Of a stretch of DNA of 64,000 bases, positions 1 through 64,000 are shown piece after piece. The position numbers and the translations under genes were made by a program. This stretch comes from an uncultured Alphaproteobacteria bacterium (lineage in GTDB: Bacteria; Pseudomonadota; Alphaproteobacteria; Rs-D84): assembly GCA_944392535.1 (NCBI GenBank), contig CALXWY010000002.1, positions 62,001-126,000 of the forward strand, given 5' to 3'. The notes beneath the pieces were generated by a model. The model made no database searches, was not told the origin of the DNA, and was given only the letters and a program-made list of their open reading frames with translations. Positions within the stretch are counted from its first letter, which is position 1, and the number at the start of each line of letters is the position of its first letter.

Positions 1-9
1 GATAAAAAA

Positions 10-116
10 CTCCTGGCCTTATTTTTGGTCAGGAGGGTTGTGGAATATCAAATACACAACGCAATTCATGTGATTGTTTCCAACCTCCTGACCACCATAA
101 AAACTGGTGGTTTTTT
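10..116 (+). promoter_or_regulatory. Attenuator-like leader of the Cys-rich gene
   Basis: Four segments can pair in mutually exclusive ways. Segment P (10-18, CTCCTGGCC) pairs with Q (27-35, GGTCAGGAG) over 9 bp with one G-U. Q extended (27-40) pairs instead with R (81-93), including a perfect 10-bp GGTCAGGAGG/CCTCCTGACC block. R overlaps the 5' arm of a terminator hairpin (91-111) that ends in six T. This is the 1:2 / 2:3 / 3:4 layout of transcription attenuation. The trigger is unknown and I recognise no known riboswitch class. The promoter lies left of the window. Confidence 0.5.
91..116 (+). terminator. Leader terminator hairpin
   Basis: ACCACC and GGTGGT form a 6-bp stem around a 9-nt A-rich loop, followed directly by TTTTTT. 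It lies about 28 nt upstream of the following start codon, so it would stop transcription before the gene rather than after one. Confidence 0.6.
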
Positions 117-143
117 CGTTGTAAAAAAAGTGGGAGTTGGACT

Positions 144-1013
144 ATGAAACATAGTATATTTTCTGTTATTGGCGTGGTATCAGTAATTATGTTGCCGTAC
201 ACGGCATTTGCCGTCAGCGATAGCGGTGGCAATATTGATTGGGACGGGGTTGACCATTGCATATCTGGGTGCATAAATTGTTCAGTATACGAAACGGCGT
301 CGTGTTGCATTGTGTGCAACGATGGCAGTGCGGGCGGCGGTGGTGGAAGCGGATATGCATGCACGTCATATGCCCAATGCCCCAGTATATCTGGACGAAC
401 CCCGTATACAGACATTGGTTCGGCGGCATCAGTTGGTGATGCAGGGATGGCATCATCAAACAATATATGCTTTGACATAAATGGCATTCAATACTATAAA
501 AAATCGGCTGTGTCATGCCGTACGGATTACACAAAGGTAAAATATACAATACATGGGTGCAGTGACATCGTATTTTACGAATGCCTGTATAACCGAACCA
601 CACCATCCACCGGTAATTGCGATGAATCAACATGCGTGCCCGATGCATGGGAATTGATAACAAACGGTTCAACCAAGGCTGTCCAGGCCAGAACCCATCG
701 TGGTTGCAATAATGCGGGTCAATGTGTGGAAACACTAAACCGCCAGGTACGCTGTCCCACAGGATATTGGGGATTACCAAATATAAACTTTTCCGACGCA
801 ATTACCGCATGGTGCGAAAAATGCCCATCCCATGCATCGGGCACGCAAACAACATCCGGTCCGGGCGATATTGCCTCAGGCGGACTGGTTGTTGGCGGCG
901 GAACAGCGGTGGGTACCGTTCCAATCACAGAATGTTTTGTGCCCGCCGGCAATGGTGGTTCTGACGAGTCTGGCACATACGTATGGACACAAAATTGTTA
1001 CTATGCAAATTAA
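144..1013 (+). CDS. Secreted Cys-rich protein (family member 1)
   Basis: A 289-residue protein of unknown function. Residues 1-23 are a signal peptide ending AFA, so it is exported to the periplasm or surface. The mature part is rich in CxxC-like pairs, Gly/Ser linkers and Thr. It ends with a block shared with four other proteins in this window: 'ITECF' followed by a Gly/Ser/Asp stretch, a Trp and a final 'NCYY' motif. The start is fixed by a GGGAG ribosome site at about 131-135. The cysteine spacing suggests a disulfide-bonded, possibly repeat-built extracellular protein. No catalytic motif is visible. It is preceded by an attenuator-like leader, so expression is probably conditional. Confidence 0.8.
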   Translation: MKHSIFSVIGVVSVIMLPYTAFAVSDSGGNIDWDGVDHCISGCINCSVYETASCCIVCNDGSAGGGGGSGYACTSYAQCPSISGRTPYTDIGSAASVGDAGMASSNNICFDINGIQYYKKSAVSCRTDYTKVKYTIHGCSDIVFYECLYNRTTPSTGNCDESTCVPDAWELITNGSTKAVQARTHRGCNNAGQCVETLNRQVRCPTGYWGLPNINFSDAITAWCEKCPSHASGTQTTSGPGDIASGGLVVGGGTAVGTVPITECFVPAGNGGSDESGTYVWTQNCYYAN

Positions 1014-1040
1014 AAAACGGGGCAATGCCCCGTTTTTTTT
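1014..1040. terminator. Bidirectional terminator
   Basis: AAAACGGGGC-AAT-GCCCCGTTTT hairpin flanked by A and T runs, lying between convergent genes. It serves both the Cys-rich gene and groL. Confidence 0.85.
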
Positions 1041-2655
1041 ACATCATGCCCGGCATTCCGCCACCCATTTGCTGGGCTGGCTTTTCTTCGGGAATTTCAG
1101 ACATCACGGCCCCAGTTGTTAACAAAACGCCCGCTGTGCTGGATGCCGCCAAAATCGCTGTTTTAACAACCTTGGCGGGATCAATAATACCCGATTTCAT
1201 CATATCAACATATTCGCCGGTCTGTGCGTTGTATCCAAAGTTATAGTCCTTGGATTCCATAACTTTGCCGACAACAATTTCGCCCGACGTACCCGCGTTT
1301 TCGGCAATTTGGGCACATGGCGCAACCAGCGCACGACGAACGATATCAATACCGACATTCTGGTCAGTGTTTTCGCCACTTAATTTTGCCAATGCCGCCG
1401 TTGCGCGTGCCAATGCAATTCCACCACCCGCGACGATGCCATCAGAAACCGCCGCGCGTGTTGCCGCCAATGCGTCATCAACACGATCTTTCTTTTCTTT
1501 GACCTCTACTTCGGTCATACCACCAACCTTGATAACTGCGACACCGCCGACCAATTTTGCCAAACGTTCGGCCAATTTTTCGCGGTCATATTCACTGGTG
1601 CTGGTGGACATCAGTTTGCGAATTTCATCCGCACGTGCGTTTATCGCGGACTTGTCGCCACCGCCGTGCGCCAACAGTGTTGAATCTTTGGATACGACAA
1701 CTTTTTTCGCACTGCCCAACACATCTGTGGTAATGTTTTCAAATGTCATACCCATATCATCCGACACAACCGTTGCACCGGTAACCGCGGCAATATCTTT
1801 TAACATTTCTTTGCGTCTGTCGCCAAATCCAGGCGCCTTGACCGCGCATACTTTTAACCCACCGCGCAATTTATTCAGAACCAATGTTGCCAACGCTTCG
1901 GATTCAACATCTTCGGCAATTATCAACAACGGACGACCAGATTGTGCCACAGGTTCCAAAATTGGCAACAATGCCTGTAATCCGGTGATTTTCTTTTCAG
2001 AAACCAATATCTGGGCATTGTCCAATTCTGCCAACATTTTTTCGCTGTTTGTGACAAAATATGGTGACATGAATCCTTGGTCAAATTGCATACCTTCTAC
2101 GACATCAATTTCTGTTTCCAGACCCTTGGCTTCTTCAACAGTTATAACCCCTTCTTTACCAACTTTTTCCATTGCGTCGGCAATCTTTTGACCGATATCT
2201 GCATCACTGTTTGCAGAAATTGTTGCGACCTGGGCAATTTCGGCACTGTCTTTGACCGGGCGGGCGTGCTTTTCAATATCTGCAACAACCGCCGCCGTTG
2301 CCATGTCAATACCGCGTTTTATATCCATCGGATTCATGCCTGCGGCGATGACACGACGCCCTTCGCGGATAATTTTTTGCGCCAATACGGTTGCCGTGGT
2401 TGTACCATCACCAGCATCATCGCCAGCTTTTTTTGCAACTTCTTGGACCATGCGTGCACCGATATTTTCTTGGGGATCTTGCAATGACACAGCCTTGGCC
2501 ACAGTAACACCATCTTTGGTTGCGACCGGGGCACCATATGATTTATCAATTACAACTGTACGTCCCTTGGGGCCCATAGTAATCTTGACCGCGTTGGCCA
2601 ACTTGTCAACGCCCGCCGCCAATTTATCCGTATCAAAAACGATTTCTTTTGCCAT
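1039..2655 (-). CDS. groL: Chaperonin GroEL (60 kDa)
   Basis: A 538-residue GroEL of normal length. It forms the double-ring ATP-dependent chaperonin that refolds cytosolic proteins under a GroES lid. Visible landmarks are [12 protein letters not shown] near residue 30, [10 protein letters not shown] near residue 85 (ATP site), and the flexible C-terminal tail ending in GGMPGMM. It lies 27 bp downstream of groS in the same operon and is probably heat-inducible from the sigma32-like promoter upstream of groS. Confidence 0.98.
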
Positions 2656-2682
2656 GATTTATCCTTTTTATTATTCTTAAAT

Positions 2683-2970
2683 TTATTTCAAAATTCCCAA
2701 TATGTCTGTTTCTTTGATCAAGACATAATCTGTGCCATCAATTTTAACTTCGTTTGCAGATGACGCCCACTTGGCAAACAACACAACGTCATTAACCGCC
2801 ACAGACATTGGCACACGTTCATCACCATCGTACACCCCGTCGCCAACCGCAATCACACGACCACGCGATGGTTTTTCTTTGGCATTATCAGGAATTATGA
2901 TTCCACCTGCTGTTTTATTTTCTTCTTCTATCCGTTCCAACAGAACATAATTATGCAAAGGCTTGAACAT
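2683..2970 (-). CDS. groS: Co-chaperonin GroES
   Basis: A 95-residue GroES that caps the GroEL ring. The mobile loop (KEKPSRGRVIAVG) and the family start 'FKPLHNYVLLERIEEE' are clear. The start at 2970 is chosen because AGGAG sits 8 nt upstream of this ATG; an ATG two codons earlier is only 2 nt from that site, and the longer upstream frame does not look like GroES. It is first gene of the groS-groL operon. Confidence 0.96.
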   Translation of the reverse strand: MFKPLHNYVLLERIEEENKTAGGIIIPDNAKEKPSRGRVIAVGDGVYDGDERVPMSVAVNDVVLFAKWASSANEVKIDGTDYVLIKETDILGILK

Positions 2971-3020
2971 ATTCATATCTCCTTTTAAGTTTTGTTCCAG
3001 TACACTTGTTTCTGGGTATG

Positions 3021-3049
3021 GATATAGTGCGTTAAAACACGATTTCAAG
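3021..3049 (-). promoter_or_regulatory. Sigma32-like heat-shock promoter of groESL
   Basis: On the minus strand CTTGAAA (3043-3049) is followed after 15 nt by CTATATC (3021-3027), close to the alphaproteobacterial sigma32 pattern. No CIRCE inverted repeat is visible between it and groS. Confidence 0.5.
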
Positions 3050-3067
3050 GCTTGATTTTAATCCATT

Positions 3068-3075
3068 GTTATAAT
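3068..3075 (+). promoter_or_regulatory. Extended -10 promoter for the HIT gene
   Basis: TGTTATAAT is a perfect extended -10 (TG-N-TATAAT) about 34 nt upstream of the start codon. The -35 is weak. It is divergent from the groESL promoter. Confidence 0.45.
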
Positions 3076-3108
3076 ACGCTGGGACTTGTTCAGATAAAAG
3101 AGGAAACA

Positions 3109-3456
3109 ATGTACGATAATAATAATATTTTCGCAAAAATCATTCGTGGCGACGCCCCATCACGCAAGATTTATGAAGACGATTTTGCACTGGCATTTGA
3201 TAACATTGCGCCACGCGCAAAGACACACGTATTGGTCGTGCCCAAGGGTGAATACACCGATATATACGATTTTACCGCAAATGCACCCGCGGATTTACAG
3301 ATTGGATTCTGGGGCGCGGTTCGGAAAACAGTTGATACACTGGGACTGGGGAATAATTTCCGGATTGTTGCCAACACGGGCCCAGGCGCCGGCCAAAGCG
3401 TATTTCATTTCCATGTGCATGTTATGAGTGATGAAAAATTCAAATCAGACTTTTAA
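3109..3456 (+). CDS. HIT family nucleotide-binding hydrolase
   Basis: A 115-residue HIT protein (HINT-like). Such enzymes hydrolyse the phosphoramidate or nucleotidyl bond of AMP conjugates. The histidine triad is seen as HFHVHV near residues 99-104, and the N-terminal 'IFAKIIRGDAPSRKIYEDD' matches the family. The ATG at 3109 has AGAGGA upstream; the longer frame from 3052 has no family similarity. It overlaps the next gene by 26-29 nt, suggesting translational coupling. Confidence 0.93.
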   Translation: MYDNNNIFAKIIRGDAPSRKIYEDDFALAFDNIAPRAKTHVLVVPKGEYTDIYDFTANAPADLQIGFWGAVRKTVDTLGLGNNFRIVANTGPGAGQSVFHFHVHVMSDEKFKSDF

Positions 3457-3661
3457 TGTTCGCGTTATCCCACGCGCACGAAAAGATGACATTACTGTTG
3501 ACCCAGATGGTACGTTGCGCGTGCATACAACCGCCGTCCCCACAGATGGGGCGGCGAATGATGCAGTCATAAAAATAATTGCAAAACACTTTGATGTCGC
3601 AAAATCTCAGGTTAAAATCATACGTGGCGCAACATCACGTAATAAAATAATTCAACTGTGA
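3431..3661 (+). CDS. DUF167 / YggU family protein
   Basis: A 76-residue small protein of the UPF0235/DUF167 family; the molecular role of the family is not established. The conserved pattern 'VRVIPRARKDDI', 'VPTDGAANDAVIKIIA' and 'VKIIRGATSRNK' spans nearly the whole length. The start is ATG 3431 (GTG 3428 directly before it is an alternative). It starts inside the HIT gene and its stop overlaps the convergent LOG gene by 10 bp. Confidence 0.9.
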   Translation: MKNSNQTFNVRVIPRARKDDITVDPDGTLRVHTTAVPTDGAANDAVIKIIAKHFDVAKSQVKIIRGATSRNKIIQL

Positions 3662-4209
3662 TAATTTAATATTAAATCAAATAATCCTGAAACATCCGCA
3701 GAACCATGAATGTTATAATCATGGATGCTTTCAATAAAACCACAGCGCTGCATATGAATAAACAGCCGCACAAACGGAATCCAGAACCCCGCCGTGTTCA
3801 AAAAGAACAGCGGCTTTTGTGATTCACCAATTTGCTGCATTGTCATGACATCTGTTAATTCATTTAATGTACCAATCCCACCAGGCAAAATGATAAACGC
3901 ATCAGACAATTCAAACATACGTTGTTTACGTTCATTAACACCATCCACAATTTGAATTTCTATGCCATCATGTACTGGTTCTTGTTTTTCTATGACATTA
4001 TTTGTGGACACACCGATTACACGACCGCCATTTTCAATTGCCGCTGATGCCACTGTACCCATTAATCCAACATCACCACCCCCAAACACCATACGCATAT
4101 GATTGTCGGCCAGAAACTTGCCAATTTTTTTTGCGTCACGCGCATAGTCTGGATTTGTGCCAAATTGATGCCCACAATATACCGCGACCGATTTTAATAT
4201 TCCCGCCAT
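3652..4209 (-). CDS. LOG-family Rossmann protein (TIGR00730-like)
   Basis: A 185-residue protein of the LOG family, often mis-named lysine decarboxylase. Characterised members release free base from nucleoside 5'-monophosphates (cytokinin-type phosphoribohydrolase). Visible motifs are 'VYCGHQFGTNPDY' at the N terminus, 'VFGGGDVGLMG' near residue 42 and the signature 'PGGIGTLNELTDV' near residue 109. The physiological substrate cannot be read from sequence. Confidence 0.88.
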   Translation of the reverse strand: MAGILKSVAVYCGHQFGTNPDYARDAKKIGKFLADNHMRMVFGGGDVGLMGTVASAAIENGGRVIGVSTNNVIEKQEPVHDGIEIQIVDGVNERKQRMFELSDAFIILPGGIGTLNELTDVMTMQQIGESQKPLFFLNTAGFWIPFVRLFIHMQRCGFIESIHDYNIHGSADVSGLFDLILNYHS

Positions 4210-4259
4210 TTTTTATTTTTCCTTTATTTTTGCGAATTATATCATAAAATGGCATTACT

Positions 4260-5249
4260 ATGAATCAAAAGTTTGTGGATTTTATGCATAAATACGCCGG
4301 CATGCGGTTGGCCGTCGCGGTCAGTGGTGGCGTGGATTCTGTGTGTTTACTGTGCTGGATGGCCCAGATTGGTGCAAATGTGATATGCCTGCATGTAAAT
4401 CACGGTTTGCGTGCCAATGCAGAAATTGAAACAGAATATGTACGCCATTTGTGCCATAAACTGGGCGTGGAATGCAAATTTTTTTATTGGACGGGGGATA
4501 AACCGTCAACTGGACTGGAAGCGGCCGCCCGCGATGCACGATATAAATTCATGACTGATTTTTGCCACGAAAATAATATTGATGCACTGGTTACCGCACA
4601 CCAGGCAGACGATCAAATTGAAACATTTTTTATGAATCTGGGGCGCGGCAGTGGATTGTACGGCTTGGCGGCAATGCGCCCAGTTACATATCGCGATGGG
4701 GTAAAAATTCTGCGTCCGTTATTAAATGTACCGCGCACAGAACTGAAAAAATTCTGTGATGATAATGGTATTAAATATTTTACGGACGAAATGAACAGCG
4801 ACCCGCATTATACACGTGTTCGTATTCGCCAAAATCGTCATTTGGTTGGCGAAAAACTGGGAATCAGCGATGCGCGTATATTGTTGGCGATACAAAATCT
4901 GGGGCGGGTACGCGATGCAATTGATGCGCGTGTCGCAGAAATGGTGGCGTCTGTTACAAATAACCGGCGTGCGATGTTTGTTGATTCTTTTCTGTTTGAC
5001 CAATCACCAGATATTAGATTAAAGTTGCTGGGGACATTGGTTCAAAAAATTGGGGGGAATGAATATCAACCACGCTTGAATTCGTTGTCAAATGCACTAG
5101 ATAACTTACAACACGATTGTAAATTTACGCTGGGGCATTGTACATTACGACGTCTGGGCGAAAAGATTTTAATCGTTCCCGAAGGTTCAAAAACAAGTTT
5201 CAGGACAAGATATGGAAAAACAAAATCAGCAAGCACAAATAAAAAATAA
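4260..5249 (+). CDS. tilS: tRNA(Ile)-lysidine synthase TilS
   Basis: A 329-residue ATP pyrophosphatase of the PP-loop superfamily. It converts C34 of tRNA-Ile(CAU) to lysidine so that AUA codons are read. The PP-loop SGGVDS is near residue 22; 'HVNHGLRANAEIE' and 'AHQADDQIETFFMNLGRGSG' are the expected downstream motifs. The C-terminal tRNA-binding domain is short relative to E. coli TilS. It overlaps ftsH by 38 nt, a common tilS-ftsH arrangement. Confidence 0.95.
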   Translation: MNQKFVDFMHKYAGMRLAVAVSGGVDSVCLLCWMAQIGANVICLHVNHGLRANAEIETEYVRHLCHKLGVECKFFYWTGDKPSTGLEAAARDARYKFMTDFCHENNIDALVTAHQADDQIETFFMNLGRGSGLYGLAAMRPVTYRDGVKILRPLLNVPRTELKKFCDDNGIKYFTDEMNSDPHYTRVRIRQNRHLVGEKLGISDARILLAIQNLGRVRDAIDARVAEMVASVTNNRRAMFVDSFLFDQSPDIRLKLLGTLVQKIGGNEYQPRLNSLSNALDNLQHDCKFTLGHCTLRRLGEKILIVPEGSKTSFRTRYGKTKSASTNKK

Positions 5250-7128
5250 AAAAATAAATCGGCCACGTCGTCGTGGTGATGGTTCGTTATTCTTGACAAT
5301 ATTTGCGGTACTGTTTATCGCGATGATGGCGCGTTCTTTTATCGGTGGCACATCGGCACCGCAAGTAATGCCAAATGGTCAACCAACGCCCCCGCCGGTT
5401 GAATTAACATTTTCCGATGTACTGCGTCGCGCCCCAGAAATTAAAACTATGGAAATTCGTGGCAACGATGCATCTGGTACATTAAATGATGGCACACCGT
5501 ATACTGCAACAATAACATATGACCCGGAATTGTTAAGTAAAATTGCAGAAAACGGTGCAACGGTATCAATTAATACGTCAAAAACATGGGTTGATTACCT
5601 GGGGACATGGGTGCCTATTTTAATGGGACTGTTCTTTATATGGTGGTTGTTCCGCGGGTTAAAGGGCGGCGCCGGCGGTATCAGCCGCAGTCTGGCCCAG
5701 CAAAATCCAACAAAAATAACAACCGGTAAAACAAAAACAACGTTCAAGGATGTTGCCGGAATTGATTCAGAAAAACAAGAATTAATGGAAATTGTGGATT
5801 TTCTGAAAAACAAAGAAAAATTCAAAGACGTTGGTGCACGTGTACCACGTGGAATATTGCTGTCTGGCGAACCAGGAACAGGAAAAACACTGTTGGCACG
5901 CGCCATTGCCGGCGAAGCAAACGTACCATTTTTTGCCGCATCTGGCAGTGATTTTTCCGGTATTATTGTCGGATTGGGGGTTGCAAAAATCAAAGAAATA
6001 TTTGATATGGCAAAGCGTCATGCACCGTGCATTCTGTTCATTGATGAAATTGATGCTATTGGTCAGCGACGCAGTACGCATTCATATAACGACCAAGATC
6101 GTGAACAAACACTGAATCAATTACTGATTGAAATGGACGGTTTTTCAAACGACACGGGCATAATCGTCATTGGTGCAACAAATCGTGCAGATATGCTGGA
6201 TCCGGCATTGTTGCGTCCCGGCCGTTTTGATCGCCAGGTATATATTGAATTACCTGATTTGGCGGGACGGCGCGAAATTTTGGACCTGTATGCGACCAAG
6301 GTCAAAATTGCCCCGGATGTTAACCTGCAAGATTTGGCACGTGGAACGACCGGATTTTCTGGGGCGGATTTGGAAAACCTGTTGAACGAAGCGGCGTTGC
6401 TGGCGGTGCGTAACAATCGTACAGAAATTGCACCCGCAGATGTTGAAGAAGCACGCGATAAAATACTGATGGGGCCACGCAAAGTTCGCAAAATGCGCCC
6501 CGAAGATATTAAACTGACCGCATATCACGAAGCCGGTCATGCATTCGTCAGTGTTATGTATGCGGATGTAACCGACCCAATACACAAGGCGACAATTATT
6601 CCGCGTGGACGGGCGCTGGGGATGGTTCAACACTTGCCAATTGATGATAAAGTTTCAATGACAATCGCCGAAGTGCGCGCAAATCTGGCCGTCGCACTGG
6701 CCGGGCGCAGCGCCGAAGAAATTTTCTTTGGTTCAGACAAAATTACCACTGGCGCCGAAAGCGATATTGCAATGGCAACGCGATTGGCACGATATTCAAT
6801 TACAACCGCGGGGCTGTCACGTAAAATTGGATTGGCGGCAATAAACCAGGTTAATAATTTCGGTAATCGTACAGCGTTGGAAAATGCGTCTGAAAAAACC
6901 GCAGAAATGGTGGATGCCGAAGTGCGGGAATGGCTGGATGCGGCACATGATGATGCGACAAAACTGTTATCAAAAAATAAAGACACTGTTCGCAAATTGG
7001 CCGAAGAATTGTTGGCACGCGAAACACTGACAGGTGCGGAAATCAAAGAAATTGTTATGGGCGCATCAAAAAAAACAACATCACAGAAAAAATCAGATAA
7101 AGCACGCAAAAATGCAAAATCAAAATAA
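5212..7128 (+). CDS. ftsH: ATP-dependent zinc metalloprotease FtsH
   Basis: A 638-residue membrane AAA+ protease that degrades misfolded membrane proteins and short-lived regulators. Two membrane segments (about residues 24-42 and 128-146) bracket a periplasmic domain. Walker A GEPGTGKT is near residue 218, Walker B ILFIDEID, the second region of homology 'ATNRADMLDPALLRPGRFDR', and the zinc motif HEAGH near residue 442. Oddity: the pore loop normally reads MFVGVG, but here it reads IIVGLG, so the key Phe is Ile. The start codon lies inside tilS; the 3' end overlaps the hydrolase gene by 17 nt. Confidence 0.97.
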   Translation: MEKQNQQAQIKNKKINRPRRRGDGSLFLTIFAVLFIAMMARSFIGGTSAPQVMPNGQPTPPPVELTFSDVLRRAPEIKTMEIRGNDASGTLNDGTPYTATITYDPELLSKIAENGATVSINTSKTWVDYLGTWVPILMGLFFIWWLFRGLKGGAGGISRSLAQQNPTKITTGKTKTTFKDVAGIDSEKQELMEIVDFLKNKEKFKDVGARVPRGILLSGEPGTGKTLLARAIAGEANVPFFAASGSDFSGIIVGLGVAKIKEIFDMAKRHAPCILFIDEIDAIGQRRSTHSYNDQDREQTLNQLLIEMDGFSNDTGIIVIGATNRADMLDPALLRPGRFDRQVYIELPDLAGRREILDLYATKVKIAPDVNLQDLARGTTGFSGADLENLLNEAALLAVRNNRTEIAPADVEEARDKILMGPRKVRKMRPEDIKLTAYHEAGHAFVSVMYADVTDPIHKATIIPRGRALGMVQHLPIDDKVSMTIAEVRANLAVALAGRSAEEIFFGSDKITTGAESDIAMATRLARYSITTAGLSRKIGLAAINQVNNFGNRTALENASEKTAEMVDAEVREWLDAAHDDATKLLSKNKDTVRKLAEELLARETLTGAEIKEIVMGASKKTTSQKKSDKARKNAKSK

Positions 7129-7759
7129 CGAACCAAAATTTGAAATACTGCATATGCCCCCAGAAAACACGAATTCTGTGTTGGTGTCAGTGGGCGATGA
7201 TGCGGTTATATTTGACCCATGGGGACATCCAGAAAGTTGGCAAAATTTGATTGAACAACGTGGATTAAAACTGCGCGCGATATATATTACCCATGGGCAC
7301 AGCGACCACATTTCATCCGCACCAAAATTGGCCACAGAATATGATGTGCCATGGTACATGAATCATGCAGATAACGATTTAGTCATGTGGGGTAATCAAT
7401 TATTGGATTTTTTCCAGATTCCACGCATTGAACCCGGATATCGCCAACCAACAGATATTGGTGCCGGCACGCGCGAAATATTGCATGGTGTGAAAATGGA
7501 TGTTATTGAAACCCCGGGGCATTCGGCCGGTGGATTAACGTTTTACTTTCCTGACTTTGGCATATTATTAACAGGTGACACACTGTTCCGCGACTGTGTT
7601 GGCCGCTGTGATTTGCCCGGCGGGGATGAAAACACACTGAAACAATCAATATCAAAAATATATGAAATGGGGTTGCCGGATTCAACATATGTTGTACATG
7701 GTCACGGAATTGATTCAACAATTGAAATTCTGAAAAAACAAAATCCATATTTTGAATAA
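7112..7759 (+). CDS. MBL-fold hydrolase (glyoxalase II-like)
   Basis: A 215-residue metallo-beta-lactamase-fold protein of the glyoxalase-II/YcbL type. The dinuclear metal motif 'THGHSDH' is near residue 60, followed by 'ETPGHSAGG', 'LLTGDTLFRDCVGR' and a late 'HGHG' ligand. These usually hydrolyse thioesters such as S-lactoylglutathione; the substrate here is not determined. The ATG at 7112 is chosen because the fold begins right after it; the longer frame is ftsH read in another frame. Third gene of the tilS-ftsH group. Confidence 0.88.
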   Translation: MQNQNNEPKFEILHMPPENTNSVLVSVGDDAVIFDPWGHPESWQNLIEQRGLKLRAIYITHGHSDHISSAPKLATEYDVPWYMNHADNDLVMWGNQLLDFFQIPRIEPGYRQPTDIGAGTREILHGVKMDVIETPGHSAGGLTFYFPDFGILLTGDTLFRDCVGRCDLPGGDENTLKQSISKIYEMGLPDSTYVVHGHGIDSTIEILKKQNPYFE

Positions 7760-7763
7760 AAAA

Positions 7764-7791
7764 GCCCCCGCCGTGGGAGATAGCGGGGATA
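7764..7791 (-). terminator. Terminator of the Cys-rich pair
   Basis: On the minus strand CCCCGC and GCGGGG form a stem around an 11-nt loop, followed by CTTTTTT. It ends the 8470-9234 / 7808-8449 transcription unit. Confidence 0.75.
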
Positions 7792-7807
7792 AAAACCAGC
7801 ATGCATA

Positions 7808-8449
7808 TTAATTTTGATAATACGCGTTGCTGGTACACGACCAAGAACCGGTACTGTCACTGCCGGTCAGACCGGTAACATAGCATGATGTGATTGATTC
7901 TGCCCCAGAACCAGATGTTGTTCCGCCACCACTGCATTGGGTACAGCCGGTGTAATTGCCAATCATTTGCATCGCTGGTGGCGTTCCCCACCAACCTTTG
8001 GCACAACGATATGAAGATTTTTTGGAACATGTGCATGTTGACGTATTGCATATCGCATCAGTAACATATTCGTATCCTGTGGCGGGCGATGTCACCGAAT
8101 CAAGACAATTATCACATGTGCCATCACAATCATCACCGCCACCGATGTCACCACCCTGTTTTACACAGTCGTAATATGTCCCCGTATTGGCACACGGTGA
8201 TACCAACTGTACTGTTTTCCGCGTTCGGGTGTATCCGCTGTTGCATGTGGTACATGATTCAATTTTGTTATTCGTGCTGCCGCCCCAACAACTGACTGTT
8301 TTTGTTTTGCAATTCAAAACACGTACCATCGGCGTTGTTGTATCCCCTGTTTGACAGGCCTGGTCTGAACATACCATACCCAACGCCCACGCATTTGATG
8401 TCAGCGCACCCCCGCAAATAATTGTTAAAAATATTGTGAACTTTTTCAT
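7808..8449 (-). CDS. Secreted Cys-rich protein (family member 2)
   Basis: A 213-residue secreted protein of unknown function. Signal peptide 'MKKFTIFLTIICGGALTSNAWA' then a Cys-rich mature region with many CxxC/CxTC pairs (CKTKTVSC, CTTCNSGY, CDGTCDNC). The C terminus carries the family block 'ITSCYVTGLTGSDSTGSW' followed by 'CTSNAYY'. It shares 'GGDDCDGTCDNC' and 'CNTSTCTCSKK...RCAKGWWGTP' with its upstream neighbour, so the two look like tandem paralogs. The start at 8449 is preferred over a longer frame because the signal peptide begins there. Confidence 0.8.
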   Translation of the reverse strand: MKKFTIFLTIICGGALTSNAWALGMVCSDQACQTGDTTTPMVRVLNCKTKTVSCWGGSTNNKIESCTTCNSGYTRTRKTVQLVSPCANTGTYYDCVKQGGDIGGGDDCDGTCDNCLDSVTSPATGYEYVTDAICNTSTCTCSKKSSYRCAKGWWGTPPAMQMIGNYTGCTQCSGGGTTSGSGAESITSCYVTGLTGSDSTGSWSCTSNAYYQN

Positions 8450-8469
8450 ATTCTGATTTTTTCCCCCCA

Positions 8470-9234
8470 TCAATAGAAACAATTTCCGCCTTCAATCACC
8501 CACGACCCGGAACTGTCACTGCCAACGGTTCCATTGGGTAAATAGCATGCAGTAATTGACGTACTGCCCGCCATACAGCGCGCGGTATCTGGGGCGCACC
8601 GTGTACACCCAGATGTCAGTGATACATTCGGGGTTCCCCAATAATTTGGGGCACACTGTGTGTGCCTGTCTTTGGTGCATTCACATAAATCCGTGTTACA
8701 TGTTGCAACGGTGCGGTATTGATATACTGTATTGTATGTTTGCCACGGTGTGCTGGTACAATCGTCGCACGTGCCATCACAGTCATCTGGCGCGCCTGGA
8801 TATTTGCAATCGGTATATGAAACCGTGTTTGTACATTCGCCATTCAGTTTTATTGTTCGTGTTACGCGTTCGTAACCCGATTTGCACGTATTACATGTCG
8901 CAACCGCCGCACTGGTTGTTGCCAGATTTTGGCCATAGCATGTCATGCTGGACGCCATGCAATTACGCAATATATTATCTGGCACAACTTCGTCAGAACA
9001 GCCCCGGGGTTGGCATACCTGGCCTGTTGTACCACCGCCACCAACACCACCGCTGCCACCGCCGGGATTTGTGGGGTCGGTGCCACTGCCACCTTCGTTG
9101 CCGCCAACTTCACCACCAGATGAACTGATTGCATATGCAGTATCAATATGCGCCACAGTGCATAAAAGTGCGGTAATGCATACCAATGAAATTAATGCAC
9201 GCGCTGAACCTAAACCTCCGTTTAGATTCGGCAA
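8470..9234 (-). CDS. Secreted Cys-rich protein (family member 3)
   Basis: A 254-residue paralog of the downstream gene. It has a hydrophobic export segment ending 'DTAYA', then a Gly-rich spacer and Cys-rich repeats (CNTCKSGYERV, DDCDGTCDDC, CNTDLCECTKD), and the C-terminal block 'ITACYLPNGTVGSDSSGSW'. The start is uncertain: the only plausible initiator upstream of the signal peptide is TTG 9234, encoding 'MPNLNGGL', inside a repeated leader element and without a purine-rich site. The frame stays open upstream to a TAA at about 9273. Confidence 0.72.
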   Translation of the reverse strand: MPNLNGGLGSARALISLVCITALLCTVAHIDTAYAISSSGGEVGGNEGGSGTDPTNPGGGSGGVGGGGTTGQVCQPRGCSDEVVPDNILRNCMASSMTCYGQNLATTSAAVATCNTCKSGYERVTRTIKLNGECTNTVSYTDCKYPGAPDDCDGTCDDCTSTPWQTYNTVYQYRTVATCNTDLCECTKDRHTQCAPNYWGTPNVSLTSGCTRCAPDTARCMAGSTSITACYLPNGTVGSDSSGSWVIEGGNCFY

Positions 9235-9331
9235 AATACGATAGATAAAAAATGCAGAAATATGGGATTTTTACAAAAATAAAAACCGCCGCTGTAAACG
9301 GAGGTTTAGATTCGGCATAAATATTACACCC
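9206..9331 (-). repeat. Paired-repeat leader element, copy 1
   Basis: About 125 bp nearly identical to 19976-20100 and, like it, placed directly at the 5' end of a Cys-rich gene. On the minus strand it holds a first repeat (9295-9318) with core TAAACCTCCGTTTA, an imperfect terminator-like hairpin ending in a T-rich tract, and a second repeat (9211-9232) with the exactly complementary core TAAACGGAGGTTTA. A short frame MPNLNLRLQRRFLFL starts at ATG 9318 and ends in a TAA directly in frame with the main gene. Confidence 0.7.
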
Positions 9332-9334
9332 AAA

Positions 9335-9364
9335 ATAGTAATATATTTATTGCATTCGCGTCAA
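9335..9364 (-). promoter_or_regulatory. Promoter of Cys-rich pair
   Basis: TTGACG (9359-9364) and TACTAT (9335-9340) with an 18-nt spacer on the minus strand. Transcription would start near 9328, at the edge of the repeated leader element and only about 10 nt before its ATG. Confidence 0.55.
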
Positions 9365-9368
9365 TAAA

Positions 9369-10136
9369 TTAATGTATTTTTTGTGAATTTTGCATGATTT
9401 TTTGGTATGCCGCCGACCATTCGCCATGGGCACGCATTAAACGTTTTGCAATAAAATCAACTGGCTGGTGTGCACCAATGTATATTTCCGTGCCGCCGGG
9501 CCCATTATCAACAATAAATCCGCGCGTTACAGACATGGAATCCAGATACGCAAACATCGGCAAATGTTCAACGTTTACACGTTCCATATCCAGTTTTTGA
9601 TGATTATCCGATGATATCTGGACACATTCGCGCGTCATTGCCGGCGGTGTGTGAAATACAGGAACTGTTTTGCACTGAATTTTTGATTGAATTTTCTTGC
9701 GATACTGGTTGCTGCCACGCATAACTGCACGGTATCCGTGTTTTTCATAAAAACGACATGATTTTAACAATGATACTAAATCCAACAGCCGCGCGCCCAT
9801 TGCACCAGCAGATTCAGCATATTTTAACAATTGCCCCCCGATGTTGTTTGACATGCATTCTGGTAACACATACAATCCGCGTATTGTCGCAACGCGATTA
9901 ACACAATCGCCGTTTACAAATCCCACAATATCAGAACCATTATATGCCCCAAACGCAAAATTAAATCCACGGCGACGCCACACCGCGGCGTATTCTGCAC
10001 GGGCGTCATCGCGTTCATTTTGGGTCATATTATGATTGTAAACATGCTGCATCGCAGATGCACGTATACGTAAAAAATCGTCCCAGATATTCGGGGCCGC
10101 TTGGTTAAAAATTGGTAAAATATTTATATCAGTCAT
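9369..10136 (-). CDS. GNAT-family N-acetyltransferase
   Basis: A 255-residue protein whose first half looks like a GNAT acyltransferase: 'FAFGAYNGSDIVGFVNGD' (beta strands 2-4), then 'IRGLYVLPECMSNNIGGQLLKYAE', the acetyl-CoA-binding motif A region, and 'CRFYEKHGYRAV', motif B. The last 100 residues do not resemble a second GNAT domain that I can recognise. Substrate unknown. Monocistronic by position. Confidence 0.75.
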   Translation of the reverse strand: MTDINILPIFNQAAPNIWDDFLRIRASAMQHVYNHNMTQNERDDARAEYAAVWRRRGFNFAFGAYNGSDIVGFVNGDCVNRVATIRGLYVLPECMSNNIGGQLLKYAESAGAMGARLLDLVSLLKSCRFYEKHGYRAVMRGSNQYRKKIQSKIQCKTVPVFHTPPAMTRECVQISSDNHQKLDMERVNVEHLPMFAYLDSMSVTRGFIVDNGPGGTEIYIGAHQPVDFIAKRLMRAHGEWSAAYQKIMQNSQKIH

Positions 10137-10195
10137 AACGTGTCCTTATATAGTACAAAAATATATTTTAGTCAAGCACAAATATAAATTTTTTA

Positions 10196-10927
10196 TTATT
10201 CAAAAAAATCTATTTGCAGATTGCCAAAATCGCTGTGGGTTGCATTGGGAACAACGATTATATCGTCATAATCCGCAATCCGGGTGGTTAATTCATATGG
10301 CACGGTATCATCATCGGTACCGACATAATGAATCTGGGGGACATCTGGTAAAACAGTCATGTCCAGTGATTTATCCAATGGCGCATCACCAAAATATTCA
10401 GACCATTCAGTATGATTCAAAACCCCGGCAATCGTTATCCATTGGCGCACATCAATATCGGAATTCTGCAAAATTACCAACCCTGATACCATTGCCCCAC
10501 CCGAATATCCAATCAAGACAACCGGGCGGGCGGGCGCAACATATCGTATCGCATTTGCCATTGCATCAATAATCTGGGGTGAAAAACGTCCATCTGTCCA
10601 ATCTGAAACACGGCAAATATCTGACATAATAAACTGGCACGGGCGCGCAATATATACAACATTTGGTGCCGTATCAGACATCGCCAAATCACGCATAAAT
10701 GTGCCATGTGGCGTTGGGTCGCGCGTCGGCACACCGCGACCATCAAACGCGTGACCGTCACCTTCCAAATAAATATGAATTACAGAACTGTCATCCGTGA
10801 TTTTCTGCCACGATGCGATTTCATACCCACCGGCATGAATTGGCATGTATACAAAATCATCCGGCGCAACCCAACCAGATACACACCCACACAATAAAAA
10901 TACAGATAAAATTGCGTAACGCAACAT
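10196..10927 (-). CDS. Lipoprotein alpha/beta-hydrolase
   Basis: A 243-residue predicted lipoprotein (lipobox LLCGC, Cys near residue 15) with an alpha/beta-hydrolase fold. The nucleophile elbow is GYSGG near residue 144; a DDDTVP segment and 'NATHSDF' supply likely acid and His. 'HIYLEGDGHAF' probably forms the oxyanion region. It is likely an envelope-bound esterase or lipase-like enzyme; substrate unknown. Confidence 0.78.
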   Translation of the reverse strand: MLRYAILSVFLLCGCVSGWVAPDDFVYMPIHAGGYEIASWQKITDDSSVIHIYLEGDGHAFDGRGVPTRDPTPHGTFMRDLAMSDTAPNVVYIARPCQFIMSDICRVSDWTDGRFSPQIIDAMANAIRYVAPARPVVLIGYSGGAMVSGLVILQNSDIDVRQWITIAGVLNHTEWSEYFGDAPLDKSLDMTVLPDVPQIHYVGTDDDTVPYELTTRIADYDDIIVVPNATHSDFGNLQIDFFE

Positions 10928-10995
10928 AGTACTGGCAATTATACACCAAAATACGACACAACGTCAAACCAAAGAATTGCGCCTGCTATGCACAC

Positions 10996-11036
10996 TTGAC
11001 AAAAACATTGACAAAATACTTGACAAATATTATATT
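10996..11036 (+). promoter_or_regulatory. Tandem TTGACA promoter repeats
   Basis: TTGACA occurs three times at exactly 12-bp spacing (10996, 11008, 11020). The middle copy is 17 nt from TATATT (11031-11036), a near-consensus promoter for the gene at 11082. The repeats could give overlapping polymerase sites or act as an operator. Confidence 0.55.
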
Positions 11037-11081
11037 TAGGACAATAATCTGTATTGAAAAAGTACAAAAAGGGATAGTAAC

Positions 11082-11858
11082 ATGTTCAAAGCACTGAAAA
11101 TGAAATTTGCCGCATGGCGCATGAATCGTAAATCTGCATCACGTTCGCGTGCGCGCAAGACCAACAGCAAACGCAAAACGCCGTCATTCTGGGCACGTGT
11201 ATGGAACGCAATTTGTGTGCCATTTCGTGCGATTTGGCGCGGGTGCAAACGTATGTGGGCATGGATTTGCGGAATAAACCTGGTTGGAATGGCAAACATT
11301 ACATTGTTATGTGCAATCATCGTATTATTTTCTGGGCTGATATTAAACATTGTCGGACGCAACCAACCAAACGTTGTTTTGGTTGCAAAAAATGACGTAT
11401 CAAATATAACCAGCACAAATGTAACCGTTAACCAGAATTCTGTTACACGAATTGTTCGTGATCGGCCAGCAACATTGCCAATCAAAATCAATCCAAAAAC
11501 ACGTACACTGGACAGCCGACCGATAAACGTTGCACACGTTACCCCAGATTATGTCGCAATTAACCAGACTGCGCGTCGTGGCAATGTAATGTATGGCGAT
11601 GTAATTATTGACAGCCGTGGCGCCGCAGAAATGCTGAAATGCGGCGATGAAGTACATGGGAACCTGTATTTGCAAAATATGCGCAAATATACATTACCGT
11701 GCAATATACGCATAGATGGTAATTTATTTCTGCGTGATGTTGGAATGTTACAGTTCTGTGGCGAATTCACAGTAACCGGAAATATATACGTAAATCCGCG
11801 TTCTTCGTTTGGGCCCCTGCCCCGGAATGCGCGTATTGGCGGGCAAGTCATTATATAA
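11082..11858 (+). CDS. Membrane-anchored beta-helix-like protein
   Basis: A 258-residue protein I do not recognise. Residues 1-60 are strongly basic (Arg/Lys-rich) and cytoplasmic; one membrane helix spans about 68-92; the rest is periplasmic. The C-terminal 90 residues show short repeating strands such as 'GDVIIDSRG', 'GNLYLQNMRKYTLP', 'GNLFLRDVG' and 'GNIYVNPRS', the look of a bactofilin-like or polymer-forming beta-helix. Ribosome site AGGGA. It may organise envelope structure, which is a guess. Confidence 0.6.
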   Translation: MFKALKMKFAAWRMNRKSASRSRARKTNSKRKTPSFWARVWNAICVPFRAIWRGCKRMWAWICGINLVGMANITLLCAIIVLFSGLILNIVGRNQPNVVLVAKNDVSNITSTNVTVNQNSVTRIVRDRPATLPIKINPKTRTLDSRPINVAHVTPDYVAINQTARRGNVMYGDVIIDSRGAAEMLKCGDEVHGNLYLQNMRKYTLPCNIRIDGNLFLRDVGMLQFCGEFTVTGNIYVNPRSSFGPLPRNARIGGQVII

Positions 11859-11883
11859 AATGTTTTCATACTCCCTGAAAAAA

Positions 11884-11914
11884 AAACAGACTGCAATAAC
11901 GCAGTCTGTTTTTT
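11884..11914 (+). terminator. Terminator
   Basis: AAACAGACTGC-AATAAC-GCAGTCTGTTTTTT hairpin with a T run, ending the 11082-11858 gene. Confidence 0.85.
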
Positions 11915-11938
11915 ATAGATTTTTTACATAAAATATGG

Positions 11939-11944
11939 TATAAT
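11939..11944 (+). promoter_or_regulatory. Extended -10 promoter
   Basis: TGGTATAAT (TG-N-TATAAT) 28 nt upstream of the small membrane protein start. No clear -35 element. Confidence 0.45.
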
Positions 11945-11971
11945 TATTCCGTCCAAGTAAAAGGAAGAGAA

Positions 11972-12241
11972 ATGAATACATTTGAAAGAATCTTATCTGT
12001 ATTTGGGAAAAATTTGGGGTATACAATTGTACTGGTTATTGCGGTTATATTCTTTGCGTTTTTCTCGGATGGGTTAATTTACGGTTTGATTACGGCATTC
12101 AGTGCGCTGGTTGCGTACACATGCTGTGTGATGCTGTATAAAGAATTCAAAAGTGAATTCGCACGTAAAAAAACTGTTTCTGCAACAGTAAAAAAAGCGG
12201 CGTCTGGAAAGACCGTAAAGAAGAAAACAAATAAAAAATAA
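11972..12241 (+). CDS. Small membrane protein with Lys-rich tail
   Basis: An 89-residue protein of unknown function. Two adjacent membrane helices (about residues 14-30 and 35-55) are followed by a basic tail (ARKKTVSATVKKAASGKTVKKKTNKK) that would face the cytoplasm. AAGGAAGAG precedes the start. No family recognised. Confidence 0.65.
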   Translation: MNTFERILSVFGKNLGYTIVLVIAVIFFAFFSDGLIYGLITAFSALVAYTCCVMLYKEFKSEFARKKTVSATVKKAASGKTVKKKTNKK

Positions 12242-12255
12242 AATATATTTATTAA

Positions 12256-12290
12256 AAAAAACATCCCAATTTTTGGGATGTTTTTTTATT
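12256..12290. terminator. Bidirectional terminator
   Basis: AAACATCCCAA-TTT-TTGGGATGTTTTTTT hairpin between the convergent small membrane protein gene and secG. Confidence 0.85.
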
Positions 12291-12291
12291 A

Positions 12292-12651
12292 CTATTCCGA
12301 TACAGAATCCAATGCGTCGGATGCCCCGTCTGGGGTTGTATTACTGATTGGTCCAGACACTTCATTGGCCGCCTGTTCAACCAATTCTTGACGCAAATTG
12401 CTTTGCTGTGATGCCATATCGGATTTCGCCGATACCAACGCCAACGCCGCGCATAATATAAAAAATATCGTTGCCAATATTGCGGTCGCACGTGTCAGAA
12501 AATTTCCCGCCGCCGCACCAGTTAACGCCCCGCCAAACATAGATGCCGCCGATGAACCGGACATACCGCTGCCTTCGGACTTTTGTAACAAAATTATACC
12601 AATCATCAAAACTGCGACGATTATCAATAAAACCAATAATATTGTAAACAT
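12292..12651 (-). CDS. secG: Preprotein translocase subunit SecG
   Basis: A 119-residue SecG, accessory subunit of the SecYEG channel. Helix 1 (residues 1-22), the conserved 'LLQKSEGSGMSG' turn, Gly/Ala-rich loop and helix 2 with 'LTRATAILATIFFILCAALA' are all present; the tail is Ser/Asp-rich. The start at 12651 is placed on helix 1; the longer frame adds a non-family basic stretch. Downstream of lepB-rnc on the same strand. Confidence 0.92.
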   Translation of the reverse strand: MFTILLVLLIIVAVLMIGIILLQKSEGSGMSGSSAASMFGGALTGAAAGNFLTRATAILATIFFILCAALALVSAKSDMASQQSNLRQELVEQAANEVSGPISNTTPDGASDALDSVSE

Positions 12652-12694
12652 TATAAAGACCCTTTGTTTGCGCTTAATTCTATATTCTGATACA

Positions 12695-13327
12695 TCAAAT
12701 TGCAAGAATTTTCAATAACTGTTCGGCGGCGGCGGTACTGGCGGCTTTTTTTGACGACCCACTGGCCGTGGCGCTGTGCCCCATCGCCGATACCCGAACG
12801 TTAAACACCGGACTGTGCGATGCGCCGGTCGCAGACAAATATTCATATACCGGTAACGCACCGTTATCCATACGCTGTACAAATTCTTGCAATGCAGTTT
12901 TGGCATCTTTTGGAACAGATATTTCCGCAGCCGCCAAATCACGCCAAATGTCAACAATCACGTCCCGGGCAGCATTAAACCCGCCGTCCATAAATATGGC
13001 ACCAAATACAGCCTCGGTCGCATCAGCGTACAGATTATCGTTCCGGCCCGCCGTCATGTGACCATGACGCACCATTTTATCAATACCAACCATTGCGGCA
13101 ACATGTGCCAGTGTTTCTGTTGACACCAATACAGAATGACGGCGCGCCAAATCGCCTTCGTTTTCGTTTGGAAACATTTCGTACAGCATTGCGGCAACCG
13201 CCAACCCCAATACGCGATCACCAATAAATTCCAAACGTTCGTTGTTATGTTTAGCGTTTACACCACTTTGTGTTAAGGCTAAATTCAACAGTTCTGGATT
13301 CTGAAATTCATATTTTAATTTTATCAA
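12695..13327 (-). CDS. rnc: Ribonuclease III
   Basis: A 210-residue RNase III that cuts double-stranded RNA in rRNA maturation and mRNA decay. Signature 'NERLEFIGDRVLG' near residue 29 with the catalytic acidic residues, 'ADATEAVFGAIFMDGG' near residue 100, and a C-terminal dsRNA-binding domain ending 'GSSKKAASTAAAEQLL'. It starts at TTG 13327, only 1 nt after the lepB stop, indicating translational coupling. Confidence 0.95.
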   Translation of the reverse strand: MIKLKYEFQNPELLNLALTQSGVNAKHNNERLEFIGDRVLGLAVAAMLYEMFPNENEGDLARRHSVLVSTETLAHVAAMVGIDKMVRHGHMTAGRNDNLYADATEAVFGAIFMDGGFNAARDVIVDIWRDLAAAEISVPKDAKTALQEFVQRMDNGALPVYEYLSATGASHSPVFNVRVSAMGHSATASGSSKKAASTAAAEQLLKILAI

Positions 13328-13328
13328 T

Positions 13329-14216
13329 TTATTTTATCCCCATACCAAATCTGTCCCAGCGCATCTTGTCACCCCAATTCCAAACCGCCAGCATCGGTGA
13401 ATAATAGTTATGTGAATACCATATAAACCATGCCGGCCCCAATACATTATCACGCGGAACATAACCAATATCAGCACGGCTGTCGCCACTGTTATCACGA
13501 TTATCGCCCATAAAGAAATAATGATTTTCTGGCACAGTGAACATCATTGTATCATCAAAACGGGCATTGTCAGACATTTCAATTATACTGTGCTGAACCC
13601 CGTTGGGCAGCGTTTCTGTGTATTCTGTTGCTTCAAAAACACCGCACGCCCACGCGTTTGCGCGACAAAAATCATCATCTTTGTATTCAATGGTGTAATT
13701 AAATTCCGCCGGCTGGTTATCAACCCATATTTTGTTGCCCTGTATCATCATATTTTTTTCTGTATCATGGTACCCCGCGCGACGCAGCGATTTCGGCAAA
13801 TTCGCAACAATATACGGGCGTGGATTATCACGTGGCACCATTTCACCATTTATATACAACCGACCGGCAATCATCTGGATTGTGTCACCCGGTTTGCCAA
13901 TTAAACGTTTAATATAATCCTGGGACTCATTAATAGGATTGCGGAATACCACAACGTCACCAACATCTGGTTCCCCGCCCCAAAAACGCCCGTTCCACAA
14001 GTGCCACGAACCAAACGGAAAAGAATAGCGCGAATACCCATACGCCCATTTTTGGACAAATATGTGATCACCAACATGCAATGTCGGTATCATTGACCCC
14101 GATGGTATATTAAATGGTTCCAACAAAAAACTGCGGAACGCAATCGCAATCAACGCACCATAAAAAATCGTATTAAACCAATCACGCGCAACATTTGATT
14201 TCTTTTTAGCCGGCAT
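13329..14216 (-). CDS. lepB: Signal peptidase I
   Basis: A 295-residue inner-membrane serine protease that removes signal peptides from exported proteins. One membrane helix (about 15-32), catalytic Ser in 'IPSGSMIPTL' and catalytic Lys in 'YIKRLIGKPGD', then 'GDNRDNSGDSR'. The start at 14216 is preferred because AAGGGG lies 9 nt upstream; the ATG three codons earlier touches that site. First gene of lepB-rnc-secG, which processes and exports the window's secreted proteins. Confidence 0.95.
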   Translation of the reverse strand: MPAKKKSNVARDWFNTIFYGALIAIAFRSFLLEPFNIPSGSMIPTLHVGDHIFVQKWAYGYSRYSFPFGSWHLWNGRFWGGEPDVGDVVVFRNPINESQDYIKRLIGKPGDTIQMIAGRLYINGEMVPRDNPRPYIVANLPKSLRRAGYHDTEKNMMIQGNKIWVDNQPAEFNYTIEYKDDDFCRANAWACGVFEATEYTETLPNGVQHSIIEMSDNARFDDTMMFTVPENHYFFMGDNRDNSGDSRADIGYVPRDNVLGPAWFIWYSHNYYSPMLAVWNWGDKMRWDRFGMGIK

Positions 14217-14285
14217 AATTTTCATCCCCTTGTTCGGGGTATTTTATAACTTGAATTGATGTTGCGCAAGTTTTAATATGCAAAT

Positions 14286-15806
14286 ATGATTTCTTTGAAT
14301 TCAATCATATTTAATGGAATGGATGCAACGCCAATTGATGTCCAGGTTCAATTGTCAGCGGGGTTGGCAAAGCCGGAATTTAACATCATCGGATTGGCTG
14401 ATCGTGCGGTCAAAGAATCCGCAGAAAGAATACGAAACGTGTTGTCTGCTTTGAACATGTCACTGCCGCCAAAGCGGTTAACCGTAAACTTATCGCCCGC
14501 CGATGTTGAAAAAAGCGGTTCACATTTTGACCTGCCTATTCTGTGTGGAATTTTATGTGCGATTGGCGTGCTGCCTGAAAATGAATTAAGTAAATATATT
14601 ATCACAGGCGAAGTCGGACTGAACGGCGCCATACTGAAAACAGACGGCGTTTTACCGGCCAGTGTTTGGGCCACCCAGCATAATATGGGAATTATCTGTC
14701 CTGGCGACCAGGGGACCGAGGCACGATGGGCCGGACACACAAATATTCTGGCACCGTTTCATGTACTGGAATTAATAAATCACTTCAAAGGAACACAAAT
14801 TTTACCACTGCCAGATATGGCCACGACAATTAATGATAATGTGACCAATATTGATATGGCCGAAGTACATGGCCAAGCGGCCGCAAAACGCGCACTGGAA
14901 ATCGCGGCGGCGGGCGGACACGCCATGTTAATGGTTGGGCCACCGGGGTCGGGAAAAACAATGCTGGCATCGCGATTGCCAACAATTTTGCCCGAAATGA
15001 CCCCAGATGAAATTTTGGAAACATCTGTTATTTATTCAATTGCCGGCCAATTAAACGGACGTTCGTTGGTGACACATCGCCCATTTCGCAGTGTTCATCA
15101 TACGTCCAGCGCGGTATCGTTGGCAGGTGGCGGGGCCGATGCACGACCGGGTGAAATATCATTGGCGCATAATGGTGTTTTGTTTTTAGACGAATTGCCT
15201 GAATTCAATCGGGCAACACTGGAAATACTGCGTCAACCGATGGAGGCTGGCAAAATCATGATTGCGCGCGCACGACGAACGGCGGTATATCCCGCACGTT
15301 TCCAGTTAATTGCCGCAATGAATCCGTGTCCGTGTGGACACCTGGGGAATGCCGCGTTGTCGTGTTCACGCGCGCCACGATGTGCCGAAGCATATCAAAA
15401 CAAAATTTCTGGGCCATTGCTGGACAGGATTGATTTACACGTTGATGTTGATCCAGTAAATCCATGGGACATGAATAAAAGCGATTCTGGACCTGTTGAA
15501 ACATCGGCACAAATTCGCGCACGTGTCGTTGCGGCACGTGAACGGCAAATTGCACGCCAGGGAAAACCAAACGCATATCTGGATGGGGCCGAATTGGATA
15601 ATCACGCCAAACTGTCCGATGAATTAACAAATTTTCTGAACAGTGCGGCCGAAAAAATGGGAATGTCGGCACGTGGATATAATCGTATCAGACGCATCGC
15701 ACGCACAATTGCCGACTTGCGTGGATGCCCAGATATTGAAATGCCGGATATTGCCGAAGCGCTGTCTTATCGTCCAATAAATCGTGGTAAGTATGGCGTA
15801 AAATAA
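14286..15806 (+). CDS. comM: ComM/YifB-family Mg-chelatase-like AAA+ protein
   Basis: A 506-residue protein with an N-terminal Lon-substrate-like fold (to about 170), a central AAA+ domain with Walker A 'GPPGSGKTML' near residue 219, 'LFLDELPEF' Walker B, and a C-terminal Mg-chelatase-like region with 'CPCGHLG' and 'CSRAPRC' cysteines. The family's ComM is a branch-migration helicase in natural transformation; whether this cell is transformable is not known. Confidence 0.92.
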   Translation: MISLNSIIFNGMDATPIDVQVQLSAGLAKPEFNIIGLADRAVKESAERIRNVLSALNMSLPPKRLTVNLSPADVEKSGSHFDLPILCGILCAIGVLPENELSKYIITGEVGLNGAILKTDGVLPASVWATQHNMGIICPGDQGTEARWAGHTNILAPFHVLELINHFKGTQILPLPDMATTINDNVTNIDMAEVHGQAAAKRALEIAAAGGHAMLMVGPPGSGKTMLASRLPTILPEMTPDEILETSVIYSIAGQLNGRSLVTHRPFRSVHHTSSAVSLAGGGADARPGEISLAHNGVLFLDELPEFNRATLEILRQPMEAGKIMIARARRTAVYPARFQLIAAMNPCPCGHLGNAALSCSRAPRCAEAYQNKISGPLLDRIDLHVDVDPVNPWDMNKSDSGPVETSAQIRARVVAARERQIARQGKPNAYLDGAELDNHAKLSDELTNFLNSAAEKMGMSARGYNRIRRIARTIADLRGCPDIEMPDIAEALSYRPINRGKYGVK

Positions 15807-15829
15807 AAACCCGTCATCCGACGGGCAAA
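15805..15829 (-). terminator. Terminator of OMP gene
   Basis: On the minus strand GCCCGTC-GGAT-GACGGGTTTTTATTTT. It follows the OMP gene at 15831 and lies at the comM stop. Confidence 0.8.
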
Positions 15830-15830
15830 G

Positions 15831-16826
15831 TTAAAATTCAAACCGAATACCCAGCATTAATGTTGCATATATTGTATTATTCGCACTGAACCAATCGCGA
15901 TGCACAGAACCGTCGGCATTTGTCAACGTCCATTTTATTGTCGGAACATACGCAACGCGTGCGCCGATATCAAAGAACAATGAATCTGTTATCCCATATG
16001 ACAGGCCCAACGCCGCCAATACCGCGATATTTGGATTATCTGTTTCAGATTGATAGAAATTTATTACCGATAATTCCGGTTTGTCCCCCAAACGTTGGCC
16101 AAATTCATCCAAATATGTTGAAGATAAATCACCATACGGGTCACTTAAATTCAACACTGTTTTTACATCTGCGTATCCAACACCCAACCCGACATATGGT
16201 ATCACAGTGCGCGCAGGTTTTTGAATACCATCATAAAAATCATAATATGCCATTACACTGATTATATCCGTGGATACCGTTGATTTTACATCGCCACTGG
16301 GGACCAATGCAATCAATCCCGCCGCCGGGCCGCCAAACAGTTCTGCTTCGCCTTCTAAAAATGGGGATGAATTATATTGCGATTCGGCAATATGGTCCCA
16401 TCCGGCTTCAATCCGCCATTGGGGTGAATATGGGATTGTCCAACCCAAACTGACCCCCGCCGCCACAGAAAATGATTCAAAATTCTTGGTTGGTGATAAA
16501 TCGCCAACATTGATATATCCGGCCGCAGTATATCCAACACACGCGTCGGGATTAGAACCCATTATACACTGTTCATATGCCAATTGCGGCATAATATTCG
16601 TCTGGTTCGCATCAATGTAATACGGCGGGGTTAATTCACCAATATCATTTTGAATTACCCCATATCCAAAAGATGCGCCACCACGAAAAGATATGGTAAA
16701 GCGACTGCCATCATCGGTATATGCGCCATCACCAACATAATATCCGGAATATTCCCAATTTGCATACGCTGGTACAGCCGCAAAACAAGACAACAGTGAT
16801 AAAAACAACAGGTTCCTAGATTTCAT
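15831..16826 (-). CDS. Outer-membrane beta-barrel protein
   Basis: A 331-residue exported protein. Signal peptide ends 'AVPAYA'. The mature sequence has alternating hydrophobic strands, Gly/Tyr-rich segments ('IPYVGLGVGYADVKT', 'IAVLAALGLSYGITDSLFFDIGARVAYVPTIKW') and a terminal 'LGIRFEF' ending in Phe, the BAM recognition signal. It resembles the Omp25/OmpA-like barrel family seen in alphaproteobacteria. Specific function unknown. Confidence 0.82.
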   Translation of the reverse strand: MKSRNLLFLSLLSCFAAVPAYANWEYSGYYVGDGAYTDDGSRFTISFRGGASFGYGVIQNDIGELTPPYYIDANQTNIMPQLAYEQCIMGSNPDACVGYTAAGYINVGDLSPTKNFESFSVAAGVSLGWTIPYSPQWRIEAGWDHIAESQYNSSPFLEGEAELFGGPAAGLIALVPSGDVKSTVSTDIISVMAYYDFYDGIQKPARTVIPYVGLGVGYADVKTVLNLSDPYGDLSSTYLDEFGQRLGDKPELSVINFYQSETDNPNIAVLAALGLSYGITDSLFFDIGARVAYVPTIKWTLTNADGSVHRDWFSANNTIYATLMLGIRFEF

Positions 16827-16894
16827 ATCCTGTATTATATCATAAAATCAATGCTAATAAAAACAGATTTTATTAATTAAAATTCTGATAAGAT

Positions 16895-18670
16895 TTATTT
16901 CACAATTTCATGGAAAATCGTGGCCGGAATTGTGCCACCGGTAATCTTTGATGACATCGGGGTAAAATCATCATTACCCGTCCACACACCGATGACTAAA
17001 TTATCTTTTGCGCCAACGAACCATGCATCACGATTATCATTGCTGGTACCCGTCTTGCCGCCCAAGACGCCTGGGGCCATTGCGCGATGTCCTGTACCTG
17101 CGGGGCGAACCACGTCTGCCAATAACTGGGTCATGTATTCAACTGTTTGTGGCATTAAAATCTGTAACGGTTCGGATGGATTGCGTTCGTATATTACATT
17201 GCCGTACGGGTCTGTGATTTTCGTAATTGAATATGGGCGCACAGAATATCCATCATTCCAAATAACCGCATATATCGTTGTCAAATCCAACAACGACATT
17301 TCAGACGCACCCAATACAGTTGAATATTCACGGCGCAACTTATTACCAACGCCCAAACGTCCCGCCATATTCAATACAGAATCAATGCCAAATGTTTCTG
17401 TCAATTTTACCGGCACAGAATTTACAGATTTTGCAAATGCAGTTGCCAATGTTATATCGCCATAGTATTTGTTGTTATAATTTTTTGGTGAATAGTCGCC
17501 AACTGTGAACGGCGAATCATTAACATAACTGTCGGGGGTCATGCCGTTTTCTAACGCCACCAGATACACAACAGGTTTAAACGAACTGCCGGGTTGACGC
17601 AGTGCCAATGCACGATTAAATTGACTTTCTTGATAATCAGTACCACCAACCATCGCACGCACCGCGCCACCCGTATCCATGACGACGGCCGCCCCCTGGT
17701 ACGCGCCGACATGCTGGGGCAAAATTGCGGCAATATTATCCTGTAAATTCATGTCCAGTGTTGTGTAAACGTACATATCAGAATCAAATGAACCGATTGT
17801 TGATTGCACTTCATCCAAAACAAAATCTGTCCAGTAACGATATATGTTTGTATTTGGGGCCGGCGTCGCAGGCGCCAATTGGCGCGCCGCAATACGTGCC
17901 TGGTTCAACGATATGTAACCTTGGCGTACCATTTCTTGTAATATAACGCGGGCACGCGCAATATTTTTATCCGGATGCAACAATGGACTGTATGCAGTTG
18001 GTGCCTTTAACATTGCGGCGATTTGCGCCGCCTGGGCAATGGTCATTTTATTTGCCGGCGTCTGAAACATTACACGTGACGCCGCATCAATACCGCGCAG
18101 TCCACCAACCAATGACACACGATTCATATACAGGTCCAGTATCTGATTTTTATTAAACCGATTTTCCAACCAGTATGATAAAATCAGTTCTTGAACCTTG
18201 CGCGAAATCTTTTTTTCGCGGGATAAAAATATATTTTTTGCCGTTTGCTGGGTAATCGTGGATCCGCCCGCCGCCAACCGACCATGTGCCAAGTTAGACA
18301 TCATCGCACGCGCAATGGCACGAATTTCAATCGGGCCATGTTCAAAGAAACGTTTATCTTCAATTGCGACAATTGCCTGCCATACATATGGGGGCAACGT
18401 TTCCACCGATACAGGCGTACCCATTATACGATTTGATGAACGAATTTCATTCCCATTCATATCCATAAACACAACCGCCGCCGGACGCGTTTCGTGTAAA
18501 ATCGCATCCAGTGATGGCATCTGTAAAAAGATTACGACAACGTATATCGCAACCCCAACCAAAAACAGCATAAATAAATTAATCAGCCACACAATCAACC
18601 GTACCCCACGTGACGGCGATTTACGCGTTGCATCAGACGTGCGCACATGATTGTTTTTTGATTTATGCAT
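16895..18670 (-). CDS. Class A penicillin-binding protein (PBP1-type)
   Basis: A 591-residue bifunctional peptidoglycan synthase. Basic cytoplasmic tail, one membrane helix (about 25-48), glycosyltransferase domain with 'EDKRFFEH' near residue 102 and 'GGSTITQQTAKN', then a transpeptidase domain with active-site 'PGSSFKP', 'SVN' and 'KTGTSNDN'. It lacks the large inserts of E. coli PBP1a and is shorter. It polymerises and cross-links glycan at the inner membrane. Confidence 0.93.
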   Translation of the reverse strand: MHKSKNNHVRTSDATRKSPSRGVRLIVWLINLFMLFLVGVAIYVVVIFLQMPSLDAILHETRPAAVVFMDMNGNEIRSSNRIMGTPVSVETLPPYVWQAIVAIEDKRFFEHGPIEIRAIARAMMSNLAHGRLAAGGSTITQQTAKNIFLSREKKISRKVQELILSYWLENRFNKNQILDLYMNRVSLVGGLRGIDAASRVMFQTPANKMTIAQAAQIAAMLKAPTAYSPLLHPDKNIARARVILQEMVRQGYISLNQARIAARQLAPATPAPNTNIYRYWTDFVLDEVQSTIGSFDSDMYVYTTLDMNLQDNIAAILPQHVGAYQGAAVVMDTGGAVRAMVGGTDYQESQFNRALALRQPGSSFKPVVYLVALENGMTPDSYVNDSPFTVGDYSPKNYNNKYYGDITLATAFAKSVNSVPVKLTETFGIDSVLNMAGRLGVGNKLRREYSTVLGASEMSLLDLTTIYAVIWNDGYSVRPYSITKITDPYGNVIYERNPSEPLQILMPQTVEYMTQLLADVVRPAGTGHRAMAPGVLGGKTGTSNDNRDAWFVGAKDNLVIGVWTGNDDFTPMSSKITGGTIPATIFHEIVK

Positions 18671-18708
18671 ATATGAATATCCTGTGATGGAATTATATCA
18701 CAAACGGC

Positions 18709-18738
18709 TTGCATTTTTCCATAAATTAAAATTATAAT
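18709..18738 (+). promoter_or_regulatory. Sigma70 promoter for OMP gene
   Basis: TTGCAT (18709-18714), 18-nt spacer, TATAAT (18733-18738); the start codon is 28 nt downstream. Confidence 0.65.
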
Positions 18739-18765
18739 AAATCAACCAAGCGAAAGGATTCTGGG

Positions 18766-19380
18766 ATGAAACGTTATTTATTAATCACAATATGTACAAT
18801 CATTTTACCAACACTGGCATATGCAGAGGATAGTTATAATGCGCGCGATACGTATGTTGGGGTGCGTGTACACAAAAACGACAATATTGCATTTATGATG
18901 GAACCAGATAACGGCGATGGTGTGACATTGCGCGATGACGGATTTGGTGTCGGATTAACAATCGGAAACAGACTGACCCAGAACGTAAAAATTGAATTTG
19001 AAACCGCATATACAAATGGCAAAGATTCTGATGTCGGAAACGATTTTGAATTTCATGTATGGTCAAATATGTTAAACGTGTATGTTTATCAACAATTTGG
19101 TGGCGCAGTTGAACCATATGTTGGGTTCGGTATCGGGGTATCTGGATTGTGGGGTAAATCACATGGGCTGTACGATTTATCCGATGCAACCGCAGATTTG
19201 TCGTGGTCATTAATGCTGGGGGTGAACTTTGCATTAAATGACTATGTTGACCTGAACCTGGGACTGAAATACCAGAACTATGGCGATATGGATATGACGA
19301 ATGACGCCGGATATCATAACTATACCGAAATTGACGCCACAGAAATATATATTGGTGCCGCGTACAAGTTCGGTTTATGA
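18766..19380 (+). CDS. Outer-membrane beta-barrel protein (OmpW/OmpA-like)
   Basis: A 204-residue exported barrel protein. Signal peptide ends 'TLAYA'. Barrel strands include 'NVYVYQQFGGAVEPYVGFGIGVSGLWG' (described here in parts), 'DYVDLNLGLKYQNYGDMD' and the terminal 'IYIGAAYKFGL'. The small size suggests an 8-stranded barrel. Ribosome site AAAGGA. Its stop overlaps the convergent Cys-rich gene by 6 bp, so no terminator separates them. Confidence 0.8.
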   Translation: MKRYLLITICTIILPTLAYAEDSYNARDTYVGVRVHKNDNIAFMMEPDNGDGVTLRDDGFGVGLTIGNRLTQNVKIEFETAYTNGKDSDVGNDFEFHVWSNMLNVYVYQQFGGAVEPYVGFGIGVSGLWGKSHGLYDLSDATADLSWSLMLGVNFALNDYVDLNLGLKYQNYGDMDMTNDAGYHNYTEIDATEIYIGAAYKFGL

Positions 19381-20004
19381 ACTCATATCATAATTACACT
19401 GTTGTACCCATTCACCACTGCCGGTGCTGTCTGAAAATTCGGTACCAACCGCGATATAACAGCTGGTAATAAAAGTATTTCTACCATGGATGCTGGTGGT
19501 TGTTTCACCGTTTGGCCCCGCCGGACATTGTTGACATGATGGCTCGCTGCCATAATATCCCGCGTCACAGTATGCGATGACCACACTCCCCCTGCACGGT
19601 TCGCAACAAAGCAATGAATATTGTGTACAATTACCGTTTGAATCAGTACACACTTGACATAATTGTCCGGGTGGCGGGGTTATTGCTGTTCCGCCATCAT
19701 CATCGCCATCGTCACCATCGTCGCCGCCATCACCCGAACCTTCGCCACCACCCTGGTCCACATCTTTACAATACGTTGAGCATAATTGTACACTGGGCGC
19801 ACAACAAACAGTGCCTGATGCAACCATACTGATACACGCGACTTGACCGGCTGGGCAATTCTGGCCAGATTCTGCACCGCCCAGTGCATAAGACGCGTTT
19901 GGTGTAATCAAATTAACAAATACACAACCGACAAATAATAATTTATTAAAATATTTCCACACAACAGTTGCATCTGAATCTAAACCACCGTTTAGATTAG
20001 GCAA
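19375..20004 (-). CDS. Secreted Cys-rich protein (family member 4)
   Basis: A 209-residue exported Cys-rich protein of unknown function. A hydrophobic segment ending 'ITPNASYA' gives export; the mature part has CxxC groups (CSTYCKD, CQVCTDSNGNC, CCEPCRG), an acidic Gly/Asp linker, and the C-terminal block 'ITSCYIAVGTEFSDSTGSG'. The start is uncertain as for member 3: TTG 20004 opens 'MPNLNGGLDS' in the repeated leader; an in-frame GTG further in would also keep the signal peptide. Confidence 0.72.
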   Translation of the reverse strand: MPNLNGGLDSDATVVWKYFNKLLFVGCVFVNLITPNASYALGGAESGQNCPAGQVACISMVASGTVCCAPSVQLCSTYCKDVDQGGGEGSGDGGDDGDDGDDDGGTAITPPPGQLCQVCTDSNGNCTQYSLLCCEPCRGSVVIAYCDAGYYGSEPSCQQCPAGPNGETTTSIHGRNTFITSCYIAVGTEFSDSTGSGEWVQQCNYDMSS

Positions 20005-20100
20005 AAAACGGGATATAAAAAATGCAGAATTCTGGGATTTTTACAAAAATAAAAACCGCCATTATAAACGGTGGTTTAGATTAGGCATAATATCACACCC
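19976..20100 (-). repeat. Paired-repeat leader element, copy 2
   Basis: Second copy of the 125-bp element. On the minus strand the first repeat (20065-20088) has core TAAACCACCGTTTA and the second (19981-20003) has the exact reverse complement TAAACGGTGGTTTA. Compared with copy 1 the variable bases have changed in both repeats together. The second repeat alone can also form a perfect 9-bp hairpin (AATCTAAAC-GGTG-GTTTAGATT). The short upstream frame here is MPNLNHRL followed by a stop. Confidence 0.7.
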
Positions 20101-20111
20101 TGCGTGGCAAT

Positions 20112-20140
20112 ATTTTATCAATTTTTTCAACCAGAATCAA
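20112..20140 (-). promoter_or_regulatory. Promoter of Cys-rich gene 4
   Basis: TTGATT (20135-20140), 17-nt spacer, TAAAAT (20112-20117) on the minus strand. The predicted start of transcription is about 17 nt upstream of the leader ATG. Confidence 0.5.
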
Positions 20141-20146
20141 TAATAA

Positions 20147-20172
20147 TAAAAACGCCCAATCGGGCGTTTTTA
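20147..20172. terminator. Bidirectional terminator
   Basis: AAAACGCCC-AAT-CGGGCGTTTTTATTATTTT hairpin at the ackA stop. Confidence 0.8.
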
Positions 20173-21414
20173 TTATTTTGCAAATGAATAATCCATTTCC
20201 AAATGATTTGGATTATATGTTCCATTCATAATTGCAATCGTGTCTTCAACAATAACCAATTCTTCGTTTGTTGCAATCATGAATATTTTCACACGACTGT
20301 CGGGCGTGGAAATTTCCATTTCATCAACACCCTTGCGCGCCAATGCCGCAGCATTTTTTTCAGAATCCAATTTAACCCCAAATTCTGTTAAACCACTGCA
20401 AAACTTTTCACGCAGGTAATCGTCGTTTTCACCAACACCCGCAGTAAACACCAACGCGTCCGTATGCCCCAGTTCCGCCATAAATGCACCAATATATTTT
20501 TTTACATTGTGCGATTCCATTTCTATGGCCAGGCGACACTTGTCATTCGTTTCACGATTTTCTTCTACGTCACGACGGTCGGCGAAACATTCAGTCAACC
20601 CCAGCAATCCAGAATCTTTGTTCAAATGCATCTGCATCTGGTCCGGTGTTAAGTGCAGACGCTGCATCACATACAAAACAACGCCTGGGTCCAAATCACC
20701 CGGCCGGGTACCCATGGTCAGTCCCGCCAATGGCGTCATGCCCAACGATGTGTCCACGGAAACACCATTACGTATCGCCGTCGCAGATGCCCCAGAACCA
20801 ATGTGCAATGTCACCAAGTTACATTCCGATGCAGGCTTGCCCAACATTTTTGCGGCACGTTTTGAAACATATAAATGCGATGTTCCATGAAAACCGTATC
20901 TGCGCACACCTAATTCTGTGTACCATGCGTTTGGCACCGCATAACGATATGCATAGTCTGGCATTGTTTGATGAAATGCGGTATCAAATACCGCAACCTG
21001 GGTTGCGTTTGGCAACAATTGTTTTGCCGTGACAATGCCCATCAATGCCGCCGGATTATGCAACGGTGCAATTTGCGACAGTTCATCAATTGTCTTGATA
21101 ACGTCGTCATTTATTTCCACAGATGATGCAAATTTATCGCCCCCCATAACAACGCGATGTCCAACGCCACCAATTTCATTCATGTCAATTGATGCTTCGC
21201 GTAACATGAACAAGACGACGTTCAACGCTTCGTTATGATTTTTCATTTCTGTATCTTTGCGTTGTTTGGTGCCATCTGGATATTTTTGTGTTATAAAAGA
21301 ATCCGCCAATCCGATTTTTTCAACATTTCCGCCAACAACATATTTTTTTGAATCGGCGTCAAAAACCTGGTATTTCAGTGACGACGACCCACAATTTAAT
21401 GCAAGTATGTACAT
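20173..21414 (-). CDS. ackA: Acetate kinase
   Basis: A 413-residue ASKHA-fold kinase that interconverts acetyl phosphate + ADP and acetate + ATP. Motifs: 'LALNCGSSSLKYQVFD' at the N terminus (phosphate site), 'FDTAFHQTMP', 'YGFHGTSHLYV' and 'VFTAGVGENDDYLREK'. The start at 21414 is set by the family N terminus and an AAGGGGATAAC site. No pta gene is next to it. It suggests fermentative overflow to acetate. Confidence 0.96.
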   Translation of the reverse strand: MYILALNCGSSSLKYQVFDADSKKYVVGGNVEKIGLADSFITQKYPDGTKQRKDTEMKNHNEALNVVLFMLREASIDMNEIGGVGHRVVMGGDKFASSVEINDDVIKTIDELSQIAPLHNPAALMGIVTAKQLLPNATQVAVFDTAFHQTMPDYAYRYAVPNAWYTELGVRRYGFHGTSHLYVSKRAAKMLGKPASECNLVTLHIGSGASATAIRNGVSVDTSLGMTPLAGLTMGTRPGDLDPGVVLYVMQRLHLTPDQMQMHLNKDSGLLGLTECFADRRDVEENRETNDKCRLAIEMESHNVKKYIGAFMAELGHTDALVFTAGVGENDDYLREKFCSGLTEFGVKLDSEKNAAALARKGVDEMEISTPDSRVKIFMIATNEELVIVEDTIAIMNGTYNPNHLEMDYSFAK

Positions 21415-21483
21415 GTTATCCCCTTTGTTATCCGCGCCCAGCATAACATACGACACAGGATGTTTCAACACTAAAAAAAGCAA

Positions 21484-22779
21484 TTAATTATTCAGTATAT
21501 CCCCAGATTTTATATATTCTGGGCTGTCGTGTGGCAATGAACGCTGGGCACGACGCGCATATTCACGCGCCATATCATCTTTGCCCATCATGTGATAGTA
21601 TTCTGCGCGTGCCCAATCGGCACGGCCATCATCATATGCGCGCGCCAACACCCAATATGTCAACGGCATTGGCGACGTCAACAATGCCCGCTTGCACAAT
21701 TCAATGGCCCGTGTTACATCACCAGGCTTTCTGCGTTCGGTTAACACCAACGCCAGTGCCGTTTCAATCTGGGGGGCGTTATCTGTCAGTTTTAACGACT
21801 GTTCATATGCATCAACACTGTCGTCATAGTGTCCCAATTGATATTCAATATCACCCAACAGTTCATAAAAATACGGATTATCTGGATTATTTGAAATCAG
21901 ATTTAATGTTCCGACGCGCGCATCATCTAAATTGCCTGATTGCATTCGTGCGATCGCACGCGCATATTGCGCGGCATCTGATGTATCTGTGTTCGGGTAT
22001 AATGTCGCCACACGGTCAGGATTATACAAATACCCAACCAACTTTGCACGCGCCAGTTCATATTCTGAACGCTGTTGCGGCGTTGGCGCATTTGTTGGCA
22101 CATAATCAGAATCTAATTTTTGTATTTGTTCACGAACATTGGACAGGCGTTCACTGGTCAATGGGTGATTTATCCGATTAGGATTTATACGGGATTCCAA
22201 CGCACCAGTTATATTTTCCATTTGCCTGAACACGTCAATAAACCCGTTTGGATCCAGTTTTGCACGTGCCATTAATTTTACCCCCATGTCGTCGGCGATA
22301 CGTTCTTCGTCACGCGTAAATGCCAACATAGACTGTTGTGCAACACCGCTGGATCCCGCCAACACCCCGGCCCCCAGTGACGGATCACCACCAATTGCCA
22401 TTAATCCAATCCCCAGTGCCTGGATTAACATCGTGCGCGTCATTTCGGCCGACATACGTTGTGACATTTGTGCCATATGTCCGCCCAATGTATGCCCCAG
22501 TTCATGCGCAACAACCGCCTGTAAAGCATCTGGGGATTTTATTTGGGTCAATAATCCAGTATAAATATATACATCTTCGCCCCCCATAACGAACGCATTA
22601 AAATCGTCACTGTTGACAATATGAACATTTAACCGCCCATCTGGGATATCGGCCGCCGTCGCCAATGGCGCGACCAGTTCGGTTAAAATGCGTTCCAGTT
22701 CGGTATCATTTATCAATGATGCGGCATACGTCGGCAGCGCAAAAATAACGCACAGTAAAAATATGAAAAACTTACGCAC
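21484..22779 (-). CDS. M48 metalloprotease with TPR repeats (BepA-like)
   Basis: A 431-residue periplasmic zinc protease. Signal peptide ends 'LPTYA'; catalytic motif 'HELGHTLGGH' near residue 92; a downstream Glu in 'DEERIADDMGV' is the third ligand. Residues from about 260 form TPR helices. BepA-type proteases survey BAM-dependent barrel assembly, fitting the many barrels here. It starts at GTG 22779, overlapping the recG stop by 8 nt, so the pair is co-translated. Confidence 0.9.
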   Translation of the reverse strand: MRKFFIFLLCVIFALPTYAASLINDTELERILTELVAPLATAADIPDGRLNVHIVNSDDFNAFVMGGEDVYIYTGLLTQIKSPDALQAVVAHELGHTLGGHMAQMSQRMSAEMTRTMLIQALGIGLMAIGGDPSLGAGVLAGSSGVAQQSMLAFTRDEERIADDMGVKLMARAKLDPNGFIDVFRQMENITGALESRINPNRINHPLTSERLSNVREQIQKLDSDYVPTNAPTPQQRSEYELARAKLVGYLYNPDRVATLYPNTDTSDAAQYARAIARMQSGNLDDARVGTLNLISNNPDNPYFYELLGDIEYQLGHYDDSVDAYEQSLKLTDNAPQIETALALVLTERRKPGDVTRAIELCKRALLTSPMPLTYWVLARAYDDGRADWARAEYYHMMGKDDMAREYARRAQRSLPHDSPEYIKSGDILNN

Positions 22780-24826
22780 TGATTGTCACCCCACGATCAA
22801 ATATGAACATCAAATCACGAACTGTCTGGGTTGGCGATGTCATATCGCGCGCAGCCGACGCCGCCAAACGGAATAAATCACGATGCCGGGCATAATCAAC
22901 AAAGTGATAATTTATCCATCCGCTTTGTCGTGTCCCCAGCAATTCCCCAGTACCGCGCATAATCAAATCTTGTTCTGCGATTTCAAAACCATCGTCCGTT
23001 TCGGTCAAAACATCCAAACGTTTCAGTCCAGCATCACTGACGTTGCGCCCATACAGCAATATACAATACGACTGTGCATTGCCGCGTCCGACACGCCCCC
23101 GCAATTGATGCAATGCCGCCAAACCAAACTGTTCTGCGTTTTCAATTACGATAATTGTTGCGCGCGGGACATCAATGCCAACCTCTATGACAGTTGTAGC
23201 GACCAAGATTCGCATGTCTGAATTATCATCTGCAAATTGTGCCATTACGGAATCACGTTGTGATTTGTCCATTTGCCCGTGCACCAACCCCGCATGTGGA
23301 AAAATCTGTTTTAATTCATCATATCTGGATTGAACCGCGGTTAAATCAGACACGTCTGATTCTGCGACCAATGGACATACCCAAAACACCTTGGCGCCGG
23401 CATCAACCTGGACTTTCAGGCGCGCAACCAGTTCACTGATACGCGCGATGGGCAACTTGGTCGTTTTTATCGGCAAACGCCCGGCGGGTTTTTCATTTAT
23501 AACCGATACATCCATGTCCCCATATACCGTCATTGATAACGTACGCGGAATCGGTGTCGCCGACAGCGCCAGCATATCTGGATTTGTGCCCTTGGTGCGT
23601 AATGCTTCGCGTTGCGAAACGCCAAAGCGATGTTGTTCATCAATTATCACCAATCCCAAATCTTTATATTCCACATCATCAGAAAATAACGCGTGCGTAC
23701 CAACGACAATCTTGGTGCGCCCGGAACGCAATGATATTAATTTTTCACGCCGGGATGCGCCCTTGTCCCGACCAGTTAAAATGTCGCACACAATACCGAT
23801 TTTTTCACACAGTGGTGCTATCTTGGCATAATGCTGTTGTGCCAGGGTATCTGTCGGCGCCAACAGTGCTGTTTGTGCCCCAGATTCAGCCATCTTTATC
23901 GCCGCCGCCAATGCGACAATTGTTTTACCGCTGCCCACGTCACCCTGGACCAGGCGCATCATCGGTATATCCCGCGACATATCAGAAAAAATTTCATTTA
24001 TTGCCCGCATTTGGGCACCGGTCAGCGAAAATGGCAATGTGCCATAGAATTTTTCCACCAGTTTATATTTCTGGGGGCGCACGATACGCCGATTACGCAC
24101 ATCAGTGCGGTTACGACGACTGATTACAATTGCCGATTGGTGCGCCAATAATTCCCAATATGCCAACTTTACCATATATGGTGAATTTGGTAATAAATCA
24201 TCCCCAGATTCTGGATAGTGCACATGACGCAATGCATCAAAAAATTCGCAAATATCAGAATCTGATTCCCCGGCGATTTTATCCGGCAACATGGCAAAAA
24301 TCTGGTCCCGAACATTTGCAAAAGTCTTTTGCGTCAAACCTTCGCCAGATGGATATATCGCCTGGACAGATGGGATTTTATTCGCATATTGCATTTCTTC
24401 AATAAATTCAGGATGATTTATAACCGCCCGCGATCCGCGTTCCAATTTACCACTGACCATGCGCCATTGGCCAATTGGTAATTTCTTTAACCAATAATCC
24501 AGAAAATTCACATTAAAAAATTGAACAACCACAGAATTACCCATTTTGTCCGCGCATATGATTTGTGTTGGGGCGCGCCGACCACGGAAAGAACCGCCAC
24601 GCTTGTGCGATTTAACCAACAATGGAATCGTTATAACGTCACCCGGCATCGCATCAGTAACAATATCTGTGACGCCACGTGCACGAACGTATGCCGGGAT
24701 ATGCAACATAAAATCCAAAACACGTCGTCCACCCAACACATCACCAAAGCGCGTTGCCAGAACCGGCCCCACGCCCTTGATAAATTGCAAATCAGAATTC
24801 AAAAAATCAAATAATTCGCGCTTCAT
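22772..24826 (-). CDS. recG: ATP-dependent DNA helicase RecG
   Basis: A 684-residue superfamily-2 helicase that remodels stalled replication forks and branched DNA. N-terminal wedge/OB domain, Walker A 'GDVGSGKTIVALAAA', DExH box 'IIDEQHRFGV', then 'ALSATPIPRT', 'VHGQMDKSQRD' and 'QLRGRVGRG'. All expected motifs are intact and the length is normal. Confidence 0.96.
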   Translation of the reverse strand: MKRELFDFLNSDLQFIKGVGPVLATRFGDVLGGRRVLDFMLHIPAYVRARGVTDIVTDAMPGDVITIPLLVKSHKRGGSFRGRRAPTQIICADKMGNSVVVQFFNVNFLDYWLKKLPIGQWRMVSGKLERGSRAVINHPEFIEEMQYANKIPSVQAIYPSGEGLTQKTFANVRDQIFAMLPDKIAGESDSDICEFFDALRHVHYPESGDDLLPNSPYMVKLAYWELLAHQSAIVISRRNRTDVRNRRIVRPQKYKLVEKFYGTLPFSLTGAQMRAINEIFSDMSRDIPMMRLVQGDVGSGKTIVALAAAIKMAESGAQTALLAPTDTLAQQHYAKIAPLCEKIGIVCDILTGRDKGASRREKLISLRSGRTKIVVGTHALFSDDVEYKDLGLVIIDEQHRFGVSQREALRTKGTNPDMLALSATPIPRTLSMTVYGDMDVSVINEKPAGRLPIKTTKLPIARISELVARLKVQVDAGAKVFWVCPLVAESDVSDLTAVQSRYDELKQIFPHAGLVHGQMDKSQRDSVMAQFADDNSDMRILVATTVIEVGIDVPRATIIVIENAEQFGLAALHQLRGRVGRGNAQSYCILLYGRNVSDAGLKRLDVLTETDDGFEIAEQDLIMRGTGELLGTRQSGWINYHFVDYARHRDLFRLAASAARDMTSPTQTVRDLMFIFDRGVTISA

Positions 24827-24912
24827 TCATTGCTAAATTTATCCAAAATATTGCAATTTATCAACATAATAGTTGCAACCAGAATTTTGCATTCTGTATA
24901 TTAAAAATTATA

Positions 24913-24941
24913 AAAAACAGCGGGGTGATGCCCCGCTGAAT
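24913..24941 (-). terminator. Terminator of rne
   Basis: CAGCGGGG-CATCA-CCCCGCTG followed by TTTTTTAT on the minus strand, directly after the rne stop. Confidence 0.8.
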
Positions 24942-26738
24942 TTATCCGACCAATTTTTGCCAAATTGTTTTCTTTTTTGCCGGCGCTTTCTTGCGCTTGC
25001 GACGCGGGGCGTTAACCGTGGCACGACGCGCTTCGTTATGCTGCGCATTTTTACGCTTGGCATCCGTTGATGGCGCATATGCATTCAGCACATCTTCGGT
25101 TTTGTTTTGTTCGGGTGCGACACGTTGAATTGAATATTGATCAATATTCATCAAACTGTCGTCGCCAACAATCACGATTTCTGTGTTGAATTCATTTTCC
25201 ATTGCCGCCAATTCTGCACGCTTGTTATTCAACAGATATATCGCAATATCGGTTGGGACCGTCATGATAATTTTTTGGGCACTTTTTGCCAACAATTTTT
25301 CCTGTAAATGACGGAACAATATAATAGACGCCGTTTGAATTGATGGCACAACGCCCGCCCCCATACAGTGCGGACACGCAACATACGATGATTCAATAAA
25401 ACTGCTGCGCAGACGTTGACGCGACAACATCAAGACACCAAAGTTGTTTATTTTTGCAACCTGGGTCCGGGCACGATCGCGTTTCATCACTTCACGCATT
25501 TTCATTTCCAATTTGCGATTGTTCTTTTCTTCTTCCATATCAATAAAGTCAATCGCAACAATGCCGGCCAAATCCCGCAAACGTAATTGCAATGCGATTT
25601 CTTCGGCCGCTTCCAGATTTGTATTCAGCGCGGTTTGTTCAATATCTTTTTCTTTGATGGCGCGGGACGAATTAACGTCAATCGTAACCATGGCTTCGGT
25701 TTGATTGATGACCAGCGATCCACCAGACGGCAATTGAACATACGGGCCATGCATTCCTTCCAGTTGTTTTTCAACACCGGCCTTGACCATTAATGGCACG
25801 GCGGCATCTTTGTATTGAACCAACTGTTTACGTGGGGCGCGACCATACATTTGAACAAAATACTGTTTGGCGGCATCATACGCATCTTCGCCCTGGATAA
25901 TCAATACATCGTCTTTATCTGCCAAGAAATCACGGACAACGCGACGCAACAGTGAATCTTCGGTATGAATCGTCACCGGCGCAATTGATTCCAATGTTGT
26001 TTTACGAATTTCATTCCATAACCCGACCAGATAATCATAGTCTTTGGCGATATCAACCGCATTTGCGCCGTACGCCGCGGTACGCAATACAACCGTCATG
26101 CCCTTGGGTATTTTTAATTCATGCAACACTTCACGCAAACGCGCACGTTCAGTCTTGTCAGAAATCTTTTTTGAAATACCGTAACTGTTACGCTTGCGCG
26201 AATTTGGCATCAGCACCGCAAAACGGCCCGCCAACGACAGATATGTTGTCATTGATGCGCCCTTTTGCCCACGTTCTTCTTTGACGCCCTGGACCAGCAA
26301 TATTTGCTTTGGCTTTATGACGTCTTGGATTTTGAATTCATGCGCGCGTTTCAAAAATTCCTTGTTATCTTCGCCCGCACTGTGGTCATCGTATTCGGCA
26401 ACTTCATCGTTTTCATCATCTGGATCGTCATCGTCATCAACGATATTCGCATGCGCCAGTTCCAGCAGTTTCTTTTTCTGTTCTGGGGTTACCTGGTAAT
26501 AATCAGGATGAATTTCCGAAAATGGCAAAAATCCATTCTTGCCCGAACCATAGTCAACAAACGCCGCCTGTAACGATGGTTCAACACGAATAACCTTGGC
26601 CAGATAAATGTTCCCTTTTATCTGGGGTTTTGTCGTTGTTTCAACGTCAAAATCCGAAACACGATTGGTTGCGGCATCCACCACAACCACCCGTGTTTCT
26701 TCCGGGTGGACTGCGTCCACATAAATCTTCTTTGACAT
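24942..26738 (-). CDS. rne: Ribonuclease E/G
   Basis: A 598-residue endoribonuclease that starts mRNA decay and matures rRNA and tRNA. S1 domain at about 36-130 with an acidic insert (DDDDDPDDENDE); the 5' sensor region; DNase I-like site with 'TIDVNSSR' and 'VAIDFIDMEE'; and the zinc-link 'CPHCMGAG'. The long unstructured degradosome scaffold of E. coli RNase E is missing, replaced by a short basic tail (RRKRKKAPAKKK). It may therefore not build a large degradosome. Confidence 0.94.
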   Translation of the reverse strand: MSKKIYVDAVHPEETRVVVVDAATNRVSDFDVETTTKPQIKGNIYLAKVIRVEPSLQAAFVDYGSGKNGFLPFSEIHPDYYQVTPEQKKKLLELAHANIVDDDDDPDDENDEVAEYDDHSAGEDNKEFLKRAHEFKIQDVIKPKQILLVQGVKEERGQKGASMTTYLSLAGRFAVLMPNSRKRNSYGISKKISDKTERARLREVLHELKIPKGMTVVLRTAAYGANAVDIAKDYDYLVGLWNEIRKTTLESIAPVTIHTEDSLLRRVVRDFLADKDDVLIIQGEDAYDAAKQYFVQMYGRAPRKQLVQYKDAAVPLMVKAGVEKQLEGMHGPYVQLPSGGSLVINQTEAMVTIDVNSSRAIKEKDIEQTALNTNLEAAEEIALQLRLRDLAGIVAIDFIDMEEEKNNRKLEMKMREVMKRDRARTQVAKINNFGVLMLSRQRLRSSFIESSYVACPHCMGAGVVPSIQTASIILFRHLQEKLLAKSAQKIIMTVPTDIAIYLLNNKRAELAAMENEFNTEIVIVGDDSLMNIDQYSIQRVAPEQNKTEDVLNAYAPSTDAKRKNAQHNEARRATVNAPRRKRKKAPAKKKTIWQKLVG

Positions 26739-26908
26739 TTTGTAATCCTTTTATGTTGGGTGCGTATGCAATGGATATGACCTGACCCCGTGGGGCGTCC
26801 AAGCCCATGCCAAGGGATTGCACCACGATAATCATCAGTGCAAAGCAAATCATATAATAAATCAGTGATAACATAAACACTTAGTATCTGCCCCATGCTA
26901 TACGACAA
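26739..26908 (-). promoter_or_regulatory. Structured rne leader and promoter
   Basis: The 210 bp upstream of rne holds no gene. On the minus strand TTGTCG (26903-26908), 16 nt, TACTAA (26881-26886) is a possible promoter, giving a roughly 135-nt 5' UTR. The UTR can fold with GGTGC/GCACC closing two inner hairpins (CCC-TTGGCAT-GGG and GAC(G)CCCC-AC-GGGGTC). RNase E commonly autoregulates through its own 5' UTR, so this may do so. Confidence 0.4.
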
Positions 26909-26948
26909 AGCACAGCATAGCACGCATAAATATAAGATATCAAGGCAA

Positions 26949-27980
26949 TTATTTTTTTCTGGACCGAATATTTTTATTGGCCGACCATTTCCCGGAAATA
27001 TGCGGAATCTTTTCCTTGGCATCCGCCAACCAGCGTTTCATTCGGGCCCGCAACCAATTTTCGTATACAAAAAACAGACCACCAACACCAATCAGCGGTA
27101 ATACATAGTATATAATTCGGTATGCCAATAATGCGCCGAATATATCCGCCTTGTCCACAGTATCTGGTAATGCCAACAAGAATATACTTTCAAAAACACC
27201 GATTCCGCCGGGAACCTGGCTGAAAACGCCGGTTGCCTGGGCGATTACAAACAATCCGATATAGGTGCCAAACGGAATATGCACAAACGGTAACAGGCAA
27301 AAATACAAAACGAGCCCAGCCAAAAAACTGTCCGTGGCCCCCAAAAGCGTTTGAAAAAAGGCCGTCCGGGTTGACGGTACATCAAACTTGATATTACCAA
27401 TTTTAATGCTTTTATTGCGAAAGAATATTGTGGCCGCAAAATACGCCAAAACAACCGCCAAACAAATGAAAAACAATGTATTCAATCCGACGCTGGTACC
27501 AACAGATGCGTTCAATATATGGGACGGAACCAAGAAATACCCGGCAATAACAATTGCAGAACATCCCAGAAAGAACGTCAATCCCGAAAACGTTATCATT
27601 TTTACAATATCACCACCGCGAATACGCCAACGTGTGTACAAACGATAACGAATTGCACCGCCACTGACCACCGCGTTGCCGGCATTATTGCTGATTGCGA
27701 ACCCCAGCATACCCGCCAACATCCATTTCCACCAAGAAACCCGCGCACCAATATAGCGTAAAGCCAAATAATCGTATAACGACAGCGCAATATATCCCAA
27801 CAAACACGCAACGCATGCCGCCACCAGATTCAACCATGGTATATCTATAATTGCATGAACAACGTCAGAAAAACTGTATTCCCGCAATTGCCACCACAGC
27901 ATCACAGCCGCCAATATAAAGAAAAAAATGCCTGAATAACTGACTAATCTTTTGAACAGGCGTTTTGCCTTGATTGACAT
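26949..27980 (-). CDS. UPF0104 / LPG-synthase-TM family membrane protein
   Basis: A 343-residue integral membrane protein with about eight helices. The family pattern 'AISNNAGNAVVSGGAIRYRLY' and 'FVIAQATGVFSQVPGGIGVFES' is characteristic of the transmembrane domain of lysyl-phosphatidylglycerol synthase (flippase part). No soluble aminoacyl-transferase domain follows, so it is probably a stand-alone flippase-like protein rather than MprF. Substrate unknown. Confidence 0.85.
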   Translation of the reverse strand: MSIKAKRLFKRLVSYSGIFFFILAAVMLWWQLREYSFSDVVHAIIDIPWLNLVAACVACLLGYIALSLYDYLALRYIGARVSWWKWMLAGMLGFAISNNAGNAVVSGGAIRYRLYTRWRIRGGDIVKMITFSGLTFFLGCSAIVIAGYFLVPSHILNASVGTSVGLNTLFFICLAVVLAYFAATIFFRNKSIKIGNIKFDVPSTRTAFFQTLLGATDSFLAGLVLYFCLLPFVHIPFGTYIGLFVIAQATGVFSQVPGGIGVFESIFLLALPDTVDKADIFGALLAYRIIYYVLPLIGVGGLFFVYENWLRARMKRWLADAKEKIPHISGKWSANKNIRSRKK

Positions 27981-28040
27981 AAATATCCTTTTTCCATGGC
28001 GCAGGGTACACGTATATCAGAAAAAAAGCAAATATAAAAA

Positions 28041-28068
28041 TTGCTTTCTTGATATCTTTGGTTATACT
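28041..28068 (+). promoter_or_regulatory. Promoter of rph
   Basis: TTGCTT (28041-28046), 16-nt spacer, TATACT (28063-28068), 32 nt upstream of the rph start. Confidence 0.55.
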
Positions 28069-28100
28069 TACGCAATACATATTAAATCAAAGGATACATT

Positions 28101-28817
28101 ATGATACGTCCGTCATTGCGCAAACCAGACCAAATTCGCCCAACATCAATGGAAACAGGAATTAATAAATGGGCCGAAGGTTCGTGTCTGATTAAAATGG
28201 GCGGAACACATGTTTTATGCACTGCATCAATTGACCTGAACCAACCATTATGGAAACGACTGCAAAATAAAACAGGCGGATGGGTCACCGCGGAATATTC
28301 TATGTTGCCACGCGCCAACGGAACACGGAAATCGCGTGATGCAATGATGCGCGATCACCGGTGCGCGGAAATATCACGCCTGGTTGGGCGCGCATTGCGC
28401 AGTGTCACAGACATGGAAAAATTGGGACGACATACAATAACAATTGACTGTGACGTAATCCAGGCAGACGGCGGCACGCGGTGCGCATCTGTGACCGGTG
28501 GGTTCGTTGCGTTGGCGTTGGCGGTTCGGCACCTGATGGAACAAGGCCGCATCACCGAAAACCCAATACGGGATTATGTTGCCGCAATTTCAGCCGGCCT
28601 GTGGAACAACGAATTAATACTGGATTTGGATTATGACGAAGATTGTGCCGCAGAACTGGATTCAAATTTTGTGGTGTCTGGGGCCGGAAAATTTGTTGAA
28701 ATCCAGGCCACCGGTGAACAGCACCCATTTGAACAAAATCAAATTATTGAATTAATGAATATGGCGGCCAATGGATGCAAGAAATTAATAGAAATGCAAA
28801 AACAAGTACTGGCATAA
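28101..28817 (+). CDS. rph: Ribonuclease PH
   Basis: A 238-residue phosphorolytic 3'-5' exoribonuclease that trims tRNA 3' ends, acting as a hexamer. 'MIRPSLRKPDQIRP' at the N terminus, 'VTAEYSMLPRANGTRKSRD', 'TITIDCDVIQADGGTRCASVTGG' (described in parts), and 'DLDYDEDCAAELDSNFV' are all typical. Ribosome site AAAGGA. Confidence 0.97.
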   Translation: MIRPSLRKPDQIRPTSMETGINKWAEGSCLIKMGGTHVLCTASIDLNQPLWKRLQNKTGGWVTAEYSMLPRANGTRKSRDAMMRDHRCAEISRLVGRALRSVTDMEKLGRHTITIDCDVIQADGGTRCASVTGGFVALALAVRHLMEQGRITENPIRDYVAAISAGLWNNELILDLDYDEDCAAELDSNFVVSGAGKFVEIQATGEQHPFEQNQIIELMNMAANGCKKLIEMQKQVLA

Positions 28818-28820
28818 CAA

Positions 28821-28852
28821 AAATCCGCCATTCGGCGGATTTTTTATTTTTT
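28821..28852. terminator. Bidirectional terminator
   Basis: AAATCCGCC-ATT-CGGCGGATTTTTTATTTT hairpin between rph and the convergent small lipoprotein gene. Confidence 0.85.
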
Positions 28853-28853
28853 T

Positions 28854-29000
28854 TTAGCACCCTGTGGCCGTGCCAATCAATTTAGAAATTGAAATATCCT
28901 TGTGTAACAAGAAATCATATTCACAATTGCCCTGTTTATAATGCCCCATACATGCAGACAATGTCAAAACGGCAAACAACGCCAACATTACTTTTTTCAT
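28854..29000 (-). CDS. 48-residue lipoprotein
   Basis: A short gene found by reading the minus strand: MKKVMLALFAVLTLSAC then a 32-residue mature peptide with two further Cys residues, ending 'GTATGC'. The lipobox LSAC puts the lipidated Cys at residue 17. AAAGGAG lies about 8 nt before the ATG. Role unknown; it is too short for most gene callers. The stop abuts a bidirectional terminator. Confidence 0.72.
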   Translation of the reverse strand: MKKVMLALFAVLTLSACMGHYKQGNCEYDFLLHKDISISKLIGTATGC

Positions 29001-29069
29001 TGCGGTTCTCCTTTATGCATAAAAAACACGAATAGATTATATAAGAATGTATTAATTAAGGCAAGCAAC

Positions 29070-29423
29070 TTATATTATACCGCGAATCCAGCGAATTTTG
29101 TGACCTGTAACCACAATTGCGTCAAAGCGTGCATCCCCATTCCAATGTGCGCGCGCAATATAAGTTTCAGCCGCACGACGCAAACGCACAGACTGGGCCG
29201 GCGTAATCGCATCCAGTCCAGTGATAACATCATGACGATATTTTACTTCTATGAACAACAACAGATTTTTACGCTTTGCAATTATGTCAATTTCGGCACG
29301 TCCAGTATTTCGGCCGGTTGTATATCGCCGATTTACAATATGGAATCCATGTATACGCAAATACATCCGCGCAATAAATTCGGCCCACAAGCCTGATTTA
29401 TAAGAATTAAATTCCTGTGTCAT
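29070..29423 (-). CDS. YraN / UPF0102 family nuclease-like protein
   Basis: A 117-residue protein of the UPF0102 family with a restriction-endonuclease-like fold. 'GLWAEFIARMYLRIHGFHIVNRRY' (in parts), 'RAEIDIIAKRKNLLLFIEVKYR' carrying the D-ExK-like site, matches the family. In cell function it is poorly defined. Its ATG overlaps the preceding stop as TAATG, so it is coupled to the 29423-30208 gene. Confidence 0.88.
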   Translation of the reverse strand: MTQEFNSYKSGLWAEFIARMYLRIHGFHIVNRRYTTGRNTGRAEIDIIAKRKNLLLFIEVKYRHDVITGLDAITPAQSVRLRRAAETYIARAHWNGDARFDAIVVTGHKIRWIRGII

Positions 29424-30208
29424 TAAAATGCGTATGGTTTGGCCTGGAAATTTTCACGTGCCGCCTGGATATTCTTGGCAACATCAGACGAATACCGACC
29501 CATGTCAACCAAATCCAATGAACCATAATACGCCGTCATCATTGGGTCATATGCATTATTCGTTGATATCCATTTGTCTGTACCAGAATTTGGCGCACCG
29601 TATTTATCCAAGACACCTTGCCAAAATGCCAAAATTTTCTTTTCGCGCTGGTCAGCAAATTTTTCATTATCGCCTTCTATATCATTAACATCATTGTTAT
29701 ACAGAACACGCCATACGACGTTATCACTGGCATTACTGGTAAAATACACAACGATTGTTTCACCGGTTCTTTCGCGTACCAAGTGTAATTCGGACGCATA
29801 CATCAGTCCCCTGTCCCGCGCCAACGTATTAATGCATTGTTCCAGTTCATCTGGGGCGACAATACCCTGCTGGCGACACTCGTAATCCAGATTATATTTC
29901 CATTCTTTTTGTATTGAATAAATAATACTGTCTTTTTCACGCGGGCTGTATAATCCCTTGGCCTTAAAGAACAGTGTTTGAATGTCTTCAAACGACGCCC
30001 CCAGCATAATCCCAGCAATATCAAAATTGCTGACTGTTATTGGCTGGGCCCCGATATTCAAACTGACCGTTTCAGCAGATAAATCACCCGTCCCGCCGTC
30101 AGTAATGGCAAAATTACTGAAATCAAAATCATCTGTGGCCGCATGTGCCCCAAACCCACCCCCAGAACAAAATATTAACGCGACAAAAATTTTATATATT
30201 TGCTTCAT
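29423..30208 (-). CDS. Secreted protein of unknown function
   Basis: A 261-residue exported protein. Signal peptide 'MKQIYKIFVALIFCSGGGFGAHA'. The rest is soluble, with one Cys pair (Cys in 'YECRQQG' and 'EQCINTL') likely to be bonded. I recognise no family. It is the third of three envelope genes in a row (VirB8-like, 30214-30855, this one), 5 nt apart from its neighbour, so a joint role is likely. Confidence 0.65.
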   Translation of the reverse strand: MKQIYKIFVALIFCSGGGFGAHAATDDFDFSNFAITDGGTGDLSAETVSLNIGAQPITVSNFDIAGIMLGASFEDIQTLFFKAKGLYSPREKDSIIYSIQKEWKYNLDYECRQQGIVAPDELEQCINTLARDRGLMYASELHLVRERTGETIVVYFTSNASDNVVWRVLYNNDVNDIEGDNEKFADQREKKILAFWQGVLDKYGAPNSGTDKWISTNNAYDPMMTAYYGSLDLVDMGRYSSDVAKNIQAARENFQAKPYAF

Positions 30209-30213
30209 GTGTC

Positions 30214-30855
30214 TCAGCCTTGAATAATCTCGTTAACACGAAAATGAAAGACAGTGCACGGATCACCCCCATTTTCAAGATAATCATGCAAAGCCTGAAT
30301 GTCTATGTTTGATAACATACGCGGTTCATATGTTATATCCATAAACATTGTTCCACGTGATTTTTGCGGAATAACGCCGAAATTATTCGGGCCATTCCAT
30401 GTCGTTAATTCATAATTTACAATCCAATACGTACTGTTAACCGGACGCGTAACCCGATCAATAACACGCACAGTACGGAATGCCTTGTTCCCCGCCATTT
30501 CTTGGATTGTGCGCGCTTCGCCATTCAGCCAACTGTCAAATACCGACCGGGATGACATACGCCCCAGTGCACCATTTGCCCCCATACGACGCGCGATATT
30601 TTCAACATCTGGGGCAACATAAAAGTATTCAGTAACATATTTGCGAACCAGCAAATCCAGAAATTCCATTTCACCCATTTCTGTCGGTGTTTCGGGTGTC
30701 CCAGGACGATGTTCTGACAATTTATTCGGTTGAAAAAAGTATGGTATAATACGCTGGGACGACGTCGCATCATATATTGCCCCAGCCAAATATATCGCCC
30801 CACCAGACATGGCGACCAATATCAAACCTAATAAAAACAATAATATTTTTTTCAT
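30214..30855 (-). CDS. Membrane-anchored periplasmic protein, possibly VirB8-fold
   Basis: A 213-residue protein with one N-terminal membrane helix (about 4-27) and a periplasmic domain. Helical 'EFLDLLVRKYVTEYFYV' followed by strand-rich 'RVIDRVTRPVNSTYWIVNYELTTW' resembles the NTF2-like fold of VirB8, but similarity is weak. Its ATG overlaps the stop of the clearer VirB8-like gene by 4 nt (ATGA), indicating translational coupling and likely complex formation. Confidence 0.5.
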   Translation of the reverse strand: MKKILLFLLGLILVAMSGGAIYLAGAIYDATSSQRIIPYFFQPNKLSEHRPGTPETPTEMGEMEFLDLLVRKYVTEYFYVAPDVENIARRMGANGALGRMSSRSVFDSWLNGEARTIQEMAGNKAFRTVRVIDRVTRPVNSTYWIVNYELTTWNGPNNFGVIPQKSRGTMFMDITYEPRMLSNIDIQALHDYLENGGDPCTVFHFRVNEIIQG

Positions 30856-31577
30856 TCGCTTATCTTATACGCATTAAAATCCGCCACGTAATATCCCATC
30901 GTTTGCGGATATTTTTCCGTGTTACGTGCAATCTTGGCAAACGCAATCACAGATATTTCACCCGCCAAATTTGATTTTATTGTTGCCGTAACCCGCCATG
31001 TTCCACCAACATCAGACACATTCCCCACCGGTTCCATATAGATTTGATTTTTATCAACAACCCATTCTTCGCCCAGCGCAACACGTTCTTGATACAGCGG
31101 CACAACATCGTATATAAAATGTGAAAACAATTCTTCCCCAGACACACAATACAGATTACATGTTTTATCAGAAAAAGAATATGGACTGGCGGTGCCACAG
31201 TCAACATCACGTTCGCATGTTTGCCACATTGCGTCATTCACCTGGGCATCCCCAGATACAGAAAACCAATTAGCGGTAAAATTCCCCAGCACAGATTCTT
31301 GTAATGCCATCTTGGCCGAATATTCAATCGGGCCGTTGCCATGAGAATGTCCAACAACCGTCCATTGACCAGTTAATTTATCTATCTCTACAATAAAAGG
31401 GTCAATCCGCTGGCTGCGTACCGCCCAGATTAAAATACCACATAAAAATATTACCAGCAAAAACGTCACACACGACGCAATGCCCATTAATCTGGACAAC
31501 GCCACAGACTTTCCCGCCGGGAATGCGGGTGTGTTAAAATCGCTTGGATAATCCAATGGCATCCCCCCCTGTGACAT
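30852..31577 (-). CDS. VirB8-like type IV secretion inner-membrane protein
   Basis: A 241-residue bitopic protein: short cytoplasmic tail, membrane helix about 32-54, periplasmic domain. The segment after the helix, 'RIDPFIVEIDKLTGQWTVVG', matches the VirB8 pattern P-x-V-x-x-V-D-x-x-T-G, and the end 'MGYYVADFNAYKI' matches the C-terminal strand. Two Cys-Asp insertions (CERDVDCG, CNLYC) are unusual. VirB8 proteins scaffold the inner-membrane part of type IV secretion machines. Confidence 0.6.
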   Translation of the reverse strand: MSQGGMPLDYPSDFNTPAFPAGKSVALSRLMGIASCVTFLLVIFLCGILIWAVRSQRIDPFIVEIDKLTGQWTVVGHSHGNGPIEYSAKMALQESVLGNFTANWFSVSGDAQVNDAMWQTCERDVDCGTASPYSFSDKTCNLYCVSGEELFSHFIYDVVPLYQERVALGEEWVVDKNQIYMEPVGNVSDVGGTWRVTATIKSNLAGEISVIAFAKIARNTEKYPQTMGYYVADFNAYKISE

Positions 31578-31584
31578 ATGGCGG

Positions 31585-31731
31585 TTATGCCTGGTACACC
31601 ATGATGCACGCGCATGGGCTTAATTTCAATTCGTTGTTATCGTAACCGACACCCACGGGTTCGCGGTCATAAATCTGGCCGCATCCGGCCAGCGCCAATG
31701 CAATGAATGCACCCAGTAAAATTTTTTTCAT
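31585..31731 (-). CDS. 48-residue lipoprotein (VirB7 position)
   Basis: A short minus-strand gene: MKKILLGAFIALALAGC, lipidated Cys at 17, then a 31-residue mature peptide 'GQIYDREPVGVGYDNNELK...' with two more Cys near the end. GGGGGAAAAGG precedes the ATG. It sits 7 nt before the VirB8-like gene, the place where VirB7 lipoproteins often lie, but no sequence family can be claimed at this length. Confidence 0.7.
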   Translation of the reverse strand: MKKILLGAFIALALAGCGQIYDREPVGVGYDNNELKLSPCACIMVYQA

Positions 31732-31801
31732 AACCTTTTCCCCCTTTTATTTCCTTGGTTGAATTATAAGAAAAATTCGCCATCCCGGTCAAGATATAAA
31801 A

Positions 31802-34096
31802 TCAAAACTGGGTTTCAAATGACAATAAAAAGCGCTGTTCACGGTCATATGGTGTCATTTTAATTGGCCACCCCCAACTGAAATTCATCGGCCCCATCGG
31901 CGTATTCCAATAAATACCAACACCCGCAGATGTACGAATTGTATCATCAATATAATTTTGTATCAATATCCCACCATAATCATATTCGTATTCTTGTTTC
32001 GGTGGCTTGCCCAAGATTCCGTAATCAAAGAATACAAAGCCCTTGACCTGGTATTCGTCTGGGATAAATATCGGAAAGTTTAATTGCACAGAACCATTAA
32101 TTTTCCATAATCCGCCCAACGCATATGTTGAATAGTACCGCGCACGTGAACCAACACCCGCAATATCAAATCCACGCAGTGATTCACCACCCAAGAAGTA
32201 ACGATAAACACGCGATACGTATGAATCCCCCAGCGGCTGGATTAATCCCAAATCCAATGATGCGCGCAATTGCCACCGGTCATCAAAAAACTTTACCATA
32301 CCGATAACGTCTGCATTATACCGCATATATGTTTCGGTTCCACCAAATCCAGTGTACGCAATCCCCAGATTGCCGACAATGCCCGTATGGGTATTTTGTT
32401 CAAAATTCGTGTCCAGGTTATAGTACCGTAAATATGTACCAACTGTAAACAAATTTGCATTACGCCAATCTTGCCCCGTACGCATCGCAGAATACAAATC
32501 GTAATTCTGGTCAAACGCCGCCGACAAGCGCACCGTCTGGGACCAATGGTCGGTCAAACGCCACCCCATGCGCCCGGCAATGGTCAAGGAATCACGGTCA
32601 TACCCAAAGCCGCCCAGTGACGTATAATCATACATTGTGTATGCAACATCAAAGCCCGCCGACAATGGCCGACCAAACAAATATGGTTCGGTGAAACTGA
32701 ATAATGCCTGTTTTTGATATTGCGCCAACGATGCGCGTAATTGCACCACTTGGCCCCGCCCCATAAAGTTAGATTCAGAAATTCCTGCATCAACCATAAA
32801 TCCGTTTATGTTTGACCACCCAAATCCACCGGATAATTCGCCGGTTGGTTGTTCTTCAACCTGGATGTCCAAGTTTATCATATTTGCATCAGCAATACGA
32901 TTAGGCACCATCTGGACATTTTTGAAATACCGCGTACGCATCAAATTCTGGCGCGCTTCTTCAATTGTCTGTAATGAAAATGGATCGCCCGAACGCATCG
33001 GCACCAATTGTTCAATCACAGAATCAAATGTACGAACATTACCTAAAATATTTATATTATTCAGGTATATTCTGTTTGTGGGCTGGATTTTGAAATTTAT
33101 ATCAATTGTGCGGGTATCGTCATTCTTGGTCGGAATTGGTTCAACATTTATAAACGCGTACCCTGCGTCACCCACCGCACCACGCAACGCAGATATTGTT
33201 TCATCAACCAAATCAATGTTGTACGTGTCACCATCAGACATCTTCATAACGTCGTATAAATCACTGTCTGGGATATCGTGGAACGGGTTATCCAGTGTTA
33301 TTTTTCCAAATTTATATTTTTCACCTTCGTCAATTGTAAATGTCACAGAATAATATTGCCGGTCAGGCGTAAATACCCCCGTGGCATCCGTCACAACCGC
33401 ATCCGCATATCCATTACGCATATAAAACTGGCGTAACATTTGCTGGTCGTATAATATACGATCTTCATCAAAGACATCAAACTGTGTCATAAAACGCCAC
33501 CACGCATGTTCGCGCGACAATATTGCATCACGCAATGTGCGGTCGCTGAATTTTTCATTACCAACAAAATCAATATCAGAAATATATGTCGGATGCCCTT
33601 CAGTTATTTCATACACAACATTAACACGATTATCACCCAATTCTATTTTTTTGGGCTCTATTTTCGTGCCAAAGAATCCCTTGCGTTGGTATATTGTTAA
33701 CATCCGCTGTACGTCGGCACCAATAACAGATTCATCATACGACGAACGTTCTTTTAATCGCAATTCGTTTTTCAAATCATCTGTGGAAACGTCATCATTA
33801 CCTTCAATCGTTACCATATTTACAATTGGTGATTCGGTAATATCTATTTTTAATACATTGCCCGACATACGAACACTGACGCGTGAAAAATATCCACTTT
33901 CTTGTAATTTTTTCGCAATCTGGTTTGCCTGTTCTGTGTTAACACTGTCGCCGATTTTGACATCAGATAAAATACGCACAGATTCTGTATCCATGCGCTT
34001 ATTCCCAGTAACATCAATACGCGAAACAGTTGCGGCATCTGCGAATGGCGCAATCATTATCGCTGTTGTTGTAAACAATATTTTTTTAATATTCAT
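31802..34096 (-). CDS. bamA: Outer-membrane assembly factor BamA
   Basis: A 764-residue Omp85 protein that inserts beta barrels into the outer membrane. Signal peptide ends 'PFADA'. Five POTRA repeats fill residues 22-420, starting 'VSRIDVTGNKRMDTESVR'; the rest is the 16-strand barrel with the 'LGGESLRGFD' lid-lock motif and the terminal 'RFLLSFETQF' ending in Phe. It is 2 nt downstream of rseP in the frr-uppS-cdsA-rseP-bamA run. Confidence 0.97.
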   Translation of the reverse strand: MNIKKILFTTTAIMIAPFADAATVSRIDVTGNKRMDTESVRILSDVKIGDSVNTEQANQIAKKLQESGYFSRVSVRMSGNVLKIDITESPIVNMVTIEGNDDVSTDDLKNELRLKERSSYDESVIGADVQRMLTIYQRKGFFGTKIEPKKIELGDNRVNVVYEITEGHPTYISDIDFVGNEKFSDRTLRDAILSREHAWWRFMTQFDVFDEDRILYDQQMLRQFYMRNGYADAVVTDATGVFTPDRQYYSVTFTIDEGEKYKFGKITLDNPFHDIPDSDLYDVMKMSDGDTYNIDLVDETISALRGAVGDAGYAFINVEPIPTKNDDTRTIDINFKIQPTNRIYLNNINILGNVRTFDSVIEQLVPMRSGDPFSLQTIEEARQNLMRTRYFKNVQMVPNRIADANMINLDIQVEEQPTGELSGGFGWSNINGFMVDAGISESNFMGRGQVVQLRASLAQYQKQALFSFTEPYLFGRPLSAGFDVAYTMYDYTSLGGFGYDRDSLTIAGRMGWRLTDHWSQTVRLSAAFDQNYDLYSAMRTGQDWRNANLFTVGTYLRYYNLDTNFEQNTHTGIVGNLGIAYTGFGGTETYMRYNADVIGMVKFFDDRWQLRASLDLGLIQPLGDSYVSRVYRYFLGGESLRGFDIAGVGSRARYYSTYALGGLWKINGSVQLNFPIFIPDEYQVKGFVFFDYGILGKPPKQEYEYDYGGILIQNYIDDTIRTSAGVGIYWNTPMGPMNFSWGWPIKMTPYDREQRFLLSFETQF

Positions 34097-34098
34097 AT

Positions 34099-35157
34099 TT
34101 AACTTAACCCAAATACACGCGCCAAATCATTCCACATGGTCAGTGCGAACAATCCGATAATTAATAGCCATCCGATTATTATTGCAATTTCCATGCCACG
34201 CCCCCCCAGTTTGCGCCGTGTTATTGCCTCTATTATCAAAATCAGCAAATAACCACCATCCAATACCGGTAACGGCAACAAATTTATAACACCAAGATTC
34301 ACAGATAGCAACGCAATAATTGATAACAATGCAACAAGTCCCATTGACAAGGCTTGACCCGACACTTCGGCAATAGTTATAAATGACCCCAGTTGTTTTG
34401 ACGATCGTTCACCAGTAATAATTTGCTTTAACACAACCAATAATGTTTTAGACTGGTAATATGTTTCGCGCGCGCCAGCATACAGTCCGTCAAAGAATCC
34501 CTTTTTGCGCAATTCCGTTTTGCTGCCATCGGCAACCAGTCCCCACCGTTCGGCCGGCGCCAGTTGAACACGAACCAAATCTTCGCCACGCAGCAATAAC
34601 ACATTTGCATCGTGACCAGATGCCAATTCTTTGGCAATAATTAATTCACCCCAATTGGTAATTGGTTCATCATCAATACGCATGACAATATCACCCGGCT
34701 TTACCCCGGCGTCAAACGCGATGCTTTCTTGGATAACCTGGCCAACAACCGGCAATTGAACCTGTTTTGGTTGGAACATAAAAATCCCAGAATATATTAA
34801 CCACGCTAAAATAAAATTCATTGTGACACCGGCGGCAACAATTATAAATTGCTTCCACGCCGGCACCGATAAATAATGACCGCACTTTTTTTCATCGGGC
34901 AATTCTGCATATTTTTTGCGGTCAAACATGTCTTCTTGACCATAAATAGAAACATAACCGCCCAACGGCAAACACGCCAGTTTCCAAACAGTACCATGTT
35001 TATCATGCCATTTTACAATCGCTGGGCCAAAACCAATTGAAAATGTATCAACGCGTACGCCCGCCCAGCGCGCCGCCAAAAAATGCCCCAGTTCGTGGAC
35101 AAAAACCACAACCCCCAGTACAATTAATAATGCAATTATTGCCAATACAATCTGCAT
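34099..35157 (-). CDS. rseP: Site-2 zinc protease RseP
   Basis: A 352-residue intramembrane protease that cuts anti-sigma factors and leftover signal peptides. Zinc motif 'HELGHF' near residue 21, one PDZ domain (about 125-195) with 'VIQESIAFDAGVKPGDIVMRID' (in parts), and the late 'LPLPVLDGGYLL' motif. The family often has two PDZ domains; only one is clear here. Confidence 0.94.
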   Translation of the reverse strand: MQIVLAIIALLIVLGVVVFVHELGHFLAARWAGVRVDTFSIGFGPAIVKWHDKHGTVWKLACLPLGGYVSIYGQEDMFDRKKYAELPDEKKCGHYLSVPAWKQFIIVAAGVTMNFILAWLIYSGIFMFQPKQVQLPVVGQVIQESIAFDAGVKPGDIVMRIDDEPITNWGELIIAKELASGHDANVLLLRGEDLVRVQLAPAERWGLVADGSKTELRKKGFFDGLYAGARETYYQSKTLLVVLKQIITGERSSKQLGSFITIAEVSGQALSMGLVALLSIIALLSVNLGVINLLPLPVLDGGYLLILIIEAITRRKLGGRGMEIAIIIGWLLIIGLFALTMWNDLARVFGLS

Positions 35158-35183
35158 GAAACCCGGCCCCTTTTATCATAAAA

Positions 35184-35828
35184 CTATAACAACACCAACC
35201 ATATTAATGGCAATGCGTAAATCCAACCATCAAAACGATCCAGTAACCCACCATGGCCCGGCAAAATACGGCCAAAATCTTTCAGTCCCATTTTGCGTTT
35301 AATCCAACTGGCGGTTAAGTCACCATACTGACTTAACAACGAAATACTGATACCAATCCACATCAGTTGCGGCATAAATACATCCGCCCCCAGCAATCCA
35401 TACATTACCGATGCAAACGTTCCACACAAAATACCCGCAATTTGCCCCGACCACGTTTTCCCCGCAGACAGCCGTTCCCACATCTTGTCACCACCAATCA
35501 TACGGCCAAAGAACCACGCGCCAATATCAGCACAACATATAATCAACAACAATAACAACATTATCCACGGCCGCGACCCAACAGATTCCACCGCCACCAA
35601 CATCACGACCAACCATGCTAAAAACACCCCAAACGACAACCAATTCTTTTTTAATACATCGCGCGGGGTACGCACCATGCAAATAATCATTTCTGTAATC
35701 ATTCCGATTACAATAACAATTCCCAAATATTTAACAGCCGGCACGCCATAGTATTCACCAATCGCCGCCGCGACAACGACCAATGCCATAATGGCCCCAA
35801 CCAGAATTCTTTGCATGGTATTTGACAT
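35184..35828 (-). CDS. cdsA: Phosphatidate cytidylyltransferase
   Basis: A 214-residue membrane enzyme that makes CDP-diacylglycerol from phosphatidate and CTP. The signature 'QYGDLTASWIKRKMGLKDFG' then 'LPGHGGLLDRFDG' is intact. It is shorter than E. coli CdsA (about 285), losing N-terminal helices. The start at 35828 has AAGGGGAAA upstream; the 25-residue upstream extension is not family-like. No dxr gene lies between it and rseP, where many bacteria carry one. Confidence 0.92.
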   Translation of the reverse strand: MSNTMQRILVGAIMALVVVAAAIGEYYGVPAVKYLGIVIVIGMITEMIICMVRTPRDVLKKNWLSFGVFLAWLVVMLVAVESVGSRPWIMLLLLLIICCADIGAWFFGRMIGGDKMWERLSAGKTWSGQIAGILCGTFASVMYGLLGADVFMPQLMWIGISISLLSQYGDLTASWIKRKMGLKDFGRILPGHGGLLDRFDGWIYALPLIWLVLL

Positions 35829-35829
35829 T

Positions 35830-36609
35830 TTATTTCCCCTTGTGTTTTTTGCCGGAATAATCCGCCTTTTTACCGCCACCAAAGCGACGATTGCGCTTGG
35901 CATATTCGTCCAGCGTAAATTGCCACAATTCTTCGCTGCGAACTAAATCAGGCCAATGTTGTGGTATAAACAATAATTCTGCGTATGCCAGTTTCCATAA
36001 CAGAAAGTTTGAAATTCTGAATTCATTACTGGTACGCACCATCAAATCAATTGGTAACAGTTCGCCTGTATCCAAAAATGTTTCAAATGTTTCCTTGGTC
36101 ACTGGTTCGCCCGCGGCAATCGCATCGTTTACTGCGGCAACAATTTCATCTTGCCCGCCATAGTTTAGTGCGAACACAACAGTTCCCCCGGTATTTTCGG
36201 CCGATGCCGATTCCAATTCATCACATTTTTTCGCCAATTTCGTTGGCAATTTGTCACGTGACCCCACAACGCGATAGCGCAAATTTTTTTCCAGCGCATG
36301 TCGCATGTTTTTATCCAGTTCCGTATAGAATAAATCCATCAAAAAGTCTACTTCTTCTTGGGAACGATTCCAATTTTCTGTTGAAAACAAAAAGAACGTG
36401 ATTGTTGTTACGCCACGTGCAATAAACCAATCCACCAAATTTTCAAAATTTGTAATCCCCGCCTGGTGCCCCGCCAACGGCGGTAAACCACGTGCTTCGG
36501 CCCAGCGGCGATTACCATCACATATAAATGCGATATGCTGTGGAATTTTCGGTGCATCTGCACATTCTGTTATATTTTCTTGTTTTTTCTTTTTGAATAT
36601 TTTCAGCAT
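35830..36609 (-). CDS. uppS: Undecaprenyl diphosphate synthase
   Basis: A 259-residue cis-prenyltransferase that makes the C55 lipid carrier for peptidoglycan and LPS. Motifs: 'FICDGNRRWAEARG' (usually DGNGRW), 'FLFSTENWNRSQEEV', 'NYGGQDEI', and 'RTSNEFRISNFLLWKLAYAE' (usually RTSGE). Catalytic Asp and FSTENW are intact. The two Gly substitutions are mild variants. One nucleotide separates it from cdsA. Confidence 0.95.
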   Translation of the reverse strand: MLKIFKKKKQENITECADAPKIPQHIAFICDGNRRWAEARGLPPLAGHQAGITNFENLVDWFIARGVTTITFFLFSTENWNRSQEEVDFLMDLFYTELDKNMRHALEKNLRYRVVGSRDKLPTKLAKKCDELESASAENTGGTVVFALNYGGQDEIVAAVNDAIAAGEPVTKETFETFLDTGELLPIDLMVRTSNEFRISNFLLWKLAYAELLFIPQHWPDLVRSEELWQFTLDEYAKRNRRFGGGKKADYSGKKHKGK

Positions 36610-36646
36610 TTTTTATCCAATGTTGTTATTCTGTACCACCAAGACA

Positions 36647-37207
36647 TTATACAGACATAATATCCGCTTCTTTCTGTTTGGCCAACGCATCAACATCGGC
36701 GGCACGCTGGTCAAAAACCTTTTGGATATCATCTTCGTATTTACGTTGATCGTCTTCGGAAATTTCTTTGTCTGCAACCGCACGTTTAATTTTGCCCATC
36801 GCATCTTGCCGAATGTTGCGCATAGAAATCTTGGCTTCTTCGGCGTATTTACCGGCAACCTTGGTCAATTCTTTGCGGCGTTCTTCGGTCAGTGGCGGCA
36901 TATTCAGACGGATAACACCACCCGCCGTCATCGGATTTAATCCCAGCCCAGAATCACGAATTGCCTTTTCAACCGCGCCGGCATTATTAATGTCCCACAC
37001 AGTTACGGTTAACGTCTGGGTATCTGGGGTGGCAACGGTTGCGACCTGGTTCAACGGCATATCAGATCCATAAACCGGAACCCGGACACCATCCAACAAA
37101 TGGACAGATGCGCGCCCCGTACGCAATCCGGCATATTCATCTTTTAATACATCCAATGTTTGTGATGTTTTTTGTTCTACTTCGGCTTTCAGTGCTTGAT
37201 AGTCCAT
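36647..37207 (-). CDS. frr: Ribosome recycling factor
   Basis: A 186-residue RRF that splits post-termination ribosomes with EF-G. Full two-domain protein: 'LRTGRASVHLLDGVRVPVYG', 'NMPPLTEERRKELTKVAGKY', and 'DQRKYEDDIQKVFDQ'. First gene of the leftward run to bamA; AAGGAG ribosome site. Confidence 0.97.
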   Translation of the reverse strand: MDYQALKAEVEQKTSQTLDVLKDEYAGLRTGRASVHLLDGVRVPVYGSDMPLNQVATVATPDTQTLTVTVWDINNAGAVEKAIRDSGLGLNPMTAGGVIRLNMPPLTEERRKELTKVAGKYAEEAKISMRNIRQDAMGKIKRAVADKEISEDDQRKYEDDIQKVFDQRAADVDALAKQKEADIMSV

Positions 37208-37288
37208 GATAATCTCCTTGCTTGTTCAAAAAGGTTAGCAAATTGATTTGACTTTTGGCAAGAAGAAATATAGAATAAAGTTTCGCAT

Positions 37289-37364
37289 GGGGTTGTAGCT
37301 CAGCTGGTAGAGCACTTGCATGGCATGCAAGGGGTCGTCGGTTCAAGTCCGATCAGCTCCACCA
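37289..37364 (+). tRNA. tRNA-Ala(GGC)
   Basis: 76-nt cloverleaf with encoded CCA. Acceptor GGGGTTG/CAGCTCC, D arm GCTC..GAGC, anticodon stem CTTGC/GCAAG with loop ATGGCAT (anticodon GGC), T arm with GGTTCAAGT. Confidence 0.95.
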
Positions 37365-37375
37365 AAATTCAGTAT

Positions 37376-37453
37376 GGCGGATGTAGCTCAGCTGGTTAGA
37401 GCGTTGGTTTGTGGTACCAAATGTCGCCGGTTCGAATCCGGTCATCCGCCCCA
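37376..37453 (+). tRNA. tRNA-His(GTG)
   Basis: Acceptor GCGGATG/CATCCGC, anticodon stem TTGGT/ACCAA with loop TTGTGGT (anticodon GTG), T loop TTCGAAT, encoded CCA. G at 37376 can be the encoded G-1 that pairs with discriminator C73, the identity element for histidine. Its 3' end is duplicated 177 bp downstream. Confidence 0.95.
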
Positions 37454-37516
37454 GAAATAAAAAAACGCCCAACGGGCGATTTTTTATTTATGTGCACAGG
37501 ATGCGGATGAGAACCG
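37435..37516 (+). repeat. 82-bp direct repeat, copy 1 (tRNA-His 3' end + terminator)
   Basis: Identical to 37612-37693. It contains the last 19 nt of tRNA-His, a terminator hairpin (AACGCCC-AA-CGGGCGATTTTTTATTT, 37462-37488) and 28 bp beyond. Confidence 0.9.
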
Positions 37517-37611
37517 GCGAGAAAGCCGTTCGAACCGCTGCAAAAAGGCGGACGAGAGTACGCCGGTTGTGCGAATGCACAATTTTGCAAGGTGATGAAG
37601 CGCAGCGAAAT

Positions 37612-37693
37612 AATCCGGTCATCCGCCCCAGAAATAAAAAAACGCCCAACGGGCGATTTTTTATTTATGTGCACAGGATGCGGATGAGAACCG
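37612..37693 (+). repeat. 82-bp direct repeat, copy 2
   Basis: Exact second copy, 177 bp from the first, ending 24 bp from the stop of the first phage-side gene. The 95 bp between the copies has no gene. A tRNA 3' end copied next to phage genes is what an attachment site looks like, but a copy at the far phage end was not found. Confidence 0.9.
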
Positions 37694-37716
37694 CGGTTCG
37701 CCGTGGCAATGTTTAA

Positions 37717-37974
37717 TTACTGTATTACCGCTGTTTTTATTAATGCAACATCTTCACGAATTGTGTCTATTTTTATCTGCAACTGGCCAAGTCCGGTTTC
37801 CAGAATCGTCGTACGATTTTCCAGCGCGGTTATGCGACTGTCGGCGCGATGCAATTCATCCAATGACGAATCTTGGCGCGCAACCCAGTATATAACCCCG
37901 GCAACAAACGCAATTAAAAACCAACTGTTCCGTAAAAAATCCAACACCCCAATTGCGCCCAGTTGTCGTTTCAT
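37717..37974 (-). CDS. Small membrane coiled-coil protein of phage cluster
   Basis: An 85-residue protein: one membrane helix (about 17-33) and a C-terminal coiled coil (RITALENRTTILETGLGQLQ). Shape is that of an i-spanin or holin accessory protein, but identity is not established. Its ATG overlaps the preceding stop by 1 nt. Confidence 0.6.
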   Translation of the reverse strand: MKRQLGAIGVLDFLRNSWFLIAFVAGVIYWVARQDSSLDELHRADSRITALENRTTILETGLGQLQIKIDTIREDVALIKTAVIQ

Positions 37975-38165
37975 TATTTCCCCCGTTCAATCATATTTTC
38001 AATTTGGTGAACCAATGCACGTTGCGCTTCCAGACTGCGCAGTTGGGCATCTGTGGCATCCGGCCCCAGTACGCGTTCAATTGTAATTTTGCGCAAGTGC
38101 GATAATACCGCTGCGCCACTGGTCGTAGAAAATGTTCGTGCATAATTTTGTTCTGTATCTTTCAT
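37974..38165 (-). CDS. Bbp19-like phage protein
   Basis: A 63-residue protein resembling the Bbp19 family of small podovirus proteins next to the portal gene: 'YARTFSTTSGAAVLSHLRK' then 'LRSLEAQRALVHQIENMIERG'. The start at 38165 is set by AGGAG 7 nt upstream. Function in the family is unknown. Confidence 0.65.
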   Translation of the reverse strand: MKDTEQNYARTFSTTSGAAVLSHLRKITIERVLGPDATDAQLRSLEAQRALVHQIENMIERGK

Positions 38166-38181
38166 TGTCATCTCCTGGGGC

Positions 38182-39405
38182 TTATAAAATTGTTTCAGCA
38201 GCAGCCATTTGCGCAATGGGTGCAATGTATTTTAATTCAGCGTCACTGTTCAATGTAATCCGGTCAATAATGCCACGACGGGACAAAATCTGTAATCCGC
38301 GTTCAACCAACGGACGAATAAATTCATGCAGCAATCGTCCATACGTTGCCCCCAATATGCGGACCATATCCGCGCTGCGCGCCATAATTTCTGTGGCGGT
38401 CATTTCTTTTTCAGACAGCAACCCCAGTCTGTCCGCCAGCATTGTGTGGCGTATGCGTTCACGCAAGTCTTTCAAAACAATCTGGGACACGTCAAAATTC
38501 GCCCCAGATGTTAACGGCGTCAATCCAGATGACCCAACAGCTTTGGGTATAATTGCCCCGGGTGTTAAATTAATATTAGACAAATTTATAACACCGTCAT
38601 CGTCGGCCTGCCATATGCCGGAAACAGCAATCGTTGCGTTTTTCAACACCAATTCAACAACCTTGTTTGCTGTTTTAATGTCTGGTAATGCACGCAACAC
38701 CGGCCCACGGCCGTATTGTTCGCCACTGGCCACAGACCAACGGAATATGATGTACGGATTTGTTTCAAATTTTCCGGTGGCAACAATGTTATTTTCTAAA
38801 TCCCCACCAACATCCATCCATGCGGTGAATTCCGTATCAACCAAACTTTGCACCAACCGCAGTGGTGTTTCAGGGTCATTTTTTATTGTATCGCGCAAAT
38901 TAGCCGGTGGGGTCCAAGATGGATATTTTTCCATGACTTCGCGCGCCGGCATGGTCGCCGTATGAAACACGGCCCCATTCAGTACCGCAATGTCGCGCAT
39001 CGGAATCGCAGTAAACGAAAATGCCGATGACGCACCAATCGGATTTTCCGCCATAAACAGGCATGCTGTGCCCAGAATTATTAAATCCATATAGCACTGG
39101 TGAACAGTGGTGTAAAAATTAGAATCATTTAGATTCGCACGTAACGCCATTGTTGCAGTTTCTGCATCGGGTGATTGTGCACTTTCTGGGACCAATGAAA
39201 TCCACAATGATTCTGGCGGTGTCAGCAATGAATAAATTGATGCCGCCAAATTATCTGCGGCATCCGCAGCGGTGGCATCAAACATCATCGCCGCATCATC
39301 ATCAGCGGTTGGCATAGTGTACCGCAATGCTGCATCCCAACGATTTAACCATGGTGTACGCAAATCCAGCGCACGGCGATACATCTGTTGTAAATTTTTT
39401 TTCAT
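38182..39405 (-). CDS. Phage portal (head-tail connector) protein
   Basis: A 407-residue T7-type head-to-tail connecting protein. 'MYRRALDLRTPWLNRWDAAL' near the N terminus and 'NLAASIYSLLTPPESLWISL', 'AFSFTAIPMRDIAV', 'ATEIMARSADMVRILGATYG' match the podovirus portal family. Twelve copies normally form the ring through which DNA enters the capsid. It is shorter than T7 gp8 (about 535). Ribosome site AAAAGGA. Confidence 0.82.
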   Translation of the reverse strand: MKKNLQQMYRRALDLRTPWLNRWDAALRYTMPTADDDAAMMFDATAADAADNLAASIYSLLTPPESLWISLVPESAQSPDAETATMALRANLNDSNFYTTVHQCYMDLIILGTACLFMAENPIGASSAFSFTAIPMRDIAVLNGAVFHTATMPAREVMEKYPSWTPPANLRDTIKNDPETPLRLVQSLVDTEFTAWMDVGGDLENNIVATGKFETNPYIIFRWSVASGEQYGRGPVLRALPDIKTANKVVELVLKNATIAVSGIWQADDDGVINLSNINLTPGAIIPKAVGSSGLTPLTSGANFDVSQIVLKDLRERIRHTMLADRLGLLSEKEMTATEIMARSADMVRILGATYGRLLHEFIRPLVERGLQILSRRGIIDRITLNSDAELKYIAPIAQMAAAETIL

Positions 39406-39433
39406 GTTATATATCCTTTTGTTTGTTTATAAA

Positions 39434-39464
39434 AATTCCCCCGACAAATGCCGGGGAAACCTGA
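39434..39464 (-). terminator. Terminator between terminase half and portal
   Basis: CCCCG-GCATTTGT-CGGGG then GAATTTTTAT on the minus strand, between the terminase C-terminal gene and the portal gene. It would cut read-through unless anti-terminated. Confidence 0.55.
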
Positions 39465-39514
39465 AATGCGAAACAACATTTTTATGCTGTTTCTGGGGTT
39501 ATAGTATTTCGTCT

Positions 39515-40363
39515 TTATACATTGAATTCTGTATTCGCAGAAAACGGGCGTACAGACTGGCCCAATGGACGGACCGGTGTCGGAATCGCGCATATTGCGC
39601 CGGCAACGGCATCTAAACCATCATCATGACCAACATATCCGTATGGCGCCCAACCAATCATTTCAGATATCAGTGGGGTTGACTGGATACGTCGGTGTGC
39701 GTACATACGCCCTGTTGTTAAAATCGGTTCAATGGAATCCAATATTCTTGTTTCTTTGTTGTGATGATTTGATACAGGCACAATGTGGATTCGCCGATTT
39801 TGGCGCATGGCGACATCACGCATAATTTCTGGCAATGCAACCCCCATACCATTTGTTTCCACATATATGCGCCCCAGACAATGACGGCACATAAAATCCA
39901 GCACCATTTCACACTGGCGGGCCAATGGATGTAAATCATTATCCGGAACAATCAAGTACAATACATCATGGATGAAAATATTTTTTGTCTTGTCATCCCG
40001 GTATACCAGAACACAAACACTGGCGTCTGATTTCTTGTGCGCGGTTGATGGGTCCCAGTATACGGTTGCGCCCGTGATAACATGGTCACCAATTCGCGCC
40101 CTGCGTGAATCAAAATCATCGTCATACAGGTGCAGTGCATCTGGATCCAGGCGCGCACGTTCGGGCGCAATAAATTCCAACATCATTTGCGCTGAAAAAT
40201 ATCGGTCGCCGACCGTATGGCGCAATTCATCTATGCGCGACAGTGGAAACAATTCTGGCCATGCGGGCGTACCATCAGTGGAAATGATTGGGATTTTTAA
40301 TTCCCGATATCCGCATAAAAAAGGCGTTGAAAAAGCAAAATTTTTATATACTATATTTGACAT
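39515..40363 (-). CDS. Terminase large subunit, C-terminal nuclease half
   Basis: A 282-residue fragment holding only the nuclease half of a phage packaging motor. 'IPIISTDGTPAWPELFPL' is the linker normally found in the middle of TerL; 'YWDPSTAHKKSDASVCVLV', 'YVETNGMGVALPEI' and 'GHDDGLDAVAGAI' carry the RNase-H-like metal Asp residues. There is no Walker A. The missing ATPase half is encoded at 43681-44280 in the same orientation. Its start codon lies at the dnaB start, 2 bp overlap on the opposite strand. Confidence 0.82.
   Translation of the reverse strand: MSNIVYKNFAFSTPFLCGYRELKIPIISTDGTPAWPELFPLSRIDELRHTVGDRYFSAQMMLEFIAPERARLDPDALHLYDDDFDSRRARIGDHVITGATVYWDPSTAHKKSDASVCVLVYRDDKTKNIFIHDVLYLIVPDNDLHPLARQCEMVLDFMCRHCLGRIYVETNGMGVALPEIMRDVAMRQNRRIHIVPVSNHHNKETRILDSIEPILTTGRMYAHRRIQSTPLISEMIGWAPYGYVGHDDGLDAVAGAICAIPTPVRPLGQSVRPFSANTEFNV
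40327..40354 (+). promoter_or_regulatory. dnaB promoter inside the terminase half
   Basis: TTGAAA (40327-40332), 16-nt spacer, TACTAT (40349-40354). The dnaB ATG is only 7 nt further, so the mRNA would have almost no 5' leader. No ribosome site precedes the ATG, which supports leaderless translation. Confidence 0.55.
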
Positions 40364-41915
40364 GGACTTTACCCCAAAAACATTACCAACAAATCTGGAA
40401 GCCGAACAGGCCGTATTGGCCGCGGTATTGATGAATAACCGCGCGTTGGAACGCGTGTCAGAATTCTTGAAACCAGAACACTTTTCACATCCGGCGCACC
40501 AAGAAATTTATAAACTGGCGGAACGCCAATTTGCCGCCGGTATACCGTTTGATATTATTACCGCAAAAAATTATCTGGACCAGCAAGGGGTGCTGGAATC
40601 CGTTGGCGGTGTTGAATACCTGACGCAATTGGCGGGGGCCGGGGCAACCGTTGTAAATGTTGAACAATATGGTCGCATCGTGTACGACAACGCAATGCGT
40701 CGCGAATTAATAAATCTGGGACAATCCATTACCGATGCGGCATATACCGAAGATTTGGATAACCCAGTATCGGCCCAGATTGAAACCGCAGAACAAAAAC
40801 TGTTTGAAATGGCGTCGTTGGGTGTTTCTGAACGCGAAGTATCGTCAATTGCAACCGCATTGCAAAGTGCCCTGCAAGAAGCAGAAATCGCGTACAAGGC
40901 CGATGGAAAACTGTCTGGGTTGACCACGGGGCTGAACGCGTTGGACAAATCAATCAGTGGGCTGCATCATTCTGACCTGATAATTATCGCCGGGCGGCCC
41001 GCGATGGGTAAAACAACACTGGCGATGAATATTGCCTTTAATGCGGCAAATGCAATTCTGTATGGGCGCGCAAATGAAAAGTACAAGGGCGCCGTCGCAT
41101 TTTTCAGTCTGGAAATGTCATCATCACAATTGGCGGCACGTGTGCTGTCATCACAATCAAAAATTCCGGCATCGGCCATGCGCGAAGGTTCATTGACCGA
41201 TGAAGATTTCTTGAAAATGTCGCAATATTCGGCCGCAATTGGTAAAGTTCCGCTGTATATTGACGATACACCGGGCATGTCAGTACCAATGATTCGCACA
41301 CGGGCACGTCGTCTGGCGCGGAAATGTGGCGGGATTGCATTGATTGTGATTGACTATCTGCAATTAATGACATCACCAGGTGGGCGTCGTAACGATAACC
41401 GCGTCCAGGAAATTTCCGAAATAACACGCGGATTGAAAATGCTGGCCAAAGAATTGGATGTGCCGGTTATCGCCCTGTCCCAGTTGTCGCGCAGTGTTGA
41501 ATCCCGCGATGACAAGCGGCCACAATTGGCCGACCTGCGTGAATCTGGGTCAATTGAACAGGACGCCGATATCGTTATGTTCACATATCGTGAAGAATAC
41601 TATCTGGAAAATCGCGACCCGTCACAACGTATTTCTGGTAACACCAATGAAAAGATTATTGAAAGTTATCAAAAACGTTTGGAACGCGCACGTGGCAAGG
41701 CCGACGTTATTATCGGAAAAAATCGTCACGGACGACCAGAAACGGTGCGATTGGCATTCTTTGGTGATTACAGTCTGTTTGACAATCTGGACGAAATGGA
41801 AAGCCGCGCAAATGGCGAATTTATTGATGCGTCGGCGCTAATTAATACCCCCGATGATATGCCTGGGATGCCGTCTGTGGATGCCGACGCAATTCCAGAT
41901 GATATGCCATTGTAA
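40362..41915 (+). CDS. dnaB: Replicative DNA helicase DnaB
   Basis: A 517-residue full-length DnaB. N-terminal domain 'NLEAEQAVLAAVLMNNRAL', RecA-like domain with Walker A 'AGRPAMGKTTLAMNIA', 'FFSLEMSSSQLAARVLSS', 'LIVIDYLQLM' and 'ALSQLSRSVESRDDKRPQLADLRESGSIEQDAD' (in parts). It looks like the cellular hexameric helicase rather than a phage type, but no other dnaB can be checked here. The start is ATG 40362; the frame upstream belongs to the terminase in antisense. It lies between the two terminase halves. Confidence 0.96.
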   Translation: MDFTPKTLPTNLEAEQAVLAAVLMNNRALERVSEFLKPEHFSHPAHQEIYKLAERQFAAGIPFDIITAKNYLDQQGVLESVGGVEYLTQLAGAGATVVNVEQYGRIVYDNAMRRELINLGQSITDAAYTEDLDNPVSAQIETAEQKLFEMASLGVSEREVSSIATALQSALQEAEIAYKADGKLSGLTTGLNALDKSISGLHHSDLIIIAGRPAMGKTTLAMNIAFNAANAILYGRANEKYKGAVAFFSLEMSSSQLAARVLSSQSKIPASAMREGSLTDEDFLKMSQYSAAIGKVPLYIDDTPGMSVPMIRTRARRLARKCGGIALIVIDYLQLMTSPGGRRNDNRVQEISEITRGLKMLAKELDVPVIALSQLSRSVESRDDKRPQLADLRESGSIEQDADIVMFTYREEYYLENRDPSQRISGNTNEKIIESYQKRLERARGKADVIIGKNRHGRPETVRLAFFGDYSLFDNLDEMESRANGEFIDASALINTPDDMPGMPSVDADAIPDDMPL

Positions 41916-41942
41916 TTTTTATACTTGCCACAGTGATAAAAA

Positions 41943-41961
41943 TTGACTAACATTTTGTCAA
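41943..41961 (+). promoter_or_regulatory. Inverted repeat upstream of HTH regulator
   Basis: TTGAC-N9-GTCAA, 20 nt upstream of the start codon of the double-HTH protein. A possible operator for autoregulation. Confidence 0.35.
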
Positions 41962-41981
41962 GAAATCCCAAGGAGATAACA

Positions 41982-42989
41982 ATGGCGCAAGAAGAAATAA
42001 TCTTTCCAAACAACATCAGAAATATTCGTCTGGCCAATGGTATGAAAATGACAGAACTGGCGCGCCAGGCAAATTTATCACTGTCGGCGGTTTCAAAAAT
42101 TGAAAAAGGCGTGCGGCGTCTGAACCAAAAGCAATTATTAAACATATGCAATATTCTGGGATGCAAACTGTCGGATATATTTATCAAGGAATCCGATGCG
42201 GTTGCCGACCAATGGCAAAATGAAATTAAACGCCGATTGAACGATAACGAAGACAGCGGACTGAAAATATTCGGCAGTGGACTGCGCAAAATTCGCCAGC
42301 AATCTGGAAAAACAATTGCCCAGGCGGCCAAAGATGCCGGTATGACATTGTCTGTGTATCATAAAATAGAAGTTGGACAACGCGAAATATATCAAAATGA
42401 AATTGAACCACTGGCTGAATCGTTTGCGTACAGCGTTGATGCAATGCTGGATAAAATTGCCAATATGTACAAGGCCGGCGAATTAACCAAACAAATTAAC
42501 AAGGTCAAAGAACGTGTAAAATCTGTGTTGGTGCCGGGCAACCCATTGTCTGGATTAGATGTACACAGCAGTTTGTATGGCGCAAAGTTGTATGACAGCG
42601 CACGTAAAAAACTGGTCCCAGTGTTTGGCGTGCCGAATGGGAAATCTATCGTATTCAAAAAAACAGACAAAACGATGATTGTTGCACCAATGCCACTGGA
42701 AGGTCACAAAGGCGTCTATGCGGTTATTCCGAACTCTAAACGATTGGGTGGTTTTATCCCAGAAAAATCATATGTGTTCGCAGATGCAGAAATTCCCGCC
42801 CAGGTTGGTGATTTGGCCGTGTGTCTGGATACGGATTTTGATGCGTTAACACCAAGTGATTCTGGGAACGCACAAATCGCGATTATACGCCAGGATTCCA
42901 AGGGCAAAATTTATGGACAAATTTCTTCACCCGAAGAAAAAATTATCGCCAAAACTATGCACAAGGTCGTAATGATTGTAATGGAATAA
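41982..42989 (+). CDS. Double-HTH (XRE) regulator with CI-like C-terminal domain
   Basis: A 335-residue protein. First HTH about 10-70 ('MTELARQANLSLSAVSKIEKG'), second about 98-150 ('TIAQAAKDAGMTLSVYHKIEVG', in parts), then a 170-residue domain with 'GDLAVCLDTD' and 'AQIAIIRQDSKGKIYGQ' that resembles the LexA/CI S24 fold without a clear Ser-Lys pair. AAGGAG precedes the start. Two XRE domains in one chain are unusual. It may repress the phage cassette or itself. Confidence 0.75.
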   Translation: MAQEEIIFPNNIRNIRLANGMKMTELARQANLSLSAVSKIEKGVRRLNQKQLLNICNILGCKLSDIFIKESDAVADQWQNEIKRRLNDNEDSGLKIFGSGLRKIRQQSGKTIAQAAKDAGMTLSVYHKIEVGQREIYQNEIEPLAESFAYSVDAMLDKIANMYKAGELTKQINKVKERVKSVLVPGNPLSGLDVHSSLYGAKLYDSARKKLVPVFGVPNGKSIVFKKTDKTMIVAPMPLEGHKGVYAVIPNSKRLGGFIPEKSYVFADAEIPAQVGDLAVCLDTDFDALTPSDSGNAQIAIIRQDSKGKIYGQISSPEEKIIAKTMHKVVMIVME

Positions 42990-43014
42990 AAATCATACTC
43001 AGGGGGGATAAACA

Positions 43015-43689
43015 ATGAATGCCAAGGCCAGTACAACCGCACAAAAACTGTTGAATCTGTATCGTCAAGAACATGTTATTTTTGGCGGATGGGCCGCCGT
43101 AAATCAGGTCTTTGTTGATGAAGCAACCCCAGATGTATTACACGAATTGCGTGAATTGCCCACCGGTAAAAATCTGATCAAGCATATTGAAAATCTGCGC
43201 AGTGGCAAAACGCCAATGGATTCAATTGAACGCGAATTGTTGCCATACGGTGGCATGATGGCCGAAACAGTTGCAACCGTGCCACTAACAAAAAGCGAAT
43301 GGGCCGAATTGGAATCTGGTATTAACTCATTTACAACTGACCAAGATGGACTGGAAAAAATCCAACAATTGGATGTTATAAAAAAATTCGGTGATCAATG
43401 GATGGTTGCAATTCGCGCGGCATTGTCTGAACGCCCTGAATTGCTGGAAAAATGGGCATTGGTTACAAAAACGTATCGGGCGTATTATCTGTGGAAAGTG
43501 GCCAGTGATATGTTAAATCAACCACTGTCTGAACGTGCGCGCGCACAATTACAGGCCGACATGCCAGAATACGAAACATATTTACCAATGTTTGGCGATG
43601 CCGGTGTTGAATTGTTGGAAAAATTACGTTCGTTTATTTCAACAATGACCCCAGATGCAGACACAACAGACAACCAAAATTCAATCTGA
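43015..43689 (+). CDS. Hypothetical protein of dnaB cassette
   Basis: A 224-residue soluble, mostly helical, acidic protein I do not recognise. Two repeats of Leu-rich helices and an Asp/Thr/Gln tail. GGGGGG ribosome site 25 nt after the regulator's stop, so co-transcribed with it. Its stop overlaps the convergent terminase ATPase half by 9 bp. Confidence 0.65.
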   Translation: MNAKASTTAQKLLNLYRQEHVIFGGWAAVNQVFVDEATPDVLHELRELPTGKNLIKHIENLRSGKTPMDSIERELLPYGGMMAETVATVPLTKSEWAELESGINSFTTDQDGLEKIQQLDVIKKFGDQWMVAIRAALSERPELLEKWALVTKTYRAYYLWKVASDMLNQPLSERARAQLQADMPEYETYLPMFGDAGVELLEKLRSFISTMTPDADTTDNQNSI

Positions 43690-44280
43690 TGTGCGATATA
43701 TTGTATCCAATGTATGTGGTGTGCCGACATAAATCATTGTGCCGGTGGGCGACAGAATAAAATCCAGTTCACGCAACCGTTCACGCAGTGTTTCGCGCTT
43801 TTGTGCCGTGTTGCTGGTATTTGGGACCTCTACATCATCACAAATTATTAAATCTGCACGCATGCCGGTGATGTTACCATGGATTCCTTGGCATACGACA
43901 GACGGTTCACGAATGCCGATTGGCCGATTAATCGTAATTCGGCCACTGGCCCATTCTTTCTTGGCCGACGGAATCAAATCTGCGCATCGCGGATGATTTT
44001 CCAGTATATGCCGTATATGCGCAACCATGCGCGATGACAGATTGTTTTCTGCGGATAAAATCAATATCCTGGTTGCAGGATGTAAATACAGCACACACGC
44101 AGCAAATATCCCAACAACTGTTGATTTGCCAGAATGTCGGAACGCCATCAGTAACCCACGATGCGGCGCATCTGTGAATACAGAAAATAAAAATTCCATT
44201 ATTTTATAATGATGTGCCGGCGTTTCCAGCCCCAGCATTTGATTCCATTCATCCAAAAATACATAAAAATCCGATAACAT
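43681..44280 (-). CDS. Terminase large subunit, N-terminal ATPase half
   Basis: A 199-residue fragment with the packaging ATPase only. Walker A variant 'AFRHSGKSTVVGIFAA' near residue 45, 'ILILSAENNLSSRMVAHIR' (adenine-binding region), Walker B 'LIICDDVE' near residue 150 and coupling motif 'GTMIYVGTPH'. It stops after 'TIYRTSD', exactly where the linker to the nuclease domain should begin. The nuclease half is 3.3 kb away at 39515-40363. Confidence 0.82.
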   Translation of the reverse strand: MLSDFYVFLDEWNQMLGLETPAHHYKIMEFLFSVFTDAPHRGLLMAFRHSGKSTVVGIFAACVLYLHPATRILILSAENNLSSRMVAHIRHILENHPRCADLIPSAKKEWASGRITINRPIGIREPSVVCQGIHGNITGMRADLIICDDVEVPNTSNTAQKRETLRERLRELDFILSPTGTMIYVGTPHTLDTIYRTSD

Positions 44281-44293
44281 GACGACATCAACA

Positions 44294-44647
44294 TTAACTT
44301 AATAAATCATCAAATTTATCCAGTAATGATTGCAACAAGTTTGGTTTTTTAACACTGGATTGAACCTTTTTCAGTCGTTCTGTATTTGATTTGCGCTTTT
44401 CGTCATACGGCTTTTCTGTTTCTGATTTCAGTCGTTTTAACACTGCGCCGGTCGTCATACTGCGTCCAGACACACCAGACGCACCATATTTTGCACGCTG
44501 GGTTGCCAATGTTTTTTTTACTAAATTTGTTTTTTCTTTCTCGTCAGCCGCCATATCAGACAAAATTTTTTTTCGTTCTGATTCCGCTGTTCGTTTTGAA
44601 TCTTGGTAATCCAAAACGTCTATGACATCTGATACAAGTTGTCCCAT
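44294..44647 (-). CDS. Phage internal/accessory protein
   Basis: A 117-residue basic, coiled-coil-rich protein ('ESERKKILSDMAADEKEKTN', 'LKRLKSETEKPYDEKRKSNT') between the tail protein and terminase genes. Position and composition match small podovirus internal proteins, but no family is certain. Ribosome site AAAAGGTGAG. Confidence 0.5.
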   Translation of the reverse strand: MGQLVSDVIDVLDYQDSKRTAESERKKILSDMAADEKEKTNLVKKTLATQRAKYGASGVSGRSMTTGAVLKRLKSETEKPYDEKRKSNTERLKKVQSSVKKPNLLQSLLDKFDDLLS

Positions 44648-44671
44648 AATCTCACCTTTTATTTACATTTG

Positions 44672-46387
44672 TTATACATTGTAATATCCGTACATAGATA
44701 CAGATAATACAGTTACTGGTAATTGTTCATCACTGGATATTGTCCATGGGGCATCAACAGAATTCTTTTGACATCCCAACATATTTACCGAAATATCACC
44801 ACTGTATCCATTTGCGCCATCATCAAAAATGCAATTAGGAAACTGGACACGCAATCCGTTAATAAATAATGTTTTTGTGTCCAGAACACGCGCCGCAATC
44901 TTTCTGATTTTTAATAAACTGGCGTTATGTCCAGATGCGCGAACCGGTAATCCAGATGCGGTAAATGAAAAATCATATTCCCCGGCATCGTTTAATGCCC
45001 CCGATGAAAAACGTTCCAGATAAAAATTCACACCACGCGCAACAATTACATATGTTTCAGAACCAATTGTTGCCACAGATTTGAATTGACCCTGGGTTTT
45101 ATAGCGCGCCCACCCCGAAATTCCCAATGCAGAATTTTGGTTCAATACCGCCATATCGCCATTTTCCATAACAACAAACAACTGGCGCCATTCTTCGTTA
45201 TATGACATATCTATGGGCGATTGCATCAAGTGTTTCGCCTGGGTACACAAATCATTCGCATTGTAATATTCGCCCAATTGATCCAGACTTAATTCACGAA
45301 TGTCTTTTTCGGTACTGGAAATAAATACTGTTGCCCCCTCTATTTTTTGTGGCGGCAGGTATCGTGTGGCAACACTGCCCACAGATGTGTGCTGTTTGAT
45401 ATCAACAGACGATGGGGTTAATGGCTTGCTGGATATCGCCCATTCGCCAAAATTAGTCAGAATTTGCAAGTTATCACTGCTGACCACGGTACAAATTTGT
45501 TGACGTTGTTGTGATAACAATGTTATGAAAATTGCTTCGTCATCCAGTCCGGTACCAACATCAAAATTATTATGGTGACCAACCTTGGACATCCAAACAC
45601 CACTGGGCCATGACCGTGAACCACCAAATACCAATCTGTCTTGATGAAATGTGATACTGCACGGCCATCCACGCCGGTCACTGAATGCGGATTCATACCA
45701 ATCAGATACCGGGGCCGACGGTAAACTGTATGTGCCATTGGTATATGCATAAACAACCGTTGGACTGATGTATTCCATTATGTACCATTGTTTATTCATC
45801 AACAGTAAACGTCCGCCTTCGTTTTGCGCGGTCCAAAAATTCTTGTTGGTTGTAAATGTTGCGAAATTATTGCCTTGGCTGTTTGAAGTAACTGTAATTT
45901 TTACATCCTTGGAATCATCAAATCGCATAAACGGGATGTTTATTGACATATCTGAATCGTTGCGTTCAAATTCAAAGTCGCTTAATTCAAATCCATTATC
46001 CGTTTTGCGCAGTATATACGGTGAATAATCTGGGTGAACGAATATCATCGTATCAAATCGCTGTGCATATTGTATTTTATCCAGTGCACTTAATGGCCAC
46101 GGCGATGGAAGATTAGAAACAACCGCCACACCATCAAAAACCAATAAATTTTTGTTGCCCAGTACCAGTAAATAATTTCCTGTTTCGCCAAATGAAAATG
46201 GAACTAAACGCCCAGATCCGCCCAGCGTATCCACAGACACCAATCCACGTCGGCGCGTCAACCCACCACCAAACATAATATCCATATTTTCCAACATGGA
46301 CAAACCATTCAAATTATCATGCGCAAAAAATTCTGGGGCAACTTCGCCGTCCGCAAAAGAATTTTGCGTCTTTATAAATTCAGCCAT
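44672..46387 (-). CDS. Tail tube / DNA-stabilisation protein (T7 gp12 / P22 gp10-like)
   Basis: A 571-residue beta-propeller-like virion protein. 'SFADGEVAPEFFAHDNLNGL' near the N terminus and 'MENMDIMFGGGLTRRRGL' type segment ('LENMDIMFGGGLTRRRGL') are the hallmarks of the podovirus tail tubular protein B family; 'CSITFHQDRLVFGGSRSWPSG' (in parts) follows near residue 240. It would plug and extend the portal. Confidence 0.78.
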   Translation of the reverse strand: MAEFIKTQNSFADGEVAPEFFAHDNLNGLSMLENMDIMFGGGLTRRRGLVSVDTLGGSGRLVPFSFGETGNYLLVLGNKNLLVFDGVAVVSNLPSPWPLSALDKIQYAQRFDTMIFVHPDYSPYILRKTDNGFELSDFEFERNDSDMSINIPFMRFDDSKDVKITVTSNSQGNNFATFTTNKNFWTAQNEGGRLLLMNKQWYIMEYISPTVVYAYTNGTYSLPSAPVSDWYESAFSDRRGWPCSITFHQDRLVFGGSRSWPSGVWMSKVGHHNNFDVGTGLDDEAIFITLLSQQRQQICTVVSSDNLQILTNFGEWAISSKPLTPSSVDIKQHTSVGSVATRYLPPQKIEGATVFISSTEKDIRELSLDQLGEYYNANDLCTQAKHLMQSPIDMSYNEEWRQLFVVMENGDMAVLNQNSALGISGWARYKTQGQFKSVATIGSETYVIVARGVNFYLERFSSGALNDAGEYDFSFTASGLPVRASGHNASLLKIRKIAARVLDTKTLFINGLRVQFPNCIFDDGANGYSGDISVNMLGCQKNSVDAPWTISSDEQLPVTVLSVSMYGYYNV

Positions 46388-46407
46388 ACGGTTATCCTTT
46401 GTTTTAT

Positions 46408-46926
46408 TCAGAATCGTACATTTATTAACGAAAAATCATCTATGGCATTACTGGATGTCGTTGCACTGTCAATGAATTTCGCCGATTGTAATTCCGATTC
46501 ATACAAAGCCGCCAATGTGCGAAATACAGACTGGTCGCCAATCAGTGGAATGCAAAATTCCATCGCTAATTTTGTCGCCGCCAACGATATGAAGTATGCC
46601 GGCATGGATTCAACATCAACATGAACAATGCACAATATGTTCATTTTGTCTGATGGCGATATAATTTGATTGCCAATAATTTGCCCATTGCATTTCAATA
46701 CGCGCATGCATTCAGACGGCAAGAAAAAATCACCATCGGAATCGCGCACTAAATCAAATGACTTGCATGCAAAGCGCCATGGATGAATGGACAACAGTGC
46801 GTCTATGACCGGATTAAACAAAGTTCGCGATAATTGCGCCGCCGGGGAATCTTCTTGGATTGATTGAATTGGCTTTTCCCCCAGTTTTAATAACGCCATT
46901 GAACATAAATCTATTTTTGTCGTCAT
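46408..46926 (-). CDS. Tail tubular protein A-like adaptor
   Basis: A 172-residue protein. 'IDLCSMALLKLGEKPIQSI' and 'ALLSIHPWRFACK' then 'LAATKLAMEFC' match the podovirus adaptor (T7 gp11 / P22 gp4-like) family. It joins the portal ring to the tail tube. It is followed 20 nt later by the tail tube B gene. Confidence 0.75.
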   Translation of the reverse strand: MTTKIDLCSMALLKLGEKPIQSIQEDSPAAQLSRTLFNPVIDALLSIHPWRFACKSFDLVRDSDGDFFLPSECMRVLKCNGQIIGNQIISPSDKMNILCIVHVDVESMPAYFISLAATKLAMEFCIPLIGDQSVFRTLAALYESELQSAKFIDSATTSSNAIDDFSLINVRF

Positions 46927-46938
46927 TTTTTATCCTGT

Positions 46939-46972
46939 ATGTAAAAAATGGGGCGAACAAACGCCCCAATCA
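46939..46972 (-). terminator. Terminator inside virion cluster
   Basis: TTGGGGCG-TTTGTT-CGCCCCATTTTTTACAT on the minus strand, after the 75-residue gene and before the adaptor gene. Confidence 0.65.
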
Positions 46973-46975
46973 AAA

Positions 46976-47203
46976 TTATGACAAATCACCAACTGTTACA
47001 CTGGTTGACACAGTAATTTTTTTAATACTGGTATTATCAGAACCATTAACGATTACTATATCGCCTGTATTCATCAACGTTTTTACATTGTCAAAATATC
47101 CAGATGCCACGATTGTTGCCAATGTTTCATTTGCCGAATAATGCCACAACGTAAATCCATTTGCATATGCAATTACAGATAAATTTTTATTCTGAAAAGC
47201 CAT
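46976..47203 (-). CDS. Small phage structural protein
   Basis: A 75-residue beta-rich protein ('LSVIAYANGFTLWHYSANET', 'GDIVIVNGSDNTS') directly after the capsid gene. Its counterpart in related podoviruses is often of unknown structural role. Ribosome site AAAGGAA. Confidence 0.6.
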   Translation of the reverse strand: MAFQNKNLSVIAYANGFTLWHYSANETLATIVASGYFDNVKTLMNTGDIVIVNGSDNTSIKKITVSTSVTVGDLS

Positions 47204-47239
47204 CTGTTATTCCTTTGATTTATATGATTATTATGATAA

Positions 47240-48076
47240 TTATTCCGACACAGTATCGTCGTCTTTGCACTGCAAGCGAACAATACCATCGTTATCAATC
47301 AGAACCGCGCCTTGGGACATACTGTTGCTGATAAAGTGTGCCGCGCGTTCGCCATGCCATGAAATATCTGTTTTTACTTCTTGGCCACATGCATGTCCGA
47401 TGCTGGTTGCATGATAGATAAAGCAATCACGTTCATCAGTATTCGCCAATGGTAATGCATTGTACATAACCCACGTTATGCCCAACCATTTTTTTGATGC
47501 ACCGCCAGATACCAGCGGCAAATCATTACCAACATAATCCGCCGATACAAATTCATCCAACGACAACAGTTCATTCCACTGGTGCACACCGACAACCGCA
47601 AAGCGACGACCATCATCTGGGACATCGTTTTGATTCATAACTTCTATGGCCGACAAAATTAAATCTTTGGTCAGGCCTGTTGAATAATCGCCCACAGATG
47701 TCGTAGATTGATTCATTGCATTGATAATTAATTCATCTGTTTTGCGACCCAGTGCATACGCACCCGCAGACGCGACAACACGACGTTCATCAACATTTGT
47801 TTTTAATTCATCCAATGCATCAACCCAATCGCCGGCATAATAGTCTTGTAATATACATTCCACCGGTTCATGATTCAGATTCATAACTGGCACAATACCA
47901 TGGCGCGATTTTGTGCTGGCGGTACCACGTCCAACCTTTTGAAAGGTTGTTGACGCGCCAACGACCCCAGATTTACTGCGTACCGTTGCGCGTAATTTTG
48001 TTCCCATTTGCTGGTATGCCAAATGAACATCGGCTTCAAATTGTTTTATAAAAACATTATCAACAGAAACAGACAT
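47240..48076 (-). CDS. Phage major capsid protein
   Basis: A 278-residue capsid-like protein. 'RATVRSKSGVVGASTTFQKVG', 'NHEPVECILQDYYAGDWVDALDELKTNVDERRVVAS' (in parts) and 'GRRFAVVGVHQWNELLSLDEF' resemble P22/N4-type HK97-fold major capsid proteins. Preceded by scaffold and followed by adaptor genes, as expected in a virion operon. Confidence 0.75.
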   Translation of the reverse strand: MSVSVDNVFIKQFEADVHLAYQQMGTKLRATVRSKSGVVGASTTFQKVGRGTASTKSRHGIVPVMNLNHEPVECILQDYYAGDWVDALDELKTNVDERRVVASAGAYALGRKTDELIINAMNQSTTSVGDYSTGLTKDLILSAIEVMNQNDVPDDGRRFAVVGVHQWNELLSLDEFVSADYVGNDLPLVSGGASKKWLGITWVMYNALPLANTDERDCFIYHATSIGHACGQEVKTDISWHGERAAHFISNSMSQGAVLIDNDGIVRLQCKDDDTVSE

Positions 48077-48206
48077 TTAATTTTTCCTTTGGTTAAATTG
48101 AAATACAGTGCGTAAATAAATTACGCAAAAAAAATTTTGAATTGTGGTTATGCATAAAATATGCGCCATAAAACAAAACGCACACGGGTCCGAAACGGAT
48201 TGTCCA

Positions 48207-48284
48207 AAAAAATATTCAGTCTGATGTGCACATAAAATCAGACTGAATATTTTATATAAAAATTCCCCGCAATTGCGGGGAATA
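48207..48284 (-). terminator. Tandem terminators upstream of capsid gene
   Basis: On the minus strand ATTCCCCGC-AATT..GCGGGGAAT with TTTTTATA (48255-48283), then TTCAGTCTGA-N13-TCAGACTGAA followed by TATTTTTTT (48207-48254). They separate the H1-like gene from the capsid gene. Confidence 0.7.
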
Positions 48285-48303
48285 TAAAAAGAATTAATTT
48301 ATA

Positions 48304-48648
48304 TTATTTTCTTTTTGCACATGCCTTTTTCGCCGCCGGTTTTTTGGCCGCAACTTTCTTTACAGCAACTTTTTTCGCAACCGGTTTTTTGGCCGCAACT
48401 TTCTTTACAGCGACTTTTTTCGCAACCGGTTTTTTTGCCGCAACTTTCTTTACAGCGACTTTTTTTGCAACTGGTTTTTTTGCCGCAACTTTCTTTACAG
48501 CTGGTTTCTTGGCCGCAACTTTCTTTACAGCTGGTTTCTTGGCCGCTGGCTTTTTCGCAGCAACCTTTTTCACCGCCGGTTTTTTAGCAGCAGGTTTAGC
48601 AACAGGCTTTTTCGCGGCAGGTTTTGATTTGAAAATTTTGAATGGCAT
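48304..48648 (-). CDS. Histone-H1-like Lys/Ala/Pro repeat protein
   Basis: A 114-residue protein made almost wholly of a repeat: about four copies of the 15-mer AVKKVAAKKPVAKKV, plus shorter variants. Composition is Lys, Ala, Val and Pro, like bacterial H1-like (AlgP/Hc1-type) DNA-condensing proteins. The gene DNA shows matching 45-bp tandem repeats. Strong ribosome site AGGAGAG. It lies between the scaffold and capsid genes and may condense DNA inside the head or bind host DNA. Confidence 0.85.
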   Translation of the reverse strand: MPFKIFKSKPAAKKPVAKPAAKKPAVKKVAAKKPAAKKPAVKKVAAKKPAVKKVAAKKPVAKKVAVKKVAAKKPVAKKVAVKKVAAKKPVAKKVAVKKVAAKKPAAKKACAKRK

Positions 48649-48753
48649 TCTTCTCTCCTTTTCTATTTGTTGGATAGAACAAATTTTTTTGTTCTTACTT
48701 TATATTTTATATTAATCAAAAAAAATAGTAAAGAAGAAAGTGAATTTTTTTAG

Positions 48754-49410
48754 TTACGAATACAATTTTTTAAATCCATTTTCAATTTTGCGAACGTATT
48801 CTGGATCCATATCACGCCAATATTTTGGGTCACGCATCATGCGACGCAATTCATCATCTGATAAAATTTTTTCACCACCATCATCGGTTTGTACGGTTGG
48901 TTCCATTGATTGCATCATTTGATATATGCCTTGGATTCCCTGGGGTGACGAGCACATTGCATCAAATGCATCATGCGGTAAATATTTTTCACCAAATGTA
49001 TTTATTGCACGTAATGCATCATACATTTTTTCGGTACCACCAAAAAAATTTTTTAATTCTGAAATTGCATCTGATTCATTTTTTATTTCAAATAAATCTG
49101 ATAACACAGGTGATAAAAATTCATTCGCAATATCATAAATTTTTTCAACTTGGGATGATGTTAAACCAATTTCTAAAAATTTTTCACGCAACGAATCGTC
49201 ATCAAACATTGGGCATGTTGGATATTCATTTGCATTTTCTGGCACGCCAATTGCGCGATTAAATTTTGCACGTAATTCAGAATCTGATTCAGACGTTGGT
49301 ACAGAAATCATTGTGCCAATCTTTTTTTCTAGTTCTGTATACGATTTTAATAACGCATCTGTATTTAACGTACCATCTTTATTCAGAAATTTTTCTGGAA
49401 TTTTTTCCAT
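48754..49410 (-). CDS. Capsid scaffolding protein
   Basis: A 218-residue acidic, helical protein of the podovirus scaffold type (T7 gp9-like). It begins 'MEKIPEKFLNKDGTLNTDAL', has the 'SYTELEKKIG' coiled region, 'AIGVPENANEY' and an 'MMRDPKYWRDMDPEYVRKIE' C-terminal helix. The start at 49410 has AAAGGAAAG upstream. It overlaps the holin-like gene by 32 nt. Confidence 0.75.
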   Translation of the reverse strand: MEKIPEKFLNKDGTLNTDALLKSYTELEKKIGTMISVPTSESDSELRAKFNRAIGVPENANEYPTCPMFDDDSLREKFLEIGLTSSQVEKIYDIANEFLSPVLSDLFEIKNESDAISELKNFFGGTEKMYDALRAINTFGEKYLPHDAFDAMCSSPQGIQGIYQMMQSMEPTVQTDDGGEKILSDDELRRMMRDPKYWRDMDPEYVRKIENGFKKLYS

Positions 49411-49600
49411 TTTTCTTTCCTTTGGTTTCACTGGATTTGCGCAGAAAATAAATTCCGCCAAACATAAATATTGATTGCATCATTGTGAATACATCTGTGT
49501 CGCCCACCATATACGCGCCAACCGCAGACAGTATTCCAATGCCTGATATAATATACGTCCGGTGACCTGATAAAAATCCACCACTGATAATTTTGTTCAT
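49379..49600 (-). CDS. Holin-like small membrane protein
   Basis: A 73-residue protein with two hydrophobic helices (about 17-32 and 40-52) and a basic C-terminal tail ('RKSSETKGKKNGKNSRK'). Located between the lysin and scaffold genes. The topology fits a holin, but no family motif is visible. Confidence 0.6.
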   Translation of the reverse strand: MNKIISGGFLSGHRTYIISGIGILSAVGAYMVGDTDVFTMMQSIFMFGGIYFLRKSSETKGKKNGKNSRKISE

Positions 49601-49617
49601 AAAAATTCCCCTGGCTG

Positions 49618-50028
49618 TTACAGATAAAATAAAAATCCGTCTATGTCGGCGATATATCCGCGTGCGGTTGCCCATGACGGAATCACATCAGAACGATGAA
49701 AGCATGTCGCACCATAACACATATCACCCAACGTGCCGTTCAGCATTCTGTGCACAACACGCAGACACATTTGAAATCCACAATTTATTACATCCACAGA
49801 AATTAATTTATTATCTGGTGATTCTGGACGTAACACATCAAACAAATTAACATCTGATATAACATCATATAAATCGCGTCCAGTAACACGTGCATTATTT
49901 GCAACCAATGATGCCATCATTTCAACCAATCGTAATGATTGCGCATGCGTTTGTGCATATAATATACGTGCGATTTTATATTCCAGCAATTTCGTTTCAT
50001 CTGGATTTTTTATCAATGTTAATTGCAT
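49618..50028 (-). CDS. SleB-like cell-wall hydrolase (endolysin)
   Basis: A 136-residue protein resembling the SleB/CwlJ hydrolase domain: Glu in 'RLVEMMASLVANNAR' (candidate catalytic residue), then 'NGTLGDMCYGATCFHRSDVIPSWA' (in parts) and 'IADIDGFLFY'. No signal peptide, so export would need the holin-like protein. First gene of the virion operon, following a promoter and two terminators. Confidence 0.68.
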   Translation of the reverse strand: MQLTLIKNPDETKLLEYKIARILYAQTHAQSLRLVEMMASLVANNARVTGRDLYDVISDVNLFDVLRPESPDNKLISVDVINCGFQMCLRVVHRMLNGTLGDMCYGATCFHRSDVIPSWATARGYIADIDGFLFYL

Positions 50029-50050
50029 GTTGTATATTCTCTTGCAGTTA

Positions 50051-50115
50051 TAAAAAAAAAGCGCACAACAATGTGCGCGGGCATGAAATAAAAAATCCGC
50101 CGAAAAATTTCGCGG
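50051..50115 (-). terminator. Tandem leader terminators of the phage operon
   Basis: On the minus strand TCCGC-N11-GCGGA followed by TTTTTTATTT (50089-50115), then GCGCACA-TTGT..TGTGCGC followed by nine T (50051-50079). Both lie between the 50143 promoter and the first phage gene. Confidence 0.7.
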
Positions 50116-50142
50116 ACAAATTTATTCCTGTTTATGCGTGCC

Positions 50143-50171
50143 AGTATATCATATTTTGATGTAAAAGTCAA
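50143..50171 (-). promoter_or_regulatory. Strong promoter of the phage operon
   Basis: TTGACT (50166-50171), 17-nt spacer, TATACT (50143-50148) on the minus strand, between birA and the lysin gene. Predicted start near 50136. Confidence 0.65.
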
Positions 50172-50187
50172 GAAAATATTTTTTACG

Positions 50188-50877
50188 TTACATTGTGATT
50201 TCGTCACCATATGCCAATGTATATTGCGCCCCCCGCCGCAACACCAATGCACCATTTTCATTTATTCCGATTAATTCAGCCGTATCGCCGCGATATTTCA
50301 CCGTCTTGTTTAATCCGGCGGCCAAATCCATCCACCGCGTACGTACGTCAACAAATTTTGTCCGGCGCCATTTGTCCAAATTCTGCATCAGTTTATTTAA
50401 TAAATCGGATTTTTCAATCTTGGCATATTTGTTCAATTTTGTTGTTTTGTAATTTTCAATTGTCGGGCATGTCTTGATGTTTATACCAATGCCAACAATA
50501 ACAAATCGCCCAGCATACTCAATTAATATCCCCGAAACCTTTGCGCCATCTATTAATATATCATTTGGCCATTTTATTTTTGGATTAATGCCGAACGCAA
50601 TCAGTGTTTCTGCAACAGCGACCGCAACAACATACGACAAACGCGGGTCACGTTCGTCATCAGAATTAAAAATAAAACTGGCATACAAATTGCCGTGATG
50701 TGATATCCACGTACGCTTGTACCGGCCACGTCCCGCAGATTGCGCCATTGCCATAATAACCGTGTGATCACGCGCGACACCGTCGGCCACCATATTCAAT
50801 GCATATGTTTGTGTACTGGGGATTTTATCAAAAGAAATCAGTTTATATCCGGCCAAGTTTATAAACCCCATTTTCAT
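50188..50877 (-). CDS. birA: Biotin--protein ligase BirA (catalytic domain)
   Basis: A 229-residue biotin protein ligase that attaches biotin to carboxylase carriers. 'STQTYALNMVADG', 'QSAGRGRYKRTWIS' (biotinyl-AMP loop), 'IKWPNDILIDGAKVSGILIE' and the small C-terminal SH3-like domain. There is no N-terminal DNA-binding domain, so it is not the repressor form. Its start overlaps the winged-helix gene upstream by 35 nt. Confidence 0.95.
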   Translation of the reverse strand: MKMGFINLAGYKLISFDKIPSTQTYALNMVADGVARDHTVIMAMAQSAGRGRYKRTWISHHGNLYASFIFNSDDERDPRLSYVVAVAVAETLIAFGINPKIKWPNDILIDGAKVSGILIEYAGRFVIVGIGINIKTCPTIENYKTTKLNKYAKIEKSDLLNKLMQNLDKWRRTKFVDVRTRWMDLAAGLNKTVKYRGDTAELIGINENGALVLRRGAQYTLAYGDEITM

Positions 50878-51262
50878 TTATAATGAAATCACGGCCGAAT
50901 GTTTTGCGCAATTGATAAATTGCGGTATCAACAGTATGCGTTGAAACATCTGGGGCGTACCCCAGCGCAATTCGCAAATCAACATTATTCAATCCGCCTG
51001 ATTTATACAGCGCAATTACAATCCGCGCATGCAACGGTGATAAATGCACCGGACGTTTGAACACCGCATTCAAAATACCCGTACCATCCAAGGCCGACAT
51101 AATTGCCGCATTAATATCCATTGCCGATGCCGGCAGTTTTATATCCAATGTGTCAAAGTCAACATCGGCCATATTTATATCATCAACAACAGTGGCGCCG
51201 AAATCTGACAATATGTGGCGCCATACAGAATCTGATGTATATATTTTTATTCCATGTAACAT
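50843..51262 (-). CDS. Winged-helix DNA-binding protein
   Basis: A 139-residue protein with a C-terminal winged helix of the OmpR/PhoB output type: 'LSPLHARIVIALYKSGGLNN', 'VDLRIALGYAPDVSTHTVDTAIYQLRKTFG'. The first 70 residues are divergent and lack a phosphoacceptor receiver pattern. A start at 51262 is used; the upstream 10 residues are hydrophobic. It is followed by and overlaps birA. It might be a regulator split from birA or of this locus. Confidence 0.65.
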   Translation of the reverse strand: MLHGIKIYTSDSVWRHILSDFGATVVDDINMADVDFDTLDIKLPASAMDINAAIMSALDGTGILNAVFKRPVHLSPLHARIVIALYKSGGLNNVDLRIALGYAPDVSTHTVDTAIYQLRKTFGRDFIINENGVYKLGRI

Positions 51263-51301
51263 TATATAAAGAATAATAAACACGTTTCGCATTGTCCAAT
51301 A

Positions 51302-51333
51302 AAAAAGACCGCGGTAAAATATCGCGGTCCCAT
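51302..51333 (-). terminator. Terminator of mini-HTH gene
   Basis: GACCGCG-ATATTTTAC-CGCGGTC then TTTTTTATT on the minus strand, just after the 51353 gene. Confidence 0.75.
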
Positions 51334-51352
51334 GTTGTCAAGATATGAAATA

Positions 51353-51598
51353 TTATTCGCGTTCTTTATTTTGTGGTTCTATGAATTTTGTAAAATCTTG
51401 GATACTGGCACCGGTTGATGACAGTATTTTTGAAATGCTGTTGGTTGATGGCCAACGTGGCTGGCCTTCTTTGGACCAACGCTTGCTGCGGTTAAATGTT
51501 GTTGGATCTAAACCGCTGCATTTTGCAAGCCCGGAACAAGACATTCCGTGCTCGGTAGCAAAGCGTTCAATTGCCCGCCAAACATCTTCATGGGTCAT
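51353..51598 (-). CDS. Mini-HTH protein (S24-repressor N-terminal domain type)
   Basis: An 81-residue protein that is only a helix-turn-helix domain: 'GMSCSGLAKCSGLDPTTFNRSKRWSKEGQPRWPS' type segment (longest parts: 'SGLAKCSGLDPTTFNRSKRW') then 'SISKILSSTGASI'. The domain resembles the N terminus of alphaproteobacterial S24/CI-like repressors, without the peptidase. It is paralogous to the gene at 63572. Ribosome site AAGGAGAG. Confidence 0.75.
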   Translation of the reverse strand: MTHEDVWRAIERFATEHGMSCSGLAKCSGLDPTTFNRSKRWSKEGQPRWPSTNSISKILSSTGASIQDFTKFIEPQNKERE

Positions 51599-51764
51599 GG
51601 TTCTCTCTCCTTGTTATAAAATTCGGCAAATATTGCCACCAGACTTTTATGTCTATTACTGATTTTATTCCATTCCGTCCCCATCAGCAACAAGGACAAT
51701 TTCCTAAAAAAACGCGGAAAATCGTCCCAAAAATAACACTAAAAAAATTTTTTGACAAAAATAC

Positions 51765-51793
51765 TTGACAAATAACATAAAATGTATTACATT
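51765..51793 (+). promoter_or_regulatory. Promoter of candidate ncRNA
   Basis: TTGACA (51765-51770), 17-nt spacer, TACATT (51788-51793). A second TTGACA starts 13 nt upstream (51752). Confidence 0.5.
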
Positions 51794-51799
51794 TCGATT

Positions 51800-51990
51800 C
51801 GTCAAAGGGGAAAACCCCGGCGACGGGGTGCAAACCCCATGGGGTTCAGGGATTCAGACTCCCTCCTACATTCTCTCTCCTCTGGACTCTGGGCCCCAAA
51901 CTTGATTTAGAATGCCCAATTTCTTTTTCTCCTTTCCTTCCTTTCGGGGCATTCGGAAACACCGCCGGAAAATCGGCGGCGTTTTTTTAT
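51800..51990 (+). ncRNA. Candidate structured ncRNA with CU-rich loops
   Basis: About 190 nt between the promoter and an intrinsic terminator (CACCGCCG-GAAAAT-CGGCGGCG + T7, 51960-51988), with no coding frame of known type. It starts with GGGG-AAAA-CCCC, then a long stem closed by TGGGG/CCCCA with a CTCCTACATTCTCTCTCCTC loop region, then AATGCCC/GGGGCATT enclosing an all-pyrimidine loop with several CTCC/TTCC anti-ribosome-site-like runs. It may be a small regulatory RNA. Not tmRNA, RNase P RNA or SRP RNA by motif. 6S RNA is not excluded. Confidence 0.45.
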
Positions 51991-52066
51991 CGCGGTACCT
52001 AATATTGAATTTTTATTCGTTTTGTACTATAATAACGGGGTATAAAGCACAACAAAGGGGGAAAAG

Positions 52067-52390
52067 ATGGCTGAATTTCTGGTTGCATTTTGCATGGCGT
52101 TTATATTTTTATTACTGGCGATTGCGATATTGTCTATCCCGGTTTTAATTGCAAACGCACGCGGTATAACGGGCGGCGAACGAACGGCGATTATCGTATT
52201 ATCTGTATTTGGTATCTTCTTTGGTATAACATGGTTCGTGGCGTTGATATTATCATTGGCACTGCGTGGCGATTGTTGCGTTGCAGGCGACGAACTGGAC
52301 AGATTGGAAAAATTGGCCAAGTTATATAAAGACAAGGTTATAACCAAGGACGAATATGAACGTATGAAATCAAAACTGATACGCGAATAA
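52067..52390 (+). CDS. Membrane protein with SHOCT-like C terminus
   Basis: A 107-residue protein with two membrane helices (about 5-27 and 40-63) and a C-terminal SHOCT-type domain: 'LDRLEKLAKLYKDKVITKDE' then 'YERMKSKLI'. SHOCT domains are short oligomerisation or regulatory modules of unknown detail. Ribosome site AAAGGGGGAAAAG. Confidence 0.8.
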   Translation: MAEFLVAFCMAFIFLLLAIAILSIPVLIANARGITGGERTAIIVLSVFGIFFGITWFVALILSLALRGDCCVAGDELDRLEKLAKLYKDKVITKDEYERMKSKLIRE

Positions 52391-52394
52391 GTCA

Positions 52395-52420
52395 ACGGCC
52401 CCATCAGGGGCCGTTTTTTT
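52395..52420 (+). terminator. Terminator
   Basis: ACGGCCCC-ATC-AGGGGCCGTTTTTTTT hairpin after the SHOCT gene. Confidence 0.85.
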
Positions 52421-52608
52421 TAACGTGAACGTTTGTGATATAATATATCAATAATTAAATCCGCCAATCCGAAACGATTTAATAATTTCCGTTCGCGTTC
52501 TTCGGCGGCGCGCAGTTTATCTGCGTCACGTTGGCGTAATTCTTTATCAATATTACGATTTACAATACGCTGGTCGGAACCACACAGGACGATTGGATTT
52601 TTATTCAT
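52420..52608 (-). CDS. Small hypothetical protein
   Basis: A 62-residue soluble protein, charged and helical ('IDKELRQRDADKLRAAEERE'), no family recognised. The start at 52608 has AGGGG upstream. Downstream of the VirB11-like gene on the same strand, about 47 nt away. Confidence 0.5.
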   Translation of the reverse strand: MNKNPIVLCGSDQRIVNRNIDKELRQRDADKLRAAEERERKLLNRFGLADLIIDILYHKRSR

Positions 52609-52655
52609 ATTCAGTACCCCTTTTGATATATAAATGATGAACATAACATGTGGTA

Positions 52656-53615
52656 CTATACCACTTCTGTAACCGCGCGCAAGGCCCCATCGCGCGACAA
52701 TTGCACAACGCGAATTTTTTTCTTCATTTCCGCAATCAGGTCGGTACGGTCATAGGCCGGCTGGGTATGCAAAATTCTGTCTGCAAATGCCGCATATGCG
52801 GCATCAGCACTTTCCGCATGAATCGTTGTATAAAAATGGTCGTGCCCTGTCCCCAGCATTTCCCACAAAACCGCCGCATTATCCGTAGATATTTCGCCAC
52901 CAATAATTACGTCTGGGGTCATACGGACAACCAAATCCAGCAAGCGCGCATAATTAAAATCATTTGTTTGTTCTGTGCGCGACAAAACAAAGTGCACACG
53001 ATTTGCCTGGGGTACGCGAATTTCACGCGCGTCTTCAACCGTAATCACACGTGCGTTTTTATCAATCAGTGTCAACATATGATTCAAAAAAGTTGTTTTC
53101 CCAGTTGCGGTCGCACCACTGATTAAAATCGGACTGCCATCATTAATGGCCGACATTAAACGATCGTACGGATCATCTGGACGGGTTGTTTGGCGTGGAT
53201 TCACACGCATTAATTTTTGCCCCCGCTTTAAGTGATACTGTTCAAACGATGTATCTGGTGCACTGGTACCCCGAATATTCAACGCAACGCCCCCCGTAAT
53301 ATCACGATCGTCATACTGTACATTTGGGCCGGCAATTGCCGTAAAGCGATGATTACCCGGCAATGTTGCATACACAACCGGCATGCCATGTATTGGATCA
53401 AACGGACGTTCGTATATATTTGCGACCGTATGAATTAAATCAATCAAGTACTGTTTTGTCAGAACATCCGCATTATACGCGACCCACGGCACACGTGCCC
53501 CGTGCAGGCGCAGCCAAACTTCGCCCGCGTGATTTATGGCGATTTCTTCAACAAATGACGGGGTATAAAATTCCGCCAATGGCCGCAGCAAAGAATCCAG
53601 TACAACATTTGACAT
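52656..53615 (-). CDS. VirB11/CpaF-family secretion ATPase
   Basis: A 319-residue hexameric-type traffic ATPase. N-terminal domain 'FVEEIAINHAGEVWLRLHGAR', Walker A 'GATATGKTTFLN' near residue 183, 'RVITVEDAREIRVPQANRVHF' (in parts), 'PDVIIGGEI' Walker B region and 'TTIHAESADAAY' His box. It powers type II/IV secretion or pilus assembly. No other secretion gene is adjacent. The start at 53615 is chosen because similarity begins there. Confidence 0.85.
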   Translation of the reverse strand: MSNVVLDSLLRPLAEFYTPSFVEEIAINHAGEVWLRLHGARVPWVAYNADVLTKQYLIDLIHTVANIYERPFDPIHGMPVVYATLPGNHRFTAIAGPNVQYDDRDITGGVALNIRGTSAPDTSFEQYHLKRGQKLMRVNPRQTTRPDDPYDRLMSAINDGSPILISGATATGKTTFLNHMLTLIDKNARVITVEDAREIRVPQANRVHFVLSRTEQTNDFNYARLLDLVVRMTPDVIIGGEISTDNAAVLWEMLGTGHDHFYTTIHAESADAAYAAFADRILHTQPAYDRTDLIAEMKKKIRVVQLSRDGALRAVTEVV

Positions 53616-53694
53616 CAGATTAATTTTATCACAAATCGTGACTTGAATCAAAACGCTTTATTTGATAAAATCAAAAAAAAGAGAGATACAAGCC

Positions 53695-54258
53695 ATGAAA
53701 AAATCTTTGCTGATGATGCTTTGTTCTGTATTTGTTCTGGGCGCGTGCGCCACGGATACAGATACACCGTACAATACAACTGATTTTGCCCAGGGCGGAA
53801 CCGATGCCCCGCTGTACAACGAACGGACCAGTGGATTTATGCAGGCGGACAATCAATATTCAAACATTGATTCATATAAACCCAAAACAGATTCAGAAAA
53901 GGAAGCCAGTGATAACCGCTGGAACACGGCGCGCATGGAAACCAGATGGCAAGAATATCGTGGCGCAATGGTTCGGGTCCAGATATTATTGGGTAATACA
54001 GATTTACGTGAAATGCGCCTGCGTTTGATGCAAAATGCAAATGGAATGGATATTGACGGCGATTCGCGCACCATTTTGGCCAAGGTTGCAGATTATGAAA
54101 TGAAACGCGTTTGTGGCCGCAACGCGGACAGCATTGTAATTGTATACGATCGCCCATCGTTTGATGTAATGCGTCCAACACCGTATTTTGATTATCGCAT
54201 AGAAGCCGAAGGCGCAACAATGCGTGAATATGGATTCCGGTGCGTATACAGTAATTAA
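53695..54258 (+). CDS. Lipoprotein of unknown function
   Basis: A 187-residue lipoprotein. Lipobox 'VLGAC', lipidated Cys at residue 18. The mature part ends in a compact domain 'MVRVQILLGNTDLREMRLRL' ... 'VIVYDRPSFDVMRPTPYFDY' (Asp-, Arg-rich) with two Cys. No family known. Start at 53695 directly begins the signal peptide. Confidence 0.7.
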   Translation: MKKSLLMMLCSVFVLGACATDTDTPYNTTDFAQGGTDAPLYNERTSGFMQADNQYSNIDSYKPKTDSEKEASDNRWNTARMETRWQEYRGAMVRVQILLGNTDLREMRLRLMQNANGMDIDGDSRTILAKVADYEMKRVCGRNADSIVIVYDRPSFDVMRPTPYFDYRIEAEGATMREYGFRCVYSN

Positions 54259-54291
54259 CAAAAAAACTTAAAAAAAACAATGGGGGACAAG

Positions 54292-54621
54292 ATGAAAAAA
54301 TTAATGTCTGTATTTGCGTTGTGTGGCGCAATGTTTTTAACCGCATGTGACAGCAATGCTGGGGCGCAAAATGGTGATACGGTTATAATTGATTTTGCCG
54401 GGTACAAGGATGGCGTTGCGTTTGATGGTGGCACGGCAACAAATTATCCACTGGTGTTGGGCAGTGGCCAATTCGTCCCAGGATTTGAAGAACAACTGGT
54501 TGGAATGGAAAAAGGCGAAACACGTGACATCAATATCACGTTCCCGGAAAATTATTATCCGGAATTGGCCGGTGCCAATGTTGTATTTACGGTAACCGTG
54601 AATGACATTGTAAAACAATAA
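54292..54621 (+). CDS. Lipoprotein with a trigger-factor-type PPIase domain
   Basis: A 109-residue lipoprotein (lipobox 'LTAC', Cys at 19). The whole mature region matches the FKBP-like domain of trigger factor: 'GDTVIIDFAGYKDGVAFDGG', 'LGSGQFVPGFEEQLVGMEKG' and 'VTFTVTVNDI'-type end ('VFTVTVNDI'). The ribosome-binding and arm domains of trigger factor are absent. It is probably a periplasmic peptidyl-prolyl isomerase that assists envelope protein folding. The start at 54292 sits 4 nt after GGGGGAC. Confidence 0.82.
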   Translation: MKKLMSVFALCGAMFLTACDSNAGAQNGDTVIIDFAGYKDGVAFDGGTATNYPLVLGSGQFVPGFEEQLVGMEKGETRDINITFPENYYPELAGANVVFTVTVNDIVKQ

Positions 54622-54636
54622 ATTGTATTGAAAAAT

Positions 54637-54678
54637 AAAAAACAGGTCGGTTGTAAAAAATAACCGACCTGTTTTTTA
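54637..54678. terminator. Terminator
   Basis: AAAACAGGTCGGTT-N10-AACCGACCTGTTTTTT, a long perfect stem after the PPIase gene. Confidence 0.9.
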
Positions 54679-54681
54679 TTG

Positions 54682-54710
54682 TTGACATGAATTATCCAAA
54701 CAGGCACAAT
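54682..54710 (+). promoter_or_regulatory. Promoter of Cys-rich gene 5
   Basis: TTGACA (54682-54687), 17-nt spacer, CACAAT (54705-54710), 28 nt before the start codon. Unlike members 1, 3 and 4 there is no hairpin leader. Confidence 0.6.
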
Positions 54711-54738
54711 AAAAACAATCACTAAGTGGGGGATAAAA

Positions 54739-55344
54739 ATGCTTAAATTATTAACAGCATCCGTGTTTTTGTTTTTATTCACAACAAACGGTTTTGCCGC
54801 AGTGGCAACTGTTTCTGGCAATTGTACCAAGCAAAGCTGCTTTATGGGTGAGCCGCTTGATAATAGTTTACAGTCTAATACATATGGGTGCAGGACATCT
54901 GGTGATATCTGTTATTACGGTGGCACCGCCTCAGGCGGAACAGCATCAACATCGTACAGAGCAACATATTGCACATCATGTAACGATGGATATGAATTAA
55001 AAACGTATACAAGCGTATCACAATCTGCCCGTGGATGCACCGTTACATATGACCTGTGTGTTCCGAAATGTCCATCCGAATGCCCAAACTCCACTTCTTA
55101 CAGTGATGCCGGCAACGGCAAACAGGTAATATGTTCCAAGACCGTTGTTCCATATCAATGCTCGTATCGGTGTGCCAACAATTATTATGGTAACGGCGTA
55201 ACATGTTCCCCGTGTCCAGGTTTGGGGAAAAGCGTGGCTGGGAACAATCGCGTCATAACCCGTTGTTATGTTGAATCAGGATACACGGGCAGCAACACCG
55301 CCGGTCAATATGAATACACCGGACGCTGTTACTATAGCGCATAA
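54739..55344 (+). CDS. Secreted Cys-rich protein (family member 5)
   Basis: A 201-residue exported protein. Signal peptide ends 'TTNGFAA'. The mature region holds about 20 Cys, with 'YCTSCNDGYELKTYTSVSQS' and 'CSYRCANNYYGNGVTCSPCPG' groups like the 'GxWGxPxxxCxxC' blocks of the other members, and the C-terminal block 'ITRCYVESGYTGSNTAGQYE' ending 'CYYSA'. Function unknown. Confidence 0.8.
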   Translation: MLKLLTASVFLFLFTTNGFAAVATVSGNCTKQSCFMGEPLDNSLQSNTYGCRTSGDICYYGGTASGGTASTSYRATYCTSCNDGYELKTYTSVSQSARGCTVTYDLCVPKCPSECPNSTSYSDAGNGKQVICSKTVVPYQCSYRCANNYYGNGVTCSPCPGLGKSVAGNNRVITRCYVESGYTGSNTAGQYEYTGRCYYSA

Positions 55345-55345
55345 A

Positions 55346-55370
55346 AAAATCCGCATTTGCGGATTTTTTT
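55346..55370. terminator. Bidirectional terminator
   Basis: AAAAAATCCGCA-TT-TGCGGATTTTTTT, serving Cys-rich gene 5 and the convergent lpxI. Confidence 0.85.
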
Positions 55371-56193
55371 ATTCATCAATTGCAAGAATAAATATTTTTA
55401 ATTCATTCGCGCGCCGTATCACGGCATCGCGATTCACCACAAAGCATGTTTTGGTATTTACAACAATTCCACGCAACTTGGCCGCGGCAACCGCATTAAC
55501 CGTATCAATACCAATTGCCGGTATATCAATTCGTAAATCTTGGCCTGGTTTGGTCATTTTGGCAAAAACACCGCTGGACTTTTTACGATTGCGACGCATG
55601 TCAACCACACGTTCCAGCATTTTGGCCGTGCCTTCGGCGGCCTCAACCGCGATAACCTGGTTATCAACAACAACCGATGCGCCAATGTCCGCCGCACCAA
55701 TTGTATGCGATACATCAATCGCACGTTTTATATCCGCCATGTCGCGCGATGACGGACGAGTCCGTGTTTGAACACCCGATGTTTGAAACGTTAATTCTGG
55801 TGCCACATCTTGGGCCGCAACAATGTTAAATCCGCGCCGTTCCAGCGCATTGTTCAATGCAACCGCCATAGAATCATACCCCCGTTGATTTTTTAATATA
55901 CTTAATAATAATCCCAACGACCATAAATCTGGGCGAATGTCAGATAAATTCGGATGCCCCAGTGCACCAACAAATGTGACATTGCGAATACCACGCCGAC
56001 GCGCCGCACGTACCGCCGGCCACACCCCACCCAATCGCACCACAATGTCAGGCGACAACCGGGCGTCATAAAAATTCTTTAACCCAACAACAAATACGTC
56101 CCATCCATTGCGACGCAACGCATCACGCGCCAATAATGGCAAATCCAGCGCGCCGGCAACCAATGCAATCTTTTTATCTGTATTTTTCTTCAT
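55369..56193 (-). CDS. lpxI: UDP-2,3-diacylglucosamine pyrophosphatase LpxI
   Basis: A 274-residue enzyme of the DUF1009/LpxI family, the alphaproteobacterial substitute for LpxH in lipid A synthesis. 'IALVAGALDLPLLARDALRR', 'VTFVGALGHPNLSDIRPDL', 'GASVVVDNQVIAVEAAEGT' and 'KPGQDLRIDIPAIGIDTV' are typical. It implies this cell makes lipid A. The start at 56193 begins the family region; the upstream 12 residues are not conserved. Confidence 0.92.
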   Translation of the reverse strand: MKKNTDKKIALVAGALDLPLLARDALRRNGWDVFVVGLKNFYDARLSPDIVVRLGGVWPAVRAARRRGIRNVTFVGALGHPNLSDIRPDLWSLGLLLSILKNQRGYDSMAVALNNALERRGFNIVAAQDVAPELTFQTSGVQTRTRPSSRDMADIKRAIDVSHTIGAADIGASVVVDNQVIAVEAAEGTAKMLERVVDMRRNRKKSSGVFAKMTKPGQDLRIDIPAIGIDTVNAVAAAKLRGIVVNTKTCFVVNRDAVIRRANELKIFILAIDE

Positions 56194-56281
56194 CACGTAA
56201 ATGGTACGCGTAAATGATGCTGGAATCAAGTTTCATTTTATGATAAAATTTTATTAATAGTGATATATAGCGAGCAAAAAC

Positions 56282-57052
56282 ATGAAAAAAATTGGATATC
56301 TGGGGATTTTTGCAGTGGTACTGGCGTCGCCAGCAATGGCGTCGTATGATGCAGATGCGTTCCGCGACGAAATTACCGAAGGATTGGACTTGGTCGGTGC
56401 GCGCGCAAATGCCGATGTTTTGCCAGATGCCGCCCCTGGGGAATTGGGGCTGGATGTGTACCAGACGGCCGATGCCGTCCAAGACGAAGATATACAATTA
56501 TTTATCCCAACATCACTGTATATGCGTGCCGGTGGCGGTATAAATTTGGGATTTGCCACGGACCAGGCACACATCGCCGACCAGGGATATACCAGTTGGA
56601 AGAGTTGGACAACACAAATCGGAATCGGTTGGAATCTGTCGTCATATGTGCGCACAGAAATTGATTTCCAAGAATCTACGTTCACATTTGATGGACTGGA
56701 CGACACGATGCAGGCGTCATATCAAACAATGGGTGGAATGCTGTATTTTGACTTTGCACGGCGTTATGTCCAAACAGGTGATATTACATATCGGCGCGCG
56801 TTTGTCCCGTTCATGGGGCTGGGGGTGGCGGCCGGATTTTATCAATTTGATGGCACTGGGGGTGCAAACGGTTTTGTTATTGCCGCACCACGGGCCGTGT
56901 TGGGATTCAATGTAATGCTGAACGATTTAATCGGAATTGATATCATGTACCAATATCAAATGATGATTGGCAATGGTTTTGGATGGGATGTTCGCGCGGG
57001 TGGCGTTGATAATATCAGCAATGTTATTGCGTCTTTCCGTGTGAATTTCTGA
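56282..57052 (+). CDS. Outer-membrane beta-barrel protein
   Basis: A 256-residue exported barrel. Signal peptide ends 'ASPAMA'. A helical, acidic N-terminal linker of about 60 residues precedes the barrel strands ('LYMRAGGGINLGFAT', 'IGIGWNLSSYVRTEIDFQES') and the terminal 'VIASFRVNF'. Paired with the next gene, 22 nt downstream; both end in RVNF and look like paralogs. Confidence 0.78.
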   Translation: MKKIGYLGIFAVVLASPAMASYDADAFRDEITEGLDLVGARANADVLPDAAPGELGLDVYQTADAVQDEDIQLFIPTSLYMRAGGGINLGFATDQAHIADQGYTSWKSWTTQIGIGWNLSSYVRTEIDFQESTFTFDGLDDTMQASYQTMGGMLYFDFARRYVQTGDITYRRAFVPFMGLGVAAGFYQFDGTGGANGFVIAAPRAVLGFNVMLNDLIGIDIMYQYQMMIGNGFGWDVRAGGVDNISNVIASFRVNF

Positions 57053-57074
57053 TAAAAAAGGGTAAGGGTTAACA

Positions 57075-57722
57075 ATGAAAGCAAAATTTTTGTTTTTTAT
57101 ATTATCACTGGCGCCGATGACGGCAATGGCGACAATCCCTTATCGTGTGGAACAGGTTAATATGCCGCCACCAGAAGTGCCAACCGGATATGACAGCGAA
57201 GCGTTCGCACGCGTGCGCCGTTTCTATGCCGGGGCATCGTACAACTTTTCAATATGGAATAATGGTAATGACGGCACACTTAGTGTGCATGGTCAAAACA
57301 CGTCGTCATTTGATGCCACAATCGGCGTACGACCATATGATATTTTTCGTATAGAGGCAAACTATATCTATGCCAACGGAAAATGGGGCGATTTTTCAAT
57401 GACCGGCAGCACCGTCATGCTGAACGCGTTATTTGATGCCAGAATTGATAATATTTATCGCCTGTTTTATCATCAACGCATGGTGCCGTATGTCGGAATC
57501 GGGGTCGGCGCATCATGGAATGCCGCCGATGGTACAGAAATAGCGGACAAGGTATCCCCGGTGGCGGCCGCAATGGCGGGACTGGGGGTTGAACTGGGCG
57601 AACGATTTACAATTGATTTTGGATACAGATATCTGTATATATTTTCACCAAAATTCAGTGTGATATCTGGATTCGCACCAGCGGCGCATCAATTCCGGGC
57701 GGGAATACGTGTGAATTTCTGA
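57075..57722 (+). CDS. Outer-membrane beta-barrel protein (paralog)
   Basis: A 215-residue barrel, signal peptide ending 'TAMA'. Strands 'FYAGASYNFSIWN', 'ASFDATIGVRPYDIF'-type segment, 'PYVGIGVGASWNAADG' and the terminal 'FRAGIRVNF'. Eight-stranded OmpA/OmpW-like. Co-transcribed with 56282-57052 and followed 8 nt later by the methyltransferase gene. Confidence 0.78.
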   Translation: MKAKFLFFILSLAPMTAMATIPYRVEQVNMPPPEVPTGYDSEAFARVRRFYAGASYNFSIWNNGNDGTLSVHGQNTSSFDATIGVRPYDIFRIEANYIYANGKWGDFSMTGSTVMLNALFDARIDNIYRLFYHQRMVPYVGIGVGASWNAADGTEIADKVSPVAAAMAGLGVELGERFTIDFGYRYLYIFSPKFSVISGFAPAAHQFRAGIRVNF

Positions 57723-57730
57723 ACAATAAT

Positions 57731-58654
57731 ATGAATAAATGTCCGTTCTTTGGTATATGCGGTGGGTGCAAGTATAATTTTATGGCACCAGATTATCATG
57801 CGCAAAAACTGGATGAAATTCGCAATATTCCCATTACGGGGGACCCAATATGGATTCCGGCATATTCGCGGCGACGGGCCGAATTTGCATTCGCAGATGG
57901 TAAATTTGGATTCTTGATGCATCGGTCAAAAACAATCGTGCCGATTACGCAATGCCCATTATTGGCCCCAGAAATAAATGAAATATTGCCCAGACTGGCG
58001 GATTTGCCGTGGGGCGGCAATGGGACGTGTTTGGTTACATCATGCGATAATGGAATTGATGTTTATGTTGTATCACCTGTACCATATTTCAGCACCATAT
58101 TCAAAAAATCAGCCGAAAGTATCGGCGCAATTCGCATAATGTGGAACGACAAAGTTGTCGCACAATCTGGGGACCCAATCGTCAGTTTTGATAATCATCG
58201 TGTTGAATATACATCCGGCGCATTCTTGCAACCAACCCGACAAAGCGAAAAAATCTTGCGCGATATGGTAATAAGCGCGGTTGGTGATTTACGACCCGTC
58301 GCAGATTTGTTTTGCGGTTTGGGGAATTTTACATTCGCGTTAAATGCCGCCGGCTTTGATATTAATGGTATTGGGATAAAACGCGACTTGTTCGCGAATC
58401 CGTTAAATGTTAAATCACTGAATCAATTTGCATGTGTTGTTATGGACCCGCCACGGGCCGGCGCAATGGCCCAATGCGGTCAAATCGCAAAATCAAATGT
58501 AAAAAAAATTATATACATTTCTTGCAATCCACAAACATGGATGCGTGATGCAAAAATTTTAACCAATGGCGGATATACAAATACAGAAAATATTCCCATT
58601 GACCAATTTGTCGGCAGTTCGCATTGGGAACTGTTTTCCATATTTGAAAAATAA
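57731..58654 (+). CDS. RNA (uracil-5-)methyltransferase, RumA/TrmA family
   Basis: A 307-residue SAM-dependent RNA methyltransferase. Fe-S cluster cysteines near the N terminus (CPFFGICGGC) and a later CP; SAM fold 'VADLFCGLGNFTFALN'; 'VVMDPPRAGAMAQC' and catalytic 'YISCNPQTWMRDA'. There is no TRAM domain and the protein is short, most like RlmC-type 23S rRNA methyltransferases. The exact target base is uncertain. Confidence 0.85.
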   Translation: MNKCPFFGICGGCKYNFMAPDYHAQKLDEIRNIPITGDPIWIPAYSRRRAEFAFADGKFGFLMHRSKTIVPITQCPLLAPEINEILPRLADLPWGGNGTCLVTSCDNGIDVYVVSPVPYFSTIFKKSAESIGAIRIMWNDKVVAQSGDPIVSFDNHRVEYTSGAFLQPTRQSEKILRDMVISAVGDLRPVADLFCGLGNFTFALNAAGFDINGIGIKRDLFANPLNVKSLNQFACVVMDPPRAGAMAQCGQIAKSNVKKIIYISCNPQTWMRDAKILTNGGYTNTENIPIDQFVGSSHWELFSIFEK

Positions 58655-58659
58655 CGTTA

Positions 58660-60867
58660 TTATGAAAAATTCTGGGGATTAACATCAATTTTAACCCGAA
58701 CATTTGCCGGTATACGTGCGCGCCCAATCCAACGCGCAACAATCGGTTGCAACATCGCACGCGCACCACCAGTCACCAAAAATCGCATGCGATACCAATT
58801 GCGAATCTGATAAATCTGGGCAACAATGGGCCCCATTATTCTTACCCCATCTGCGACCGGGGCCGACGCCGCCAACGATGCACAAAAGTTTTGTAATACG
58901 CTTTCTTTCTGGGATTCAACAATTACCGCAATTAATTGGCCATACGGTGGCATCTTTGCCGCACGACGCGCATCCATATCAGCCGCCATGAATGCATCGC
59001 GATTACCGTTGCATATTGCCGCCAGCACTGGATGCGTCGGCTGATACGTTTGCATCAGTACGCGTCCCGGGGAATCACCACGCCCCGCCCGACCAGCCAC
59101 CTGGAACAATTGCTGGAACGTATGTTCGGCGGCACGAAAATCAGTACCAAATAATCCCATGTCTGCATCAACCACACCAACCAATGTCAGATTGGGAAAA
59201 TGATGTCCCTTGGCCAGAATTTGCGTACCAATGACAATATCTATGTCCCCTGATTCCATTTTATGCACAATGCGTTCCAGTGCCTGGCGCGACACGATTG
59301 TATCACTGGACACCAACGCAGTGCGTGCCGACGGAAAACGCGCGGCAACTTCTTCTTGAATCTTTTCCAGTCCGGCCCCACGTAACGATACCGCGTCACC
59401 ACAGCATGGACATCGTGATGGCATCGGCATCATACGACCGCACATGTGGCACATCAATTTATCCGTCCGCTTATGATATGTCATACCAATACTGCAATCA
59501 GGACACTGGGCAACCCAACCGCATTTCTTGCACTGTACAATTGGGGCAAATCCACGCCGATTGATAAATAACATCACTTGATGTCCGGCGCCCAGCGTCC
59601 GGGTTATTGCATCACACAGAACCGGTGATAAATATCCTGTGCGTGGTGCATCAGAATCATCATCGCCCATCATCGTATACGGCATTGGGCGATGTTCACG
59701 TAAATCAATTGTTTCAATTGTTGGCAATGATGCCCCGCCAAATCGCGATGTTAATTTCAGACGCCGATACTTGCCATCGGCAACATTTTGCAATGTTTCA
59801 GCAGATGGGGTCGCACTGGCCAACACAATCGGAAAGCCAGAAATCTTTGCACGCAGCACCGCCATGTCACGCGCATGATAATTCCCCATGTCTTCTTGTT
59901 TGTACGATGTATCATGTTCTTCGTCCACGACAACCAACCCCAGGTTCTGCCACGGTAAAAACAGCGCACTGCGTGTGCCAACAACCATGCGTATTTCACC
60001 GCGCAGCACCCCACGCCATATTTCCCGTCGTCGTGCCGCGGTTAAATTACTGTGCCATACCACCGGTGGCGCACCAAAACGCGCCGCATATCGTGACATA
60101 AATTGCGCCGTCAGTGCAATTTCAGGCATCATCAATAATACCGAACGTCCCATACTGTATGCACGCCATGCCGCATCAAAATATACCTGGGTCTTGCCAC
60201 TGCCGGTTATGCCATCCAGTAAAAATGCCGAATATCCACCGCGTTCAATTGCCGCACCAATTTCGTTCGCCGCCAACGCCTGTTCAGAATTCAAACGAAC
60301 ATTACCAACGTCATTGTATTGGTAATGTGTAAAGTCTGATTCTTGGGCACGGACGTCACACGGAACCAGAATTCCACGCTGGATCATTGTGCGCACAACC
60401 GCACCACTGACATGCGCGATATTTTGAATATCTGATACAGACATCGCGTCATTTTCGTTTGATGCAAATGCATCGGCCACAGATTGACGCGCGTCCGTCA
60501 TACGAACACCAGTATCAGAAATGTATTTATATAATTGTTCTGTCTTGGGTGGCAAAAACGCATCAGGAACATTCACAATCAATCGTAACACAGCGCCAGG
60601 GGTCATCAATGTCCATTCAGACATTTTTTTTATCCACTGTAAATCATGCACAGATAAATGATATGGAAAAACATCCGTTGTGTTTTTTATCTTGTCATGG
60701 TCCAGGCCACTGTCACCAATACCGTATACGACCCCAATGTATGGCCGCGACATCACCGTTACACGAACGAATGTACCCAATTCTGCCGGCGCAGCCAGGC
60801 GATAATCATATCCTGAATTCACCACATTTGGTATCAAAACTTTAACAATATCGCCCGCGTTAAACAT
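58660..60867 (-). CDS. priA: Primosomal replication helicase PriA
   Basis: A 735-residue helicase that reloads DnaB at stalled forks. N-terminal 3'-DNA-binding domain, Walker A 'GITGSGKTQVYF', 'VVVDEEHDTSYKQ', a zinc-binding module with CKKCGWVAQCPDCS and CHMCGRMMPMPSRCPCC cysteines, and 'QVAGRAGRGDSPG'. Length normal. Converges with the methyltransferase gene 5 bp away with no terminator. Confidence 0.97.
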   Translation of the reverse strand: MFNAGDIVKVLIPNVVNSGYDYRLAAPAELGTFVRVTVMSRPYIGVVYGIGDSGLDHDKIKNTTDVFPYHLSVHDLQWIKKMSEWTLMTPGAVLRLIVNVPDAFLPPKTEQLYKYISDTGVRMTDARQSVADAFASNENDAMSVSDIQNIAHVSGAVVRTMIQRGILVPCDVRAQESDFTHYQYNDVGNVRLNSEQALAANEIGAAIERGGYSAFLLDGITGSGKTQVYFDAAWRAYSMGRSVLLMMPEIALTAQFMSRYAARFGAPPVVWHSNLTAARRREIWRGVLRGEIRMVVGTRSALFLPWQNLGLVVVDEEHDTSYKQEDMGNYHARDMAVLRAKISGFPIVLASATPSAETLQNVADGKYRRLKLTSRFGGASLPTIETIDLREHRPMPYTMMGDDDSDAPRTGYLSPVLCDAITRTLGAGHQVMLFINRRGFAPIVQCKKCGWVAQCPDCSIGMTYHKRTDKLMCHMCGRMMPMPSRCPCCGDAVSLRGAGLEKIQEEVAARFPSARTALVSSDTIVSRQALERIVHKMESGDIDIVIGTQILAKGHHFPNLTLVGVVDADMGLFGTDFRAAEHTFQQLFQVAGRAGRGDSPGRVLMQTYQPTHPVLAAICNGNRDAFMAADMDARRAAKMPPYGQLIAVIVESQKESVLQNFCASLAASAPVADGVRIMGPIVAQIYQIRNWYRMRFLVTGGARAMLQPIVARWIGRARIPANVRVKIDVNPQNFS

Positions 60868-60931
60868 ACATACAAGTTAAACTGTTTCGTCACATTTTTC
60901 AACCGCATTCGCAAAAGATTATTTTTATAAT

Positions 60932-60960
60932 TTGACAAAACATCTGTTTGTATATTATAC
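60932..60960 (+). promoter_or_regulatory. Promoter
   Basis: TTGACA (60932-60937), 17-nt spacer, TTATAC (60955-60960), 41 nt before the start codon of the next gene. Confidence 0.55.
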
Positions 60961-61001
60961 TGCCAGAGTGTTATTTTTAATCAAACCTGGGAATAAATGA
61001 A

Positions 61002-61541
61002 ATGAATAAAGACCAAGCCGAAATCACAGGAAAGCAACTGTTCAGGTATTATGTTGTGTACATAACTGAAAAAGTTCTGGAAAACGATCAAACACCATAT
61101 TCTAATCCAAACATCATGCGCAGTTCGTGGCGCAACATCATCCCGTACAGCGAACAAATGGAAAAATTTGTTATTTTTGAAACACGTAATTTTATTCATA
61201 TCTTTCCAAAATCAAAAAGTTTGCGATTCTTGAAACATCTGATTGACGGAATGGCCGACTATTTATCTGCATATGCACAACAAAATCCGGCATTCCCAAC
61301 ACGGCGCGTTGCAAAAAAACGTATTGTCCAGATGTTATTTGATGAAAACCCGTATATTAAATATCTGCAACAATGTCGCGATGATGAATTGCAAATGCGC
61401 GAAGAAAAAAATCAATTGCCGGAAACCCATCGCCCAGCACATAAAAAAAGACAACGAATTAATGTGTCGTCGGGGGAATTTGCGTCATTAAAAAATGCAA
61501 ATATGCAAATCATAAACAGTGCACGCGCAAAGCATCGCTAG
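61002..61541 (+). CDS. Hypothetical cytoplasmic protein
   Basis: A 179-residue basic protein that I do not recognise. The first 120 residues look folded and helical ('LFRYYVVYITEKVLENDQTP', 'LRFLKHLIDGMADYLSAYAQ'); the last 50 are low-complexity basic ('HRPAHKKRQRINVSS'). It has its own promoter and overlaps miaA by 4 bp on the opposite strand. Confidence 0.6.
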   Translation: MNKDQAEITGKQLFRYYVVYITEKVLENDQTPYSNPNIMRSSWRNIIPYSEQMEKFVIFETRNFIHIFPKSKSLRFLKHLIDGMADYLSAYAQQNPAFPTRRVAKKRIVQMLFDENPYIKYLQQCRDDELQMREEKNQLPETHRPAHKKRQRINVSSGEFASLKNANMQIINSARAKHR

Positions 61542-62401
61542 GGCACGTAATTAATTTCTGTATCAGCAACGAACTGGGTCCGAAACCATGTTCGTTGTCG
61601 TTTTGCATATTGATTTGTTTTTGTAATCCAATCACGAATACATTCTGTATCAGAAATTTCACCACGAACACGCGCACATAACTGGGCCGCACCAATCGCA
61701 CGTCGCGTATCCCATCCGGCGGCAATTATTGCACGCGCTTCGTCCATTGCGCCACCCGCCAACATTTTTGGTATACGCGCCGCAATACGTGGACGTAATT
61801 CAGACATTTCTGGATTTATCAATATGCGATATGGTGTTGGCGTAATTGCACCAATTCGTGGCAATTTTTGCCACTGGGTCAAATGACGCCCTGTTTCCAA
61901 AAAGACTTCCCACGCACGCGCAACGCGCTGGGGGTCGGTTGCAGTAAAATCATCAGGCAACATTTTACGAACCGCATCAATATCTTCGGCAACCATCTGG
62001 CGGGCACGACGACGATTTTCAATTGATACATCTGGCATCGGCGACAAACCATTTATTATCGCATTTACATAATACCCAGTACCACCAACAAATATCGGCA
62101 CACGATTTGCCGAAATCGCCGCACTGTATTCACGACGCGCCATTTCCAGATAATCTGAAACGCTTATCTGTTCCGACAATGGTAATATTGAAAACAAGCG
62201 ATACGGCACACCGTCAATTGCATCAGATATTTCACGATTGGCAAACGGACTGGCCGATATATTTTCAATACCACGATATATTTGAACACTGTCGCAATTT
62301 ATAATTACGCCGCCCACATCCATCGCCAATTTATGCGCAAATCCAGATTTGCCTGATGCAGTCGGGCCTGTAATTATATAAGATTCATGTTTTTCCATCA
62401 T
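61538..62401 (-). CDS. miaA: tRNA dimethylallyltransferase
   Basis: A 287-residue prenyltransferase that adds dimethylallyl to A37 of tRNAs reading U-first codons. P-loop 'ITGPTASGKSGFAH' at the N terminus, 'NCDSVQIYRGI', 'FVGGTGYYVNAIINGLSPMP' and 'QYAKRQRTWFRTQ'. The start at 62401 (or 62398, the next codon) begins the family N terminus; the 20 residues upstream are not conserved. Confidence 0.94.
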   Translation of the reverse strand: MMEKHESYIITGPTASGKSGFAHKLAMDVGGVIINCDSVQIYRGIENISASPFANREISDAIDGVPYRLFSILPLSEQISVSDYLEMARREYSAAISANRVPIFVGGTGYYVNAIINGLSPMPDVSIENRRRARQMVAEDIDAVRKMLPDDFTATDPQRVARAWEVFLETGRHLTQWQKLPRIGAITPTPYRILINPEMSELRPRIAARIPKMLAGGAMDEARAIIAAGWDTRRAIGAAQLCARVRGEISDTECIRDWITKTNQYAKRQRTWFRTQFVADTEINYVP

Positions 62402-62467
62402 ATTAACTGGATTATACACATGCATATATGCAAATTCAAGCCACAACACCGCAAACAAATTTTACCG

Positions 62468-62495
62468 TTGCACAAATTCTGTACCATGATAAAAT
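62468..62495 (+). promoter_or_regulatory. Promoter of gap
   Basis: TTGCAC (62468-62473), 16-nt spacer, TAAAAT (62490-62495), with an extended TG before the -10. Confidence 0.6.
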
Positions 62496-62537
62496 ACACC
62501 CGTCTGGTTTACAGAAATAACGAAAGGAAAATATAAC

Positions 62538-63539
62538 ATGTCAAAAATAAGAGTTGCAATTAATGGATTCGGCCGCATTGGTCGTTTGGTTCTGCGCGCG
62601 GCATTGGTATCTGGGCGCGATGACATTGAATTTGTTGCGGTTAATGATTTGGCACCGGCCGAACAAAACGCGTATTTGTTACAATATGATTCTGTGCATG
62701 GAACATTGCCAATGGATGTTAAACTGGATGGCGAATACATCATCGTTGGCAATCAGAAAATTAAATGCATCGCAGAAAAAGATCCAACAAAATTGCCGTG
62801 GCGGGATATGGATATTGACGTCGTAATGGAATGCACCGGCATATTTACCGCCGCAGACAAGGCACGCGTTCACCTGGACTGTGGGGCGCGGCGCGTGTTG
62901 GTTTCTGCGCCATCGGCCGGGGCCGATAAAACAATTGTGTTCGGGGTTAATCAAGATACATTAACACCAGATGATATGATTGTGTCTAATGCATCATGCA
63001 CAACAAACTGCTTGGCCCCAGTGGCCCAGGTTCTGGACAATGCATTCGGAATTGAATCAGGATGGATGACAACGGTTCATGCGTATACCGGCGATCAACA
63101 GTTATTGGACAAAAATCACAAAGATTTCCGCCGTGCACGTGCAGCGGGACTGTCTATGATTCCAACCAGCACCGGCGCCGCCAAGGCAATCGGACTGGTT
63201 CTGCCGAAATTGGCCGGTAAATTGGACGGCATGGCAATACGCGTCCCGACCCCGGATGTGTCTGTGGTTGAACTGGTCGTGAATCTGGCAAAAAATGCAA
63301 CGGTGGATGAAATTAATGCCGCAATGCGGGCCGCAGAATCAGAAACATTCGGGTACAACGAAAAACCACTGGTGTCGGTTGATTTCAAAGGCAATGCACA
63401 CAGTTCAATATTTGACGCATCACAAACAAAGGTGTTGGGTGATAAACTGGTGCATGTAACCGCATGGTATGATAACGAATGGGGATTTTCAAATCGTATG
63501 GGCGATACGGCCGTTGCGATTGGAAAATTAATCAAGTAA
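62538..63539 (+). CDS. gap: Glyceraldehyde-3-phosphate dehydrogenase
   Basis: A 333-residue GAPDH. NAD site 'INGFGRIGRLVLRAAL', catalytic 'SNASCTTNCLAP' with Cys near residue 155, 'TTVHAYTGDQ', 'RRARAAGLSMIPTSTGAAKA' and 'WYDNEWGFSNRM'. Supports a glycolytic/gluconeogenic carbon flow. Ribosome site AAAGGA. Confidence 0.98.
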   Translation: MSKIRVAINGFGRIGRLVLRAALVSGRDDIEFVAVNDLAPAEQNAYLLQYDSVHGTLPMDVKLDGEYIIVGNQKIKCIAEKDPTKLPWRDMDIDVVMECTGIFTAADKARVHLDCGARRVLVSAPSAGADKTIVFGVNQDTLTPDDMIVSNASCTTNCLAPVAQVLDNAFGIESGWMTTVHAYTGDQQLLDKNHKDFRRARAAGLSMIPTSTGAAKAIGLVLPKLAGKLDGMAIRVPTPDVSVVELVVNLAKNATVDEINAAMRAAESETFGYNEKPLVSVDFKGNAHSSIFDASQTKVLGDKLVHVTAWYDNEWGFSNRMGDTAVAIGKLIK

Positions 63540-63544
63540 ATAAA

Positions 63545-63573
63545 AAAAGCGCCCGTAATGGGTGCTTTTTTTT
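63545..63573. terminator. Bidirectional terminator
   Basis: AAAGCGCCC-GTAAT-GGGTGCTTTTTTTT between gap and the convergent mini-HTH gene. Confidence 0.8.
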
Positions 63574-63796
63574 AACGCATAATACGCCCAAATTCTTCGG
63601 GCGACAAATGTGCCACAGCGGCAATTTTTGATAACGTGTTCCCAGATGGCCAATGTGGTTTACCATATTTTGAAAAGCGCTTGCTTTTATTAAAAGCCGT
63701 CGGGTCCATGCCACATTTCTTTGCCAACCCAGAACAACTTAACCCCAATGTTGCCGCAATTTTATCAACGGCGGCCCATGTACCACTGTGTGTCAT
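63572..63796 (-). CDS. Mini-HTH protein, paralog of 51353 gene
   Basis: A 74-residue HTH-only protein: 'LSCSGLAKKCGMDPTAFNKS' and 'PHWPSGNTLSKIAAVAHLS'. It shares 'SCSGLAK..G.DPT.FN.SKR.SK.G.P.WPS.N..SKI' with 51353-51598, and both have an AAGGAGAGAA leader. The start at 63796 is set by this site. No S24 peptidase domain follows. Likely a small DNA-binding regulator. Confidence 0.75.
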   Translation of the reverse strand: MTHSGTWAAVDKIAATLGLSCSGLAKKCGMDPTAFNKSKRFSKYGKPHWPSGNTLSKIAAVAHLSPEEFGRIMR

Positions 63797-63821
63797 AATT
63801 CTCTCCTTGGATATAGTATGC

Positions 63822-63839
63822 CTAGACTTAATTCTAGAC
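63822..63839. promoter_or_regulatory. Direct repeats upstream of mini-HTH gene
   Basis: CTAGAC-N6-CTAGAC just upstream of the 63796 start. A 12-bp phase is roughly one helical turn, as for a repressor operator. Confidence 0.3.
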
Positions 63840-63912
63840 ATAGTTGAATCATATCCTAAAATCGCGTAATTGTACAGGGGTAAAAATTCCTATATATACC
63901 AGGCTGTAAAAC

Positions 63913-63938
63913 CAAAAAAACGACCCATCTGGGTCGTT
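63913..63938 (-). terminator. Terminator of tRNA-Glu
   Basis: AACGACCC-AGAT-GGGTCGTTTTTTTGG on the minus strand, downstream of the tRNA. Confidence 0.75.
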
Positions 63939-63946
63939 ACTTATCT

Positions 63947-64000
63947 TGGCAGCCCCAACCAGATTCGAACTGGTGTTCTCGCCTTGAAAGGGCGGTGTCC
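63947..64000 (-). tRNA. tRNA-Glu(TTC), 3' part
   Basis: The last 54 nt of a tRNA, cut by the window end. Anticodon loop CTTTCAA (anticodon TTC), T arm with GTTCGAATC, discriminator and CCA encoded. Confidence 0.88.

Follow-up and report, generated by a model that had tools for sequence, protein, structure and literature searches.

The described systems closest to the RNA reported here are C4 of phage P1, the prophage RNA IsrK and sRNA-Xcc1. The phage P1 record annotates the prototype order a1, b1, C4, a2, b2, icd and ant, and the GGW at the base of the closing stem is where RNase P cleaves C4 (PMC5320573). For IsrK (RF01394) of the Gifsy-1 prophage, the part of the published account drawn on here describes read-through of a terminator, a long-range helix proven by compensatory mutations, and action in trans on its own mRNA (PMC4825925). 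In Xanthomonas integrons, sRNA-Xcc1 (RF02221) is located upstream of symE (PMC12444791). The papers we searched, whose coverage is incomplete, held no account of the present RNA in Enterousia and none that places sRNA-Xcc1 with C4.

We analyzed a stretch of 64,000 nt, here called the window, which comprises bases 62001 to 126000 of contig 2 in a genome of 951 kb. When species genomes were scanned for the exact pattern of the leader, the matches came from metagenome-assembled genomes of gut Alphaproteobacteria, part of them named Candidatus Enterousia; judging by these sequences, the genus carrying the leader family, including the source genome, is almost certainly Candidatus Enterousia. Genomes of the Enterousia lineage (order Rs-D84) are reduced, and its lifestyle is probably partner-dependent (PMC12306168).

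Anatomy of the leader

Positions 10 to 116 of the window, for which the first-pass annotation had proposed three mutually exclusive helices in front of a secreted Cys-rich gene, prove to be the 3′ half of a leader of ~225 nt. The element starts ~100 nt upstream of the window's first base, at a sigma-70-type promoter, and all of its parts lie on the forward strand; upstream positions are given in the numbering of locus L005, where window position 1 is L005 10001. A −35 box (TTGTTT, L005 9863-9868) is followed after a 17-nt spacer by a −10 box (TATAAT, L005 9886-9891), the latter also backed by its place across copies, as a TATAAT-like box occurs at the preferred distance 5′ of hairpin P1 in 119 of 130 copies versus 55 in shuffles. 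Sequence and covariation then define hairpin P1 (L005 9899-9917), hairpin P2 (L005 9919-9934) with a1 (GGAA, L005 9926-9929) in its loop, the short strand X or b1 (CACAT, L005 9937-9941), and helix P3 (L005 9943-9946 with 9998-10001, window position 1 being its last base). This 5′ half, with its a1b1-like targets, the two long-range helices that they form and an architecture common to C4 and sRNA-Xcc1, had been missed in the first pass.

Within the window, folding and covariation support strand P (10-18), hairpin P5 (37-60), and the intrinsic terminator T2 (90-117), whose stem (90-97/105-112) is followed by a U-run; covariation supports Q (27-36), which begins with GGU and in this conforms to the RNase P site of C4 (PMC5320573), as well as hairpin P6 (62-76) and R (84-93), with ACCA next to it. 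P pairs with Q (27-35) in 9 bp, the fold of the putative terminated state. In the putative antiterminated state, Q instead pairs with R in 10 perfect bp stacked on the 37-60 hairpin, the core resembling that of C4. Bases 90-93 are common to R and the T2 stem. All three pairings that the first pass had listed are thus present in sequence and folding. Two further strands covary with the upstream half: b′ (AUGUG, 68-72) in the P6 loop, which pairs with b1 to form helix PK2, and a′ (UUCC, 78-81), which pairs with a1 in the P2 loop to form helix PK1. Energy folding of window positions 1-130 gave −41.1 kcal/mol (z = −4.8; 0/200 shuffles equally good), and that of the full leader (L005 9890-10150) gave −95 kcal/mol (z = −6.5).

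The gene that would be controlled (144-1013) encodes a Cys-rich protein of 289 aa with a signal-peptide-like N-terminus and no Pfam match. We rejected P:Q as the reverse-strand terminator of a convergent gene, since the gene upstream of the leader runs in the same direction and P covaries with both Q and R.

Covariation, distribution and gene context

A profile search of the fetched loci returned 168 full copies, of which 132 remained after removal of near-duplicates. In an unbiased covariation scan of these 132 copies, the top signals were the long-range helices PK1 and PK2, followed by P1, P5, P6, P3, P2, and then both P:Q and Q:R; a lone pair, c29:c157, was kept in 131 copies. PK1 was paired in 526 of 528 cells with up to four Watson-Crick types, PK1 and PK2 were each kept in at least 85% of cells, and Q:R was paired in ~95% of cells, both of its strands showing changes, P:Q likewise, although such counts overstate the number of independent events because the sequences are related. 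Loss of Q:R in relatives would have spoken against the first-pass proposal; what we found is that P:Q, Q:R and the terminator are all retained with compensatory changes, which strongly supports their mutual exclusivity. Indeed, P, Q and R vary jointly, the CTCCTGACC, CTCCAACC, CTCCTGC and CCCGAC types each retaining both alternatives.

A separate alignment of 54 of the sequences gave 94.2% paired cells and a covariation of 0.488 for the Q:R fold, and 94.3% and 0.501 for the fold of P:Q plus terminator, compared with 0.189 and 0.197 in shuffles (0/500) and at most 0.124 for slid partners. As the two folds share most helices and the structure was read from the same sequences, the specific evidence lies in the per-helix results for P:Q and Q:R. 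Complementarity to the core is likewise maintained copy by copy, with a1 in 128/132 and b1 in 124/132 copies, and a1/a′ and b1/b′ are free to vary while paired. The P5 loop is strongly conserved, yet different between subtypes, and P3 often encloses a terminator-like hairpin (98/132 by a crude count). Targets of the a2/b2 kind at the ribosome-binding site were seen in 12/132 and 4/132 copies, near the control background. We regard it as virtually certain that this is a real, conserved, pseudoknotted leader RNA.

With a covariance model built from the P-to-terminator part, the window yielded one copy, at 105.7 bits, with the next best hit at 19.2 bits when the same-site reverse complement is excluded. 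The first-pass view that three of five family members in the window have a folding leader was therefore not borne out for this type of RNA; a stretch that folds strongly ahead of 54739 resembles a terminator of the preceding gene. A further Cys-rich, signal-peptide-like ORF (54740-55344) does follow there, and the long perfect hairpin before it is probably that terminator and not a leader of this type. The suggestion of one type of control over a secreted family is supported across genome and genus rather than among the window's own members, and genome-wide it even proved an understatement: in its own genome the model gave 26 hits at E up to 1, ~24 of them credible after setting aside one reverse complement of the window copy and one hit probably due to chance.

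BLASTN with the 295-nt leader matched 21 of 59 genomes (E up to 0.001), each belonging to the same genus and carrying up to 12 copies, and the pattern scan of species genomes found at least 118 matching stretches. By the covariance model, nearly all searched genomes of same-genus relatives had hits, several with at least 39 copies, which for genomes of ~0.9-1.0 Mb is a remarkable density for a single cis-regulatory RNA. In a class-wide draw, 20 of 385 genomes had hits, 4 of the 20 belonging to this genus, and weaker members extend to further families of the order and to other parts of the class. Among 48 such order- and class-level loci, upstream complementarity of at least 7 nt was found in 46 (41% and 26% in controls with other loci) and a T-run 3′ of the last hairpin in 38. 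Five distant members (L250, L262, L285, L286, L287) share a P5 loop that differs from the Enterousia one and reads UAUGUCCAG...CUAAAG, and in two of these, L286 and L287, the leader seems to sit before glycosyltransferase-like genes. Viral contigs gave zero matches to the exact pattern, which would miss divergent phage copies.

An ORF lies within reach after 122 of the 132 copies, its start codon at a median of 49 nt past R, whereas some copies have no ORF behind them. This short spacing leaves little room for an extra promoter, so expression should depend on read-through past T2. A signal-peptide-like N-terminus was assigned to 117 of the 122 by a crude rule that also steered the choice of start codon and comes with no background rate for comparison. 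In the source genome, the genes behind the leader encode Cys-rich secreted proteins, an outer-membrane beta-barrel (PF13505), a PAP2 protein (PF01569), a long autotransporter-like protein, and three near-identical small helix-turn-helix (HTH) proteins. The last three (L194, L196 and L197, at C1:17820, C3:183281 and C3:174636; near-identical 76-aa genes) mean that the family is not confined to secreted proteins; these copies may belong to a small unit that is duplicated or mobile.

Other features of the loci deserve mention. The own-genome proteins at L189, L190, L192 and L209 appear nearly identical in their C-terminal and divergent in their N-terminal parts, and recombination or duplication may lie behind this. 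At L051, L067, L149 and L053, the gap from R to the start codon is ~115 nt, with an apparent second folded element past the terminator. At L058:1494-1694, the Shine-Dalgarno region (GGTTGGAG) matches the locus's own P/Q/R variant, as if able to pair with R; as a general fourth partner, the Shine-Dalgarno region was rejected, as many copies do not fit.

A proposed switch and its alternatives

We consider it probable, from the sequences, that the RNA is a transcription-attenuating leader on a C4-type plan, placed genus-wide before genes for secreted and surface proteins; attenuation would probably take place at T2. The RNA would begin at hairpin P1, with P2 displaying a1 in its loop, strand b1 next, and P3 often holding a first terminator-like hairpin. 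In the core Q-P5-P6-a′-R, a′ before R would pair with a1, and b′ in the P6 loop with b1. With P holding Q, R would be free and the overlapping T2 could form; the result would be a short RNA without protein, and the energies point to this state as the default. Were R to capture Q, the three-way C4-like core would close and occupy the 5′ arm of T2, and the polymerase could enter the gene ~50 nt on. Pairing of a1b1 with a′b′, in cis or on a sister transcript in trans, would bias the choice of fold and couple the two states.

The calculated energies are −23.8 kcal/mol for P:Q with P5 and P6, −26.0 for Q:R with P5 and P6, and −34.6 for P:Q plus T2, with pseudoknots outside these numbers. That is, Q:R and P:Q are close before the terminator is made and P:Q plus T2 is far lower, which fits a switch with termination as its default. 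Growing-chain folding, restricted to nested structures, favored P:Q at all lengths, so antitermination should need an extra factor, be it the pseudoknots, a ligand, a protein or an RNA. That the calculated default fold is terminated at every length would also agree with a fixed, unregulated partial terminator behind an mRNA-stabilizing 5′ structure. Such a device would need neither three mutually covarying strands nor two conserved long-range helices, and we hold it to be very improbable. Many copies before one gene class, the strongly conserved P5 loop and a terminator as expression platform would suit a small-molecule riboswitch, the P5 loop and pseudoknotted core binding a metabolite or ion and thereby choosing Q:R or P:Q; yet that loop varies by subtype, a1/a′ and b1/b′ vary in the manner of antisense pairing, and Rfam reports no known riboswitch family at the site, all of which makes this reading improbable. 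A TPP riboswitch, whose first segment GGGGUGUGAGAACCC resembles, was rejected for want of an Rfam match.

The antisense-like behavior of a1/b1, whose complementarity is maintained in each copy, would accord with a processed RNA as in phage P1: RNase P would cut at the 5′ end of Q, and the resulting C4-like small RNA ending at T2 would bind in trans to a1b1 on its own transcript or on sister transcripts, the b1/b′ pair of each copy serving as private feedback. The C4 topology, the GGU start, ACC(A) after R, and the tRNA-like look of GGU...GACCACCA all point that way, as does the trans action of the sister RNA IsrK in the part of its account drawn on above (PMC4825925), and full cross-pairing of both a and b among copies is rare within genomes (1/796 ordered pairs). 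We nevertheless think this unlikely, since P and the P:Q fold would be superfluous and cross-pairing differs little within and between genomes (1/796 versus 14/3049), numbers too small to claim that cross-talk within genomes is avoided. One might also picture a host lineage that adopted a phage-type a1b1-C4 circuit and expanded it to dozens of private RNA switches with their own a/b codes, each secreted-protein gene of a gut symbiont with a sub-megabase genome being autoregulated by its own leader in cis and in trans, a scenario that we put forward as doubtful.

Copies of an elaborate folded RNA switch before dozens of secreted- and surface-protein genes suggest that this small-genome gut bacterium uses refolding RNA to control its outer face. 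The leader family offers a way into the question of how the secreted repertoire is controlled in an uncultured gut lineage that probably depends on a partner.

Comparison with C4, IsrK, attenuators and sRNA-Xcc1

The leader very probably has the a1b1-C4 architecture: a1b1 is followed by a three-stem core with the a′/b′ order of C4. The phage P1/P7 families c4-a1b1 (RF03163) and C4 (RF01695), of clan CL00128, share its order and topology, namely hairpin, a1-loop hairpin, b1, terminator-like hairpin and three-way core. The c4-a1b1 motif of phage P1 (hairpin, a1-loop hairpin, b1) corresponds to the order P1-P2-X of the leader, and the phage's terminator-like hairpin between a1b1 and C4, a stretch weakly matching IsrK, often has a comparable hairpin in P3. 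Both cores have the b′ loop, the a′ strand, a GG start and ACC after the closing stem; by sequence, the GGU that opens Q and the ACCA after R would be compatible with a C4-type RNase P site. No hit to the Rfam C4 or c4-a1b1 models appeared at the site, even with E values of up to 10 allowed, and our covariance model scored 1.7 bits on phage P1 C4, with no detectable sequence similarity. Unlike C4, the leader lacks a2/b2 at the next gene's ribosome-binding site, has an extra strand P and an intrinsic terminator overlapping the closing stem, and serves not a single antirepressor operon but many host genes. With a2/b2 near background, and P and the R-overlapping terminator in place, the level of control appears to have shifted from that of translation to that of transcription.

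As far as the account of IsrK drawn on here goes, it shares with the leader terminator read-through, in our case a proposed one, and a long-range helix that joins the 5′ part to a later stretch of the same molecule; its published control is translational, and the account drawn on mentions no exchange of P:Q for Q:R at a second terminator. The mutually exclusive P:Q, Q:R and terminator helices are those of classical attenuators and riboswitch expression platforms: there are alternative helices, one of which overlaps an intrinsic terminator, and their conservation is compensatory. In contrast to classical attenuators, no leader peptide was noticed and no ligand is known, and the antiterminator is a pseudoknotted three-way core.

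No Rfam family matched the site at its gathering score, which sets aside a known RNA family; the sole notable weak match was sRNA-Xcc1. Its model scored 31.9 bits at the site and ~35-46 bits on several diverged copies, below the curated cut-off of 53 bits, and aligned to Q-P5-P6-a′-R, that is, to a three-way core whose closing stem and hairpins are the same. An integron attC site, considered because of the sRNA-Xcc1 link, was rejected, as conserved attC boxes do not fit by eye. In 30 RF02221 members from other Pseudomonadota (L297-L326), upstream strands are complementary to the same two places, a1 (at least 6 nt) in 28/30 and, more weakly, b1 in 11/30. A second set lies downstream near the start codon (a2 in 19/30, b2 in 13/30; control, 15% and 4.5%). 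The upstream a1/b1 complementarity is thus common to sRNA-Xcc1 and the leader, whereas downstream a2/b2 strands occur in the RF02221 members only, and P and T2 were not seen by eye in sRNA-Xcc1. Some neighbors of RF02221 members resemble, by eye, phage antirepressors and SymE. RF02221 stands outside Rfam's C4 clan despite its C4-like a1/b1 and frequent a2/b2 strands. Our comparison suggests that sRNA-Xcc1, described as trans-acting and linked to virulence, shares the a1b1-C4 arrangement of phage C4 and may have its target in the adjacent downstream gene, symE for example.
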